A DNA stretch of 64,000 bases, from contig CACESU010000003.1 in NCBI GenBank assembly GCA_902562285.1, forward strand, positions 1 through 64,000, read 5' to 3'. Below the pieces are notes generated by a model that was not told where the DNA came from, did not search any database, and saw only the letters and a list, made by a program, of their open reading frames with translations. The position numbers and the translations under genes were made by a program. The DNA comes from an uncultured Alphaproteobacteria bacterium (GTDB lineage Bacteria; Pseudomonadota; Alphaproteobacteria; Rhodobacterales; Rhodobacteraceae). This document shows positions 1 to 64,000 of the stretch, in pieces (position 1 is the first letter of the stretch; each line of letters opens with the position of its first letter).

Positions 1-1041
1 ATGACTATAGAAGAAAATGCTGAAGCTCAAATCTCCAATGCTGAACTTAAACTTTATAACATTGCTGAAAGAGGAAATGAAACTACTGGGTTTACTCATC
101 TAGTAAGTGCCTCTAGAGAAGCAATCGAAATCGCAAATAAAGCTTATCAAAAACAGGGAAGTATATCTGGTATTTCAACTGGTCTTATAGATTTAGATAA
201 AAAGCTAGGCGGACTCCATTCCTCAGATTTACTCATAATTGCAGGAAGACCCTCTATGGGTAAAACCTCACTTGCAACCAATATGGCATTTAGTATTGCT
301 AATTCATTTGAAAAAATAACTAATGAAGATGGAAGTAAAACTTTATTGAACGGTGGAGTAGTTGGATTTTTTTCACTAGAAATGTCATCTGCTCAGTTAG
401 CAACAAGAATTCTGTCTGAAAATTCTAAGGTTCCCTCAGATAAAATTAGAAAAGGAGACATTTCAGAAGAAGATTTTAGAAACTTTATTGAAGCAGCTCA
501 AAGTCTTGAACAGTGCCCCCTTTACATTGATGATACCGCCGCACTTACTATATCTGCACTTGCAGGTAGGGCTAGAAGATTAAAGAGAATGTATGGATTA
601 GATGTTTTATTTGTTGATTATTTACAACTTATAAGACCATCTACAAATCGAGATAGTAGGGTTAATGAAATTTCAGAAATAACACAAGGTCTTAAATCTA
701 TAGCAAAAGAATTGAATATACCAGTAGTTGCACTTTCACAATTATCTAGACAAGTGGAAGCTCGTGATGACAAAAGACCTCAGCTGTCAGATTTAAGAGA
801 AAGTGGATCAATTGAACAAGATTCAGATGTAGTAATGTTTATTTTTAGGGAAGAATATTATAAAGAAAGAGAAAAGCCAGATGAGCATGATGTTGAAAGT
901 TTCTTGAAATGGCAAGATGATATGAGCAGATTACATGGTAAGGCTGAATTAATAATAGGTAAGCAAAGGCATGGACCAATAGGTACAGTTGATCTATCAT
1001 TTCAAAGTAGGTTTACAAGCTTTGGAAATTTGGCAAAGTAA
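1..1041 (+). CDS. dnaB: Replicative DNA helicase DnaB (probably 5'-truncated by the window start)
   Basis: RecA-like ATPase core: Walker A GRPSMGKTSLA, VGFFSLEMS, LDVLFVDYLQLI, SQLSRQVE, DLRESGSIEQDSDVV, all typical of DnaB. Confidence 0.95.
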   Translation: MTIEENAEAQISNAELKLYNIAERGNETTGFTHLVSASREAIEIANKAYQKQGSISGISTGLIDLDKKLGGLHSSDLLIIAGRPSMGKTSLATNMAFSIANSFEKITNEDGSKTLLNGGVVGFFSLEMSSAQLATRILSENSKVPSDKIRKGDISEEDFRNFIEAAQSLEQCPLYIDDTAALTISALAGRARRLKRMYGLDVLFVDYLQLIRPSTNRDSRVNEISEITQGLKSIAKELNIPVVALSQLSRQVEARDDKRPQLSDLRESGSIEQDSDVVMFIFREEYYKEREKPDEHDVESFLKWQDDMSRLHGKAELIIGKQRHGPIGTVDLSFQSRFTSFGNLAK

Positions 1042-1075
1042 AATTTAATTAAATTTTAAATAAATTGTTACAAAA

Positions 1076-2116
1076 ATGACTGTAGTGATAAAGATCAACC
1101 TTAGTAATATTAAAAAAAATTGGCTATATCTTAATAAGTTTTCAAAAAAGAATACTGAAACTAGTGCAGTAATAAAAGCTAATGCTTATGGACTTGGAGC
1201 TCATGAAGTCGCTACTGCTTTATGGGAAGCAGGAAGTAGATCTTTTTTTGTTGCAACAACCGAAGAAGCTATAAACATCGATAAAATTTTACCAAAGTAT
1301 AGGAAAATATATGTGCTTAATGGATATGATAAAAAAAATAAAAAGGCGTTTAATGAATTAGATTTGATTCCAGTCTTAAATTCACCAGACCAATTAAACT
1401 CCTTCGTCGAAGATAGTAAGAATAAAAATTTTTGCATTCAAATTGATATTGGAATGAATAGATTAGGTTTTCAGTTAGACCAAATTTATAAACATAAAGA
1501 TTGTATAAAAAACTTAAATTTAGACTTAGTACTAGGACATTTAACAACAGCTATAAATCCTAAAAATTCTTCCAATAAAATTCAACTACATAAATTTAAA
1601 GAATTTTCTAATAATTTTCCATTTTCTAAAAAGTCTTTGGCTGCATCACATGGAATATTTATAGATAATAAATATCACTTTGATTTAATCCGTCCAGGTA
1701 TTGCATTGTTTGGAGGTATTAGAAACTCTAATATTTTGGATGTAGTTAGTATTGAATTACCAGTTATACAAACTCATTTTTTAGAACCAGGCGATGGCAT
1801 TGGTTACGGATTAACATATGTTTGTAAAGAGAAGAAAAGAGTTGCAACTTTAGCTGGAGGATATGCTGATGGACTAACTAGAAACTTTTCAAATGTTGGT
1901 TTTTTATATCATAATAAAATTCCATGCCCTATATTAGGAAAAATTTCAATGGATTTAGTAACTGTTGACATATCACATTTAAATCAAGTACCAGAAAAAT
2001 TAACTTTTTTAGGACAAAATCAATCTATTAATGACCTATCAGATATTGCAAAAACTATAAGCCATGAAATTTTAATAAATTTAGGGAATCGATTTTCAAG
2101 ACATTATGTGAATTAA
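1076..2116 (+). CDS. alr: Alanine racemase
   Basis: PLP lysine motif AVIKANAYGLGA; C-terminal ISMDLVTVDIS. Confidence 0.93.
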   Translation: MTVVIKINLSNIKKNWLYLNKFSKKNTETSAVIKANAYGLGAHEVATALWEAGSRSFFVATTEEAINIDKILPKYRKIYVLNGYDKKNKKAFNELDLIPVLNSPDQLNSFVEDSKNKNFCIQIDIGMNRLGFQLDQIYKHKDCIKNLNLDLVLGHLTTAINPKNSSNKIQLHKFKEFSNNFPFSKKSLAASHGIFIDNKYHFDLIRPGIALFGGIRNSNILDVVSIELPVIQTHFLEPGDGIGYGLTYVCKEKKRVATLAGGYADGLTRNFSNVGFLYHNKIPCPILGKISMDLVTVDISHLNQVPEKLTFLGQNQSINDLSDIAKTISHEILINLGNRFSRHYVN

Positions 2117-2124
2117 TTTTAATT

Positions 2125-2925
2125 ATGAATATAAATAAACAAAATTTTTATCATTTTATTCCTAAGTTTATTGGTAAAGGTGCATTAGGTTTAATCATAG
2201 CAATTGGTACAACAGTTTCTTTTTTAATTTTTGCTATATTCAAAGCATTAATTCCACCTTTTTATTTAAATGAATATTTAAAACAAATAATCAGAATAGG
2301 ATTGGCTTCATTACCCGTAGTTGGTCTTACCGCATTCTTTACAGGAGGCGCTCTTGCATTGCAAATTTATTCTGGTGGAACAAGATTAAATGCTGAAAGT
2401 GCCGTTCCTTCTATAGTTGCAATCGGTTTTTTAAGAGAATTAGGTCCAGTTCTTTGTGGTTTAATGGTTGCAGGTAGAGTTTCCGCATCAATTGCTGCTG
2501 AAATAGCAACAATGAAAGTTACAGAACAAATTGATGCCTTAACTACTTTAGGAACGGATCCAATTAAATACCTTGTAAGTCCTAGAATTGTTGTAGCTAC
2601 AATTTTTTTACCAATTTTGACAACAATTGGAAATATAATTGGAATATTTGGTGGATATTTAATTAGTACTGAAAGATTAGGTTTTAATCCTACTCTTTAT
2701 ATTGAAAGTAGTATAAAATATATTGAATTTAGTGATATTTATTCCAGTCTAATAAAAGCAGCAGTATTTGGTATGATTATTTCAACTATGGGTTGTTATT
2801 TTGGGTTTAAAGCTTCTAGGGGAGCACTAGGAGTAGGAAAAGCTACAACTGATGCTGTTGTTTTTTCATCTATTTTGATATTAGCTTTTAATTATTTTTT
2901 AACAGAGTTACTTTTTAGAGCATGA
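2125..2925 (+). CDS. mlaE: MlaE-family phospholipid ABC transporter permease
   Basis: Multi-TM protein with GGALALQIYSGG, VPSIVAIGFLRELGPVLCGLMVAGRVSASIAAEIATMKVTEQIDAL. Confidence 0.92.
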   Translation: MNINKQNFYHFIPKFIGKGALGLIIAIGTTVSFLIFAIFKALIPPFYLNEYLKQIIRIGLASLPVVGLTAFFTGGALALQIYSGGTRLNAESAVPSIVAIGFLRELGPVLCGLMVAGRVSASIAAEIATMKVTEQIDALTTLGTDPIKYLVSPRIVVATIFLPILTTIGNIIGIFGGYLISTERLGFNPTLYIESSIKYIEFSDIYSSLIKAAVFGMIISTMGCYFGFKASRGALGVGKATTDAVVFSSILILAFNYFLTELLFRA

Positions 2926-3666
2926 ATAAAAATAAAGCTAATGAAATAGTTCTTGAAATCAAAAATTTGTTCAAAAAAATTTGAAAATAAAATTATTTTG
3001 AATGACTTAAATTTTAAAATTTTTAGAGGAAAATCTATTGGGGTTATGGGACCATCAGGAACAGGGAAATCTATGTTGTTAAAATGTATTTTAGGTTTAA
3101 CTGAATATGATGGAAAAATTTTATATGAAGGAAAAATTTTAGAAAAAAAAAATAGAGAGCTATTGTACAATAATTCTGGAATGCTTTTTCAAGGTGGAGC
3201 ACTTTTCGATAGTTTAAATGTATGGCAAAATATTTCCTTTAAAAGGATAAATAATAAAACTTACTCAAAAAGAGATTCTATTTCTATTGTAAGAAAGATG
3301 CTTAAGGAAGTAGAATTGGGAACAGAAATATTGAATAATATGCCATCAGAGTTATCTGGAGGGATGCAGAAAAGAGTTGCATTAGCACGAGCCATTGTTA
3401 ATGAACCTAGGATATTATTTTTTGATGAGCCTACTACTGGATTAGACCCATTAACTACAAAAGCAATAAATAAATTGATACTAAACTTAATTAATAAAAA
3501 TAATGTTACTTCAATAATTATTTCGCATGATCCACTCTCAATTAAAAAAATTTGTGATGAAGTTATTTTTTTAACTAATGGTAAAATTGAGTGGCATGGA
3601 AGTGTGAAGGAAATGTCAAATTCAAGACATAAAATGCTTAAAGATTATTTAAACTCAAATCGATGA
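2922..3666 (+). CDS. mlaF: MlaF-family ABC transporter ATP-binding protein; apparent frameshift in A7 at 2973-2979 (track ORF starts at TTG 2953)
   Basis: GPSGTGKSMLLKCILGL, ELSGGMQKRVALARAI, ILFFDEPTTGLDP; ATG 2922 overlaps the mlaE stop (ATGA) but its frame ends at TGA 2982. Confidence 0.85.
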
Positions 3667-3860
3667 ATATAAGCTAACTAAACTTTTTTAATAATAATGG
3701 AATTTAAAAAATTTTTATAAATCAAGTATTTTGAAATTATATTTTGGAGTAAGCATAATGAATGAAAAAAGTTGCTATTTATCATTATATCTATATTTTC
3801 TAATAATACTTCAAATATAAATCAATTCTATTATTGAATTTAAATGATTTAGGACAATAG

Positions 3861-4442
3861 ATGGAATTTGATAATAATGTTGTAGATATTATTAGTTTAA
3901 TAATAATAGTCATATCTGTCCTTCTTAGTTATTCTAGAGGGTTGATACGAGAATGCTATACAATTTTATCTTGGATATTATCTTTTTTTTCTTCAATCCA
4001 ATTTGGACCAATGATTTTACCATTAATTTTAGGTGTTCCATTTCTTGAAGAATTTTTATTAGGGAACTGTCCTTTAGCGATGATAATTTCATATATAATC
4101 ACATTTGTGTTATCGATCAGTTTCTTTTCAATACTTTTGGTTATTACTAATATCACTAAAAGAAACGAACCCCAAACTATTATAAGTAATTTAGATAAAT
4201 TTGGAGGAGTACTTTTCGGATTTATGCGTTCAATAATAATATTGTTACTTATATTAATTTTTACGCAAGATCTTTTGCCCGATTTCAATTTTAAAATTGA
4301 AATAAATAACTCAATTGATAACTCAATGACATCTAATTTTCTTGAACCTTCAAAAATTTATCTTTCAGATATTATATCCGACAATGGGGAAAAATGGCTT
4401 AAAACTACCTATGATTTTGTTTTAAATAATACATGTGAGTAA
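3861..4442 (+). CDS. CvpA family protein
   Basis: About four predicted TM helices, LLSYSRGLIRECYTILSWILSFF N-terminus typical of CvpA. Confidence 0.75.
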   Translation: MEFDNNVVDIISLIIIVISVLLSYSRGLIRECYTILSWILSFFSSIQFGPMILPLILGVPFLEEFLLGNCPLAMIISYIITFVLSISFFSILLVITNITKRNEPQTIISNLDKFGGVLFGFMRSIIILLLILIFTQDLLPDFNFKIEINNSIDNSMTSNFLEPSKIYLSDIISDNGEKWLKTTYDFVLNNTCE

Positions 4443-4463
4443 CTTGAACTTATAAAAATATAT

Positions 4464-5150
4464 ATGGAAAAAAAATATTTTAAAAATAAAATTGCTCTTG
4501 TTACAGGTGCTTCTAGAGGTTTTGGTTCTGCAATAGCACTAAAATTAGCACAAGCTGGAGCTAACCTAATAATTACGGCAAGAACAATTGGAGCATTAGA
4601 GGAATTATCCAACAAAATTCTAATATATGGAGGTAAAGTTACTGTAGTACCTCTAGATCTAAATAATCAAATACATACACAATTATTTTGTAAAACTCTT
4701 TATGAAAAGTTTGGGAAAATAGACTTTTTTATTCACTCAGCATTTTTAGCTATACCAATGGCACCCATTGAAACTGTAAGTGAAAAGGATATGACTAAGT
4801 ATTTTGCATCAAATACTTTCTTGACCCAAAGACTAATTAATTTAATTCATCCTTTATTAAAAATACAAAAAAATAGCATTGCTGTTTTCATTCATGATAA
4901 AACAAAAAAAAATTATAAAAAATTTTTGGGAGTTCACAAGGCAATTCAGGCAGCTTCAAAAGAAATTGTAAAATCATATTTGGAAGAAAGAATTAGGACT
5001 GGACCAAAAGTTTTAATATTTGAGCCACTATCTATGCCTACAAAAACTAGGAAAATAATGTTTCCAGGTGAAGATAAAAAGAAATTAAGTACATGTGAGA
5101 TAGAAGCCAATAAATTGATCAAAATCTTACTTTCTGAAATTAGTAATTAA
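4464..5150 (+). CDS. SDR family NAD(P)-dependent oxidoreductase
   Basis: N-terminal ALVTGASRGFGSAIALKLAQAGANLIITART Rossmann motif. Confidence 0.85.
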   Translation: MEKKYFKNKIALVTGASRGFGSAIALKLAQAGANLIITARTIGALEELSNKILIYGGKVTVVPLDLNNQIHTQLFCKTLYEKFGKIDFFIHSAFLAIPMAPIETVSEKDMTKYFASNTFLTQRLINLIHPLLKIQKNSIAVFIHDKTKKNYKKFLGVHKAIQAASKEIVKSYLEERIRTGPKVLIFEPLSMPTKTRKIMFPGEDKKKLSTCEIEANKLIKILLSEISN

Positions 5151-5152
5151 TC

Positions 5153-6586
5153 CTAAACATATGGATTATTTCCAACCTTAAATTTTAATCTTATAGGAAT
5201 ATTTTTCAAATTAAACTGGTCTCTGATGCTATTAAAAAGAAATTTTCTGTAATTTTTAGGAATATCAATACTTGAAGAAAATATTAAAAAATTTGGAGGT
5301 CTTGATTTAATTTGAGTAATATACCTTAGCCTCAATCTTCTTCCTTTCACCAGTGGAGGAGGATGCTCTGAAGTTTTTATTTCTAACCATCTATTTAATT
5401 TTGATGTGGTAAATCTTTTTTGCCAATTATCTTTTGCACCTAAAATTGCTGAGTAAAGTTTTTCAATACCCTCATTTCTAAGTGCAGAGATTGTAACAAA
5501 TGAAATATTTCCAAATTGGGGTAGTGATAATTTTATTTTATTTTTTAATATATCAATTTTTTCTTTTTTATTTTTTTCTTTATCCCACTTATTTAGAACT
5601 AAAATTAAACATCTACCTTCTTTTTCGATTAAATTGATAATCCTTAGATCTTGTAAATCAAATGCATTATCAACATCTAGCAACATGATAACAACTTCAG
5701 AAAATTTAATAACTTCTACTGATTTATCTACTGATAATTCTTCTAATCCTTTTTGAATTTTATTGAAGCGTCTAATACCAGCTGTATCAATTATCTTAAA
5801 ATCTTTTCCCATCCAATTAAAATCCACTAAAATTGGATCAGTAGTTGTACCAGACTTTGAACTTGTTAGAACTCTTCTTTTTTTTATTATAGCATTCAAA
5901 AGAGTTGATTTACCTACATTTGGTCTGCCAACTATAGCTATTTTAATGGGTTCGTTTTTTAAATTTACATTGTTTTTAGTAATTAGAGTTGAATACGGAT
6001 CTATAATATTTTTTTTCCTAAAAAAATTAGTTTCAAATAATCTTTTATTATCTCCAGGTATTTTTGGTTGCCTTAACTTTAAAAAATTCAAAATTTCTTT
6101 TTTTAAATCATCTATGCCCAAACCATGTGCAGCAGATATGGGAAAAGAATATTCTAAACCTAGTGAAAGAGGTTCCCAAAAACCCTCTAAGGCTTTTTTG
6201 CTATCATGTTTATTACTTATTAAAAAAGTTTTAAAAATAAATTTTTTTAAATAACTAGCAAATTCAATATCATTATTTGTTAATCCATTTTTTGAGTCTA
6301 CTACAAATAGTATTAGATCAGCATCTTTTAAAAGGTTTTCAATAATAGTCTTTATATCTTTTTGTAAGAAATTTTCTGGTGACAATAAATCACAACCTGC
6401 AGTATCATATAACCTTACTAAAAAATCACTTAGGTAAAAATCAAAATATCTAAAATCTCTTGTTGTTCCAGGATTATTGTCTGTAATCGATGTTGTCCTG
6501 TTCAATAGTCGATTAAATAAAGTAGATTTGCCCACATTAGAGCGACCTATAATTAAAACATTGAATAACGTCAATTTATTCACCAA
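5153..6586 (-). CDS. der: Ribosome-biogenesis GTPase Der (EngA)
   Basis: Two G domains (GRSNVGKSTLFNRL; GRPNVGKSTLLNAI) and KH-like C-terminus. Confidence 0.95.
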   Translation of the reverse strand: MVNKLTLFNVLIIGRSNVGKSTLFNRLLNRTTSITDNNPGTTRDFRYFDFYLSDFLVRLYDTAGCDLLSPENFLQKDIKTIIENLLKDADLILFVVDSKNGLTNNDIEFASYLKKFIFKTFLISNKHDSKKALEGFWEPLSLGLEYSFPISAAHGLGIDDLKKEILNFLKLRQPKIPGDNKRLFETNFFRKKNIIDPYSTLITKNNVNLKNEPIKIAIVGRPNVGKSTLLNAIIKKRRVLTSSKSGTTTDPILVDFNWMGKDFKIIDTAGIRRFNKIQKGLEELSVDKSVEVIKFSEVVIMLLDVDNAFDLQDLRIINLIEKEGRCLILVLNKWDKEKNKKEKIDILKNKIKLSLPQFGNISFVTISALRNEGIEKLYSAILGAKDNWQKRFTTSKLNRWLEIKTSEHPPPLVKGRRLRLRYITQIKSRPPNFLIFSSSIDIPKNYRKFLFNSIRDQFNLKNIPIRLKFKVGNNPYV

Positions 6587-6607
6587 TTCTTAAATTAAAT
6601 AATCTAA

Positions 6608-7915
6608 TTAAATAAAAGCAATAATTTTCCCAGATTTGGTAACAATAAATATTCTATTATGAACAGCAAAAGGTCTATATAATGCTGCACTTCCTAAGCT
6701 ATATTGCAAAATTTGTTTACCATTAGCTGGATTAAATTTTCTTAAATATCCATCAGTACCAGCTATCCACAAGAAATTACCTGCTAAAGTTGGTCCAAAA
6801 AAATTACTTTTATTATTTGGTTTTGAAATATTTCTAGACCAGATTACTTTACCATTTTTTTCGTTTATTCTTATCAATTTTCCTTTTGTTGACACTACAA
6901 ATATAGAACCACCATTTATTAAAGGAGTACTGTAAGAACCAACTGGAAGACTCCAAAATTTTCTTCCATTTATTAAATTCAATGCTAAAAATTGACCAGA
7001 TGAGCTCAATGCAAAAACTTTATTTGACTTAATAATAGGACTACCACCCAAATCACCGAATACAGAATAAGATTCACCTTTATTTCCTAGATCAAAAGAT
7101 GTCGTCCATATTTCAGATCCATTGTTTGGACGAACTACAGCTAATTGGCCTGAACTAAATGGTAAAATCAATTTATTGTTTTTTAAAGCTGGAGATGCCC
7201 CTTTTGTTAAAAGTGTAGGTCTTGTAGCGCCTTGAAAAGTCCAAAGAGTTTCACCTTTTTTATTAAGTGCTATAGCTAGATCACTAGCATTAACAATGAA
7301 AATTTTGTTCTTATGATATATTGGAGCACCTCGGAAAGGAGAATCAAATCTTTTTTTCCATTTTATCGAACCGGCTAAATCAAGAGAAAAAACTTCTCCA
7401 AATCCAGTTGCTACAAACAAATTATTTTTATCGATAACAATACCACCTGAATGATGAGTACTTTGCTTTTTTTCTGAAGAAGGTGCTAAATTTTTAACCC
7501 ATTGTTTTTTACCATTAAGGTTAAAAGAATAAAGGTTCGCTCTTCCATCTAGAATATAGATATTCTTACTGGAAAATATAGCAGCTGAAATCCCCCCCCT
7601 ATATTTTAATTTAGTTTCCCATAATTTGGTTAAAGGACTCTCAAATTTTGAATGCGCCAATAAGTGAGTCGGTCCATTATCTACCTGTGGAATAGAGAGA
7701 ATATTTTTTTGAGGAGTTAATTTAATATTTTTTGCATCATTTTCTAAATATGAGTCCATTTCTTGCTGATACAAATCTAGACGTTCTCCTTTTATACTTT
7801 CATTATTAAAACATGCTAACAAAGGTAAATATAAAATAAAAAATACTAACTTAGATTTAACAAAAGGCATTTCATATTTTTTTAGAAAATATTTAAAATT
7901 CATCAATTTAAACAC
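6608..7915 (-). CDS. bamB: Outer-membrane assembly factor BamB (PQQ-like beta-propeller)
   Basis: LACFN lipobox and repeated beta-propeller blades (LYSFNLNGKKQWVKN, VFSLDLAGSIKWKKRFDSPFRGAP); adjacent to der as is usual. Confidence 0.85.
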   Translation of the reverse strand: MFKLMNFKYFLKKYEMPFVKSKLVFFILYLPLLACFNNESIKGERLDLYQQEMDSYLENDAKNIKLTPQKNILSIPQVDNGPTHLLAHSKFESPLTKLWETKLKYRGGISAAIFSSKNIYILDGRANLYSFNLNGKKQWVKNLAPSSEKKQSTHHSGGIVIDKNNLFVATGFGEVFSLDLAGSIKWKKRFDSPFRGAPIYHKNKIFIVNASDLAIALNKKGETLWTFQGATRPTLLTKGASPALKNNKLILPFSSGQLAVVRPNNGSEIWTTSFDLGNKGESYSVFGDLGGSPIIKSNKVFALSSSGQFLALNLINGRKFWSLPVGSYSTPLINGGSIFVVSTKGKLIRINEKNGKVIWSRNISKPNNKSNFFGPTLAGNFLWIAGTDGYLRKFNPANGKQILQYSLGSAALYRPFAVHNRIFIVTKSGKIIAFI

Positions 7916-7944
7916 TCAATTCATTTATATTATTGAAAGTAAAT

Positions 7945-8586
7945 TTATTTAATGTGAGTCTCTATGATAGTCTTTAAATTATTAAGTCTATTATTTAAAG
8001 AAAGTGAATTTGATAATTCTGGTTGCACTATATCAATTTCCTCCAAGGCTTCATTAAATAAACCTTTTTCTAGAAATAAATTTATTTTCCCTTCTATCGC
8101 TAATAATCTATAAGGCCTATCAGGACCAGAAAGCTTATTTAAAATTTGAAATTTTTCATCATAGGTTTTATCTCCCAAATAAAATTGGTAAAATAAAGCT
8201 AAATCCCTTAGCGCTTGAGGTGAATTTTCATCATTTTCAATATTCTTTAAATACTGTAATTTTTTATTAATATTAGTTTCTTGATTAAGAAATAAAGGGT
8301 TAAGTATAGCTAAAGTATGACCTGGTTTTTTTTGTTCTATATAACTAGAGTAATCATCAAAGTTTTGATTGATAGAAAAATTTTTCAAAGCTAAGGATAG
8401 ATTGTCACCATTTAACTGATAATTTAATTTTTCATTATTCTTTTTCCACTCATTAAATGCAACGATAAATACAATAATTAATAATACAACAAAACCAAAC
8501 CATGAATACTTTTTTATATATTTAAAAAGTTTATCACGACGGACTTCCTCACTGACTTCTTTTATGAATGAATCATTTAAACTCAA
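7945..8586 (-). CDS. YfgM/tetratricopeptide-like inner membrane protein
   Basis: Single N-terminal TM after a short cytoplasmic segment (FIKEVSEEVRRDKLFKYIKKYSWFG), adjacent to bamB-der. Confidence 0.7.
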   Translation of the reverse strand: MSLNDSFIKEVSEEVRRDKLFKYIKKYSWFGFVVLLIIVFIVAFNEWKKNNEKLNYQLNGDNLSLALKNFSINQNFDDYSSYIEQKKPGHTLAILNPLFLNQETNINKKLQYLKNIENDENSPQALRDLALFYQFYLGDKTYDEKFQILNKLSGPDRPYRLLAIEGKINLFLEKGLFNEALEEIDIVQPELSNSLSLNNRLNNLKTIIETHIK

Positions 8587-8823
8587 TTTAAAATCTCCTA
8601 ACTAAAAGTATAATTTTTTACTTTATATTTTATCAAAAAATCTTCATAAAAGTTTAGTTATACTAGAATTAATAGAATAAACATCTAAATATAAAGCAAC
8701 GATTATAACAACAGAAATATAATATGTATAAAGTTAAACTATATAAAAATAAATTAAAAGAGATATAATCATTTATAAGGAATTTAACAAAATGGCAACT
8801 GAACTTTTAATTTTGGGTTTTTG

Positions 8824-9927
8824 ATGAGAATAATTTCAATAATTGTAGCTATAATTGTTGCTTTTTCACTTTATTTTCTAATTGTAGATAGAGAGACACT
8901 AATTGCTTATATTTCAAAGTTTCAAAAAGAAGAAAATTTTGGCTCAAATCTAAATATGGATGAACAAATTCCAGAAAAAAATTCTACTATTAGTGAAATA
9001 CCATTTGTAATTGTAAAAAATTCAGTAGCAACGAACACTGAAAATATACTTGTAGTGAGAGGCCTGACTGAGGCAATAAGAAAAGTTGAAGTGCGTGCTG
9101 AAGTCAACGGAGGTGTTATTTCTGAACCAAGGCTTAAAGGGTCAAGAATAAAAAAGAATGAAACATTATGTGAAATAGCTGCAGGCACTAGATTTGTTAC
9201 ATTAAATGAAACTAAGATGAGATTGTTGGAAGCAGAAAAAAAATCAAATGTAGTTCAATCACTTGGAGAAAAAGGTTATAGCACTGAAACAAATAAATTA
9301 ACTCAAAAAACAATTCTTGAGACAGCAAAAGCTGCATTGGCCAGAGCAGAATATGAGATATCAAAATTGATTATAAAAGCACCATTTGCTGGCATTTTAG
9401 AGAATAATACTGCTGAGATTGGAAGTTTTTTAAACATAGGCTCCTTATGTGCAACAATAATAGACTTAAGTGAAATAAAATTAATAGGATATATTCCAGA
9501 GTTAAAAATTCGAGAAATTTCTTTAGGATCCGATGCTTATGGTACAACTGTTTCTGGAATAACTACTAAAGGAAGAGTTAGTTTTATTTCTAAACAAGCT
9601 GATAGGGTTACAAAAACATTTAGGGTAGAAATATTAGCCGATAATAATGATGAACTGATAAGAGATGGTGAAACAATTCAAATTCAAATAAATTTAGAGA
9701 GTAATAAAGCACACTTGTTACCACAATCAGTATTAACTCTTAATGATGAAGGCGATTTAGGAGTTAGAACAGTTGTAAACAAAACTGTAGAGTTTTTTAA
9801 AGTTAAAATTCTTAGAGACCAAAAGAATGGCCTACTATTAACTGGTTTACCAGAAAATGTTGATGTTATAACCGTTGGACAGGAATTCGTTGTAGATGGA
9901 CAGAAAGTTAATATTTCTTATGAGTAA
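8824..9927 (+). CDS. RND efflux periplasmic adaptor (membrane fusion protein)
   Basis: VEVRAEVNGGVISEPRLKGSRIKKNETLCEI and IKAPFAGILENNTAEIGSFLNIG lipoyl-like halves; ATG at 8824 preferred. Confidence 0.88.
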   Translation: MRIISIIVAIIVAFSLYFLIVDRETLIAYISKFQKEENFGSNLNMDEQIPEKNSTISEIPFVIVKNSVATNTENILVVRGLTEAIRKVEVRAEVNGGVISEPRLKGSRIKKNETLCEIAAGTRFVTLNETKMRLLEAEKKSNVVQSLGEKGYSTETNKLTQKTILETAKAALARAEYEISKLIIKAPFAGILENNTAEIGSFLNIGSLCATIIDLSEIKLIGYIPELKIREISLGSDAYGTTVSGITTKGRVSFISKQADRVTKTFRVEILADNNDELIRDGETIQIQINLESNKAHLLPQSVLTLNDEGDLGVRTVVNKTVEFFKVKILRDQKNGLLLTGLPENVDVITVGQEFVVDGQKVNISYE

Positions 9928-9931
9928 ATAA

Positions 9932-12900
9932 ATGAAAAATATTATAGATTGGGCTAGTCAAAGAGCTCGGATGGTTCTTTTTTTTGTTGTTTTATCCTTA
10001 ATTGCTGGTTTTTATTCATATTTTAATCTTCCTAAAGAAGGTGAGCCAGATATAGAAATACCCGTAGTTTTTATATCAGTTCCTTTTCAAGGTATTTCAG
10101 CAGAAGATAGTGAAGCTCTTTTAGTTAAACCACTGGAAAAAGAATTATCTGAACTTAAAGGCTTAAAAAAAATAGCTTCAACAGCAGCTGAAAGCTATGC
10201 TGGCGTACTTTTAGAGTTCGATTATGGCTGGGATAGAGAGGCAACTTTAGCTGATATTAGAGATAAAACTAATAAAGCTGAAAGTAAATTTCCTGACGGT
10301 GCTGAACAATATTCTATTAATGAAATCAATTTTTCAGAATTTCCCATTGTTATAGTAACTATATCAGGAAATATTCCAGAACGGACTTTAACTAGACTAG
10401 CTAAAGATCTTCAAGAAGTAATTGAAACAGTACCCAATGTTTTAGAAACTGGACTTTCTGGAGCAAGAGAGGAGATGGTAGAAGTTATAATTGATCCTCT
10501 GAAGCTAGAGTTATACAATATAACAGCTGGAGAATTATTTAATGTAGTCAATAACAACAATCAATTAATTGCAGCTGGTGATGTTGAAGTTGGAACTGGT
10601 TCATATGCGATAAAAATACCTTCAAGCTTTAAATCAACTGAAGATGTTTATAATCTTCCAATAAAAAAAAATGGGGACAGATTAGTTAATCTTGGCGATG
10701 TAGCTGAAATTAGACTTACTTTCAAAGACAGAACTGGAATGGCCAGATTTAATGGACAACCAACGATGGCGATTCAAGTAGTAAAAAGAAAAGGTTCTAA
10801 TCTTATTCAAACCGTTGATGATGTTAAAAAAATTGTAAATGATTATAAGGAAACATGGCCAGTTCTTCTCCAAAAAAATCTTGTAGTTGACTTTTCATTA
10901 GATAATTCCAAGCAAGTGAAAGGCATGGTAGATTCTCTTGAATCAGCTGTCTTAACTGCTATTGCGCTAGTCATGATAGTAGTCTTAGCTTCTTTAGGTA
11001 CAAGATCTGCATTGTTAGTAGGTTTTGCTATTCCAATGTCTTTCATGCTTACATTTGCATTGTTAGCAATTTTTAATATATCTATATCTAATATTGTAAT
11101 GTTTGGTTTAATATTGGCTGTTGGTATGCTAGTTGACGGCGCAATAATTGTTGTTGAATATGCTGATAAAGAAATCAAAAAAAATATTGGCCCAATGCGC
11201 GCGTACAAAGCAGCTGCAAAAAGAATGTTCTGGCCTATCATATCATCAACTGCAACAACTTTGTGTGCTTTTTTACCAATGTTATTTTGGCCAGGAGTAG
11301 CAGGTCAATTTATGGGGAATTTACCCGTAACAATCATTTTTGTATTGTCAGCATCTTTGATAGTAGTATTGATTTATTTACCTGTTGTTGGAGGAGTAAC
11401 AGGAAGAATTTCTAGAAAAATGAATGACGTTGCTGAAGTAATTAATAGGACTTTTTCAACTTATTTTAGGATAGTGTTATTTATAGGTACTATTATTTTG
11501 TCCATTTTTACCGCTTTTTATTTACTAAGTTCATTGTTCATTGAGGTTAATAAAAATAGTGCACTAACTCTAATGATAGTTTTTTTCTTTGAATGTATTA
11601 TTCTATCAACTCTTATTTCTTCTTTTAAACGAAAAAAAGCTAGTGAAATCTTTCAATATAAAAGAACAAATCTTGGAAAGTTTTTTTATTTACTTGTAGG
11701 AAATCCAGTTATGCCATTGGTAACAATTTTTTTGAGCATAGTATTAATTTTTTCAATTATTCAAAACTTTAAACAAAATAATAAAGGCGTTGAATTTTTT
11801 GTAGAAACAGAATTTGAACAAGCATTAGCACATGTTAGAGCAAGAGGGAACTTATCAATTTCCGAAAAAGATAGATTAGTAAAAATGGTTGAAAAAGAAA
11901 TTCTAGGGGTTGATGGTGTTGAAGCAGTGTTTGCCTTTACAGGACCAGGCGGATTTACAAATGCAGATGGTCTAGGTGATGCTAAACCAATTGATACAAT
12001 TGGAGGAATTCAAATAGAGTTATCTGAATGGAATAAAAGAAAGCCAGGTAAAGAGATAATAGAAGAAATTAACAACAAACTCAAGAAATTACCAGGTGTA
12101 AAAGCACAAATTTCAGAACAAATAAGAGGGCCCTCTTCTCCTAAACCAATATTTATTAGAGTATCTGGAATGAACAGAGATAAACTATTACAAGCTACTG
12201 AAATTATTAGAAATAAATTAGAAAAAAATCCAGCTCTTAAAGAGATAGGTGATACTCGACCCTTACCAGGTATAGACTGGCAATTCGATGTAGATGTTGA
12301 AGCAACAGGTATATATGGTACTGATGTAGCAACAATAGGCGGGATCATACAACTTGTAACTAAAGGAATAAATCTTGGTAATATGAGGACTGATGATTCC
12401 GATGAAGAGCTAGAAATTAGAGTTAGATTTCCTGAAAAAGATAGGCTTTTGTCTACTATAGACGATCTAAAAGTAAGAACAAGTATTGGGCTAGTCCCTA
12501 TATCAAATCTAATCAGTAGAAAACCCGTTCCTAAAGTTGATAATATTGCTAGAATAAATAAATCGAGGGTTTTTGATATATCTGCTGACATTAAAAGTGG
12601 TGAAAATGCTAATGAACAATTAAAAAAAATTGAAGAATGGCTTATTACAGAGAATCCTTTGCCAAGAGATGTTATTTGGAGTTTTGCTGGTGAAGCTAAT
12701 GATCAGGCTGAAAGTCAAGCATTTTTGACAATAGCTTTTAGTGGTGCACTGGGTCTAATGTTTGTAATTTTATTAGCTCAATTTAATAGTTTCTATAACT
12801 CTATTTTGGTTCTGCTCGCAGTTATAATGTCTACAACTGGGGTTTTGATTGGGATGTTAGTTATGAATCAAACTTTTTCTGTCATAATGACAGGAACTGG

Positions 12901-13309
12901 TATTGTGGCTTTAGCTGGAATTGTTGTTAATAATAATATTGTTTTAATAGATACTTACCAACAATATATTTCTTCAATGCATAAAATTGAAGCTATTATA
13001 AGGACAGTTGAAGACCGAATAAGGCCAGTATTATTAACTACTATAACTACAATGGCAGGGTTAACACCTATGATGTTTGGTTTATCTCTAGATTTTCAAA
13101 ATGGTGGTTATAGTATAAATGAACCAACTGTTACATGGTGGAAGCAATTAGCAACGGCTATAGTCTTTGGACTTGGTTTTGCAACTATACTTACATTATT
13201 ATTGACACCAACTTTTTTGGCTTTGCGATATTGGTGGGAAAATTTGTTTAAAATAGTTTTGAACAAAATAGTGAGAATTAATACAAAAAAATCAGTTTCT
13301 GCTGAATAA
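9932..13309 (+). CDS. RND (AcrB/MMPL-type) efflux permease
   Basis: 1125 aa, 12-TM RND pattern; GMLVDGAIIVVEYADKEI, TGIVALAGIVVNNNIVLIDTYQ, RPVLLTTITTMAGLTPMMFG. Confidence 0.94.
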   Translation: MKNIIDWASQRARMVLFFVVLSLIAGFYSYFNLPKEGEPDIEIPVVFISVPFQGISAEDSEALLVKPLEKELSELKGLKKIASTAAESYAGVLLEFDYGWDREATLADIRDKTNKAESKFPDGAEQYSINEINFSEFPIVIVTISGNIPERTLTRLAKDLQEVIETVPNVLETGLSGAREEMVEVIIDPLKLELYNITAGELFNVVNNNNQLIAAGDVEVGTGSYAIKIPSSFKSTEDVYNLPIKKNGDRLVNLGDVAEIRLTFKDRTGMARFNGQPTMAIQVVKRKGSNLIQTVDDVKKIVNDYKETWPVLLQKNLVVDFSLDNSKQVKGMVDSLESAVLTAIALVMIVVLASLGTRSALLVGFAIPMSFMLTFALLAIFNISISNIVMFGLILAVGMLVDGAIIVVEYADKEIKKNIGPMRAYKAAAKRMFWPIISSTATTLCAFLPMLFWPGVAGQFMGNLPVTIIFVLSASLIVVLIYLPVVGGVTGRISRKMNDVAEVINRTFSTYFRIVLFIGTIILSIFTAFYLLSSLFIEVNKNSALTLMIVFFFECIILSTLISSFKRKKASEIFQYKRTNLGKFFYLLVGNPVMPLVTIFLSIVLIFSIIQNFKQNNKGVEFFVETEFEQALAHVRARGNLSISEKDRLVKMVEKEILGVDGVEAVFAFTGPGGFTNADGLGDAKPIDTIGGIQIELSEWNKRKPGKEIIEEINNKLKKLPGVKAQISEQIRGPSSPKPIFIRVSGMNRDKLLQATEIIRNKLEKNPALKEIGDTRPLPGIDWQFDVDVEATGIYGTDVATIGGIIQLVTKGINLGNMRTDDSDEELEIRVRFPEKDRLLSTIDDLKVRTSIGLVPISNLISRKPVPKVDNIARINKSRVFDISADIKSGENANEQLKKIEEWLITENPLPRDVIWSFAGEANDQAESQAFLTIAFSGALGLMFVILLAQFNSFYNSILVLLAVIMSTTGVLIGMLVMNQTFSVIMTGTGIVALAGIVVNNNIVLIDTYQQYISSMHKIEAIIRTVEDRIRPVLLTTITTMAGLTPMMFGLSLDFQNGGYSINEPTVTWWKQLATAIVFGLGFATILTLLLTPTFLALRYWWENLFKIVLNKIVRINTKKSVSAE

Positions 13310-13315
13310 TTTTAT

Positions 13316-15094
13316 TTAATGAATCATATCTATATCTTGATTCTGCCATAGTTTGAAATATTCACCTTCTTTATTCATAAGTTCAAAGTGACTACCCTGC
13401 TCAATAATATTTCCAAAATTTAATACTATAATTTTATCAACGTCTGTAATTGCAGACAATCGATGCGATATAACAATCATTGTGGAATTTTTTTTGTCTT
13501 TTTTTAGATTTGCAAGTATCTTTTTTTCTGTTGTGTAATCTAAAGAAGAAGTGCTTTCATCTAACAGCATAATTGAAGCATCTTTTAAAATAGTACGAGC
13601 TATTCCAATTCTTTGTTTTTCACCACCTGAAAGCTTTAACCCTCTTTCACCAACCATAGTATTATATCCATTAGGTAATGAATTGATAAAATCATCAATA
13701 CAAGCAGATTTTGCAGCAGATTGAATTTGATAAAAATTAGCATTCTGATTTCCATACTTTAGATTATAGAGTATCGTATCATTAAATAACACTGTATCTT
13801 GAGGTACTACTCCTATATTTTGATGTAACGAATTTAAAGTAACGTCACTAATTTTTTGTTTATCAATATATATATCACCTTGCTGCGGATCATAAAATCT
13901 GAATAATAATCTCGCAATAGTAGATTTTCCACTACCAGTTTTTCCAACAATTGCGATTTGAGTACCTTTACTAATCTGTAGTGAAAAATTACTCAAAATA
14001 AGTCTATCGGGATTATACGAAAAGTGCACATCATTAAATTCAATATCACTATCAGTTATAATTAATTTTTTTGCATCATGTTTGTCTTTTATTTCAATTT
14101 TCTGACTAAAAATTTCAAACATTGCTTCTAAATCAACTAAAGCTTGTCGGATTTCTCTGTAGACGGTACCAAGGAAATTCAAAGGACCACTTAGCTGTAA
14201 AATTATTGCATTTAATCCTACAAACGAACCTAATGTTAGATTACCGTTATTTACCTCCTTCATTGCTAAAATCATTATCATCATTAATCCTGTTGTAATA
14301 ATAATAGTTTGACCTAAGTTTAACAAAGCTAATGTTATGCTAGTTTTAACTGCTGCTTTTTGATATTGTTTCCTAGAAAAATTATATCGGTCCATTTCAT
14401 ACTTTTCCGCATTGAAATACTTAACCGTTTCATAATTTAATAAGCCATCAATTGCCTTTTGATTAGAATCTGAATCAAATTGGTTCATTTTTTTTCTAAT
14501 TGAAACCCTCCACTCAGTTATCTTAAATGTAAAAAATGAATAAAGAATTAGGCATATAGAAACTATAAAAGTGTAAACTATTTCAAATTTATAAACCAAA
14601 ATTATAATGACTAAAATAAATTCAAAAATTAATGGTATAATATTAAAAAACAAAAAACGTAATAGAAACTCTGCACCTATTACACCTCGCTCTACAATTC
14701 TACTTATTGCACCTGTCTTTCTAGTCAAATGAAAACTGAGAGATAATGAGTGTATATGACTAAAAGTCTTTACAGCAATTTTTCTTAATGCATTTTGCCC
14801 AACTAAAGCAAAAACTGCATCTCTTAATTGAGTAAAACCAACACTTAATATTCTGAAAATGTTATAAATTACAATAAGACTCAAAGAACCAAAAATAAAT
14901 AAAAACCAGTCATTGGTTTGATGTGATTGTATTTCAAATGAATCAACAACCCATATTAAGCTAATTGGGACCAAAACCGTAAAAACTTTTGCAAAAATTA
15001 GTGATAGAAATGCTATTATAACTCTTATTCGAAATTCAAAATGGTTTTTAGGCCACAAAAAAGGAATAATATTCTTTATAATCTCAAAATTCAT
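13316..15094 (-). CDS. Atm1/HMT-like ABC transporter, fused permease/ATPase
   Basis: GKTGSGKSTIARLLFRFYDPQQGDIYID, KLSGGEKQRIGIARTILKDASIMLLDESTSSLD; VGERGLKLSGG. Confidence 0.9.
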   Translation of the reverse strand: MNFEIIKNIIPFLWPKNHFEFRIRVIIAFLSLIFAKVFTVLVPISLIWVVDSFEIQSHQTNDWFLFIFGSLSLIVIYNIFRILSVGFTQLRDAVFALVGQNALRKIAVKTFSHIHSLSLSFHLTRKTGAISRIVERGVIGAEFLLRFLFFNIIPLIFEFILVIIILVYKFEIVYTFIVSICLILYSFFTFKITEWRVSIRKKMNQFDSDSNQKAIDGLLNYETVKYFNAEKYEMDRYNFSRKQYQKAAVKTSITLALLNLGQTIIITTGLMMIMILAMKEVNNGNLTLGSFVGLNAIILQLSGPLNFLGTVYREIRQALVDLEAMFEIFSQKIEIKDKHDAKKLIITDSDIEFNDVHFSYNPDRLILSNFSLQISKGTQIAIVGKTGSGKSTIARLLFRFYDPQQGDIYIDKQKISDVTLNSLHQNIGVVPQDTVLFNDTILYNLKYGNQNANFYQIQSAAKSACIDDFINSLPNGYNTMVGERGLKLSGGEKQRIGIARTILKDASIMLLDESTSSLDYTTEKKILANLKKDKKNSTMIVISHRLSAITDVDKIIVLNFGNIIEQGSHFELMNKEGEYFKLWQNQDIDMIH

Positions 15095-15163
15095 ATTACA
15101 ATTTTTGAAAGGCTAAAAATAAATTAATATAACAAATTCTAATTTCAAAAAATTTTAAAATTT

Positions 15164-16492
15164 TTAATCCAATAGTGAAAAAACTTGTCCTGGATAAATA
15201 AGATTTGGGTCTTTAATAAGGTGATCATTTTTTTTGTAGATATCTATGTACATAATTCCTCTACCATATATTCTCCTTGCAATACGCCATAAACTATTTC
15301 CAGGCTGTACAGTAATCGCTTTTGTAAAAATTTTGTCTAATAAATCTTTTGCCTCTTGTTTAAAAGGAGTTTCAATTCTAAATATTACATCACCATTGTT
15401 TGTAGTTTCATCTATTCTTAGTTTATATATACCTGGTTCAACAATACCTAGGTCAATTGTCCAACCACCATCTAAACCAGGTGTAGTTTTTGTTTGAAAA
15501 TTGTTATCTAGATAAACTAAAACATTCATTTCTTTTCTAGCCCTACCAAATAAAATTGCTGTTCCATTTTCGGAGTATTTTATTCTATCTAAAGTTAACT
15601 TCTCAACAGTTATATTTTTAGTTTCTTTTTTTATGACAAGATCTTGCTTTTTGACCTCAACAATAATTATGTCATCTAATTTTTCATTTTGCACGTTTTG
15701 ACTATTTTTTTCATTGAGTATACCTGGCAAAATTACAAAACTCTTAGTCTCATATACCCAGTCTATATTATCTATTATTGTGTCTTCTTCATCTTGTTTA
15801 ACTACCTCATCAGCTTTTGTAATAACCTTAAGTTCTTGCGGCTCAGTGGAAGAAGAAATCTCTCCACTAATAACAAATCCTCCATCTTTATTTACCTCAG
15901 TTGTACCTACTGTTTTATTTCCAATTTTTGCTTCTATAGTAGTTGATGGATCAGCAGTACCTGCTATTACGGCAATGCCGCTTTCATCTACTCTAACAAT
16001 ATCAACTTTAGTTTCACTCTTTTCAACTGAATTGTCTTTGTTTTTTTCTAAATCTGAAGAAGTTTTGTTTTCTAAATTTACTTCATTTTGAATCTTAGAA
16101 AGATTATCATGATTCACTTCCGTTCCACTATCTTTATTTGATTGCACATCAGTTTGTGGTTCTTTTTCTAAAGAATTGGAACCTATTTCATCAGTTACTT
16201 CACCACTGTCTTTAGTTTTTTCTAAATCAGCATTATCTATCTTCTCATCAATATTATTTAAGTTACCAGATATAATAGTTTCTTCTTTCGGTTTATCTTG
16301 GACTGGTTTTAATGTCTGACCAAGTTCCTCTGTAATATTTTTGGGAACAATTTCTACAATATCTTCTGTTATTTCTTTTTTTTCTTCATCTAAAATGGAC
16401 TTATTGACTATGGTATAAACTCCAAGAGAAAGAGCACCAACTAACAATAATAAAGCCCCAGGCCAACCTAATTTTAAAATAAGCTTGTTCAT
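15164..16492 (-). CDS. LysM-domain, Ig-like acidic membrane-anchored protein
   Basis: N-terminal TM, long acidic low-complexity linker, C-terminal LysM ITVQPGNSLWRIARRIYGRGIMYIDIYKKNDHLIKDPNLIYPGQVFSL. Confidence 0.85.
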   Translation of the reverse strand: MNKLILKLGWPGALLLLVGALSLGVYTIVNKSILDEEKKEITEDIVEIVPKNITEELGQTLKPVQDKPKEETIISGNLNNIDEKIDNADLEKTKDSGEVTDEIGSNSLEKEPQTDVQSNKDSGTEVNHDNLSKIQNEVNLENKTSSDLEKNKDNSVEKSETKVDIVRVDESGIAVIAGTADPSTTIEAKIGNKTVGTTEVNKDGGFVISGEISSSTEPQELKVITKADEVVKQDEEDTIIDNIDWVYETKSFVILPGILNEKNSQNVQNEKLDDIIIVEVKKQDLVIKKETKNITVEKLTLDRIKYSENGTAILFGRARKEMNVLVYLDNNFQTKTTPGLDGGWTIDLGIVEPGIYKLRIDETTNNGDVIFRIETPFKQEAKDLLDKIFTKAITVQPGNSLWRIARRIYGRGIMYIDIYKKNDHLIKDPNLIYPGQVFSLLD

Positions 16493-16579
16493 ATATTATC
16501 AATACACCTTAAAATAAATATATCCTACTGGAGTTAACCATAAGAATACTGCTACAGTAAATAAAAAAAGGAATTAAAA

Positions 16580-17149
16580 ATGTCAAAAAAAAGAATTAAA
16601 GCAATATGTGTTTATTGTGGATCACGTATGGGTATATCAAACGAATACTCCTATAACGCAAAACTTTTAGGTCAGAAAATTGCAAATAATAATTTTCGAC
16701 TTGTTTATGGTGGAGGAAATATTGGTCTAATGGGAGTCTTAGCAGAATCTTGTCATCAAAATGGTGGAGAAATTTTAGGTGTAATACCTCATAAACTTTC
16801 AGAAAAGGAGCAAGGGAAACAAAATATTTTTAATTATATAATTACTGAAGATATGCACGAAAGAAAAAAAGTAATGTATATGAACTCTGACATAATCATT
16901 GCTTTACCTGGAGGAATTGGTACCCTTGAAGAGCTTTTTGAAATGATAACTTGGAAACAACTCGGTTTTCATTGTAAACCAATTTATTTGTTAAATGTTT
17001 TGGAATATTGGAATTTGTTCATTAATAACTTGTATCATATGATAAAAATAGGTTTTTTGGAAAAGGACTCCATAAACTATTTTAAAGTTTGTGAAACTGT
17101 TGATGAAATTTTTTTAGATCTAAAAGATAAAGGTCTAATTGAATCATAA
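16580..17149 (+). CDS. LOG family protein (TIGR00730-like, cytokinin riboside 5'-monophosphate phosphoribohydrolase-like)
   Basis: VYCGSRMG, VYGGGNIGLMG, MHERKKVMYMNSDIIIALPGGIGTLEELFE (PGGxGTxxE). Confidence 0.92.
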   Translation: MSKKRIKAICVYCGSRMGISNEYSYNAKLLGQKIANNNFRLVYGGGNIGLMGVLAESCHQNGGEILGVIPHKLSEKEQGKQNIFNYIITEDMHERKKVMYMNSDIIIALPGGIGTLEELFEMITWKQLGFHCKPIYLLNVLEYWNLFINNLYHMIKIGFLEKDSINYFKVCETVDEIFLDLKDKGLIES

Positions 17150-17913
17150 GAGTATAGTGTAAGACCTACCCAAATAAGGAAAAAACTTAAGAATTGTAAG
17201 CTATTAAACGGTTCTAAAAAAATAATTATTGCCACTAAAAATTGAAGTGTAGGATTTAAATAGTTAATTATACTTACCGTAGAATATCTTAATCTTTGCG
17301 CTGCCAATGAAAATAAGTAAAGTGGTAATGCTGTAATTAAACCTGAAAGAAATAGTATTAAGAAATTATAATTTGTTAAAGAGCTCATTTTTTCTGGGAA
17401 TTGATAGCTAATAAAAATTATAAAACCCAAAGCTATTGGACATAATAAAAGAATTTCTAAGGTTACTGAATATAGGGCATCTAATTCAATTTTTTTCTTT
17501 ATCAAACCATAAATAGCAAAAGTTCCACCCATTATTATTGAAATAAATGGAAAAGATTCTATGCCTAATGATAATAATATAATTGCAATAACTGCTAAAA
17601 ATATAGCTATAGTTTGAAAATTACTAAATCGTTCTTTCAAAAAAATAAATGCAAGTGTAATCGCAATTAATGGAAATATGTAATATGCAAATGAAGACTG
17701 TAATACCTGATTTACACTTATTGAGTATATAAATCCAAACTGATTTATGCCAATCAATAAACTTGCCATTAATATAAAAAAAAAATTACTTGTAACAAAA
17801 ATATTTCTTAAAAAACTACTAAGCATTTTTTTATATAGAAGAATAAAAAAGAGAAAAACTAACGAAAATACTATTCGGAAAGCCATTATTAACTCAGCAT
17901 CTACGTCATTCAA
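17077..17913 (-). CDS. EamA/RarD-like transporter; coding sequence appears to extend upstream of the annotated TTG
   Basis: Multi-TM; in-frame upstream peptide NSSVISNLYPFLSVFFSSIIWGLSPILYREL completes the first EamA helix. Confidence 0.8.
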   Translation of the reverse strand: MNDVDAELIMAFRIVFSLVFLFFILLYKKMLSSFLRNIFVTSNFFFILMASLLIGINQFGFIYSISVNQVLQSSFAYYIFPLIAITLAFIFLKERFSNFQTIAIFLAVIAIILLSLGIESFPFISIIMGGTFAIYGLIKKKIELDALYSVTLEILLLCPIALGFIIFISYQFPEKMSSLTNYNFLILFLSGLITALPLYLFSLAAQRLRYSTVSIINYLNPTLQFLVAIIIFLEPFNSLQFLSFFLIWVGLTLYSYDSIRPLSFRSKKISSTVSQTLK

Positions 17914-17998
17914 TTCTCTATACAGAATTGGTGATAGCCCCCAAATTATAGAAGAAAAAAAAACTGATAAAAATGGATATAAGTTTGAGATAACGGAA

Positions 17999-18601
17999 CT
18001 ATTTTAATCGAGAGGCAACGTTTTCCCAATCTACTAGCTTATCAATAAAGTTTGACAAATATGCTGGTCTTTTATTCCTAAAATCAATGTAGTAAGAATG
18101 CTCCCATACATCACACCCTAGTAATGTGTTCTGGTTAAAACAAATTGGGTTAACACCATTTTCAGTTTTTGTCACTTTTAAAGATCCATCTTGATCTTGA
18201 ACTAACCAACACCAACCAGAACCAAATTGGCCAGCCCCTGCTGATGTGAACTCTTCTTTAAATTTCTCAAAAGATCCAAAATTATTTGAAATTTCATTTT
18301 CTAAAACTACTGGCATTGTTTTTCCATTAGGACCAATCATTTGCCAAAATTGAGTATGGTTCCAATGTTGTGAGGCGTTATTGAAAATTCCATTTTGGGC
18401 TACTACATCATTATTATAAGTCCCAATTATTATGTCTTCAACCGATTTACTTTCCCATTCTGTTCCTGCAATTAGTTTATTCCCATTATCAACATACGCT
18501 TTATGGTGTAAATCATGATGAAATTCTAGTGTTTCCTTACTCATGCCAAGATTTTCGAGGGCATCATGACTGTATGGTAAATCTGGTAAAGTAAAACTCA
18601 T
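17999..18601 (-). CDS. sodB: Fe/Mn superoxide dismutase
   Basis: FTLPDLPYSHDALE, HHKAYVDNGNKLI, DVWEHSYYIDFRNKRPAYLSNF. Confidence 0.96.
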   Translation of the reverse strand: MSFTLPDLPYSHDALENLGMSKETLEFHHDLHHKAYVDNGNKLIAGTEWESKSVEDIIIGTYNNDVVAQNGIFNNASQHWNHTQFWQMIGPNGKTMPVVLENEISNNFGSFEKFKEEFTSAGAGQFGSGWCWLVQDQDGSLKVTKTENGVNPICFNQNTLLGCDVWEHSYYIDFRNKRPAYLSNFIDKLVDWENVASRLK

Positions 18602-18687
18602 TGTAACCTCTAAATAATTTTGAATATCTAACTTTAATTATGATAATATATTACAAATCTAAATATAAAATTCAACTAATTAAATTT

Positions 18688-19041
18688 CTATATAGGCATC
18701 AACAATGCACCAGCCTTACGATGACTTGAAATTGTTACGTTATAAGCTCTACACGCTGTTGGTGTAGAAAAACATTCTAATATAATATTATTTTTAATAA
18801 AAAAATCTTTAAACATATTAATAGGTTTTTTATTTCTAACACCCGTTCCAACAAACATTATATCCATATCAATTATATCAAATTTTGAAAATGAAAAATC
18901 ATTAAAGCCACTCCATTTACATATAGTATTGGTAAAAATAAATATACCACCCTCATAATACTTATTATTAATTTTAAAATTATTTTGACCATAACCTTGG
19001 ATAGAAATAACATCCTGAAAAGAAATTTCATTAAGTAACAT
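18688..19041 (-). CDS. Mth938-like domain (DUF498) protein
   Basis: FVGTGVRNKKPINMFKDFFIKNNIILECFSTPTACRAYNV; located beside secF. Confidence 0.8.
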   Translation of the reverse strand: MLLNEISFQDVISIQGYGQNNFKINNKYYEGGIFIFTNTICKWSGFNDFSFSKFDIIDMDIMFVGTGVRNKKPINMFKDFFIKNNIILECFSTPTACRAYNVTISSHRKAGALLMPI

Positions 19042-19052
19042 CGTAATTAATC

Positions 19053-20024
19053 CTATTCATCAAAATTTGTTCCTGGATTTCCAGAATTTTTATTACTCCA
19101 ATCTCTTTTGACACCCAGTTTAAGTAAGATAGAGGATGCAATAAAAATAGACGAATAAGTTCCTATTAGCACTCCCCAAATCATTGCAAATGTAAAACCT
19201 CTAATCACTTCACCACCAAAAATAAATAACGCTAAAAGAGCAAGTAATGTAGTTAAAGAGGTAATTATTGTTCTGCTGAGAGTTTCATTAATTGATTTGT
19301 TTAAAACTTCTAATAATTCTACTGATTGGTACTTTTTTAGGTTTTCTCTTATTCGATCAAAAACTATTACAGTATCATTTAATGAATAACCTACTATTGT
19401 TAAAAGAGCTGCAATTATAGATAAATTAAACTCTAAACCAATAATAGAGAAAATGCCAATTGTTATTAAAACATCATGAACTAAGGCAATAACTGCACCT
19501 AAGGAAAACTGCCATTCGAAACGAATCCAAATATAAAAAAGTACCGCAAACACTGCTAAACAAACTGCCAAAATAGCTTTTTGAACAAGTTCGCCCGATA
19601 TTTTTGATCCTACACTTTCTGTTTGTAAAAAAGATACCTCATTGAGATTATTACTCAAAGTTTTTTTAACATCGATGATCATATTGTTTTGAACCTCAGC
19701 ATTTCCTTCTTGTTGTTCAATTTTGATCAAAAACATTTGTTTTGGATTCCCAATTAATGTATCGGTTGGGTCTGAAATTTTTGTTACTACAGTATCTCCT
19801 AACTCTAGGTTATTTAAAGATTTTCTAATTTCTGATACAGAAGAACTATTTGAAGTTTTTATCATCAACATTGTTCCACCACGAAAATCTATTCCATAAT
19901 TTAAACCGTTAATTAAGTAAAATACAAAAGAAATCAATACTGCTAAAATCGATAACCATATAGCATATCTAGATTTGCCAAAAAAATTAATTGAAGTATT
20001 GTGAGGTAAAAATCTTAGTCTCAT
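19053..20024 (-). CDS. secF: Protein translocase subunit SecF
   Basis: GIDFRGGTMLMI, GYSLNDTVIVFDRIRENLKK, NETLSRTIITSLTTLLALLALFIFGG. Confidence 0.96.
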   Translation of the reverse strand: MRLRFLPHNTSINFFGKSRYAIWLSILAVLISFVFYLINGLNYGIDFRGGTMLMIKTSNSSSVSEIRKSLNNLELGDTVVTKISDPTDTLIGNPKQMFLIKIEQQEGNAEVQNNMIIDVKKTLSNNLNEVSFLQTESVGSKISGELVQKAILAVCLAVFAVLFYIWIRFEWQFSLGAVIALVHDVLITIGIFSIIGLEFNLSIIAALLTIVGYSLNDTVIVFDRIRENLKKYQSVELLEVLNKSINETLSRTIITSLTTLLALLALFIFGGEVIRGFTFAMIWGVLIGTYSSIFIASSILLKLGVKRDWSNKNSGNPGTNFDE

Positions 20025-20032
20025 AATTGTAA

Positions 20033-21673
20033 CTATAAATTTAAAATTTTAGGCTTTTTAAATCCAAAATAAATTGAGATTAGTAGCCTGGTTAAATAAA
20101 CAGCTGTAAATACAGATGTCATAATCCCAATTCCCAATGTAACTGAAAAACCTTTAATTGGACCTGAGCCCAGTGAAAATAAAATTATTGCTGCAATAAA
20201 TGTTGTAACATTTGCATCAATTATTGAAGTTAAAGCTTTTTCGTAACCCAATTCAATTGCTCTGTACAAGCTTTTATTGGTTTTAATTTCTTCCTTAATT
20301 CGTTCAAAAATCAAGACATTGGCATCAACTGCCATTCCAATAGTAAGTACAATACCTGCAATTCCAGGTAGAGTAAGTGTAGCTGCAAAATATGCCATAA
20401 TTGAAAAAATTAATGCGATATTAAAAATTAAACCAACATTGGCAAATAGTCCAAATAAACCATACGAAGCAATCATAAATAAAAGAACTAATATACCAGC
20501 AATTATTGCTGCAATTTTTCCTGATTTGATACTATCTGCACCTAATTCAGGTCCAACTGTTCTTTGTTCTAAAACTTGAATAGCAGCAGGTAAAGCTCCT
20601 GCTCTAAGAAGAATAGCTAATCTATTACTCTCATCAACTGAAAAATTACCAGTAATAATTCCTGCTCCTCCCGGTATATAACTCTGAATAATTGGAGCTG
20701 AAATCACTTGTTTATCGAGAACTATAGCAAATGGATTTCCAATATTGTCTTTAGTATATTCACCAAATTTTCTGCCTCCAATAGGATTAAATTGGAAAGA
20801 TACAGCTGGCCTATTGTTTTGATCAAAAGAAGGCTGCGCATTAGTTAGTTGAGAGCCTGAAACAACAAATTTTTTCTCTAATTCTAGACAATTATCAGTG
20901 TCATCAAAATTTTCTACAATAATAGAGTTAATCACAGGCTTTTTATCACAAGAAACATTATTTTTAATTACAGGATGAAAAGTAAGCTTGGCTGTTTTGC
21001 CAATAAGCTGTAATAATTCTTCTGCAGAACCTAAGCCAGGAACTTGAATTAAAATTCTTCTACTTCCTTGTTTTTGTATTGTAGGTTCTCTAGTACCAGC
21101 TTCATCCACTCTTCTTCTTATAATTTCTAATGATTGATCCATTGTTTGGTTATCTATTTTTCTTTTTTCCTGTTCGTCAAAAGAAACTTTAACTTTATTA
21201 TCTTCAAATTTTAAAATTTCTAAAATATTAGTTTTAGAAGATAATTCTTTATTTAAAAATGAAATAGCTTTTTCGATTCCCTCTTTTTTACTAATAGTAA
21301 CTATTAAACTGTCATTTAAGGCAGAAACTTCTTGGGAAAATGAACCAACTTCATTTCTAATGGCCCTTAAATTTTTTCTAATTTCAGGCCAAAAATTTTG
21401 TATTCTTTCAGAGTAGACGTCTTCTAAATTCACTTCTACTAGCACATGTGCACCTCCTCTCAAATCAAGACCTAAATTGACTAAATCTGAGGGTGCCCAA
21501 TCGTACCATAATTGGGTTTCTAAAAGTGGTTTTTGAGTTTCCACTAATTCTGATTTTTTCAAATCATTATATTTCTCCACTTGCGAATAGAAAAAATGCG
21601 GTGAGAAACTATAAATACCCCAGAGACAAGGCATAAGTATAAGCAATATTTTCCATAATGGGAATTTTAACAT
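20033..21673 (-). CDS. secD: Protein translocase subunit SecD
   Basis: LGLDLRGGAHVLVEV, RRRVDEAGTREPTIQKQGSRRILIQVPG, GMAVDANVLIFERIKEE. Confidence 0.96.
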   Translation of the reverse strand: MLKFPLWKILLILMPCLWGIYSFSPHFFYSQVEKYNDLKKSELVETQKPLLETQLWYDWAPSDLVNLGLDLRGGAHVLVEVNLEDVYSERIQNFWPEIRKNLRAIRNEVGSFSQEVSALNDSLIVTISKKEGIEKAISFLNKELSSKTNILEILKFEDNKVKVSFDEQEKRKIDNQTMDQSLEIIRRRVDEAGTREPTIQKQGSRRILIQVPGLGSAEELLQLIGKTAKLTFHPVIKNNVSCDKKPVINSIIVENFDDTDNCLELEKKFVVSGSQLTNAQPSFDQNNRPAVSFQFNPIGGRKFGEYTKDNIGNPFAIVLDKQVISAPIIQSYIPGGAGIITGNFSVDESNRLAILLRAGALPAAIQVLEQRTVGPELGADSIKSGKIAAIIAGILVLLFMIASYGLFGLFANVGLIFNIALIFSIMAYFAATLTLPGIAGIVLTIGMAVDANVLIFERIKEEIKTNKSLYRAIELGYEKALTSIIDANVTTFIAAIILFSLGSGPIKGFSVTLGIGIMTSVFTAVYLTRLLISIYFGFKKPKILNL

Positions 21674-21706
21674 TTTTTGTAAACTTAAAACTATTAAAGT
21701 TTAAGA

Positions 21707-22021
21707 CTATTTCTTATTTATTACATTTACCACAGTCGACCTCATGACACGAACCTTAGTGTTTACTGCTATCTCAACTTCAATCTCACTATCATCTTTT
21801 ATTTTAGAGACTTTACCAATAATGCCACCCTGTGTTAAAATCTGATCTCCTCTTTTTAAAGCATTAACCATCAAATTATGTTCTTTCGCTTTTTTTTGTT
21901 GGGGTCTGATTATTATAAAATACATAATAAGAAATATAAGAAGAAGTGGGACTAATGAACCTATTGTGGAACCAAACCCCCCTGATCCAGTGGATTGTGC
22001 AAAAGCAGGAGTAACAAACAT
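21707..22021 (-). CDS. yajC: Preprotein translocase subunit YajC
   Basis: IMYFIIIRPQQKKAKEHNLMVNALKRGDQILTQGGIIGKV; yajC-secD-secF order. Confidence 0.94.
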   Translation of the reverse strand: MFVTPAFAQSTGSGGFGSTIGSLVPLLLIFLIMYFIIIRPQQKKAKEHNLMVNALKRGDQILTQGGIIGKVSKIKDDSEIEVEIAVNTKVRVMRSTVVNVINKK

Positions 22022-22151
22022 TTTACAACCTTTCGATTATTTTATCTTTTTAATATTAAAAGTGAATTAGGATTTATAAATTTATAATATTAATTATTTA
22101 AAAGGGCTTGATCGGTCAAGTATAATAATAATACAGAAAGAAGATTTTAGT

Positions 22152-22517
22152 CTAATTTTTTTGGTTGTTAGAAAAACTATTAGAAAAAGCATTAAGTTCT
22201 TCTATAGTTAAATTTGAAAACCTAGACCTTAATTTCGATTTTTCAAAATTCTTTTTCTTTTCATTACTTAATTCCCCAGGTAATGGTTTCCACTCTAATA
22301 CAAGGTTTCCCTTCTTAAGTTTTGCAGGTAGTGTTAAACCATATCGATTTGCGAGTTTTTCAAATTCGTATCTTAAATTTTCTAAATCTCTTACTTCGAA
22401 ACCTTTAGGAAATATAACCTGACCAAGATTATCATCCAAGTCAGTATTATCATTTATTAGAAACTCCATAAAAGAAATTTGAGTAGGCTTTGTTTCCATC
22501 ATACTCTCCCACTGCAC
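22152..22517 (-). CDS. Hypothetical protein
   Basis: Uninterrupted 121-aa ORF with native-looking codon usage; overlapping + strand ORF is a shadow. Confidence 0.55.
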   Translation of the reverse strand: MQWESMMETKPTQISFMEFLINDNTDLDDNLGQVIFPKGFEVRDLENLRYEFEKLANRYGLTLPAKLKKGNLVLEWKPLPGELSNEKKKNFEKSKLRSRFSNLTIEELNAFSNSFSNNQKN

Positions 22518-22920
22518 TATATATATTTATTTTAAATATAATTTCAACTATATTTAGTGTTTCCAATAATTGTCCATTTTATAAAATAGAAGATTTAATA
22601 GCACGAAACTATTTTAAGGATATCTTGGTAACCAAAAAAACAATTTATTTCTGAATAATTATAATCAACTATTAAAGTTATTAATTCTTAAAATTAATTC
22701 TTTTGTTTTTTAAAATTTTGATTTTTTAAATCAAATTTTGTTATGTCTTTTCTTTTAGTAATTAAGTTCTATATCTATATCACCTGCGAAAGCACTTAAG
22801 TAAAGGTATATAAAAATTACAGTATAAAATATAATAAATTTTCTTATTTTTAAAGTGTATAATATTAGAGTTAAATATATCATAACATAACAAATTTATA
22901 ACGAAGAAAACAAAAAATAT

Positions 22921-23280
22921 CTATTTAATCAATCTACATTTACTAAACCAAAACCATCTTCTTTCAATGCTAGGGAAAAAAACATAAATAAGAAATGTTG
23001 TATCTGATACTGGAGTAGCAGTAACTATTGTTCCATTTGGAGACAAAAATAAATCATAGTTAGGTAAGCTTAATGAAAGCTGTGAAAATTTTGGAATTTC
23101 TTTAGGTAAATTATTACTGCTTCTTAGGTTTAAAGTTCCACTTTCTATACTCGCAGTAAATGTAACTTTATCTTTCTCAAGAGTTAAAGTATTAGTCCAA
23201 GCATCACAAATATAGTTATTTGCAAAAACTTTGCTTGTTAAAAATATTATTAATAAAATTATGTAGAAAAAACGGTTCAT
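22921..23280 (-). CDS. Hypothetical exported protein
   Basis: 119-aa ORF with signal peptide MNRFFYIILLIIFLTSKVFA. Confidence 0.55.
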   Translation of the reverse strand: MNRFFYIILLIIFLTSKVFANNYICDAWTNTLTLEKDKVTFTASIESGTLNLRSSNNLPKEIPKFSQLSLSLPNYDLFLSPNGTIVTATPVSDTTFLIYVFFPSIERRWFWFSKCRLIK

Positions 23281-23374
23281 TAATTTTATAAAATTATGAA
23301 AAAGATTCTAAATTCTTAAATTAAACAATTTTTATTAATATAACTACTTAATATTTTAAGAGAAAAGGGTAAGA

Positions 23375-24892
23375 ATGTATAAAAATATAAAAAAAAACAT
23401 TGAAAACTCAGATAGAATTGCCTTTGAATCCCCAAATAGAGAGGCATTAAGTTATAGTGAACTCCACAAAACCTTGGATCAAATTGAAATTGATTTTTTG
23501 AATTTATTAATAAATCGTGAAGATACAGTCGCAATTGTATTACCTAATGGTCCTGATTTAGGCCTATTATTTATTGCTTGCTCATGTTTTGCAATTTCAG
23601 CTCCACTTAATCCAAATTATAGTAAAAGTGAGTTCATATTCTATTTATCTGATTTAAAAGCGAAATTTCTTATAGTGGATCCAAAACTAAAAACTGAAGC
23701 TTCGAAAGCTGCAACAGAACTGGGAATAACTATTATTCATCTTTCACCTGAACAGAAAGCTGGGAAATTTAATTTAAAAATTGATAAGAAAAGTTCACAT
23801 AGTACTATTGTTAAACAAAATTTTATGAATAATACTTCTCTTTTACTTCATACTTCAGGTACAACATCTAAACCAAAACTTGTCCAACTGACTTCATATA
23901 ATTTAATTAATTCTGCACTAAATATAGGAAGAACTTTAGACTTAAACGAAAAAGATTGCTGTCTAAACATTATGCCATTATTCCACATACATGGTCTTGT
24001 TGCAGTATTACTTTCTTGTATACTATTTAATGTAAAACTTGTTTTCACAAATGGTTTTAATGCCCTAGTCTTTTTCAAACTTTTACACCAATTTAAACCT
24101 ACATGGTATAGTGGAGTACCTACAATGCACCAAGCTATACTTCAAAGAGCAAAAAATAATAAGAAAATTATAGAGAATAACTCCCTACGATTTATTCGAT
24201 CTTCATCAGCAGCAATGCCTAAACCAGTGTTACTTGAAATGGAAAAAACATTTAATTGTCCTGTAATTGAAGCCTATGGAATGACTGAAGCTTCTCATCA
24301 AATTGCATCTAATCCACTTCCTCCAAGGGTAAGAAAAAATGGAACTGTGGGTATAGGAAATGGCACATTAGTTGAGATAATGGACAAGGAAGGTAATATT
24401 TTAGAAAAAAATAAAGTTGGTGAAATTGTAATCAAGGGAGAAACTGTAATTAAACAATATGCAAACAATGAAAAAGCTACTCTTTCTTCTTTTAAAAATG
24501 GTTGGTTTAAAACTGGAGACTTAGGTTCCATTGATGCAGACGGATATATAAAAGTTACAGGAAGAATTAAAGAGATTATTAACAAAGGTGGTGAAAAGAT
24601 TTCACCCAAAGAAATAGATGATATACTGCAAGAAATGAGTGAAATAGAACAAGTTGTCTGCTTTCCTTTTTCTAGCGATAGGTATGGTGAAGAAATTGGT
24701 TGTGCTATAGTTTTAAAAGAAAATATAAATATTTCAGAAAAAGAAATAACTGAGTATGCTTCTAAGCATATAGCCAAATTCAAAATACCAAGTAAATTTA
24801 TTTTTCTTGATGAAATTCCAAAAGGTCCTACTGGGAAACTCCAAAGAATTGGTTTATCTAAAATATTAGGTTTAGAAAATGAGTATAAGTGA
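23375..24892 (+). CDS. AMP-dependent acyl-CoA synthetase/ligase
   Basis: LLHTSGTTSKPKLVQLT, EAYGMTEASHQIASNP, GWFKTGDLGSIDADGYIKVTGRIKEIINKGGEKISP, PTGKLQR. Confidence 0.92.
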   Translation: MYKNIKKNIENSDRIAFESPNREALSYSELHKTLDQIEIDFLNLLINREDTVAIVLPNGPDLGLLFIACSCFAISAPLNPNYSKSEFIFYLSDLKAKFLIVDPKLKTEASKAATELGITIIHLSPEQKAGKFNLKIDKKSSHSTIVKQNFMNNTSLLLHTSGTTSKPKLVQLTSYNLINSALNIGRTLDLNEKDCCLNIMPLFHIHGLVAVLLSCILFNVKLVFTNGFNALVFFKLLHQFKPTWYSGVPTMHQAILQRAKNNKKIIENNSLRFIRSSSAAMPKPVLLEMEKTFNCPVIEAYGMTEASHQIASNPLPPRVRKNGTVGIGNGTLVEIMDKEGNILEKNKVGEIVIKGETVIKQYANNEKATLSSFKNGWFKTGDLGSIDADGYIKVTGRIKEIINKGGEKISPKEIDDILQEMSEIEQVVCFPFSSDRYGEEIGCAIVLKENINISEKEITEYASKHIAKFKIPSKFIFLDEIPKGPTGKLQRIGLSKILGLENEYK

Positions 24893-25874
24893 AATAAGCA
24901 AACATTTTTGTATTTTTGGAGTAGGAGCAATAGGTGGTTTAATCACCGCTAATTTAAAAAAAAATGGTTATAACGTATCTTGCATAGCACGTGGGAGTAC
25001 ATATGATAAAATTTCAAAAAATGGCATTACTATTATATCAAATTCTGAAAGAAGCCAGTTTTTCCCTACAGTCTATAAAATAGATGAAGAAATTCCTCCT
25101 ATCGATTATTTATTTATTACTGTGAAGGCGAATACTCTTCCTGCAGTTGCCACAGATTTAAAACAACATATAACCAAAAATACTAATATTATAACAGGTA
25201 TGAATGGCATTCCACACTGGTATTTCAGCGGATTAAATTCTAAATTTAAACCGCTCAGAATAGAAGCTGTTGATCCAAAAGGATTAGTCTCTAATTGTTT
25301 ACCTCCAAAAAAAATAATTGGTTCTGTAATTTATCCAGCAGCTAAACTAATTGAACCAGGCGTAATTAAACATATAAGTGGGAATAAAATCACTATTGGC
25401 GATCCAAGCAGTATGAATACTGAAAGTATTAATATCTTATCTAATGCGCTTAATAATTCCGGATTTAGAGCTCCTATAAAGAAAAATATAAGAGATGAAA
25501 TTTGGATAAAATTACTTGGAAATGTAGCTTTCAATCCATTATCAGTTCTAACTGGAGGTACTCTAGAAGAAATGTGTAAAAACCCTGAAACTAGATCAAT
25601 TGTTGAGGAAATAATGATTGAAACAAGATCAATAGGTGAGAAATTGGGAGCTAGTTTTCCTATTTCTATAGACAAAAGAATTAAAGGTGCAGAAGCAGTT
25701 GGAGATCATAAGACTTCAATGTTACAAGATTTTGAGGCAAATAAACAAATGGAATTTGATGCTATTGTTACTTCAGTTCAAGAATTAGGAAAATTAACTA
25801 ATTCTTCTACCAAAGTATTAGACATAGTAGCAAAAATTTTAAAACTTAAGATTAGTTTATTAAATCTTCAATAA
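24879..25874 (+). CDS. 2-dehydropantoate 2-reductase family (ApbA/PanE-like) protein
   Basis: IFGVGAIGGLITANLKKNGYNVSCIARG; EIWIKLLGNVAFNPLSVLTGGT; HKTSMLQDFEANKQMEFDAI. Confidence 0.88.
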   Translation: MSISEISKHFCIFGVGAIGGLITANLKKNGYNVSCIARGSTYDKISKNGITIISNSERSQFFPTVYKIDEEIPPIDYLFITVKANTLPAVATDLKQHITKNTNIITGMNGIPHWYFSGLNSKFKPLRIEAVDPKGLVSNCLPPKKIIGSVIYPAAKLIEPGVIKHISGNKITIGDPSSMNTESINILSNALNNSGFRAPIKKNIRDEIWIKLLGNVAFNPLSVLTGGTLEEMCKNPETRSIVEEIMIETRSIGEKLGASFPISIDKRIKGAEAVGDHKTSMLQDFEANKQMEFDAIVTSVQELGKLTNSSTKVLDIVAKILKLKISLLNLQ

Positions 25875-26018
25875 AATAATCGATATATTTCAATCACTTA
25901 AAAAAAATATATTTTTTTTATTTTTTTTCTAAACTTTTTTAAAAATCAGTCGTTAAGGTTATAAAATTTAAAATCTGCTATATGGTTGGAACCATACCAT
26001 TAGCATAGGGGTACATAA

Positions 26019-29000
26019 ATGACTAGAATTTCATCTGTTTCCATGGTTATGGAAACTTATTATAAATTAACTCAGACGCCATCTGAAATGGAAGAGGAGT
26101 TAAAAAAAGAATTATCCAATCAAAATAAGCAGCAAAGTGGTGATACATCCACCTTAGATGATCTCACTGAAGTAGTGGGTACTATTAAAGATGAAATTCA
26201 ATTTTTAAATAAGGCAAAAAATACATTTAATGAAATATATAAAATTGTTGATGAAGCTCATAATTATTTAAAAAACTTAAATCATGAAGCTATCTCTGGA
26301 CTTAGTCAGACTAATTTAAAAAATAAACTAGATGGTTACATCTCATCCATAAGATTAGCAGTATCAAATGATGGTGGTACTAATTTCTCTGAAGAACTTA
26401 TTAAATATATAGAAAAACTTACAGATGTAAATATTGACGATATTTGGAAAACTTTGAGTTCACATGAAGTTCAGGGAAAATCACATTTAGTTGGTGGCCT
26501 AAACTCGAATGTTTCAACAAATCAGATTATAAGTGGTAAACAGATTCAAATACAAGATGCGCAAAATACATTAAATCTAAATCAACTAAATAGCCAAAGT
26601 GTTAGTGTTCTAGCTTCTTCAATAAACGGATCATCAACTCTTGGTGTTTATGCAAAAGCAAAAAATAATGTCTCATTTTCAAATTTAAGCTCAACTGGAA
26701 CTTATTCTTTTAAAATTACCAATACAAAAACAGGTGGATCAGGTCATTCTCTATCTGGAATAACTATTTCTGATGTAAATAATTTAACACCTTTTTATGA
26801 CGCTGTTAATAATAGCGCTGGCTCTACCGGAGTAATAGCTAAAATAAATGCAGATTTATCAGTAGTAACATTAGTCGATAATATAGGTGATAATATAAAT
26901 CTTTCTAATTTTACAACAACAAGTGGAAATCCTACTTTAAATATATTTTCTGAGTATAATCGTAGTTCTAGAGATGCCAGTTTGGCAAACATAACCGTAC
27001 ATTTCAAAGATGACTCAAATATAGGAGATGACGGTGAGCTAAGAGGAGGTTATGTTGAGTTTTTTACATACGACAAATTAAATAATGAAAGTATTTCTAT
27101 TGACACAAGCACAGTAGTTAAAGTCGATCTAAACGAAGTTTCAATAGTTGGTGATCAAATATATGTTGGTTTGGGTGATTCCGATTCATCTCAAATAGGA
27201 TATATTGATCCAACATTAAATGGTCAAAACGGTCAAAGACTTCGTTTTAAATTTTATGATGAAAATCCTAGCGGTACACAAACCATATTTATTAACGAAA
27301 CTATTCTCCAAAATTTATCCAATCTAGTTACATTTAATAATGTTAATATGGATTTAACAAATGATCCTGATGATTTAGAAAGGGATCCAAGAATAGAAAC
27401 AGTAACTGCGGATATTAATGCTAATATCTATAGTACTGGAATTGCTGAAAGTCCTGTTACTTCTACCTCTAATGCTATAGCAACTGCGAACTATGGACTT
27501 ACAAACACTCATGACGTTACAATAACAGGAACTTTTCAATATGTTGGAAATACTAGTGATATTTCAAGAACTGTAACAATTGAGCAAAATGCAAGCGCAA
27601 AACTTTTAGCAGAACAGTTAAATACAATTGCAACTCCAACAAATACGTCATTTTCTGCCACAAATAATGTTATTATTTCGCATGCAGAAGCCTTAGGAGC
27701 TGTTTCATTTAATTTAGCAAGTCATAACAAAACCTCAGGAATAATAGGTACTTCAGATATTTCAGCAAATATTACAGAAACTGGTAAACAAATTCGTATT
27801 CAAAGATTTGGAGCTTTAGGAAATACTAGATCTTTCACAATTACAGGAACAGGGTCTGATGGAAGTGTTTTAAATGAAACAATAGCTAATGTAGCAGCAA
27901 ATTCTACAGCTACTGGTTCTAGTTTTTTTTCAACTGTTCATAGTATTGTGACAGATGGTCCTTTAGGTGGGGATGGAATTTTTGATATAGGAACATCAAC
28001 AGATAATGATGAAATAATAAGTGCACCTGGAGGTGTGGGATATAGCGAGCCCACCTTAACTAGTTTTAAAATCAATGGTTCTGCAGCTGCTGATAAAAAT
28101 GTAGCCAGACTTACTTACCATGACGGTAACGCAGAAAGAAATCTAACTAATTTAAAAAATGCTATTAATGCTCAACAGGGAACTACTGGAATTCAAGCAC
28201 AAGATTATGGAGATAGTCAGGCTTTAATATTAACACACTCATCAGGGGAGAATATTGTAATAAGTGAACTAAGTGGTGTAGGGCTTCGAGTTCAAGCTGC
28301 TGAATTTCATGGTTTCGGTACAGTAAATACAGCTAGAACCCTTGATGCAGCGAGAAATTTAGACTTCATCACTGACAAAAGATTTGTAGCGATTACTCCT
28401 ACAAGCTCAGGTTCAATTACTGCTGATTATACCATCACGGGAACAAATTTTTCTGGCAGCACAATTTCTGAAACAATTTCTGGAATTAACCCAAGTGGGG
28501 GTACCCAATACTCTAAACAATCCTTTTCTACAGTTTCTCAAATCACTACTTCAAATGTAACTTCTGATGTAACACTCATAGGACATGTAGATACAGATGG
28601 TAGTAGTAATTTGGTAGCTAATTCTATTATAGCTGATGATGCAAGTAATACCGCTAGGCCATTAGAAAATGATGGAACAACTAAAAGTGAAATATCTTTA
28701 AATGGAACTAGTGTGTCGGGTACTGCAGACTTGCTAAGTGCTACAGACGGACAATTTGTGACAGTAACAGCTGATGCAGGATCACCAGTTCTTACAGTAA
28801 GAATAAATGGAAGAAATTATTTAGGAGATGCACTTGAAAGAGATATTGAAATTGTACCAGGTTCAACTGTAACAATAAATTCAAATGGTGACTCAGACAG
28901 GTTTGCAACCGTTCATCGAATGAGAACTTTGGGCTCTATGATAGGAGAAAGAATAAATATACAAAATGCTGGATCTAGACAAACTCAGTTCACAATTTCA

Positions 29001-31331
29001 GGAACGCTTCATGATGGTGATTCAGATACTGAAGTTGTAACAGTTTCTGCAGGTGGAACTACTTCAGGACAAAAATATTTTAAAACTGTTACAGATATAA
29101 AAGCTAATCTTAATCCTAATGGAAATGTTATAATTGGTACGGTAAGAGATCAAGATGCAATATTCACTTCACAGTCCCCAAACTCATCAGAAAGAGTAAG
29201 TATACAAAATGCTGGAACTCAAAATACTATTTTTACAGTTAATGGGACATTAGAAAATGGATCATCTGATACTGAAACAATATCTGTTTCAGCAGGTACG
29301 ACACAAAGTGGAACCACTAATTTTAAAACTATTACAAGTATTTCTGCAAATGTTAACCCAGATGGTGCGATAACTATTGGAACTTCTTCAGATCCAGATG
29401 GTATAATTGATACTGTAACTCCAGGTAGTTCAGGTTCTATTTCTTTAAATGGGGCATATGTAACTTCCGGCGTTGCAGTTTTAGGAACAAACTTTTCATT
29501 AACTCTTGATGGAGCTGATGTATCGTCAGGGACAGCAACACTTGCAGAAGGTAATATTCAAGTTGGAGTTGTAGGAAATAATAATGGTTTAGCCCAAAGC
29601 CAAAAACCTAGCCATGATAGTAATGATAGTATCGACCTCACTGAAAATGGAACGATTGATAAGGTTTCTAGCAGCGGCGGAATCTTCGCTTTAACGGATG
29701 GAAAATTAGTATCTATTAATGTCCCTACTGAAGGTATAAAAGGTAGTTATCGTGTTAAGGGAATGGATAAATATGGGAGAAATAATCAAGAAGAAATAAT
29801 TAATGCTAATTCTCATGGTTCCGCAATCAATGGCTCAACAGGTTTTTTAAGGATTTCTAATGTTTACGTGAATAGTTTAGATCCATCTGATATCAAAGTA
29901 GGAGTTGCCAGAGATAATGGTGATAGTGGTACTGCCAATACAATTTTTGATGATGATGCAATTACTACAGCAAATGGTTATCAAGCAGCAGGAAATTTAA
30001 ATATTAATGGTTCTGCTACTTCGGGAGGTACTGCAATTTTAAATGATTCTAATTTGTCTTACACTATTACTGGAACTAACTCAGAAGGAACCAATATCAG
30101 TGAATCAATATCTGGTTCTGCCACTTCCCCTAGTGTTAAATCTTCTAAACAGTATGCTACGGTAACACAAATATCTGTCGCTAGCTCTCCATCCACATCA
30201 GCGGCTGGCAATATAAGAATAGGAACAAATACAAGTACTAATAATGTTGCCACCACACAAGCGCCAAGTCCAGGTGGAAATCTAACTCTTGAAGGAAGTG
30301 CTAGCTCCATTAGCACCAATGATTCTGTGCTTACAATTGGATCCATAGAAGGAAGTTCCCGACAAAAATTATCTTCAACAGCTACTAATAATTTTTATAA
30401 TTTAAACAACAAATCTGAAGACTTAGATAGAGTAACTATTACAACTCCCATACCTAATTTGACTTCTCCTGGCTTAAAAATAACTACAAATAGCAACCAT
30501 GAAGTTATCACTACAGGAGAAATTTTTGTTCACTCAAACAAACCATTTACAATCACACAACAGGATGCCGCTGACGAAAATAAAACAGTACAAATCTTTG
30601 CTGATGCTGGAAATAATAATGTTGCATTTACCATTAAAGGAAGAGATGATTTAGGTAATTTGATTGAAGAAAGTATCACCAGTTCAGCTGGAAACAGTGT
30701 CTCAAGCTCAAATAAATATGCAATTGTATATCAAATAACAGCTGCTGGGGATCCTGGTGGAAATGTAAAGGCAGGTACATCAATAGATGACGACTCAATA
30801 GCTACTTCCCAAAGTCTTAATGTAGCTGTTTCAAGCGATCTAGCAATAAACGGAGTAAGAAAAAGTGCTGAAGATGCAATTGTAAATGGAAGTTCTTTTA
30901 ATCAAGCTGTCTTAAGAAAAGATGGAAGTACTTTTTTTTCTTTAGACAACAATCAAAATGAAGTAAATCTTTATGATTTCAGTCTTTCACAAACTGTAGC
31001 TGGCCAAGAATTCACTCAACGTTATGACCATGCATTAACTGACATAACAGATGCAATCACAAAAATAGATGCGGCACTATTGAAAGAGACACAAATTAAT
31101 AGTGCAGGAGAAACTTTATCAACAAAGAATGCTCAGTCAGGTTTTACAAAAGAAGAATTTATAGAAATGGGGTTAAAAACTGCAGATCGATTAAAAAATT
31201 TAACTTCAAAAACATTGCTTATTAAAAATATTTACTCACAACGTCAAAACCTAAGTATGCTTATGAGTGGCCAGCTTTTTGGATTTGCCATGCTTAATTT
31301 CAAGGGTAATTTTGATTTAACAAAAAAATGA
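26019..31331 (+). CDS. Large (1770 aa) repetitive beta-rich protein with helical termini, function unknown
   Basis: Single uninterrupted ORF with an array of about eight related ~80-aa segments (xFTIxGTxxDGxxxxETIxVxAxxxxSxxxFxTVxxIxxxxxxxGxxxIGTxxDxD); polar Ser/Thr/Asn/Gly-rich. Confidence 0.85.
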   Translation: MTRISSVSMVMETYYKLTQTPSEMEEELKKELSNQNKQQSGDTSTLDDLTEVVGTIKDEIQFLNKAKNTFNEIYKIVDEAHNYLKNLNHEAISGLSQTNLKNKLDGYISSIRLAVSNDGGTNFSEELIKYIEKLTDVNIDDIWKTLSSHEVQGKSHLVGGLNSNVSTNQIISGKQIQIQDAQNTLNLNQLNSQSVSVLASSINGSSTLGVYAKAKNNVSFSNLSSTGTYSFKITNTKTGGSGHSLSGITISDVNNLTPFYDAVNNSAGSTGVIAKINADLSVVTLVDNIGDNINLSNFTTTSGNPTLNIFSEYNRSSRDASLANITVHFKDDSNIGDDGELRGGYVEFFTYDKLNNESISIDTSTVVKVDLNEVSIVGDQIYVGLGDSDSSQIGYIDPTLNGQNGQRLRFKFYDENPSGTQTIFINETILQNLSNLVTFNNVNMDLTNDPDDLERDPRIETVTADINANIYSTGIAESPVTSTSNAIATANYGLTNTHDVTITGTFQYVGNTSDISRTVTIEQNASAKLLAEQLNTIATPTNTSFSATNNVIISHAEALGAVSFNLASHNKTSGIIGTSDISANITETGKQIRIQRFGALGNTRSFTITGTGSDGSVLNETIANVAANSTATGSSFFSTVHSIVTDGPLGGDGIFDIGTSTDNDEIISAPGGVGYSEPTLTSFKINGSAAADKNVARLTYHDGNAERNLTNLKNAINAQQGTTGIQAQDYGDSQALILTHSSGENIVISELSGVGLRVQAAEFHGFGTVNTARTLDAARNLDFITDKRFVAITPTSSGSITADYTITGTNFSGSTISETISGINPSGGTQYSKQSFSTVSQITTSNVTSDVTLIGHVDTDGSSNLVANSIIADDASNTARPLENDGTTKSEISLNGTSVSGTADLLSATDGQFVTVTADAGSPVLTVRINGRNYLGDALERDIEIVPGSTVTINSNGDSDRFATVHRMRTLGSMIGERINIQNAGSRQTQFTISGTLHDGDSDTEVVTVSAGGTTSGQKYFKTVTDIKANLNPNGNVIIGTVRDQDAIFTSQSPNSSERVSIQNAGTQNTIFTVNGTLENGSSDTETISVSAGTTQSGTTNFKTITSISANVNPDGAITIGTSSDPDGIIDTVTPGSSGSISLNGAYVTSGVAVLGTNFSLTLDGADVSSGTATLAEGNIQVGVVGNNNGLAQSQKPSHDSNDSIDLTENGTIDKVSSSGGIFALTDGKLVSINVPTEGIKGSYRVKGMDKYGRNNQEEIINANSHGSAINGSTGFLRISNVYVNSLDPSDIKVGVARDNGDSGTANTIFDDDAITTANGYQAAGNLNINGSATSGGTAILNDSNLSYTITGTNSEGTNISESISGSATSPSVKSSKQYATVTQISVASSPSTSAAGNIRIGTNTSTNNVATTQAPSPGGNLTLEGSASSISTNDSVLTIGSIEGSSRQKLSSTATNNFYNLNNKSEDLDRVTITTPIPNLTSPGLKITTNSNHEVITTGEIFVHSNKPFTITQQDAADENKTVQIFADAGNNNVAFTIKGRDDLGNLIEESITSSAGNSVSSSNKYAIVYQITAAGDPGGNVKAGTSIDDDSIATSQSLNVAVSSDLAINGVRKSAEDAIVNGSSFNQAVLRKDGSTFFSLDNNQNEVNLYDFSLSQTVAGQEFTQRYDHALTDITDAITKIDAALLKETQINSAGETLSTKNAQSGFTKEEFIEMGLKTADRLKNLTSKTLLIKNIYSQRQNLSMLMSGQLFGFAMLNFKGNFDLTKK
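27778..30820 (+). repeat. Degenerate ~80-aa protein repeats within the 1770-aa protein
   Basis: Best-matched neighbours: ERINIQNAGSRQTQFTISGTLHDGDSDTEVVTVSAGGTTSGQKYFKTVTDIKANLNPNGNVIIGT and ERVSIQNAGTQNTIFTVNGTLENGSSDTETISVSAGTTQSGTTNFKTITSISANVNPDGAITIGT. Confidence 0.8.
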
Positions 31332-31350
31332 GATTTTTTTTAAATTAAAT

Positions 31351-32382
31351 TTAATATGACGGCCAGGTATCTGAAAGCTTGTAACCTTGTTTAAATGGAT
31401 CCGAATGATCCATAAAATATGAATGATGACCAGTAATCCAAGCACTTCCTGCAATTTTGGGTATTACATAGTTTCTATTACTTCTTTTTTGAATATCATC
31501 AACTTTACACTCAAATTCCGTTTCCAAAATAGATTTACCAATAAATATATCTGACTTCTTTAAAATACCATTTTCAACTAGCAGAGCCATTCTGGCAGAA
31601 CACCCAGTTCCACATGGCGAACGATCTAATTTCCCTGGCTTAATCACAACCGTATTTTTTCCTTCAGTATATCCTTTTTCGTTTTTGTAAATTGGAAGTG
31701 TGAATTGACAAAAGGATATATGGTTCCAATCTTTTATTTTTGGATGTTTAAAACCTATTTGCTCATTGGCTAGCGCAGTAATGTTTTCTCCTAATTTCAC
31801 AAGATCTGCTGCCTCATTTTTAATTAATGAAAAACCTAGTTTTTTTGCATCGATTATTACAAAACTATCTCCACCAAAAGCTATATCTACTTTAAAAGTA
31901 CCCAAATCTGGTATCTCTAAATCACAATCTTTCTTATAAACAAAACTTGGTAAATTTTCTATTTCTACTTTTTTTACCTTACCATCACAACAATATGCTC
32001 TAGTTTTAATTAGCCCGCCTGGTGACTCTAAAATTAGATCACTAAATGGCTCTTCCATAGACTTCATTCCAGTTTCAAAAATAACAGTAGTTGTACAAAT
32101 TGCATTAGATCCTGACATTGGTGGATTGAACATAGGCTCCATTATTATCCACCCAAAGTCAGCTTTCTTGTTTATTGGAGGTAGAATTAAATTGAAATGT
32201 TTATAAACCCCACCTCTAGGTTCCAATAGCAATAGATTTCTTAAATCAGGGTGGTCCATCAAGAATTTTGATTTTTCTTTAATAGTTTTTCCTACTGGAT
32301 TCTGAACACCTGATAAAATAACCTCACCAACTTCTCCTGCCGCATGACAACCAATTGTATTTATAAAAATTTTACTTCTCAT
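31351..32382 (-). CDS. Proline racemase / hydroxyproline epimerase family protein
   Basis: DRSPCGTGCSARMALL second catalytic motif; first motif is MSGSN (Ser in place of Cys). Confidence 0.88.
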   Translation of the reverse strand: MRSKIFINTIGCHAAGEVGEVILSGVQNPVGKTIKEKSKFLMDHPDLRNLLLLEPRGGVYKHFNLILPPINKKADFGWIIMEPMFNPPMSGSNAICTTTVIFETGMKSMEEPFSDLILESPGGLIKTRAYCCDGKVKKVEIENLPSFVYKKDCDLEIPDLGTFKVDIAFGGDSFVIIDAKKLGFSLIKNEAADLVKLGENITALANEQIGFKHPKIKDWNHISFCQFTLPIYKNEKGYTEGKNTVVIKPGKLDRSPCGTGCSARMALLVENGILKKSDIFIGKSILETEFECKVDDIQKRSNRNYVIPKIAGSAWITGHHSYFMDHSDPFKQGYKLSDTWPSY

Positions 32383-32404
32383 TAAATTACAAATTCACTA
32401 GAAA

Positions 32405-32959
32405 TCATTGAAAAGCTACCTCAGAGACATAGAGATCAGCCTTGAAATTCCTTCCAAAAGCAACTAACCCAACGCTCTTAATAGTGTTGGGTTTAATAGA
32501 TTTTGATAAAAAACTACTAGACCTTTCAAATTCAGAAATTGGAATTTTAATTTTTCTCCAATTATTAGTCACTTTAAATTCAGCTTTATAATATTGCCAT
32601 GGTAAAATAGTTCCAGATGTTCTTAAAAAAATATGGTAAATTTCATTATTACCTTTAGCTTTCAAATTTATAGCTTGAACAGAATTATTTAAACCAGAAA
32701 CTTTTTTTCTAATCTGAATAAAACCACCGTTATTTTCAGTAGTGACAACACCGGAAAGATGGGCAAAATTATTATTTGAAAGTTTTCCAAATGCCACATT
32801 TCCTGAAGATCTTCCACCCATCACAGTATCTGCAAAAAAAATCCACCTTTGTTCAGGGTTATTACTAAAATTATCAGTCATTTTCTGATCAGCGAAACCC
32901 ATTGAGAAAGATAAAAAAGAAAAGAAAATTAATTTTATAAATGTAAAAAAAAAATTCAT
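32405..32959 (-). CDS. CIA30-family (complex I intermediate-associated protein 30-like) exported protein
   Basis: RWIFFADTVMGGRSSGNVAF, GGFIQIRKKV, YKAEFKVTNNWRKIKIPISEF; signal peptide. Confidence 0.82.
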   Translation of the reverse strand: MNFFFTFIKLIFFSFLSFSMGFADQKMTDNFSNNPEQRWIFFADTVMGGRSSGNVAFGKLSNNNFAHLSGVVTTENNGGFIQIRKKVSGLNNSVQAINLKAKGNNEIYHIFLRTSGTILPWQYYKAEFKVTNNWRKIKIPISEFERSSSFLSKSIKPNTIKSVGLVAFGRNFKADLYVSEVAFQ

Positions 32960-33082
32960 ATTTATACATACATAAAAAAATATAATTTGTGAAATTGAAA
33001 TTCATAAATTTTTAAAATTAATTACTAAAAAAAAAAAGTTACATGTCGTTTCATTTAAAGTTTAATTACTTTGAATATTTGC

Positions 33083-34801
33083 ATGCTCGATAATTTGATA
33101 AAAGAAGATAGAACTATCAATTGTAACTTAAAAGAAATGCAATACTTAGGATATTTTTATCAATCTAAAAATATTAATGAAGCAAGGGAAAAATTACTAC
33201 AAACAAGACAGATAATCATCCAAGAAAATTTGTCTAAAAATAAAAAGGATCTTGAAAATTTAGTTATTTATTTCAGTAATAAATTAAACTCAAAAAAAGA
33301 TGATGTGGACTTGACCATTGGATTAGGTAATTGTCTTGAAAAGTTACAAAAAACGAAACATTTAAAAAGCCTTTTTTCGAATTTTGATAAAAATGTAATT
33401 GGTTCTTATTTCATAAAAAAACGATTAGCAGATATATTCTACAAAGAAGGCAATTTTAAAAATGCACTAAAAAATTATGAATTTTATTTAAAAAGCAGCA
33501 AAAATAATAACAATAGAGATGTTTATACTAAAATGATTTTTTGTTGTTACACCATGCAACAATATGAAAAAGGTAGTGATTATGTAATTAAATGCATCAA
33601 AAATTCAACTGAAATTTCTCCAGAAGAATTGTTACTATTCGGTAACATATTTCTGAAGTCAAATAATTATGAAAAAGCCATTGAGCAATTTTATATTGGG
33701 ATTAAAACTTTAGCTAAATATTTAAAAATAGTTGAAAATCTACCTTTTATTTCCAAAAACAATTATAAAATAAATAAAGAAAAATTTTTGGAAGCTGTTA
33801 AATTGTCTTCTCCACAATATTTATTTCCTAAATTTTTAAACAATATTGGATATGCCTATAATAAAATTGGTAATTATAAGGAAGCCCAGAAATATCTTTT
33901 TAAATCTATTTCATTAGTAAAAAATCCATATACACTGAATAATTTAGCCTTATCACTTAAAGCACAAGGAAAAAAAATAGATGCTCTTAATTACTTGCTA
34001 AAGGCAATTCAAATTGAACCCAAATCAGCAAAAATTTATTTTAATTTGGCGGAAATTTACTTATCAATGAATGATGTAAAAAATACAAGAAAGTTTTTAA
34101 ATAAAACACTTAATTTAGATCCCGATCATGCAGGAGCAAAATTAAAAAATGAAATTTTAAATGGAAATTTCGAAGGTAAAATTCCATTGAAATATTTGGA
34201 ACACCATTTTGATTCATATTCAGAAACATTTGAAAAGCATCTACTAAGTACTTTAAAGTATAAAGTGCCATTAGCTTTGTCAAAAATGATTAACTCTAAA
34301 TATGAAAAAAAAATTTCATTTAAAAATATACTTGATTTAGGCTGTGGAACTGGTCTTTGTGGAATTCAAATCAAAAATAATTTTAATAAACTTGTAGGTG
34401 TAGATATTTCAAAACAAATGCTAATTAAAGCTAAACAAAAATCAATTTATACACAATTAATATGTACTGATATTATTAATTTTTTAAAATGCACTAAACA
34501 AAAGTATGAGATAATTATAGCGGCAGATGTCTTAATTTATATAGGTGACCTTACCGAACTTTTTAAATTTGTACACGTTACTATGCTTAATAATGCAAGA
34601 TTTATATTTTCAATTGAGGAAACAACAAAAGGTAATTATACTATAAATCAAAATGGAAGATTTTCACATAGTCTTTATTACATAACTAAAATCTCCCAAA
34701 AATATAATTTAATCATAGAAACATCGCACGACATTAAAATCAGAAAAGAAAATAACAAATGGGTTAATGGCAAAATTATTTCTGTTATGAAAAATCAATG
34801 A
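33083..34801 (+). CDS. TPR-repeat protein with C-terminal SAM-dependent methyltransferase domain
   Basis: TPR units (LNNLALSLKAQGKKIDALNYLLKAIQIEPKSAKIYFNLAEIYLSM), then ILDLGCGTGLCGIQIK; ATG at 33083 preferred over TTG 33071. Confidence 0.85.
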   Translation: MLDNLIKEDRTINCNLKEMQYLGYFYQSKNINEAREKLLQTRQIIIQENLSKNKKDLENLVIYFSNKLNSKKDDVDLTIGLGNCLEKLQKTKHLKSLFSNFDKNVIGSYFIKKRLADIFYKEGNFKNALKNYEFYLKSSKNNNNRDVYTKMIFCCYTMQQYEKGSDYVIKCIKNSTEISPEELLLFGNIFLKSNNYEKAIEQFYIGIKTLAKYLKIVENLPFISKNNYKINKEKFLEAVKLSSPQYLFPKFLNNIGYAYNKIGNYKEAQKYLFKSISLVKNPYTLNNLALSLKAQGKKIDALNYLLKAIQIEPKSAKIYFNLAEIYLSMNDVKNTRKFLNKTLNLDPDHAGAKLKNEILNGNFEGKIPLKYLEHHFDSYSETFEKHLLSTLKYKVPLALSKMINSKYEKKISFKNILDLGCGTGLCGIQIKNNFNKLVGVDISKQMLIKAKQKSIYTQLICTDIINFLKCTKQKYEIIIAADVLIYIGDLTELFKFVHVTMLNNARFIFSIEETTKGNYTINQNGRFSHSLYYITKISQKYNLIIETSHDIKIRKENNKWVNGKIISVMKNQ

Positions 34802-34813
34802 AAAAAAGTTTGA

Positions 34814-35011
34814 TTATACCTTTAACATCTTTTTTGCTATCATTGGAAAAAATGAGTTTTCATTGATTTCATTTTTTTTTCCAGTAATTTTTCTCTGATC
34901 ATTTAAACTTTTAGATCTATTGAAAGACGAAAGTGAAACGTTTCTACTTTGAAAAAACCTTCTATAATCTCTGTCATCTTTATTGAATTCTTGAATCATA
35001 TATTTTAGCAT
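34814..35011 (-). CDS. Small basic hypothetical protein
   Basis: 65-aa ORF in otherwise empty interval, coding-like composition. Confidence 0.45.
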   Translation of the reverse strand: MLKYMIQEFNKDDRDYRRFFQSRNVSLSSFNRSKSLNDQRKITGKKNEINENSFFPMIAKKMLKV

Positions 35012-35087
35012 TTAATTATCCTCTAGTTTGTCAATTAAATGACAGAAGCAAATTTAGTGCCAAACTATAATACAATATTAAAATTTG

Positions 35088-35597
35088 TTATTTTGTATGA
35101 TTTAAATTTTTAACTAAGAAATGTCCTGAAGCCATGGCAAAAGGCTTATTAGGTTCATCTTGCCAAGATTTGACCGAAACTGAAGCATAACGGTGACCAA
35201 TTTTATTTATTTTAGCTCTTGCAAAAGACTCCACTGGGCGTCCTGAATTTAAATAATCTATGGTTATGTCTATAGTCTTTGGTATCCTTTGCAATATATT
35301 ATCTTGCACTCCTAATCTTAAGTTTTTTAGATTAATTTGATCATCTTTTCTTTCTAAAAAGATAGCCCAAGACAATTGAATTATTGCTGTAATTTCAAGA
35401 AATGAACCAATAATACCCCCATGCAAGGCCGGTATTGCAGGATTTCCAATAAAATCTTTTTTGAAAGGTAAATGAGCCGTGATTTCATTTCCTAAACAAT
35501 CCAGTTTTATACCTAAGGTTTTACAAAATGGAATTTGTTCAACTAAAGAAACTAGTACTTCTTTTTTTACTTGATCTATTTCTTTGTGGTTTGACAA
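35088..35597 (-). CDS. PaaI-family (hotdog) thioesterase
   Basis: GNPAIPALHGGIIGSFLEITA hotdog HGG motif. Confidence 0.85.
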   Translation of the reverse strand: MSNHKEIDQVKKEVLVSLVEQIPFCKTLGIKLDCLGNEITAHLPFKKDFIGNPAIPALHGGIIGSFLEITAIIQLSWAIFLERKDDQINLKNLRLGVQDNILQRIPKTIDITIDYLNSGRPVESFARAKINKIGHRYASVSVKSWQDEPNKPFAMASGHFLVKNLNHTK

Positions 35598-35615
35598 AAC
35601 TCAACACCTTTTAAA

Positions 35616-36044
35616 TTAAAATGGACTAGTAAATGCTCCAGTTGCAGTAGCAATTGGAATTTTTTTAGTTCCGTCTTGTGCATTTGCTCTTACAAAAACA
35701 ACACTATTTGTAACTCTATAACACTTAGCTTCTGCTATGATAGTTCTTTCAGGTTTTGCAGGACGCATATAATCTATTCTTAAATCAATAGTAGCAGTTG
35801 ATGTTTTTGGATCCCCAGCAGTCATCACAGCAGCTCCACAACAACTATCTAATAAGGTAGTAATAACACCACCATGTAAAACCCCAGTTTTTGGATCACC
35901 TATCAAATTTTTCTGATATGGCATCGTCATTACCGCTTGACCATTCCCTATCCTTTCTAATTTTAAACCAATATATTTAGAAAAAGGTAAATTCTTAAAA
36001 AATAACTTAACTTGCTCAGAAGGTATAGGTATTTCATCTATCAT
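35616..36044 (-). CDS. PaaI-family (hotdog) thioesterase
   Basis: GDPKTGVLHGGVITTLLDSCCGAAVMT. Confidence 0.9.
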   Translation of the reverse strand: MIDEIPIPSEQVKLFFKNLPFSKYIGLKLERIGNGQAVMTMPYQKNLIGDPKTGVLHGGVITTLLDSCCGAAVMTAGDPKTSTATIDLRIDYMRPAKPERTIIAEAKCYRVTNSVVFVRANAQDGTKKIPIATATGAFTSPF

Positions 36045-36121
36045 CTTTTTAACTTTCTCTTTGAAATGAGTTTAAAATAATTCATAATCTTAAATTTGAG
36101 TTTTTACTAATAGAAAGTTTA

Positions 36122-36799
36122 TTGGTTAAATTAATGATAAAGGCAAAAATTGAAGAAAGTTGGCTTAATTATCTTTCAGCAGAATTTGAATCAGATTATA
36201 TGAAAAATCTTAGTACCTTTTTAAAAGAGGAAAAGAAGATAAAAACTATTTATCCACAAGGAGGTAAAATATTTAATGCTTTTAATTTAACGCCATTTTC
36301 TAAAGTAAAAGTAGTGATTCTAGGTCAAGACCCTTACCATGGCCCTAATCAAGCAAATGGTTTAAGTTTTTCTGTAAACAAATCAGTCACTATTCCACCT
36401 TCATTAAAAAATATATTTATAGAATTATATAATGACCTTGGAATTAAACCTGCCAGTTCAGGTTGTTTAGAACGTTGGAGCAAACAAGGTATTCTTCTTT
36501 TAAATACCTGTTTAACAGTAGAAAAAGGGAAACCTGCATCACATAGAAATATAGGATGGGAACAATTTACGGACATGGTGTTAAAACAATTGAATGCTAA
36601 TAAAAAAAATATAGTGTATTTGTTATGGGGAAAGCATGCCCAAGAAAAAGCACATATTATTAATAAATCCAATAACAAAGTCTTTATGAGTTCACATCCA
36701 TCACCATATTCAGCAAATCAGGGTTTTTTTGGATCAAAACCTTTTTCAAAAACGAATGATTATTTGAACTCTACAAAACAAACAACGATCAATTGGTAA
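36122..36799 (+). CDS. ung: Uracil-DNA glycosylase family 1
   Basis: VVILGQDPYHGPNQANGLSFSV; LLLNTCLTVEKGKPASH; SSHPSPYSA. Confidence 0.96.
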   Translation: MVKLMIKAKIEESWLNYLSAEFESDYMKNLSTFLKEEKKIKTIYPQGGKIFNAFNLTPFSKVKVVILGQDPYHGPNQANGLSFSVNKSVTIPPSLKNIFIELYNDLGIKPASSGCLERWSKQGILLLNTCLTVEKGKPASHRNIGWEQFTDMVLKQLNANKKNIVYLLWGKHAQEKAHIINKSNNKVFMSSHPSPYSANQGFFGSKPFSKTNDYLNSTKQTTINW

Positions 36800-36880
36800 T
36801 CAAATGTGACGCTTATAATTATAAAAAATATATATTAAAAAAAGTATATAAAGCATAATCGAATAATGAGGTAGTTCAAA

Positions 36881-38185
36881 ATGGAAAAAAATTATGATGT
36901 TATTATTGTTGGTGCAGGTGTAATAGGTACTGCTATTGCATTTGAACTGTCAAAAAAAGGTTACAGAACTTTAAATATTGATCGAAACCCTTCTTCTGGC
37001 TATGGTTCAACATCCGCATCATGTGCAATTATTAGAGTTCACTACTCAACCTTTGACGGGTGTGCCCTAGCTTATGAAGGTTATCATTATTGGAAGAAAT
37101 GGGAGGAATATTTAGAATATAAAGACGAAAATGGACTTGCAAAATTTATTGAGTGCGGGTGCATGATTTATCAAACTCATGAGAATGATTATCTCAAAAA
37201 TATAATTGCTAGAGCCAATGAGCTACAAATACCTTTTGAAAAATGGACGCCCGAACTAATTCAAAGAAAACTACCTATTGTTAACACTAAACAATTTGGA
37301 CCTGTAAAACTTACAACAGATAACGAATTTGGAAAAAATAGTGGTGAAAATCTCAGGGGAGCTATCTTTTTTCCAACTGCAGGTTATATAAATGATCCTC
37401 AGCTATCTGCACATAATCTTCAAAGGGCCTCTGAAAAAAAAGGAGGGCACTATTTGTTTAATAGTTCAGTAGAAAAAATCATGATTAATAAAAAAAGAAC
37501 ATCAGGTGTTGTTCTCAGTAATGGAGAAAAAATTCATGCTCCTATAGTTGTTAATGTAGCTGGCCCTCACTCTATGAAAATAAATCAATTGGCTGGAGTT
37601 GAAGAGGAAATGAATATCAAAACTAAAGCGCTAAAAGTTGAAGTTGCACATGTTAAACCACCAAAAGGGTTTGATTATGAAAAAAACGCTTTTGTTATTT
37701 CAGACAGCGATATTGGTTGTTACAGTAGGCCAGAAATAGGTAATCACGTTTTAATAGGAAGCGAAGATCCAAAGTGTGATGAACGAATATTTGTAGATCC
37801 TGATGACTGGGATCAGAACTTTACAGAACAGTGGAAAACCCAAGTTTTAAGACAAGCACAAAGATTTCCTGATATGTCAATTTCTACAAATATAAAGGGA
37901 GTAGTTGCATTATATGATGTTTCAGATGATTGGATACCAATCTATGATAAATCAAGTTTACCAGGATTTTATATGGCCATTGGTTCCAGTGGAAATCAAT
38001 ATAAAAATGCACCAATTGCAGCTATAATGATGGCAAATTTAATCGAGAAATGCGAAAATGGTCATGATCATGATAAAGATCCAATTAAACTAAATCTTTC
38101 GAATATTAAAAGAGACATTAACGTAGGGTTTTATTCCAGAAATAGAATTATTAATAAAGAAAGTAGTATGTCTGTTTTAGGTTAA
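36881..38185 (+). CDS. FAD-dependent oxidoreductase (DAO family)
   Basis: DVIIVGAGVIGTAIAFELSKKGYRTLNID dinucleotide-binding motif; C-terminal GFYMAIGSSGNQYKNAP. Confidence 0.9.
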   Translation: MEKNYDVIIVGAGVIGTAIAFELSKKGYRTLNIDRNPSSGYGSTSASCAIIRVHYSTFDGCALAYEGYHYWKKWEEYLEYKDENGLAKFIECGCMIYQTHENDYLKNIIARANELQIPFEKWTPELIQRKLPIVNTKQFGPVKLTTDNEFGKNSGENLRGAIFFPTAGYINDPQLSAHNLQRASEKKGGHYLFNSSVEKIMINKKRTSGVVLSNGEKIHAPIVVNVAGPHSMKINQLAGVEEEMNIKTKALKVEVAHVKPPKGFDYEKNAFVISDSDIGCYSRPEIGNHVLIGSEDPKCDERIFVDPDDWDQNFTEQWKTQVLRQAQRFPDMSISTNIKGVVALYDVSDDWIPIYDKSSLPGFYMAIGSSGNQYKNAPIAAIMMANLIEKCENGHDHDKDPIKLNLSNIKRDINVGFYSRNRIINKESSMSVLG

Positions 38186-38232
38186 TCAATTAAATATATT
38201 TCTTCAATTAGCAGATCAAATAGTTTTGTTTT

Positions 38233-39273
38233 TTAAAGGGTTAAAAGTTCTGGCCATTTATCTATACATTTCATCAATAAGGGAAAATTATTATACATGA
38301 TATTACCGTTTTGCCATAAATTAAGATCATCAACACGTATAGTTTGATTTTTTAAAATCCAACAAATCTCACCAGGCGCATAATCTCCACACGTATGAAA
38401 ATGTAAGTAATTAGGATGAGCAAAAACTGTATTACTCCAATAATCAGGATTATGTAATTTAATACTTTCACTAAGAAGACCATTATGAATACCACAATGC
38501 AAAGAGTGCACAATATCTCTTTTGATTTCAAATTTATTAGATACATAATCATAATGCCTTTTTATATTGCAAAGATCTTTTTCATTTCCAATTACTGACT
38601 GAATATGTCCATTTTTGATATAAAACTTAACTTTTTCATTCAATTTGATATTCGATGGAGAATAAAAACTTGATCCAGATGAAGTTAAAAATTTTTCAAC
38701 TACAACTACCCCACTTAATAAAGTCGCACTTATTGGAGAATGAACCACCATTGGGAATCTTTTTATAGCTACATCATTATTATCTGAAAATATTTTATAA
38801 CAATTACCCGTTACATCGGTTCCAGAGGGACAGCTTATTTTTAATTTTTTAGTATTAATAAAAACTTCATCAATACTTTTCTTAAAATCTAAATGAATTT
38901 TATAATTAGTTGTCCCAAATTGAGAGGCTAACATGTTAATATTTCTAGCATACGACATCACTACTTTACATGAATGTACATTTTCAAACCTTTTGAGATC
39001 ACCCAATCTTGAAAAGTAAATAATACAATCATATTTTGAGGATAATTTTTGTATTTTGTAAGAATTTTCTTCAGTTGGTTCTTCAATCATTAAAAGATTT
39101 GCCACAATCTCCAGTTCAGTACAATATTTTTGTACAATCTTTGCAACAAACTTATCATACCAACCAAATTTCTCATTTTCAGCGACAATTAAAACCTTTT
39201 TGTGTGGAGATAGTTCAGCACAATTTAAAATTAAATTCAGTGCACCTTTTTTTAAATTTTCTTTAAAATTCAA
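38233..39273 (-). CDS. Possible M29 aminopeptidase / NicX-like family protein
   Basis: ISCPSGTDVTGNCYKI, late His-rich HFHTCGDYAP metal-site-like region; weak family call. Confidence 0.45.
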   Translation of the reverse strand: MNFKENLKKGALNLILNCAELSPHKKVLIVAENEKFGWYDKFVAKIVQKYCTELEIVANLLMIEEPTEENSYKIQKLSSKYDCIIYFSRLGDLKRFENVHSCKVVMSYARNINMLASQFGTTNYKIHLDFKKSIDEVFINTKKLKISCPSGTDVTGNCYKIFSDNNDVAIKRFPMVVHSPISATLLSGVVVVEKFLTSSGSSFYSPSNIKLNEKVKFYIKNGHIQSVIGNEKDLCNIKRHYDYVSNKFEIKRDIVHSLHCGIHNGLLSESIKLHNPDYWSNTVFAHPNYLHFHTCGDYAPGEICWILKNQTIRVDDLNLWQNGNIMYNNFPLLMKCIDKWPELLTL

Positions 39274-39277
39274 AATA

Positions 39278-40243
39278 CTAGTTTTTCCTATAAGAAAATG
39301 CTTTATTAAATCGCCAAATCAAATAATCACCACAGGTAATTGGTTCCTCATTTGTATTTTTTTCAATCTCAGGAATTTCTCCAGGGTTGATTAGTGTTTC
39401 TGGATCAGGATCAAATGCTAATACAATTGATAATCTCTCTTGACCTGACGAATTAACTACTCTATGTGGGGTTGATTTATAAATTCCACCTGTCCACCTT
39501 GATAATAAGTCAGCTACATTAACTATAAGAGTTCCTTCAATAGGAGGAGCATGAAACCATTGTCCATCTAATCCTTTAATTTGTAACCCACCAACAGAAT
39601 CCTGACACAAAATCGTCAGTAATCCAAAATCTGTATGTTCACTTACTCCAAATTGCATTTCACCCATTTCTTTTGGTTGGTCAGGATAATAAACAAGAGA
39701 CGCTCTACTCAATGGAGCATTGCAATTCCTGATAAAAAAATTTTCTTTTAAATTTAAACCCATTGCAAAACAGGTCAAAAGATTTTTTGCAAGTTCATTT
39801 ATTTGATGAAAATAACTCATGGCATTTTGCTGTAGTGATGGTAAAAATTTAGGCCATTTATTGACACCCCTTAATTGATGATCATCTGGCAACGATCCAT
39901 CGTCATATTGATATCCCCAAATAAAACTTTCTTTTAAATCAGGTTTTGCTTTATCACCCATTTTTGCTCCACCAAAACCCAGCCAGCCCCTATGTTTTTT
40001 TGTAATAAGTACTTTTGATTTATCATCTGTAGAACTTCTAAAAAAATTTAAACCATCTTTTCTAAGATCATTGATAAGGTTTTCCGAAATATCGTGATTT
40101 TGGATGTAAATAAAACCAAGACCAGTACTTGCTTTATATAATTCTTTTGCAATTTCTATTTTATTAGATGCAGAATTAATTTTTTTTATATCAATTACTG
40201 GAACTCGTTCTTTGTCTATAGATTTGATCATTGAATTACTCAT
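39278..40243 (-). CDS. Isopenicillin N synthase-like 2OG-Fe(II) oxygenase
   Basis: VPVIDIKKI N-term; GVSEHTDFGLLTILCQDSVGGLQI; HRVVNSSGQERLSIVLAFDPDPETLI. Confidence 0.93.
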   Translation of the reverse strand: MSNSMIKSIDKERVPVIDIKKINSASNKIEIAKELYKASTGLGFIYIQNHDISENLINDLRKDGLNFFRSSTDDKSKVLITKKHRGWLGFGGAKMGDKAKPDLKESFIWGYQYDDGSLPDDHQLRGVNKWPKFLPSLQQNAMSYFHQINELAKNLLTCFAMGLNLKENFFIRNCNAPLSRASLVYYPDQPKEMGEMQFGVSEHTDFGLLTILCQDSVGGLQIKGLDGQWFHAPPIEGTLIVNVADLLSRWTGGIYKSTPHRVVNSSGQERLSIVLAFDPDPETLINPGEIPEIEKNTNEEPITCGDYLIWRFNKAFSYRKN

Positions 40244-40261
40244 TGAATTTTACCCAATATT

Positions 40262-40600
40262 TTATTTTTTTACTAATTGATCAAAGGCTTCTAAAGCTTT
40301 AGCACTAAACATTATTGAAGGACCACCTCCCATATAGGAACACACACTTAATACCTCCACTATTTCTTTTCTAGTGGTACCAAGTCTTATCAAGTGCTCT
40401 ATATGTAAACCAATACAACTTTCACATTTAGTTGAAATGGCGATACCCAAAGCAACAAATTCTTTTGTTTTTTCTGAAAGATCACCATCTTTTTTTACCG
40501 GTTTTCCCATTTGTGAAAAACCTTCAAATGTTTCAGGGGTTACTTTTCTAAGTTCATTAAATCCATTTCTGGCATTATCTAAAAAATTTTTCCAATCCAT
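40262..40600 (-). CDS. Carboxymuconolactone decarboxylase (AhpD-like) family protein
   Basis: KEFVALGIAISTKCESCIGLHIEHLIRLGTTRKEIVEVL (ExxxLxxxxxxxCxxCxxxH pattern). Confidence 0.9.
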   Translation of the reverse strand: MDWKNFLDNARNGFNELRKVTPETFEGFSQMGKPVKKDGDLSEKTKEFVALGIAISTKCESCIGLHIEHLIRLGTTRKEIVEVLSVCSYMGGGPSIMFSAKALEAFDQLVKK

Positions 40601-40639
40601 TTTTTCCCCATTTAAAATAAAATCTATGAAGGACTTTGA

Positions 40640-41416
40640 TTAATTCGAATTACTCTCATTAGAACCTAACTTTTTTTCCAACCATCGAACTGCAAAACTT
40701 ATTAATAAAACTAAAACTAAATATTCTAAAATAAGTAGTGTATATATCTCAAGAGGTCTATATTCTGTTACTACAATCTCATTTGCTCTTCTTGTCAATT
40801 CTTGCATTCCAATTACTGATGCGAAAGCTGACATTTTCACTATGTAAATAAATTGATTTGCTAGGGGCGGAAGAATTCTTCTTAAAGCTTGTGGGAATAT
40901 AATATATCTCATGGCTTGAAATTGCGACAACCCAATTGTTTGGGCTGCTTCTCTCTGACCTCTAGATATAGATTGTATACCAGCTCTGTAAATTTCTGCG
41001 GTAAAAGCACTATCAGAAATAGCTAAAGTGATGACAGCACCCCAAAATGCATCAATTTCTATTTTCAAGCCTAAAGACTGAAAAATTACTGGAAGCCCAT
41101 AAAAAACCCAAAATAACATTGGTAATAAAGGAATAGCTCTAATGAACTCCACATAAATTCTATTAAAGGATCTTAAAAAGAAATTATTTGAAAAACCTGG
41201 TAAAGCAACTACAAGTCCTAAGATAATAGATATAAATGCAGCAATTATTGACAACAAAATAGTTGCTCCAAATCCACCAATTAGAAATTTAATATTTGCC
41301 AAACCCGATTTTGTTGTAGGGTCAATAACATACCAGCCCCAATTTCCACTACCGCTAGAACAACTAGCAAGTGAAGCTAGAAAAAATAATACGAAAATAT
41401 ATTTAAAGGATTTCAT
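40640..41416 (-). CDS. Polar amino-acid ABC transporter permease
   Basis: FWGAVITLAISDSAFTAEIYRAGIQSISRGQREAAQTIGLSQFQAMRYIIFPQALRRILPPLANQFIYIVK. Confidence 0.93.
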   Translation of the reverse strand: MKSFKYIFVLFFLASLASCSSGSGNWGWYVIDPTTKSGLANIKFLIGGFGATILLSIIAAFISIILGLVVALPGFSNNFFLRSFNRIYVEFIRAIPLLPMLFWVFYGLPVIFQSLGLKIEIDAFWGAVITLAISDSAFTAEIYRAGIQSISRGQREAAQTIGLSQFQAMRYIIFPQALRRILPPLANQFIYIVKMSAFASVIGMQELTRRANEIVVTEYRPLEIYTLLILEYLVLVLLISFAVRWLEKKLGSNESNSN

Positions 41417-41422
41417 TTTATC

Positions 41423-42160
41423 TCAGTAGTTTAAAACTTGATCTAAAAATTTTTTTAACCTATTAGTTTTAGGGTTTTTAAAAAAGATTGAAGGTATATT
41501 TTCTTCTAATATTTTACCATCATCCATAAAAATAATTTTGTCAGCTGCTTTTTTTGCAAATCCCATTTCATGAGTAACTACCACCATTGTCATTCCATCA
41601 TTTGCTAGATCCAAAATAACTTCTAAAACCTCTGCTATCATTTCTGGATCTAATGCTGAAGTTGGTTCGTCAAATAACATAATTTTAGGCTCTAAACATA
41701 ATGCACGAGCAATAGCTACTCTTTGTTGCTGTCCCCCAGAGAGAAGATTGGGTTTTTTATAAGCTTGTTCAGGAATTTTGACTCTATCTAAAAAATATAA
41801 TGCTCTTTCATTAGCTTCTTTTTTTGAAACCCCCAAGGCCTTAATTGGCCCCAAAGTAAGGTTTTCAATTACTGTTAAATGAGGAAATAAATTAAACTGT
41901 TGAAAAACCATACTTACTTTAGATTTTATAGACTCTAGGCAGGCCCTATTATCTGTTAAAGAATGGCCAAGTACATTAATCTCACCCTCATCATGCGATT
42001 CAAGTCGGTTTATACACCTAACAAGAGTTGACTTACCAGATCCTGAGGGACCGCATATAACAACCTTCTGTCCTTTCAAAACATTTAAATTAACACTATC
42101 CAGTGCTTTAAACTTTCCAAAATATTTGGAAATATTTTTTATATTTATTACTTCTTTCAT
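41423..42160 (-). CDS. Polar amino-acid ABC transporter ATP-binding protein (GlnQ-like)
   Basis: [53 protein letters not shown]. Confidence 0.95.
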
Positions 42161-42298
42161 TAATAATATTTCAATAAATTGCCTATATTTTGAAATTTAA
42201 TAGGATTATAGACTTAAATCAAAATTAGATTCAATAAATTCTATTGAATCTTTTTAATACCTAACTAGTATCGTTATTTGTAAAAAAGGAGATTTGAA

Positions 42299-43072
42299 AT
42301 GAAGATTATAAAAATTGCAATTTTGGTTTTTTTAACCTTAGGCACTTTTACTTTTTATGCATCGGCAAATTCAGTTCTTAATGAAATACTTAGTTCTGGA
42401 AAATTAAAAGCAGGTACAACTGGTGACTTTAATCCATTCTCTACTAGAGACCCTGCTACTAACAAATATCAGGGATACGATATTGATATCATGACTGAAC
42501 TAGCTAACGATATGGGTGTTGAAATAGAATTTGTGGCTACAGATTGGAAAACCATTGTCAATGGAATTGTAGCTGGGAAATATCACATTACTGGATCTGC
42601 TTCTATAAAAGCATCTAGAATGAAAGCTGCAGGTTTTTCTGAAAGTTATTTAGCTGTTGTCTTTAAACCTTTTACCACTTCCGAAAAAGTAGGTAAATTT
42701 AATGGTTGGGATTCAATTAATAAGGACGGGGTTAGAGTTGCAACAACATTAGGTACGGCAATGGAACCCATGGTTAAAGAATGGTTTCCCAATGCTGATA
42801 TAAAAAGTGTTGAAGCTCCAGCAAGGGGTTATCAAGAAGTGTTAGCAGGTAGGGCTGATGTATTTGTTACATCAAATCTTGAAGGATCAACTTTGAAAGC
42901 AAAATATTCAAATGTTAAAGAAATAGAGGTAAATGCGCCTAGAAATCCAACACCTTTAGCAATGCTACTACCTCAAGCTGATCAAGTATGGATTAACTAT
43001 GTTAATCACTGGATAAAAATAAAGACAGCAAAAGGTTTTTTCAAATCTACAGCTGAAAAATGGGGTCTTTAA
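42299..43072 (+). CDS. Amino-acid ABC transporter substrate-binding protein
   Basis: Signal peptide; LNEILSSGKLKAGTTGDFNPFSTRDPATNKYQGYDIDIMTELANDMGVEIEFV. Confidence 0.93.
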   Translation: MKIIKIAILVFLTLGTFTFYASANSVLNEILSSGKLKAGTTGDFNPFSTRDPATNKYQGYDIDIMTELANDMGVEIEFVATDWKTIVNGIVAGKYHITGSASIKASRMKAAGFSESYLAVVFKPFTTSEKVGKFNGWDSINKDGVRVATTLGTAMEPMVKEWFPNADIKSVEAPARGYQEVLAGRADVFVTSNLEGSTLKAKYSNVKEIEVNAPRNPTPLAMLLPQADQVWINYVNHWIKIKTAKGFFKSTAEKWGL

Positions 43073-43076
43073 ATTA

Positions 43077-43102
43077 GAGCAAAGCATAAAATTGCTTTGC
43101 TC
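43077..43102 (+). other. Perfect 10-bp stem-loop (GAGCAAAGCA-taaaat-TGCTTTGCTC) in the SBP/downstream-gene gap
   Basis: Inverted repeat read directly; no T-tract follows. Confidence 0.85.
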
Positions 43103-43120
43103 AACAATAAGGAAATTAAT

Positions 43121-43693
43121 ATGTCCGCCTGGATTGAAATGGTAACTGATGAGGAAGCTTCTGAAAAATTAACTAAAGTTCTAAATAGTGTTAAAACTCC
43201 TCATGGTACTGTCGATAATGTAATGAGAGTTCATTCTCTTAGACCTAGTACCATGAAGGGCCATTACAAACTATATAAGTCTGTCCTTCACGATGAAGAA
43301 AATTTCATACCAACTTGGTTTCAAGAAACTATTAGTAGTTATGTTTCTATAATAAATAACTGTGAATATTCTTTCGCTAATCATTGGAAAAATGCTAAAG
43401 ATCTTATTAATGATGAAATAAAAAGTAACCAAATTGAAAAAGCTTTAAAAACTAAAAATTTAAAAAAGTATTTTTCAGGAAAGGAACTTGCCTTATTAAA
43501 TTATGCAGAAAAACTTACAATAAATCCAGGTAAGATGATAAAAGCAGATGTAACTAAATTACAGAGGCTAGGGTTAACTGATGGAGAAATTTTGGAAGCT
43601 AACCAAATTATTTGTTATTTTAATTATGTTAATAGGACAATAAATGGACTCGGAGTTACAACAAAAGGAGATACTGTTGGATATTATAAATAA
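43121..43693 (+). CDS. Peroxidase-related / carboxymuconolactone decarboxylase-like protein
   Basis: MRVHSLRPSTMKGHYKLYKSVLHDEENFIPTWFQETISSYVSIINNCEYSFANHW; ATG 43121 with AAGGA upstream. Confidence 0.75.
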   Translation: MSAWIEMVTDEEASEKLTKVLNSVKTPHGTVDNVMRVHSLRPSTMKGHYKLYKSVLHDEENFIPTWFQETISSYVSIINNCEYSFANHWKNAKDLINDEIKSNQIEKALKTKNLKKYFSGKELALLNYAEKLTINPGKMIKADVTKLQRLGLTDGEILEANQIICYFNYVNRTINGLGVTTKGDTVGYYK

Positions 43694-43711
43694 AACTTAT
43701 TTGAATTAAAA

Positions 43712-44851
43712 ATGATAACTTCTCTTTCAGATAGAGAATCCTATCCTTGTCTAGAAAAATTTACCTACTTAAATCAAGCTTCCTTGGGTTTAATAAGTAG
43801 TGAATGCATAAAGGAAATGACAAATTTTCTGAATCAAACCGCCAGATTTGGAAACATACACATATCTGATGAAGATGAACTTGATATAGTTGACAACCTT
43901 CGTAATACTGCTTCTAAACTTCTGCAATGTCCCTCTAATCAAACTGCTGTGTTATCATCTGCAAGTGAAATTCTTAACCAAATTCCATACATTATTAAAC
44001 CATCTAAAAAGTCTGAAATACTTTTGCTAAAAAATGATTTTCCAGCAGTTACTAGGCCTTGGTTGAAATATGCTAAAGAACAATCTTGTTCAATTAATTT
44101 CATAGAAGAAAATCTTAAATCCAATATTACTGATGAAGTGTTAAAAAATATAACCTCCAAAACTTCAGTTATTGCTATTAGCCTAATTCAATATTCAACT
44201 GGAACTAAAATTAATTTAGATATTTTAAGTAAAGAAGCTAAATCAAAAGGAATTAAACTTGTAATAGATGTAACTCAAGCTTTGGGAGCAATACCAATTT
44301 TTGCAGATAAGTGGGATGCAGATTTTTTAGTATCAAGTGGGTATAAGTGGTTAGGCGGTCATGGTGGTGTAGGTTTAGCCTATGTAAGCAAGTATTCACT
44401 TAAATCAGATCCTTTTAATGCTGGGTGGATGGGAGCCCCAAATCCATTTAACATGATTTATGATAAGTGTGATTATAGTAGAGATTCAAAAAGCTACACT
44501 CAATCAACTATGTCATATGTATCAATAATTGGTTTAAAAAAGTCTATTGAAGAATTAATAAAGTTAAATCCATTTAAAATTGAGAAACATTCAAAAAAGT
44601 TGTCAAAATTCTTAATCTCTAGGATTAATCAAAAGAAATGGAAAGTTTTTCAAAATAAAAAAGCATTTAATAATTCAAATCACATAATATCTTTTCAATC
44701 TAAATCAAATATGCTTGAACCTAGTATAATATTAAAAAGATTAAAAAAAAATAAAATTATTTGTAGTTTAAGAAATAAAAAACTTAGATTATCAATAGCA
44801 CATTTTAACAACCAAAATGATATAGAGAATCTACTTGAAACATTGAATTAA
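43712..44851 (+). CDS. Class V aminotransferase / cysteine desulfurase-like protein
   Basis: LVIDVTQALGAIPIFADKWDADFLVSSGYKWLGGHGGVGLAYVS (PLP lysine). Confidence 0.9.
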   Translation: MITSLSDRESYPCLEKFTYLNQASLGLISSECIKEMTNFLNQTARFGNIHISDEDELDIVDNLRNTASKLLQCPSNQTAVLSSASEILNQIPYIIKPSKKSEILLLKNDFPAVTRPWLKYAKEQSCSINFIEENLKSNITDEVLKNITSKTSVIAISLIQYSTGTKINLDILSKEAKSKGIKLVIDVTQALGAIPIFADKWDADFLVSSGYKWLGGHGGVGLAYVSKYSLKSDPFNAGWMGAPNPFNMIYDKCDYSRDSKSYTQSTMSYVSIIGLKKSIEELIKLNPFKIEKHSKKLSKFLISRINQKKWKVFQNKKAFNNSNHIISFQSKSNMLEPSIILKRLKKNKIICSLRNKKLRLSIAHFNNQNDIENLLETLN

Positions 44852-44921
44852 CAAAAAAAAATAATATCTTTAATGTCTAATTACATAATCAGCAATAAAG
44901 TAATAAACTTAAGGAAATATA

Positions 44922-45914
44922 TTGGTAGAAACTATTACTCAATCATCAAATGACTGGTTCAAGATTCATGTCGACAGAAAAGAATTAAAGAAACTTTATA
45001 AAAGAAGTGATTTGGCTGGTTTTAAGCATATTTTAACTTATTTTGTTAGTTTGATTGTATTAGGTTTTTTATGTATAAATTACTATGAAACTTGGTGGTT
45101 TATATTGTTTTATATATGTTATTGTACTCTATGGGGAGGAGCAGATGCCATATGGCATGAATGTGGGCATGGAACTGCATTTAAGACAAGAAAATACAAT
45201 GACTTTTTTTATCATATAGCAAGTTTTATGAATAACTTTGAGCCTGTTAGATGGCGTTGGAGTCATTCATTACATCATAGTTATACTGCTTCAATAGATC
45301 CTCATGATTTTGAGGTAGAAGGAAGTATATTTTGGGCACCAAGAAATTTGTTCAATTTCTTTATAATTTTCATTCCAGGAATAAGCTTAATTTTTTTTCA
45401 TAAGTCATTATACAAAGAAATCATTTGGCATGCTTTTGGTTTAGAAACGAGAGTTATGCGAGAATGCATACCGAAAGATAAGAAAAAAAGCTGTATCAAT
45501 AGTTCGAGAATTTTTATTTCCTTATGGATTTGCATAGTGATTTGTTCGGTTTTATTTAGCTCACTACTTCCTATACTTTTATTATTAATACCTAAGTGCT
45601 TTGCTTCCATTAATATGTTATGGGGTCTTACTCAACATATGGGGCTTCAAGAAGGAGTTAAAGATCACAGATTCTCAACAAGATCCATAAGATTAAATCC
45701 GATCTTTAGTTTTATATATTGGAAAATGGAATACCATATAGAACACCACATGTTTCCTATGGTTCCTTCACATAATCTGCCAAAACTGCACCAACTGCTT
45801 AAGCATGAATTGCCCAAACCTCAAACTTTAATACAGGCATATAAAGAAATTATTCCTGCAGTTATTAAAAAAGCAAAAGACCCTAAGTATTATATTCCTG
45901 TTAATATACCATAA
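44922..45914 (+). CDS. Membrane fatty acid desaturase family protein
   Basis: Three His boxes: HECGHGT, HSLHHSYT, EYHIEHHMFP. Confidence 0.92.
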   Translation: MVETITQSSNDWFKIHVDRKELKKLYKRSDLAGFKHILTYFVSLIVLGFLCINYYETWWFILFYICYCTLWGGADAIWHECGHGTAFKTRKYNDFFYHIASFMNNFEPVRWRWSHSLHHSYTASIDPHDFEVEGSIFWAPRNLFNFFIIFIPGISLIFFHKSLYKEIIWHAFGLETRVMRECIPKDKKKSCINSSRIFISLWICIVICSVLFSSLLPILLLLIPKCFASINMLWGLTQHMGLQEGVKDHRFSTRSIRLNPIFSFIYWKMEYHIEHHMFPMVPSHNLPKLHQLLKHELPKPQTLIQAYKEIIPAVIKKAKDPKYYIPVNIP

Positions 45915-45943
45915 AAGGTATTTTTTATTTAATATGAGTTTTT

Positions 45944-46933
45944 ATGTCTTCTGATAAAAAAATCATAGAAAAAATCAATGAATATCTTTATGCAAAAGAA
46001 AATTTTGCATTGGCACTGGTTATTCAAACTTGGAATAGTGCTCCCAAACCAGTTGGTTCAATACTATTAGTAAGTGAAAATGGTGAAATTTCTGGATCAG
46101 TTTCTGGTGGATGTGTGGAAGGTGCAGTAATTTCTGAGGCACAAATTTCACTCAAAACACAGAAAAGTAAAATTTTAGAATTTGGTGTTACAAACGAAGA
46201 TGCTTTTCAAGTTGGATTAGCTTGTGGTGGAGAAATAAAAATACTGATTGAACCAATTACAAATGTAAATGATTCAAAAAGAAAATTACTTGAACGTTTT
46301 TTTAAAAACAATCTTAAGGGGGATTTCTCTATTCTTAAAATCTACTTGAAATCATCTCAAAGAGAATTAATTGAGAGTGAAAAAGCATCAAAGTTTTTAT
46401 CTAAAACTGAAAATTATCATAGTCAATCATTCTTAAATGGGGAAGTCTTTTACTATTTATTACCTCCTAAAAGTAAATTAGTTGTAGTTGGTGCTGTACA
46501 TATTGCTCAGTACTTAGTTGAATTTGGTAATCAATTTGATTTTGATATTTATGTTATTGATCCAAGAAGCAGCTTTGCGAATAAAAAAAGATTTCCAAAT
46601 GTAAATGTTGTTGATGATTGGCCTGAGGATGCACTGAAATCTATTACAATAGATAAGAATACGGCTTTTATTACACTTACGCATGATGCAAAAATAGATG
46701 ATATAGCTCTTCAGACTGCCTTGAAAGCTGACTGCTTTTATATAGGGGCTCTAGGCTCAAAAAAAACACATGAGAAAAGAATAGATAGATTGTTAAATTT
46801 GGGATTTAATAAAAATATTATTAATAGAATACATGCACCTATCGGATTAGATATTGGTTCAAAGAAACCAAATGAAATAGCATTGTCAATAATAGCTGAA
46901 ATCATAAAAGTAAAAAACATTGAGTCGGAATAA
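45944..46933 (+). CDS. XdhC/CoxF family protein
   Basis: ALVIQTWNSAPKPVGSILLVSENGEISGSVSGGCVEGAV; IGALGSKKTHEKR. Confidence 0.92.
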   Translation: MSSDKKIIEKINEYLYAKENFALALVIQTWNSAPKPVGSILLVSENGEISGSVSGGCVEGAVISEAQISLKTQKSKILEFGVTNEDAFQVGLACGGEIKILIEPITNVNDSKRKLLERFFKNNLKGDFSILKIYLKSSQRELIESEKASKFLSKTENYHSQSFLNGEVFYYLLPPKSKLVVVGAVHIAQYLVEFGNQFDFDIYVIDPRSSFANKKRFPNVNVVDDWPEDALKSITIDKNTAFITLTHDAKIDDIALQTALKADCFYIGALGSKKTHEKRIDRLLNLGFNKNIINRIHAPIGLDIGSKKPNEIALSIIAEIIKVKNIESE

Positions 46934-46962
46934 ACTAAAATGAAATAATAAAATATAAACTT

Positions 46963-47610
46963 ATGATGAAACAAGAAATTAGAAAAATAGAAATTCTGAT
47001 TTTGGCAGCTGGTCAATCTACACGAATGATAGGAATTAATAAATTATTAAAAAACTTAAATGGTAAAACACTTGTAGAGAAAGTAGTATGTCAATCTTTG
47101 AAAAGTAAAGCATCGGGTGTTTCAATAATTATTCAGGAAAAAGATTTAGAAATTGAAAATGTATTAAGTTTACTTCCTGTTAAAATATTAAAAATAAGCT
47201 TTCAAAATATTGGAATTGGATATTCTATATCAAAAGGAATGGAATTATTAAAAAAGAACGATCCTGAAGGAGTTTTAATATTATTAGGAGATATGCCAGA
47301 TATAACTACTAAACATATTAATCGAATGATTGATGAGTTTATTAATAATTCTTTACAAAAAATTATAAGAGCTTGTTCAAAAAATATGATACCTGGAAAC
47401 CCAGTACTTTTCCCAAAAAGTTTTTTTGATTTACTATTAAAATTAAAAGGAGACAATGGAGCAAGGAAAATTCTTAGTAATTATAATCATATGATAAAAT
47501 ATATTATACTTCCAAAAATGACTGCATTAACAGATATAGATACTCAAGAACAATTTGATGAATGGAGAAAAAGGAATTCTTTATCCAAAAAGAATTTAAA
47601 TGATAGATAA
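46963..47610 (+). CDS. MocA/MobA-like nucleotidyltransferase
   Basis: ILILAAGQSTRMIGINKLL; VLILLGDMPDIT; GNPVLFPKSFFDLLLKLKGDNGARKIL. Confidence 0.9.
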   Translation: MMKQEIRKIEILILAAGQSTRMIGINKLLKNLNGKTLVEKVVCQSLKSKASGVSIIIQEKDLEIENVLSLLPVKILKISFQNIGIGYSISKGMELLKKNDPEGVLILLGDMPDITTKHINRMIDEFINNSLQKIIRACSKNMIPGNPVLFPKSFFDLLLKLKGDNGARKILSNYNHMIKYIILPKMTALTDIDTQEQFDEWRKRNSLSKKNLNDR

Positions 47611-48843
47611 ACTTGGAATAGCAACTACAAATTTACATCCCCATTTCTTCGTGAATTTCAGTTGATCTATTATTTCATCTTTTATATTCCATGGGAAAAT
47701 AACTATAAAATCTGGTTTTTCTTCTCTAATTTTTTTTGCATCTAAGATTGGAATTTTACTACCTGGACAATATAATCCTTGTTTCATCGGATTTTTATCT
47801 ACAATAAATTGCAATAGTGATTTTGAAATATTACAAAAATTTAGTAGTGTATTACCTTTTGCTGCTGCACCATAACCTGCAATAAGTTTACCATTATTTT
47901 TTTGTTCAATAAGAAAGTTTTTAAATTCATCTCTTATACTTTCAGCAACTTTTTGAAAATTTCTATAAAAATCTAAATTGGTTAAACCAGCATCTCTTTC
48001 TTCCTTTAGAAGTGCATTCACTCTCTTAGAAATAAATCTTCTACCAGTATCAGATTTCTGTGCATAGTATCTTAAACTTCCTCCATGCACTGGTATTTTT
48101 TCTACGTCAAAAATAGTCAGTCCATTGTTTTTAAAAATTTCATTGACTGATGTTAGAGATAGATAAGAGAAATGCTCATGATAGATAGTATCAAATTGTT
48201 TTCCATTAGCCAGTTCAAGTAAATGAGGATTCTCAAAAGTAGCTACACCTTCTGGATTTAGGATTTCATAAAAACCTTTTACAAAATCGTTAATATTGGG
48301 AACATGTGCTAAAACATTGTTAGCAATTGTCAGATCTACAGTATTTTTGTCTTTGGCTATTTTTTTTGCCAAATCAGTGGAGAAAAAATCACAAATAATC
48401 TCTAAACCTTTAGATCGAGCAACGTCAGCTGTACTTTTGGTAGGCTCGACACCTAAGCATTTTATATTCAATTTTTTTATAAAATTTAACAAATAACCAT
48501 CATTAGAGGCGACTTCTAAAACACTACTATTTTCATCAAGAGAAAATTTAGAAACCATATTATCAACATATTCTTTAGTATGATTTAAAAAAGATGAAGA
48601 ATATGAACTAAAATATGCGTATTCATTAGTAAACATTTCTGAAGCATTTACAAAGTCTTCAGTTTGTACCAACCAACATGAATCGCAAACCATAGCCCTT
48701 AATGGATAGGACTTTTCAGGAAGATTTAGATTTTCTTTTTTAATAAATGAATTCGAAGGAGCAGACACTCCTAAATCTAAAAATTCATGTTTCAACCAAT
48801 TATTACAATGTCTACACTTCATGGAATACTGTTTTTCTTTCAT
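47596..48843 (-). CDS. Sugar C-methyltransferase (zinc-finger + SAM methyltransferase + C-terminal domain)
   Basis: N-terminal CRHCNNWLKHEFLDLGVSAPSNSF and CDSCWLVQ; VLEVASNDGYLLNFIKK; HGGSLRYYAQ; GYGAAAKGNTLLN. Confidence 0.9.
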   Translation of the reverse strand: MKEKQYSMKCRHCNNWLKHEFLDLGVSAPSNSFIKKENLNLPEKSYPLRAMVCDSCWLVQTEDFVNASEMFTNEYAYFSSYSSSFLNHTKEYVDNMVSKFSLDENSSVLEVASNDGYLLNFIKKLNIKCLGVEPTKSTADVARSKGLEIICDFFSTDLAKKIAKDKNTVDLTIANNVLAHVPNINDFVKGFYEILNPEGVATFENPHLLELANGKQFDTIYHEHFSYLSLTSVNEIFKNNGLTIFDVEKIPVHGGSLRYYAQKSDTGRRFISKRVNALLKEERDAGLTNLDFYRNFQKVAESIRDEFKNFLIEQKNNGKLIAGYGAAAKGNTLLNFCNISKSLLQFIVDKNPMKQGLYCPGSKIPILDAKKIREEKPDFIVIFPWNIKDEIIDQLKFTKKWGCKFVVAIPSLSII

Positions 48844-48994
48844 ATTTAAAAATTTCTAAGTTTTTATCCTTTTCAGATGTTTGTGTTACCTCTATGAGCC
48901 AAGGGATTTTTAGGTCATTACTATTATAATTGTATCCCCTTTCTAATTCTGCATTATGTACAGCACCCTCTAAAGGAGTCTTTTTAACTAACAT
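48812..48994 (-). CDS. Short ORF between rfbG and methyltransferase, possible decayed rfbC-like epimerase fragment
   Basis: MLVKKTPLEGAVHNAELERGYNYN; ATG overlaps the rfbG C-terminal codons; 60 aa only. Confidence 0.35.
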   Translation of the reverse strand: MLVKKTPLEGAVHNAELERGYNYNSNDLKIPWLIEVTQTSEKDKNLEIFKYERKTVFHEV

Positions 48995-50063
48995 CTAGTG
49001 CCCAACTTATTTTATTTTTTTGTGCATCTTGAATAAAGTTTTCAATTTGATCGTCAGTTTTTACTATTTTTTTTTCATAGTAATTTTTATACCAATCAAT
49101 TGTATTATAAATTGTTAGATCAATTCCCCAAACTGGATTCCACTTTAATTTATTATACGCCTTAGAACTATCCAACATAAGATATTTAGATTCATAGATT
49201 TTTGGTTTTTCAAATTCAACTTCAATATCATTCCATCTTTTTTTTACAATATTGACTAATTCTCTAACTGTTATATTCGAATTATATGATGGACCAAAGT
49301 TCCAAGGCTCCGCAAATTCGTTTCGATTTTGAAATAATAACTGTCCCAACAATAAGTAGCCTGATAAAGGTTCCAAAACATGTTGCCATGGCCTTATACT
49401 TTCAGGATTCCTTAAAATTAATTTTTCTTTTTCTGATACTGCTATTGCAATATCTTTAAATATCCTGTCTGAGGTCCAATCACCTCCTCCCAAAACATTT
49501 CCAGCTCTGGCTGATGCTATTAGTAATCCGGTATTATCTTCGTTAAAAAAAGAATTTTTGTAACTTTCAGTAACAAGTTCTGCACATGCTTTTGATGCAC
49601 TGTATGGATCATAACCTCCTAATTCATCAGTTTCCCTATATCCATAAATATACTCTTTATTTTTATAACACTTATCAGTAGTTATTATGATGACAGCTTT
49701 TACAGTGTCCACATATCTAGCAGCTTCAAGTATATTTGCTGTACCTATTATGTTAGTTTTGAAGGTTTCTAAAGGTTCTTTATAACTTTCAATTACTAAA
49801 GGTTGAGCGGCTAAATGAAAAATGATCTCTGGCTCACTTTTAGTAATGAAATCTCTGATAGAATTGAGATCCTGTATATTATTTATATGAGAATTTACTT
49901 TAGGATTTGATAAGTCAAAGTGATTTGGTTCAGTACTTGGATTAAGTGAGTAACCAAAAACTTCTGCACCTAAATGGTTCAACCATTTACACAGCCAGCT
50001 TCCTTTGAAGCCTGTGTGACCAGTTACCAAGACACGTTTATTTCTATAAATTCCACCGAACAA
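48984..50063 (-). CDS. rfbG: CDP-glucose 4,6-dehydratase
   Basis: VLVTGHTGFKGSWLCKWLNHLGAEVFGYSL; TDKCYKN; ARAGNVLGGGDW; RPWQHVLEPLSGYL. Confidence 0.94.
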   Translation of the reverse strand: MFGGIYRNKRVLVTGHTGFKGSWLCKWLNHLGAEVFGYSLNPSTEPNHFDLSNPKVNSHINNIQDLNSIRDFITKSEPEIIFHLAAQPLVIESYKEPLETFKTNIIGTANILEAARYVDTVKAVIIITTDKCYKNKEYIYGYRETDELGGYDPYSASKACAELVTESYKNSFFNEDNTGLLIASARAGNVLGGGDWTSDRIFKDIAIAVSEKEKLILRNPESIRPWQHVLEPLSGYLLLGQLLFQNRNEFAEPWNFGPSYNSNITVRELVNIVKKRWNDIEVEFEKPKIYESKYLMLDSSKAYNKLKWNPVWGIDLTIYNTIDWYKNYYEKKIVKTDDQIENFIQDAQKNKISWALDVS

Positions 50064-50399
50064 TAGTTATCCCTTAAATTGTTATGGTTTATTTATATTG
50101 TTTTTTAATTATGACGATGCAACAAAAGTGCCAAGAATAAAGAACATTGCCATACTATGAATGTAAATTTTGTATCATTAAAAAATAAACTATTAGTTTG
50201 TTTGAATTATTACACAATTGTTTATTTTGTAAGTTTATATAGAGTGTGATTATACATAATAGTTGGTTAGAAAAAAGCAGCATCAAGTTATGAAATCAGT
50301 AATTATAAAGCTTTTAACTGGATTCTTTCAAGATCACAACTAATTGAAGGCTTCTTAAATAATAAATAAAATTAGTTTTAATTGTTCAAAACAAATCTC

Positions 50400-51329
50400 C
50401 TAATTTAAGTCACTTTTATAAATTTTTTTGACATCCTGCATAGGTACCAATGCACCTTTAAATCCAATAACATAAGATGAAATGTTATGAGCTTTTCTAA
50501 TGGATTCTTTTAAACTATAACCTTCAATATAAGTAGATAGAAAAACTCCATTAAAACTGTCTCCCGCCCCTGTACTATCCACAAGAGGCTTTTTTTGTGT
50601 TTCAACACAAACAACTGAGTTATCCCCTTGTTTTCCATAAATGGAAGATCCCCCATCTTTAACAACTATAAGAGGAGTACCTAATTGGCTATATCTATTA
50701 ATAGTTTCCACTGGTGTATTATCACCATAACAATTAGATTCTTCTTCAAAACTAGGTAATATTAAGTCACAAAAACTTGCAGCCTTTGAAATTATACTTT
50801 TAGCTAAATCCAACGAATCCCAAAGTTTTGGTCTGATATTAGGATCAAATGAAATAAAAGTACCCTTTGATCGTAATTCTTGCAAAATAAAAAATAAATT
50901 TTCACGTCCTTCTGGAGGTAAGATAGCTAGAGTGATCCCTGAAAAATGAATAATATCTGCACCGCTCAACATATGTTTTAAAATTTTTTGATCATCAGCT
51001 ATTAACCTAGCAGCAGAATTTTCACGCCAATATGCAAAATTTCTTTCCCCTTTATTTAGTTGGATGGCATAAAGGCCAATAGTACGTATAGGATGATAAT
51101 AAATTCTGTCAGTACCAATATCATTTTGATTTAAAAAATTTATGACTTTTGATGACATAACGTCCTTACCTATTTTAGTTGCGAATAAAACACTCCAATT
51201 TTTTGATAAACATGCTCTTGCATACCACGAAGTATTTAAGGTATCACCTGCAATACCCATTTTCCAAATATCATCTTTTACTGAAGATAATTCTAACATA
51301 CACTCGCCAATTGCTATGAGTGATTTCAT
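50400..51329 (-). CDS. kdgK: PfkB-family sugar kinase, 2-keto-3-deoxygluconate kinase-like
   Basis: AIGECMLELS, GDTLNTSWYARACL, VDSTGAGDSFNGVFLSTYIEG. Confidence 0.85.
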   Translation of the reverse strand: MKSLIAIGECMLELSSVKDDIWKMGIAGDTLNTSWYARACLSKNWSVLFATKIGKDVMSSKVINFLNQNDIGTDRIYYHPIRTIGLYAIQLNKGERNFAYWRENSAARLIADDQKILKHMLSGADIIHFSGITLAILPPEGRENLFFILQELRSKGTFISFDPNIRPKLWDSLDLAKSIISKAASFCDLILPSFEEESNCYGDNTPVETINRYSQLGTPLIVVKDGGSSIYGKQGDNSVVCVETQKKPLVDSTGAGDSFNGVFLSTYIEGYSLKESIRKAHNISSYVIGFKGALVPMQDVKKIYKSDLN

Positions 51330-51490
51330 TTCACTTCCTCTTCAAGTATGCTTTTCATTGGCTTACACATCATATCATTTAAAATATCAGAGACTTGACC
51401 CCAAAATATTTTATCATCTTTTAAATCATCAATTAATACATATACTCTTCTAGCTCTGGTTTTTAATTTATTAATTTCACTGACTAGCAA
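51326..51490 (-). CDS. Small ORF linking mclA and kdgK (candidate TTG start at 51490)
   Basis: Overlaps the mclA 3' end; its TGA overlaps the kdgK ATG (ATGA); 54 codons. Confidence 0.4.
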   Translation of the reverse strand: MLVSEINKLKTRARRVYVLIDDLKDDKIFWGQVSDILNDMMCKPMKSILEEEVK

Positions 51491-52454
51491 TTTGTTTTGC
51501 TTTCTCAACAAGTACTTGAGCCTGTTTAATAGAGGCATAATCTATAAGACGCCCATCAAGAGAGACCGCCCCTTTTCCGCTTGCTTCCGCATCAGCCATG
51601 GCCTCTAAAATTCGATTTGCTTTTAGGATTTCAGCATCTGACGGGCTCATAACCTCATTAGCTAATTCAATTTGACTAGGATGAATTGCCCACTTCCCTT
51701 CACATCCTAAAACGGCTGCCCTTTGTGCAGCAGCTCTAAATCCGTCAGGATCTTTAAAGTCACCAAAAGGTCCATCTATTGGTCTTAAGCCATTTGCTCG
51801 TGCTGCTACAACCATGCGCGCAATCGCATAATGCCACATATCACCCCAATGAGTTTGACGCGGTTCACCTTCTACTCTATCCGTTAATACTGCGTAATCC
51901 GGATGGACACCACCTATGCTAGTAGTGCGAGCTCGGGTAGATGCAGCATAGTCTGCAACTCCAAAATGCAGGCTCTCGTTGCGTTTGGAAGCAGCTGCTA
52001 TCTCAGAAACGTTTTGCATTCCCAATGCCGTCTCTATTATAAGTTCGAAACCAATATGTTTTTTGTAACCCATTGCATCTTCAACCTGGGTTACAATCAT
52101 ATCAACGGCGTAAACATCCGCAGCTGTACCTACCTTAGGAATCATTATTAAATCTAACCTCTCTCCAGCTTGTTCAACGATGTCCACTACATCTTTGTAC
52201 ATGTAGTGAGTATCCAGACCATTAATTCTAATAGACATGGTTTTGTTTCCCCAGTCTATTTCATTAAGCGCCTTTATAATATTTTTACGCGCTTGCTCTT
52301 TTTCGTCCGGAGCTACTGCATCCTCTAAATCTAAAAAAATAATATCAACATCTGAATCTGCAGCCTTCTGAAACATATTGAATTGAGAGCCCGGCACTGC
52401 CAATTCAGATCTATTTAGTCGGGGTGGCGCCTGTTCAATTGAGAAAAAAGACAT
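51477..52454 (-). CDS. mclA: L-malyl-CoA lyase (HpcH/HpaI/CitE superfamily)
   Basis: PPRLNRSELAVPGSQFNMFQKAADSDVDIIFLDLEDAVAPDEKEQARKNII, GLRPIDGPFGDFKDPDGF, GKWAIHPSQIELANEV; beside mtkAB. Confidence 0.93.
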   Translation of the reverse strand: MSFFSIEQAPPRLNRSELAVPGSQFNMFQKAADSDVDIIFLDLEDAVAPDEKEQARKNIIKALNEIDWGNKTMSIRINGLDTHYMYKDVVDIVEQAGERLDLIMIPKVGTAADVYAVDMIVTQVEDAMGYKKHIGFELIIETALGMQNVSEIAAASKRNESLHFGVADYAASTRARTTSIGGVHPDYAVLTDRVEGEPRQTHWGDMWHYAIARMVVAARANGLRPIDGPFGDFKDPDGFRAAAQRAAVLGCEGKWAIHPSQIELANEVMSPSDAEILKANRILEAMADAEASGKGAVSLDGRLIDYASIKQAQVLVEKAKQIASQ

Positions 52455-52775
52455 TTTATAGTTCCTCCTACTTTTGGGTTATCTAGTCGAGGTCATTGCG
52501 GTAAAAGAGTTCACTGTCAATAAAAAAATATAAATTACAGTGTAAAATATAATATTTCATAAACTCAATTTTAATTTACCCAAGTTATACATCTCCCTTT
52601 TTTATAATATCACCTATTAATGTTAAGGATTTAGGTGGTTATTTGTGGATATATTTGTATAATAAGAAAAATGGGTATTAAAATTACTTTACTTAACGTT
52701 ACCCAAAAGCTAGTTAGAGGTGGTTCCTTTTTTAAATGATCTAGATACATTTTATTACAGGCGCAAGGAGTAGTA

Positions 52776-52922
52776 ATGTCCAACAAAAAAATTTATCCAA
52801 ACCTAGACATCTCAAAAAAAAATGCCCCCTGCCCATTAACAGGTAATATAAGTGCAAGAATATTCACTGCATTTTCAATTACTGGCTTAAGCGATCGAAT
52901 GCACGTTTACATAATGATATAA
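52776..52922 (+). CDS. Candidate 48-aa ORF upstream of mtkA
   Basis: ATG preceded by GGAG; MSNKKIYPNLDISKKNAPCPLTGNISARIFTAFSITGLSDRMHVYIMI. Confidence 0.35.
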   Translation: MSNKKIYPNLDISKKNAPCPLTGNISARIFTAFSITGLSDRMHVYIMI

Positions 52923-52955
52923 AAGTATTTGAAAGTTTTAGTTGGAGATAAATAG

Positions 52956-54155
52956 ATGGATATCCATGAATATCAGGCGAAAGAAATATTAGCAAAGTTT
53001 GGTGTAGGCGTGCCACCAGGAGCTCTTGCATACAGTCCAGAGCAAGCCGCATATCGAGCTCGAGAAATTGGAGGTGATACCTGGGTCGTTAAAGCTCAAG
53101 TACATGCCGGTGGTCGTGGAAAAGCTGGGGGCGTTAAAGTTTGTAATAGCGATACCGAGATTGTGGAAACATGCGAAAATTTATTTGGAAGTAAATTAGT
53201 TACTCACCAAACGGACTCAAACGGTAAGGGCGTTTACCGAGTTTATGTTGAAGGTGGTGTGCCCATTGATAGGGAAATATACCTAGGGTTTGTTTTAGAT
53301 AGATCCTCTCAAAGAGTGATGATCGTAGCATCTGCTGAAGGAGGCATGGAGATCGAAGATATCTCTGAAAATAAACCTGAAAGCATTATACGGTCAACGG
53401 TTGAACCAGCAGTTGGATTGCAAGATTTTCAATGTCGGCAAATTGCTTTTAAACTGGGTATTAATCCAGCTTTAACTCAAAGCATGGTAAGGACTTTACA
53501 AGGTTGCTACCGTGCATTTAGGGAACATGACGCAACCATGGTTGAAATAAACCCTCTGGTAATCACAAGGGATAACCATATTCTCGCATTAGATGCTAAA
53601 ATGACATTCGATGACAATGCGCTTTTTAGACATCCTCATATCTCAGAATTACGTGATAAAAGCCAAGAAGACCCAAGGGAAAGTCGTGCTGCTGATAGGG
53701 GGCTAAGTTATGTCGGATTAGAAGGTAACATTGGGTGCATTGTGAATGGGGCAGGCTTAGCTATGGCTACAATGGATACCATCAAGTTGGCTGGTGGTGA
53801 GCCAGCTAACTTTCTTGATATTGGAGGTGGAGCTACACCTGAACGGGTCGCAAAAGCTTTCCGTCTGGTAATGTCAGATGACAACGTACAAGCGGTATTG
53901 GTTAATATATTTGCTGGTATAAACCGATGTGACTGGGTTGCAGAAGGTGTTATTCAAGCATTGCATGAAGTTCAAGTCAATGTTCCAGTCATCGTCCGCT
54001 TGGCAGGTACAAATGTTGAAGAAGGACAAAAGATCCTAGCTAAGTCTGGTCTTCCAATTATCAGAGCAAAAACATTGATGGAAGCAGCAGAGTGTTCAGT
54101 TCAAGCTTGGCATAGTTTTTCTGTTAAAGAAACTAACTCAAAGGTAATAAAATGA
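52956..54155 (+). CDS. mtkA: Malate--CoA ligase beta subunit (malate thiokinase; SucC-like)
   Basis: [34 protein letters not shown]; overlaps SucD-like gene; mclA adjacent. Confidence 0.9.
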
Positions 54156-55048
54156 GTATATTAATTGATAGAAATACCCCAGTAATTGTTCAAGGTATAA
54201 CTGGTAAAATGGCCCGTTTTCATACTGAAGATATGGTGAAGTATGGTACTAATGTTGTTGGTGGAGTTGTTCCTGGAAAAGGTGGTGTGGAGGTAGAGGG
54301 TTTGCCAGTATTCGATACTGTTGCTGATGCTGTTGAAAATACTGGTGCAGAAGCAAGCCTAGTATTTGTTCCTCCACCTTTTGCTGCTGATAGCATAATG
54401 GAAGCTGCAGATGCAGGAATAAAGTATAGCGTATGTATAACTGATGGTATTCCTGCGCAAGATATGATACGAGTGAAGCGATACATGTATAGATATCCAA
54501 TAGAAAAACGGATGGTTTTGACTGGTCCAAATTGCGCAGGTACAATTAGTCCAGGAAAAGCTTTACTGGGAATTATGCCCGGTCATATTTACCTTCAAGG
54601 GAATATTGGTATCGTTAGTCGCTCAGGTACCCTGGGGTACGAAGCTGCTGCTCAGTTGAAAGCACATGGTATTGGTGTTTCTACTTCGGTGGGTATTGGT
54701 GGTGATCCTATAAACGGTTCATCCTTTAAGGATATTCTGCAACGCTTTAAAGATGATGATGAAACTGATGTTATTTGTATGATTGGTGAGATAGGTGGCC
54801 CACAAGAGGCAGAGGCTGCAGCATACTTAAAGGAACATATTAAGAAACCTATTGTTGCCTATGTAGCTGGAATGACCGCACCAAAAGGTAGAACCATGGG
54901 GCACGCCGGTGCAATTATTTCTGCATTTGGTGAAAGTGCGAGTGAAAAAGTAGAAATTTTATCAGCAGCGGGTGTGACCGTTGCTCCTAACCCTGCAGTT
55001 ATTGGTGATACTATTGCTAAGGTTATGAAGCAAGCAGCTTTGACCTAA
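54152..55048 (+). CDS. mtkB: Malate--CoA ligase alpha subunit (SucD-like)
   Basis: [64 protein letters not shown] active-site His. Confidence 0.9.
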
Positions 55049-55218
55049 ATAGAACTCTTTAATGGTTTACAAAATGTTATTATTAGGTTTTTCAATATAT
55101 GAATTAAATTCTAGTTTACTTTTTTTATCAAACTATTGTAAGAGAAAGAGAACAAAGTGTTAACTATGCAAAAAAATGATATAAATAGAAAATTAATTAA
55201 TCGCAAATTCTGAAACTA

Positions 55219-55473
55219 TCAAGAAAATCTCTCTGAGGGGTTACACCTAATCAAGAAAAAATTCACTTCTTCGATCCAGCCACTTCTCTGGCGGTCTGAG
55301 AAACTTTTTACTTCGCCAAGTACTGTGGAATGCTTGCATTTGCCTACTCTGCCGTAATCCAAACAATTTTGACATAATGAACGATAACCTATCACTAACA
55401 TAGTTGGAGGCAGAAAATATTTACCGTTATTTGATCGTCCCAATCGGAAACTTTTTTTGATTTTTTTTGTCAC
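55219..55473 (-). CDS. Hypothetical small Cys-rich ORF near the att-like region
   Basis: 84-aa ORF, GTG start; contains CQNCLDYGRVGKCKH. Confidence 0.3.
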   Translation of the reverse strand: MTKKIKKSFRLGRSNNGKYFLPPTMLVIGYRSLCQNCLDYGRVGKCKHSTVLGEVKSFSDRQRSGWIEEVNFFLIRCNPSERFS

Positions 55474-55486
55474 AATTGTGTCACAA
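55469..55486 (+). repeat. Paired box 1: GTCACAA-TTGT-GTCACAA
   Basis: Direct repeat, 11-bp periodicity, same layout as box pair 2. Confidence 0.8.
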
Positions 55487-55563
55487 GGAATTGAGAAAAC
55501 AACATATATAGGGAAATCTTACATAAGTGTGCCAGCAGGGATAGCTAAGTTTTCCTTTTTAAG

Positions 55564-55633
55564 TGGTGCCCGGGGGCGGTATTTGAACCACCGACACGAG
55601 GATTTTCAGTCCTCTGCTCTACCCCTGAGCTAC
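55564..55633 (-). tRNA. tRNA-Phe(GAA)-like 3' fragment (probable att remnant, not an intact tRNA)
   Basis: Reverse strand reads GTAGCTCAGGGGTAGAGCAGAGGACTGAAAATCCTCGTGTCGGTGGTTCAAATACCGCCCCCGGGCACCA; D and anticodon arms intact, 5' acceptor strand (CATTAA) does not pair with CCCGGGC, extra A in T-loop region. Confidence 0.8.
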
Positions 55634-55673
55634 TTAATGAAATCAATGCTTTAGCCGCAAACTAGCCTCCAAA

Positions 55674-55691
55674 GTCACAATCCTGTCACAA
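55674..55691 (+). repeat. Paired box 2: GTCACAA-TCCT-GTCACAA
   Basis: Direct repeat immediately upstream of integrase RBS, same spacing as box pair 1. Confidence 0.8.
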
Positions 55692-55703
55692 AAGGTGAGG
55701 ATT

Positions 55704-56651
55704 ATGGCTTCCTATCGAAAAAGAAATGGCAAATGGCAAGTACAAGTTAGACACCGTAATTTGGGATCCATTTCAAAAACATTTGCCAAAAAAGAATTGG
55801 CGAAAAAATGGGTGTTGGAACAAGAAATTGCCCATTTTAACAATCATTACCAGGATGAAGTAAGTTCTAATACTACTGTAGAAAATATGATGAGGCGTTA
55901 CCTAAAAGAGGTTACGCCAACAAAGCGAGGCCACGCGCCAGAGGAAAGGCGCCTGCAACGCTTACTGAAAGAAAATGAGCTAGTAGAAAAAAAATTAAGG
56001 ACTATTAAACCTCATGATTTTGCTAAGTTCAGAGACCAAAGACTTAAGCAAGGTGCCAGGACCTGTCATTACGACCTTGTTTTACTGCGCCATGCTTGGA
56101 ATATTGCCCGAATAGAATGGGGTTGGAACCTTGGGGCTAATCCTGTAAGCCTCATTCGATTTCCACGGTTAAACCCTCCCAGGGAACGACGCTTGAAACT
56201 GGGTGAGTTAGAACGATTACAAAAAGGAAATAAGAAATCAAAAGTTTGGTATCTTTGGCCCATTATTCAAATAGCTCTTGAAACAGGTATGCGAAGGGGT
56301 GAAATTCTATCCATAGAGTGGCGTAATGTGGATTTTGAAAGAAAGCAGGTCGTCCTCCCTCTAACCAAAAATGGCTACGCCCGGATTGTTCCTTTAAATG
56401 ATTTTGTGATTTCAATCATTAAAGATATACCAAAGTCTTATGAAAAAATTTTTCCAATTACAGACAATGCCTTTCGTCAGGCCTGGCATAGATTGCGAAC
56501 CAGAGCAAACCTCGATGATTTAAAGTTTCACGATTTAAGACATGAGGCCATTTCCAGAATGTTTGAAAATGGGATGAGCATTCCCCTTGTAAAAGCTATT
56601 ACAGGACACAGAACAGTGACCCAGTTATTTCGGTACATACAAATTGCTTAA
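55704..56651 (+). CDS. Tyrosine recombinase / phage-type integrase
   Basis: ETGMRRGEILSIEWRNVDF, FHDLRHEAISRMFE, GHRTVTQLFRYIQ (R-HxxR-H-Y); ATG 55704 preferred. Confidence 0.93.
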   Translation: MASYRKRNGKWQVQVRHRNLGSISKTFAKKELAKKWVLEQEIAHFNNHYQDEVSSNTTVENMMRRYLKEVTPTKRGHAPEERRLQRLLKENELVEKKLRTIKPHDFAKFRDQRLKQGARTCHYDLVLLRHAWNIARIEWGWNLGANPVSLIRFPRLNPPRERRLKLGELERLQKGNKKSKVWYLWPIIQIALETGMRRGEILSIEWRNVDFERKQVVLPLTKNGYARIVPLNDFVISIIKDIPKSYEKIFPITDNAFRQAWHRLRTRANLDDLKFHDLRHEAISRMFENGMSIPLVKAITGHRTVTQLFRYIQIA

Positions 56652-56692
56652 ATCAAAGTTAATTTATCTAATAGACAAATTATTATTGTAAG

Positions 56693-59095
56693 CTATTCAT
56701 TTTTAACAAAAATAAAATCCCCAATATCACTACCTGCGTGCACTAGACGTGCATAGATTGGACTTTGATCGGCATTGAGTTTAACTTTATGTTCGATCTT
56801 ATTGAATAACTGTTTTCCTGTTGTTGGGCTGTCTATTTTTCTAAGCTCCTGAAGAAAATAATAAGCAAAAATAGAATGACCATCTTTTCCGGAATCCGAT
56901 ACAGGTTCCAAATTACCGGAAGCCAGTACAGTTCTTCCCCTATGTTGTCTCATTTTTTCTATCCACTCCTCATCAGTAGTATCGTGCATCAGAGAAAGAT
57001 CTAAACCTCTAGTTAAAGAGCCTGCGAAACAGGAATCAGCGACAATCAGAATATGTTTAGCACCAATAGCTTTTAGTGGATCCACAATTTCCGAATTAGC
57101 TATCCAATTGGTTGTATCATAAATGTCCTTCTCTGCATCCACCGGCTGCCAATAGCCCTTATTGATTTCCTCATCTAAATAACCATGACCAGCATAATAA
57201 ATTAACAAATTGTCCTCTGGCCCTAAGTTTTTTCGATATTGATGGATGCTTTTAATTATGTCTCGACGTTTTGCATTCAAAATTAGCTTGGAATTAAAGT
57301 TGAAATGCTCTTTTAAGATGAAGCCGACCTGACGAGCATCATTTTCAGCATTTTTCAAATCATCTAATTTTTCATAATTATTATTACCTATTACTAAGGC
57401 ATGATAGCGACCATATTTATCGATATCAGTAACTTCGTCCGGTTCTGCTCTATTTTTTTCCAATGAAGCCTTTCTTTCTTCATTTATTGAAAAATCATTT
57501 TTTTCTTTGAAACATGGATCATAAATAGAGAATACTGATATATCTTTCAGTGCAAGCCCTTTTTCATTCCACTCTTCTGCCTTCTTTTCATTCTTTGGGG
57601 TACCACCCTTACCGAATTCATAAAATTCACTAAGTTCCAAGTGGGCAGGAGCAAAATTGTTGTTCGCCGCTTTTTCATAATATTGAAATGCTAGATCAAG
57701 ATCTCTTCTTACTCCTCGACCCTCTTCATATTGTTTACCTAAATCAAATAGAGACCTTGAAAAATCTTTCTGTATTTCTAAGGCTTGCTTATTCAAATCA
57801 ATAGATTTACTGGGATCACGATGCTCGTCCGGACCGTCTCGAAATATCCTCGCTAAATTATTATATGCTCTTGGGTTTTCAGCAAGGGATATAGCTTTGG
57901 AATAATATTCAATTGCTTTATTATAGTTGACAGCGGTGGCAAACCCAAATTCATAAAAACATCCTACATTATTTGCAGAATCAGAATGAAAGTCAGCCTG
58001 TTTAAGGTAATGTTTTAAAGCCTCTTCCTTATTTATCTCTACACCCACTCCTATGTCCAACCTTTTGGCCATCTCAAAAACTGAAGTATTATCACCTTGC
58101 TCAGCTGCCAATTTATACCACTTAAAAGCTTTTTCATCGTCTTTCTTTCTTTGATCGAAAGTACCTGAATAAATATCTGCCAGTAATCGCATAGCACCTC
58201 TATTTTTTGATTTTGCAGATTTTTCAGCGTTCTCTACTGCTGAATCCAAATCCGTTGATTTATTTGGCACCTGCCCACGGGTAAACATCAGGGCTATAGA
58301 ATAATATGCTTCATCACTGCCCTGCTTTGCAGAATCCAAGAATAATTGGTAGGCTTCCTTAAAATTTTTTTCGTTATAAAAAAAAAGACCAAGCATGAAT
58401 TGACCAAAACTATCACCAGTTCCTGCCGCTTGAGTAAAGAATTTCATAGCCTTGTCGGCATCTTTTTTGACACCCAAACCAAAATAGTAAATCCTGCCAA
58501 GTCTAGTCAAAGCTGGATTAATACCAACATTCTGTTTTCTCGTTCCATCGAGGGATTTTTGATATTTTCTCCTAGCCTCAACAATATTCTTCTCAGTACC
58601 TAATCCAAACTCAAGAAAATAACCCAATTTAAATAAAGCTTCCACGTTACCTTGACGGGCAGCCTTTTGATACCACTTAAGCGCCTCTTCATAACTGTGC
58701 TTGGTTCCTATTCCACCCTCATATAAGTTACCCAGTCTAACCTGAGCTTGTTCATTGCCTTGGCTTGCTGCTAGCTTAAAATATGTGTAAGCCTTTTCGT
58801 AATCCTGTTTAAGAAATTTGCCATCTAAATAAACTTGCGCAATTAAAGTTTGGGACACAGGATCACCTTGTTCTGCTCTGTCCCGATGAATTTCTAAGGG
58901 TTTTTTTTCGAGGTATTCACACTTTTCTTTTAACAGAATTGAACTATTTAAGTTTTCACTAATGCGGAGGTCGCTTGTATTGGGGTTATTAATTAAGAAT
59001 GGACAATCATTTTCTGGATCACCGAGGACAGGAGTGGTCATTAATGTCAAAACAACAACAAAAAAAAGACTACTAGTCAGAATTCTGATTCCCAT
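56693..59095 (-). CDS. Secreted Sel1-repeat protein with C-terminal caspase-like (peptidase C14) domain
   Basis: Signal peptide from M at 59095 (AGGAG upstream); many ~36-aa Sel1 repeats (AYTYFKLAASQGNEQAQVRLGNLYEGGIGTKHSYEEALKWYQKAARQGNVEALFKLGYFLEFGLGTEKN); YHALVIGNNNYEKLDDLKNAENDA, IYYAGHGYLDE, LIVADSCFAGSL catalytic His/Cys. Confidence 0.93.
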   Translation of the reverse strand: MGIRILTSSLFFVVVLTLMTTPVLGDPENDCPFLINNPNTSDLRISENLNSSILLKEKCEYLEKKPLEIHRDRAEQGDPVSQTLIAQVYLDGKFLKQDYEKAYTYFKLAASQGNEQAQVRLGNLYEGGIGTKHSYEEALKWYQKAARQGNVEALFKLGYFLEFGLGTEKNIVEARRKYQKSLDGTRKQNVGINPALTRLGRIYYFGLGVKKDADKAMKFFTQAAGTGDSFGQFMLGLFFYNEKNFKEAYQLFLDSAKQGSDEAYYSIALMFTRGQVPNKSTDLDSAVENAEKSAKSKNRGAMRLLADIYSGTFDQRKKDDEKAFKWYKLAAEQGDNTSVFEMAKRLDIGVGVEINKEEALKHYLKQADFHSDSANNVGCFYEFGFATAVNYNKAIEYYSKAISLAENPRAYNNLARIFRDGPDEHRDPSKSIDLNKQALEIQKDFSRSLFDLGKQYEEGRGVRRDLDLAFQYYEKAANNNFAPAHLELSEFYEFGKGGTPKNEKKAEEWNEKGLALKDISVFSIYDPCFKEKNDFSINEERKASLEKNRAEPDEVTDIDKYGRYHALVIGNNNYEKLDDLKNAENDARQVGFILKEHFNFNSKLILNAKRRDIIKSIHQYRKNLGPEDNLLIYYAGHGYLDEEINKGYWQPVDAEKDIYDTTNWIANSEIVDPLKAIGAKHILIVADSCFAGSLTRGLDLSLMHDTTDEEWIEKMRQHRGRTVLASGNLEPVSDSGKDGHSIFAYYFLQELRKIDSPTTGKQLFNKIEHKVKLNADQSPIYARLVHAGSDIGDFIFVKNE

Positions 59096-59429
59096 CACAG
59101 CACTCCTAAAGTCAACAAATCTATTCAAACATGAACATCGTTTTAGCACCAAGATCAATCAAATTTATTCGAAAAAAATCCTGAAGTCAAAAACCAAAAT
59201 CATATGCCAACTTTTATTTAAATATATATTAGATCGTTCAAGTAACCCATAGGCATTTTTCCCTTGCGCATCAAAATACATATTTCCTATATTAAATACC
59301 AAAATCACAAGATTATTGCATAACGATTGTTTTTATGAATAATTTACTTTTAGTTTCATTGTTTGAGAAAAATGAATTACCAGATTAAACATTTTATACG
59401 TAAAACCTTTAAGGGATTTCATATCACTG

Positions 59430-60839
59430 ATGGATATCATACCCTTTAAAACCTTTTCACTTGGCGAAAGGATGCTGGTGACAAACGATGCTGGCAACTT
59501 CTTTTTTGGATCTAGTGAAATAGTTCAAAGACTAAAAGAAAATTCCATTGAACCATTTTTTGAAAGATTTCTCTTTAAGAAAAACTTTGCCTTTAATAAT
59601 AAGAATAGCCTCGAGTATTCCTCCTATGCATTTAACTCTGCCCTTAGAAGATTAACCCCCAATAAATTAAAATATATACTTGTGATCCCAACATTACGAT
59701 GTGACTTGAGTTGCACTTATTGTCAAGTATCTAGAGCTAGCATTAAGGCAAAAAGCTTTGACTGGTGTGATGAAACAGTCGATCGGTTCATTGATTTCGT
59801 AAATGAATATGCAGATACAGAATTAAAGATAGAATTCCAGGGAGGGGAACCTACCTTACGACTCGATTTAATAAAAAAGATTGTCGATGAGGTTTCAAAA
59901 ATTCGACCCTCCTCAACATTCATAATTTGTACCAATCTTCAAAATTATTCTAAAGAATTAAAAAATATTTTGCACAATAAAAATGTCCAGATCAGCACTT
60001 CATTAGACGGTAGCAAGAAACTCCATACCCAAAATAGAACAAAGAAAATGACTTCAACTGAAAAATTCTTCACCAATTTGAGAGAAGTAATTAAAGATAT
60101 TGGCCATCATCGAGTAAGTGCGCTACCAACCATTTCTGATTTTGATCAAATAATGGATGTCATTAAAACATACCACTCAATGGGATTGAATGAGGTTTTC
60201 TTAAGGCCGGTTAATTATCAAGGTTTTGCACGGAAAAAGCATAAGGAAAGTAAGAATGACGTCGAAAAATGGATTAAGGCTTATTGTAAAGCTATAGATT
60301 ACATAATTGAACATAATGAGACTGAAGATCAAAAGATCATTGAGACAAATTTAGCTATACACCTGAGAAGAATATTTCATCCTGGTCAAAATGGTTATGT
60401 CGATTTACGATCTCCAAATCCAGTCGCCCAAGATTACTTGGTTATCAACTATGATGGGTCATTCTATCCTACTGATGAAGCACGGATGCTCACGCGCATT
60501 GGTTTGATTGATTTACGGATAGGCTCAATTAAAGATGGGATGGATCTAGAAAAGATAAATTCTTTAAATCAGGCACAAGATAATAAAAATGATAAAGCCT
60601 GCAAAAATTGTGCCTTACAACCTTTTTGTGGTGTAGACATTATTGACAAAATAAGTAGATATCAAACGGTTGATTATCCTACAGAAAAAACCTATTTCTG
60701 TCAGTTTCACATGGCAGTTTTCACAAAAATATTTGATTTGTTTTCAAAAGGTGACATCAGATTCCTAAAGACAGCATCCCTGCATCTTGGAGGAACCTAT
60801 GCACTTAGTCCAGCATTAGCAGGCTTTAATTGTGATTGA
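59430..60839 (+). CDS. hxsB: His-Xaa-Ser system radical SAM maturase HxsB
   Basis: Radical SAM CDLSCTYC (59700-59723), EFQGGEPTLR, C-terminal CKNCALQPFCGVD...FC auxiliary-cluster-like Cys; paired with hxsC/hxsA. Confidence 0.88.
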   Translation: MDIIPFKTFSLGERMLVTNDAGNFFFGSSEIVQRLKENSIEPFFERFLFKKNFAFNNKNSLEYSSYAFNSALRRLTPNKLKYILVIPTLRCDLSCTYCQVSRASIKAKSFDWCDETVDRFIDFVNEYADTELKIEFQGGEPTLRLDLIKKIVDEVSKIRPSSTFIICTNLQNYSKELKNILHNKNVQISTSLDGSKKLHTQNRTKKMTSTEKFFTNLREVIKDIGHHRVSALPTISDFDQIMDVIKTYHSMGLNEVFLRPVNYQGFARKKHKESKNDVEKWIKAYCKAIDYIIEHNETEDQKIIETNLAIHLRRIFHPGQNGYVDLRSPNPVAQDYLVINYDGSFYPTDEARMLTRIGLIDLRIGSIKDGMDLEKINSLNQAQDNKNDKACKNCALQPFCGVDIIDKISRYQTVDYPTEKTYFCQFHMAVFTKIFDLFSKGDIRFLKTASLHLGGTYALSPALAGFNCD

Positions 60840-61938
60840 TCTAAATATAAACTTGGATCTCCTAGAAGGAGCATCTTCCCCGATTGTAGTAAAATTAGCT
60901 GATCTTACCAAAGGCTGCAAAAAAAAACCTGACATGGTTAAAGTTAGATGCAGCCCGAACCGATCCATTTTTGGAAATTGGTGCTCCGGAGAGGAAGAAG
61001 TTAGTATTGGCTTCTCTCCAAAATTTAATATTGAAGAAGGCGAAATTTGGTTGATTTTCCCTGCGGAAAATAAAGCAAAAAGATTTTTTCGACCCTCATC
61101 AAATTCTAACACCCTATTATTTACTGAACGGTGTGATCAAAAGTGTATTATGTGCTCCCAACCTCCAAAGAATAAAGATTACCTTTATTGGGACCTTTAC
61201 TTCTCAGCTTTGAAAGAACTACCAAACAAGACTTTCTTCGGAATATCCGGCGGTGAACCCTTACTAGAAAAAGAACAACTTTTTGAACTTCTCAGAAAGG
61301 TCATTTCAATTCGGCCAGATCTCAAATTCCATATTCTAACTAATGCCCAGCATTTTAGCTCTGATGACATTTCAGAGCTGACCTCACTAAATAAAAATAT
61401 ATTGTGGGGGATACCACTTTATTCTACGAACGATGCAATACATGATAAAATAGTTGGCAAGAAAGGAGCTTTTGAAAATCTTCTTGGAAGCATGACCGTC
61501 CTCTATCAATCAGGGGCACAAATCGAATTAAGAACAGTACTGCTACAACAGAATGTCGGATACCTCAGTCATATTGTAAATTTTATTGCAGATAAAATGC
61601 CTTGGATTTCCTATTGGGCACTTATGCAACTTGAACCAATTGGATTTGCAAGAATTGAATTTTTAGAAAAATTTTACGATCACTCACAGAATTTTGAACT
61701 AGTTAAATTAGCTTTGGACTCTGCCAAAATCAGGGGAGTAACGACAAAGCTTTATAATTTCCCTTCTTGCACAGTCAACAAACCCTATCGAGAATTGTCC
61801 AATAAATCTATTTCCGATTGGAAAAATAAATTCCTTGACATATGTTCTGGATGTAAAGAAAAACAACATTGCTCTGGATTTTTTGAATGGTATAATCATA
61901 CTATTGGATATCAGAACTTGGGAACAAAATACCTATGA
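60832..61938 (+). CDS. hxsC: His-Xaa-Ser system radical SAM maturase HxsC
   Basis: CDQKCIMCSQPP radical SAM motif, FFGISGGEPLLEKE, C-terminal CSGCKEKQHCSGFF; overlaps hxsB by 8 nt. Confidence 0.88.
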   Translation: MIDLNINLDLLEGASSPIVVKLADLTKGCKKKPDMVKVRCSPNRSIFGNWCSGEEEVSIGFSPKFNIEEGEIWLIFPAENKAKRFFRPSSNSNTLLFTERCDQKCIMCSQPPKNKDYLYWDLYFSALKELPNKTFFGISGGEPLLEKEQLFELLRKVISIRPDLKFHILTNAQHFSSDDISELTSLNKNILWGIPLYSTNDAIHDKIVGKKGAFENLLGSMTVLYQSGAQIELRTVLLQQNVGYLSHIVNFIADKMPWISYWALMQLEPIGFARIEFLEKFYDHSQNFELVKLALDSAKIRGVTTKLYNFPSCTVNKPYRELSNKSISDWKNKFLDICSGCKEKQHCSGFFEWYNHTIGYQNLGTKYL

Positions 61939-62441
61939 AGTTTTTCTTAATACCTTCACTTTTTGCTGCTGGATTGGGATCAAATATAGACAATGCAGAA
62001 AATACAGTAAAAGAAAATAAAGCAATAGAAAATCCAGATGAACAGGCATCAATTTTAAATTATCGGCTCCCTTTTGTTCTGGCTGGCCATTCATCGCACT
62101 CTAGTCATGCAAGTCACGGGAGTCATGGAAGTCATCGTAGCAGCAGTACTGGAAGCAACCCTTCATACTCCAGCCCTAGCCCCTCAACTCCTGGCAATTC
62201 AACAACTCCTGAAGGCATTCTACCAAAAATTAAACCCAATTCTGCAGATTATTCAGCCCTAGTCTTAGAAATTCAAACTTGCCTCCAAATTTTTAACTAT
62301 TACTTTGGTCCTTTAGATGGAATTTTGGGATCAAAAACTAAGCAAGCTATTGCAGAAGCACAAAAACAAAATAACATGACCGTGACTGGGACATTGGACA
62401 TGGAATTTATAAAACGATGCCGCGTTTCATTAAAAAATTGA
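61935..62441 (+). CDS. hxsA: His-Xaa-Ser repeat protein HxsA with peptidoglycan-binding-like C-terminus
   Basis: HSSHSSHASHGSHGSHRS repeat, then LEIQTCLQIFNYYFGPLDGILGSKTKQAIAEAQKQNNMTVTGTLD; ATGA overlap with hxsC. Confidence 0.9.
   Translation: MKFFLIPSLFAAGLGSNIDNAENTVKENKAIENPDEQASILNYRLPFVLAGHSSHSSHASHGSHGSHRSSSTGSNPSYSSPSPSTPGNSTTPEGILPKIKPNSADYSALVLEIQTCLQIFNYYFGPLDGILGSKTKQAIAEAQKQNNMTVTGTLDMEFIKRCRVSLKN
62088..62141 (+). repeat. Six tandem 9-nt units encoding H-x-S
   Basis: cat tca tcg / cac tct agt / cat gca agt / cac ggg agt / cat gga agt / cat cgt agc. Confidence 0.95.
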
Positions 62442-62463
62442 TAGCGATTGGTGGCTAGTTTAA

Positions 62464-62880
62464 ATGTTTAAATTACTACCTGCGAAAAAACTACCAAAAA
62501 TAAACCAAATTCTGCTCTTCATTTTCGTTGCGATAGTGTTTTTTGTTATTGGCGCTTCTTGGAAGCTTCCATACCAATATACCTTGATGCAACTTTATCA
62601 AAAGAGTTACGCAGAACTCGTATTCAAGTGCGACAATGTTATGAAAGAGCACTACATTTCAAAAGCTAAATTAATGAACCAAGGTAACGAACAAAACTTA
62701 AAGGAATTATGGTCAAGTGAATTGGGCTTAGTTGAATGTCATCGTTATGACAAATTAAGAAAAAAATTGGTATGGTACGGCTTAACCGAAAATGAATTAG
62801 CAATGATGGGGTTAAAGGCCATTGAAATAAACAAGGCTGATTTGCGAAAAATAGTGGTGACACATGAAATTAACGATTAG
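62464..62880 (+). CDS. Small single-TM Hxs-associated protein (TIGR03982-like)
   Basis: N-terminal TM QILLFIFVAIVFFVIGASW followed by a 100-aa soluble domain; operon position between hxsA and the di-heme gene. Confidence 0.65.
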   Translation: MFKLLPAKKLPKINQILLFIFVAIVFFVIGASWKLPYQYTLMQLYQKSYAELVFKCDNVMKEHYISKAKLMNQGNEQNLKELWSSELGLVECHRYDKLRKKLVWYGLTENELAMMGLKAIEINKADLRKIVVTHEIND

Positions 62881-64000
62881 CTTTCTCCTCTTTTTTCTTT
62901 CCTTCAACAGTTTTCTGCTAGGCTCAGCTCTTGAAGAATCCTTACTACGTGAAGCAGCGGAAAAAGATGGCTACTTACCCGCCGAGAAGGTAAATTTGCC
63001 ATTTGATTCGACCAAAAGTGCCATCGGCAAGAAACTTTTTGAATCAAGTACTTTAAGTTTCAATAGTGACATGAATTGTCAGACTTGCCATTTACCACAA
63101 TTTTCTTCAGGAGATGGATTGTCAAATGCCATAGGAACGGACGGAGCAGGTCACGGTTTGAAAAGGCTTATGTCGGGCGGACAGATAGTCCCCAGAAACA
63201 CATTACCCCTATGGGGAAGGGGAGGCCTGGGTTTCAAGACTTTTTTTTGGGATGGCAAGGTGGAAAAAATTTCTGAGAAGATTCTAAGCCAGTTTGGAGA
63301 AAACCCACCAAGTAGTGATCCATTAATAACAGCGGTTCATTTGCCGTTCGTAGAAATTCGTGAAATGATTAGGAATGATGTGGAGATAGATGAAGAATAT
63401 AAGACTGAGAGCCTTGAAAGTGCTTTCACCATTCTAGATGATCTCGTCAAACGAATAAGTAAGAGCTCCCTTGGATTAGAGTTAGCCAAGGCCTACAACA
63501 AAAGAATTGAAGATCTTCAGTTCCTCGATATTGCAAATTCAATTAGCCACCACATAAGAGACGCGTTCAGTCTAAAACAGAGCAAATTTTCCCTCTTTTT
63601 TACAAAAAAGAGTAATTTAACTGATGATGAACTTGAAGGAGGGTTAATTTTTTATGGAAAAGGGAAATGCTCAAACTGTCATTCCGGATCACATTTCAGT
63701 GATTTCAAATTTCACAACATAGTACTTCCTCAATTTGGATTTGGGAAAAATGGATTTGGGATTGATTATGGAAGATTTAATGTTACCAAAGATTACAATG
63801 ATCTTTATAAATTTAGAACACCACCTTTAGCAAACGTTAAGAAAACAGGCCCATACGGGCATTCAGGTTCGATGAAAACATTAAATGATGTTATTGCCGG
63901 ACACTTTGATCCGTTGAGATTTTTTAACACACAGAAACTTGATCCTATAAGAAGAAGAGAATTATTTAACAGAATACAGATGACAGCAAACCAACCAAAC
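62864..64000 (+). CDS. MauG-like / di-heme cytochrome c peroxidase family protein (partial, runs off the window)
   Basis: My translation from ATG 62864 is open for 379 codons; signal peptide MKLTISFLLFFLSFNSFLLGSA; heme motifs CQTCH (63077-63091) and CSNCH (63668-63682); KFRTPPLANVKKTGPYGHSGSMKTLNDVI. Confidence 0.92.
   Translation, partial: MKLTISFLLFFLSFNSFLLGSALEESLLREAAEKDGYLPAEKVNLPFDSTKSAIGKKLFESSTLSFNSDMNCQTCHLPQFSSGDGLSNAIGTDGAGHGLKRLMSGGQIVPRNTLPLWGRGGLGFKTFFWDGKVEKISEKILSQFGENPPSSDPLITAVHLPFVEIREMIRNDVEIDEEYKTESLESAFTILDDLVKRISKSSLGLELAKAYNKRIEDLQFLDIANSISHHIRDAFSLKQSKFSLFFTKKSNLTDDELEGGLIFYGKGKCSNCHSGSHFSDFKFHNIVLPQFGFGKNGFGIDYGRFNVTKDYNDLYKFRTPPLANVKKTGPYGHSGSMKTLNDVIAGHFDPLRFFNTQKLDPIRRRELFNRIQMTANQPN

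Follow-up and report, generated by a model that had tools for sequence, protein, structure and literature searches.

A TIGR03982/di-heme enzyme pair as a separable module of the His-Xaa-Ser radical SAM system, associated with a linker motif of HxsA

The window, a stretch of 64,000 nucleotides from a member of the Rhodobacteraceae, carries an operon of the His-Xaa-Ser (Hxs) system in which a small membrane protein (family TIGR03982) and a di-heme enzyme form a separable module, whose presence coincides with that of a short motif, the ST-box, in the linker of HxsA. The separability of this module and its link to the ST-box are the new elements of this analysis. The gene set itself is already known, all five proteins falling in or near families named by NCBI, and the link between Hxs and a MauG-like protein is an existing annotation, TIGR03981 being named "His-Xaa-Ser system-associated MauG-like protein." TIGR03982 is likewise already defined as an Hxs-associated family in NCBIfam. 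Genome annotations have included the Hxs system for years, and the openly available literature searched, with subscription papers mostly outside its scope, describes no characterized product. HxsB and HxsC are referred to there as putative maturases (PMC9062424).

The operon consists of five genes (hxsB-hxsC-hxsA-TIGR03982-di-heme), all on the + strand, and extends from position 59430 to contig position 64075, beyond the window end at 64000. Five same-strand genes with overlapping junctions had been reported in the preliminary description of this DNA, and all of these ORFs were confirmed. The overlaps are 8 bp (hxsB/hxsC), 4 bp (hxsC/hxsA; ATGA), and 17 bp (TIGR03982/di-heme), and a 22-bp gap separates hxsA from the TIGR03982 gene. 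Retrieval of the sequence to the right of position 64000, which that description had suggested, revealed that the di-heme gene continues to its stop codon at 64075. In HxsA, a Ser/Pro-rich linker lies between the HxS units and the PF01471 domain. The lack of an hxsD-position ORF, the motif of the HxsA linker, and the boundaries of the integrative element (the last two listed in the table) had been overlooked in the preliminary description.

Features of the hxs operon and of the element that carries it (positions are those of the contig; aa, residue numbers of the protein)
Feature	Position	Strand	Description
52-bp direct repeat, left copy	55601..55652	.	Overlaps the tRNA-Phe(GAA) remnant
tRNA-Phe(GAA) remnant	55574-55633	-	Overlapped by the left repeat copy
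Tyrosine integrase of the element	55695..56651	+	PF00589
Sel1-repeat and caspase-domain protein, co-cargo	56693..59158	-	PF08238, PF00656
hxsB	59430..60839	+	469 aa, radical SAM; TIGR03978, PF04055
hxsB cysteine motifs			CxxxCxxC, aa 91-98; CxxCx5C, aa 391-400 (C-terminal, SPASM-like)
hxsC	60832..61938	+	368 aa, GTG start, radical SAM; TIGR03977
hxsC CxxxCxxC			aa 101-108
hxsA	61935..62441	+	168 aa; hydrophobic N-terminal segment, then five HxS units, a linker with the ST-box, and PG_binding_1
HxsA His-Xaa-Ser repeat region	62088..62135	+	HSSHSSHASHGSHGSH, aa 52-67
ST-box of the HxsA linker	62199..62225	+	STTPEGILP, aa 89-97
HxsA PG_binding_1 domain	62256..62411	+	PF01471, aa 108-159
TIGR03982 gene	62464..62880	+	138 aa; membrane helix at the N terminus, plus a helical domain
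Di-heme MauG/CCP-like gene	62864..64000 in the window	+	403 aa in full, ending at contig position 64075; TIGR03981, PF03150
Di-heme enzyme residues			CxxCH, aa 72-76 and 269-273; W129; E167; distal-position H347
52-bp direct repeat, right copy	64130-64181		Lies 55 bp downstream of the stop codon of the di-heme gene

HMM searches against the Hxs families, also proposed in the preliminary description, placed four of the five proteins above the NCBIfam cutoffs: HxsB (TIGR03978, 396.9 bits; cutoff, 370), HxsC (TIGR03977, 295.4 bits; cutoff, 267.9), the TIGR03982 protein (87 bits; cutoff, 40), and the di-heme protein (TIGR03981, 364.9 bits for the full 403 residues and 353.3 bits for the 379 residues limited by the window; cutoff, 340). 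The short HxsA scored 99.4 bits against TIGR03979, under the cutoff of 121.65, this model still being by far its best NCBIfam match. Thus, as had been described, the operon encodes two different radical SAM maturases, a His-Xaa-Ser substrate-like protein with five HxS units and a PF01471 peptidoglycan-binding domain, and a di-heme partner (PF03150) of the MauG/CCP superfamily. The locus resembles the Hxs system defined by TIGR03976 to TIGR03979, TIGR03981, and TIGR03982 in the four proteins over their cutoffs, in the layout of HxsA, and in a gene order found elsewhere, but differs from it in the below-cutoff HxsA and in HxsD, which was not found in an assembly that is 68% complete. Within the window, no ORF for HxsD precedes hxsB, and neither TIGR03976 nor alignment A8 detected HxsD in this incomplete genome, in a search run with no positive control. 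In most loci with the conserved gene order, a short ORF occupies the HxsD position immediately upstream of hxsB. The HxsD-position ORFs of related loci also fail TIGR03976, and the six that were tested matched no NCBIfam model. For the five proteins, PADLOC returned just weak viperin matches, which are typical of radical SAM proteins.

HxsB was detected in 15 of 399 genomes sampled from the same phylum. TIGR03982 was present in 2 of 399 (we took the two samples, equal in size, to be the same draw), namely, the genome of the window and one whose contig begins inside the TIGR03982 gene. Among 101 relatives, the TIGR03981 cutoff was passed by the window's genome only; weaker di-heme paralogs (230 to 270 bits) are frequent in Rhodobacteraceae, and the one examined, in the window's own genome, had no hxs genes beside it. 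Scanning GTDB genomes with the di-heme alignment afforded 16 loci, from Alphaproteobacteria and from bins labeled Binatia, Acidobacteriota, Mariprofundaceae, and Phycisphaerales. The order hxsB-hxsC-hxsA-TIGR03982-di-heme was found in 12 of these 16 loci (those with enough context), 11 of which are distinct, the near-copies L071 and L072 being counted once. Plasmids of Tritonibacter and Thioclava have the same five-gene order, with only an hxsB fragment matched in Thioclava. The recurrence of this order in other organisms, at 11 distinct loci and on two plasmids, indicates that it is not due to chance. In locus L066, hxsB is split in two frames; in L068, it lies at 4575-5987. Viral contigs contained one di-heme relative (33% identical) and no TIGR03982 match.

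The link between the module and HxsA emerged from a comparison set of 41 hxs loci, of which 16 contain the TIGR03982/di-heme pair and 25 lack it. The ST-box, with the pattern STx[P/D]xx[VI][LM]P, also written ST[PTS][PD]xx[VI][LM]P, was found in the HxsA linker of 15 of the 16 module-bearing loci and in none of the 25 module-less loci, while shuffling of the linkers predicts about 0.001 ST-boxes per 16 module-bearing HxsA proteins. The motif was first noticed by eye on loci L060 to L074, which belong to the same comparison set. In loci fetched after that observation, all three module-bearing loci with HxsA (L077, L079, and L080) have the ST-box, and it is found in none of the 11 module-less loci with HxsA (L075, L076, and L081 to L089). 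The sole module-bearing exception is L064, whose HxsA has HxS repeats and lacks the ST-box. This locus encodes a separate secreted PF01471 protein of 152 residues, which has an ST-box (STPPVSVLP) and no HxS repeats; this companion, with ERSTPPVSVLPASP, lies directly upstream of the TIGR03982 and di-heme genes. The HxsB and HxsC proteins of L064 fall in the other main clade of the tree.

Six changes of module state are required on the HxsC tree, of which at least four are forced by supported branches. The TIGR03982 protein and the di-heme enzyme thus form, on this phylogeny, a separable module that was acquired or lost on four or more occasions. Coevolution of the module with the ST-box is strongly indicated but not proven by these comparisons, in which the loci are related rather than independent and L064 is a single case. 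The module could instead be a mere neighbor of the hxs genes, with the ST-box as a lineage marker inherited along with it. The shared ancestry of related loci and the joint transfer of the whole operon by integrative elements and plasmids are consistent with such an origin, but the forced changes of module state, which are accompanied by matching states of the motif, and the presence of the motif in a different protein in L064 make it very improbable. From the association between the ST-box and the module, one can predict the part of HxsA on which each enzyme pair acts, and L064 offers a natural control.

Alignments of the TIGR03982 protein revealed invariant residues at C56-D57, H63, C92, Y95-D96, and H134-E135. 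Its AlphaFold2 model is all helical (mean pLDDT, 87.9), and a fold search with this model returned no significant relative. Four distinct Rhodobacterales loci possess a second, downstream di-heme gene whose product is fused at its N terminus to a TIGR03982-like domain; in Oricola, the TIGR03982-like gene is separate, adjacent to and preceding the second di-heme gene. Profile comparison related the TIGR03982-like domain to TIGR03982 (E value, 5e-11; probability, 97), and the TIGR03982 model itself matches the fused domain weakly. These fusions and this adjacency support a physical partnership between the TIGR03982 protein and the di-heme enzyme. TIGR03982-like matches in one alphaproteobacterial family (L091 to L093, of which L091 and L092 were examined) were discarded as chance matches in unrelated frames.

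The preliminary description had drawn a parallel with MauG-dependent quinone maturation, which the analysis did not support in that form. Bacterial CCPs use Met and MauG uses Tyr as the axial residue (PMC6405878), and the axial Tyr of the six-coordinate heme of MauG, MbnH, and BthA is needed for formation of the bis-Fe(IV) state. In the di-heme family, 20 of 20 sequences have a His 14 residues downstream of the PYxHSG His (H347 in this enzyme), versus Tyr at the aligned axial position in MbnH and BthA. The Y294H substitution in MauG and the Y463H substitution in BthA abolish the near-infrared feature of bis-Fe(IV), while BthA Y463H retains peroxidase turnover (PMC6405878). The search against the MauG family, also suggested in the preliminary description, gave a score far under the cutoff (TIGR03791, 73.5 versus 443.85 bits), and MauG identity was rejected on this score and on the axial His in place of Tyr. 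The Trp between the hemes (W129) and the peroxide-site Glu (E167) are invariant in the alignment, in which we read them as the probable equivalents of W93 and of E113/E277. The enzyme therefore shares with MauG (PDB 3l4m) the superfamily fold, the bridging Trp, and the distal Glu, but differs in the axial residue, and its HxsA contains no Trp. Comparison of the family profile with MauG structures gave a higher score for the Y294H variant (3orv, 77.0 bits) than for the wild type (73.2 bits).

In a MauG-type maturation, the radical SAM step would be followed by formation of a quinone or a cross-link from HxsA aromatic residues, oxidized by the di-heme enzyme in a bis-Fe(IV) state. Membership in the superfamily, conservation of Trp129 and Glu167, and the short name of TIGR03981, SAM_quin_mod, are in line with this possibility, but the replacement of the axial Tyr by an invariant His, at the position where substitution costs MauG and BthA the bis-Fe(IV) state (PMC6405878), the zero Trp content of the window's HxsA, and the low TIGR03791 score render it improbable. 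In particular, tryptophan-quinone chemistry of the MauG type on HxsA appears unlikely, since the axial His is invariant and HxsA has no Trp.

MbnH (PDB 6e1c) is the closest solved relative by sequence (E value, 1.7e-33 with the profile) and also contains two CxxCH motifs, but it has an axial Tyr where the di-heme family has an invariant His, and the score against the MbnH model TIGR04039 was under the cutoff (98.2 versus 362.85 bits). Its partner is MbnP, which we take to be unrelated to HxsA. By analogy with this pair, the di-heme enzyme could tailor a metal-binding protein, the HxS repeats binding copper or zinc. The repeats are His rich and MbnH is described as linked to microbial copper homeostasis; the axial Tyr of MbnH and the lack of recognized copper genes among the tested flanks of the window leave metal handling with a low probability.

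BthA (PDB 6nx0) is a di-heme peroxidase of the same superfamily that has an axial Tyr and a bridging Ser (PMC6405878), versus His and Trp in the enzyme studied here. The AlphaFold2 model of the latter is poor (mean pLDDT, 58), and its structural matches merely restate the superfamily. The module could be an ordinary peroxide-reducing peroxidase that is anchored by the TIGR03982 protein, with HxsA as its wall-bound partner or electron donor and no covalent change made by the di-heme enzyme. This possibility draws on the turnover of BthA Y463H, which has the same axial residue (PMC6405878), and on the occurrence of bacterial CCPs among the best structural and sequence matches. We consider it fairly unlikely, because a general peroxidase would not need to be paired so strictly with a single HxsA motif and a single small partner gene. 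A native partner enzyme with an axial His would be a useful counterpart to the MauG Y294H and BthA Y463H mutants.

The conserved gene order, the distribution of the ST-box, the case of L064, the changes of module state, the fusions, and the conserved Trp, Glu, and His residues together favor a two-compartment protein modification system whose module would recognize the ST-box and oxidize with H2O2, a reading to which we give slightly less than an even chance. Judging from their families, HxsB and HxsC would carry out a first, cytosolic step, with the His-Xaa-Ser repeats of HxsA as their target. HxsA would then be exported and anchored to the peptidoglycan by its C-terminal domain, as the PF01471 match suggests. 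The TIGR03982 protein, anchored in the membrane, and the di-heme enzyme, in the periplasm, would form a complex that docks on the ST-box, a role suggested by the coevolution and the fusions, leading to the H2O2-driven oxidation of HxsA or of a residue that HxsA brings close. Oxidation would proceed from a bis-His six-coordinate heme and not from the Tyr-dependent bis-Fe(IV) state of MauG. Against this reading, the ST-box has no redox-active residue and may be a docking or processing site only, and outside the peptidoglycan-binding fold no conserved Trp or Tyr of HxsA stands out as a target. More tentatively, and with clear doubt, the TIGR03982/di-heme pair might be a detachable, ST-box-addressed envelope oxidation module plugged into a radical SAM system, modification occurring in two compartments, first by radical SAM chemistry and then by a peroxide-driven, naturally bis-His enzyme.

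The hxs operon is cargo of an 8.5-kb integrative element inserted at tRNA-Phe, delimited by direct repeats whose copies are 8,529 bp apart. The order is sucC-sucD, the tRNA-Phe(GAA) remnant, the integrase, the Sel1/caspase gene, the hxs operon, the second repeat, and the truncated start of an integrase gene. Intact tRNA-Phe genes are present in the three members of the genus that were examined, and one of them adjoins an integrase of the same family.

The hxs operon, comprising hxsB, hxsC, hxsA, the TIGR03982 gene, and the MauG-like di-heme gene, is carried by an integrative element in which 52-bp direct repeats flank an integrase, the Sel1/caspase gene, and the operon itself. A second, truncated integrase is located past the right repeat. 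Relatives of the Sel1/caspase protein were also detected near tRNA-Phe copies on a different contig of the same genome and, as a fragment only, in a genus member.

Location of the element and of related genes
Feature	Coordinates
Integrative element (8.5 kb) at tRNA-Phe	window 55574-59158; contig C3 64130-64181
Sel1/caspase relative, own genome	L113:114-2696
Sel1/caspase fragment, genus member	L112:9489-9860
TIGR03981-like paralog, own genome	G000:C8:20778-21947 (L007:8698-10461)
Second di-heme genes	L065:9260-11037; L068:9167-10744

The source genome encodes a TIGR03981-like paralog (260 bits) around which hxs genes are absent. Rhodobacterales and Oricola loci (L065, L068, and L070 to L073) contain a second di-heme gene after the first; a TIGR03982-like domain is either part of this second gene as a fusion or lies directly ahead of it. 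In the plasmids collection, 316 of the 411 records matching HxsB were from Klebsiella, and a di-heme search of that collection did not find the TIGR03982/di-heme pair on the Klebsiella plasmids. In the HxsC tree, locus L056, a relative devoid of this pair, belongs to the same clade as the window (branches are long; support 94/91), and its HxsA displays SPSPSGIFP at the position of the ST-box (STx[P/D]xx[VI][LM]P), possibly a decayed copy of this motif.

Several hxs loci (L087, L088, L046, and others) are close to anti-phage genes, namely, a CBASS cyclase plus phospholipase, a SIR2-type candidate, and reverse transcriptases.
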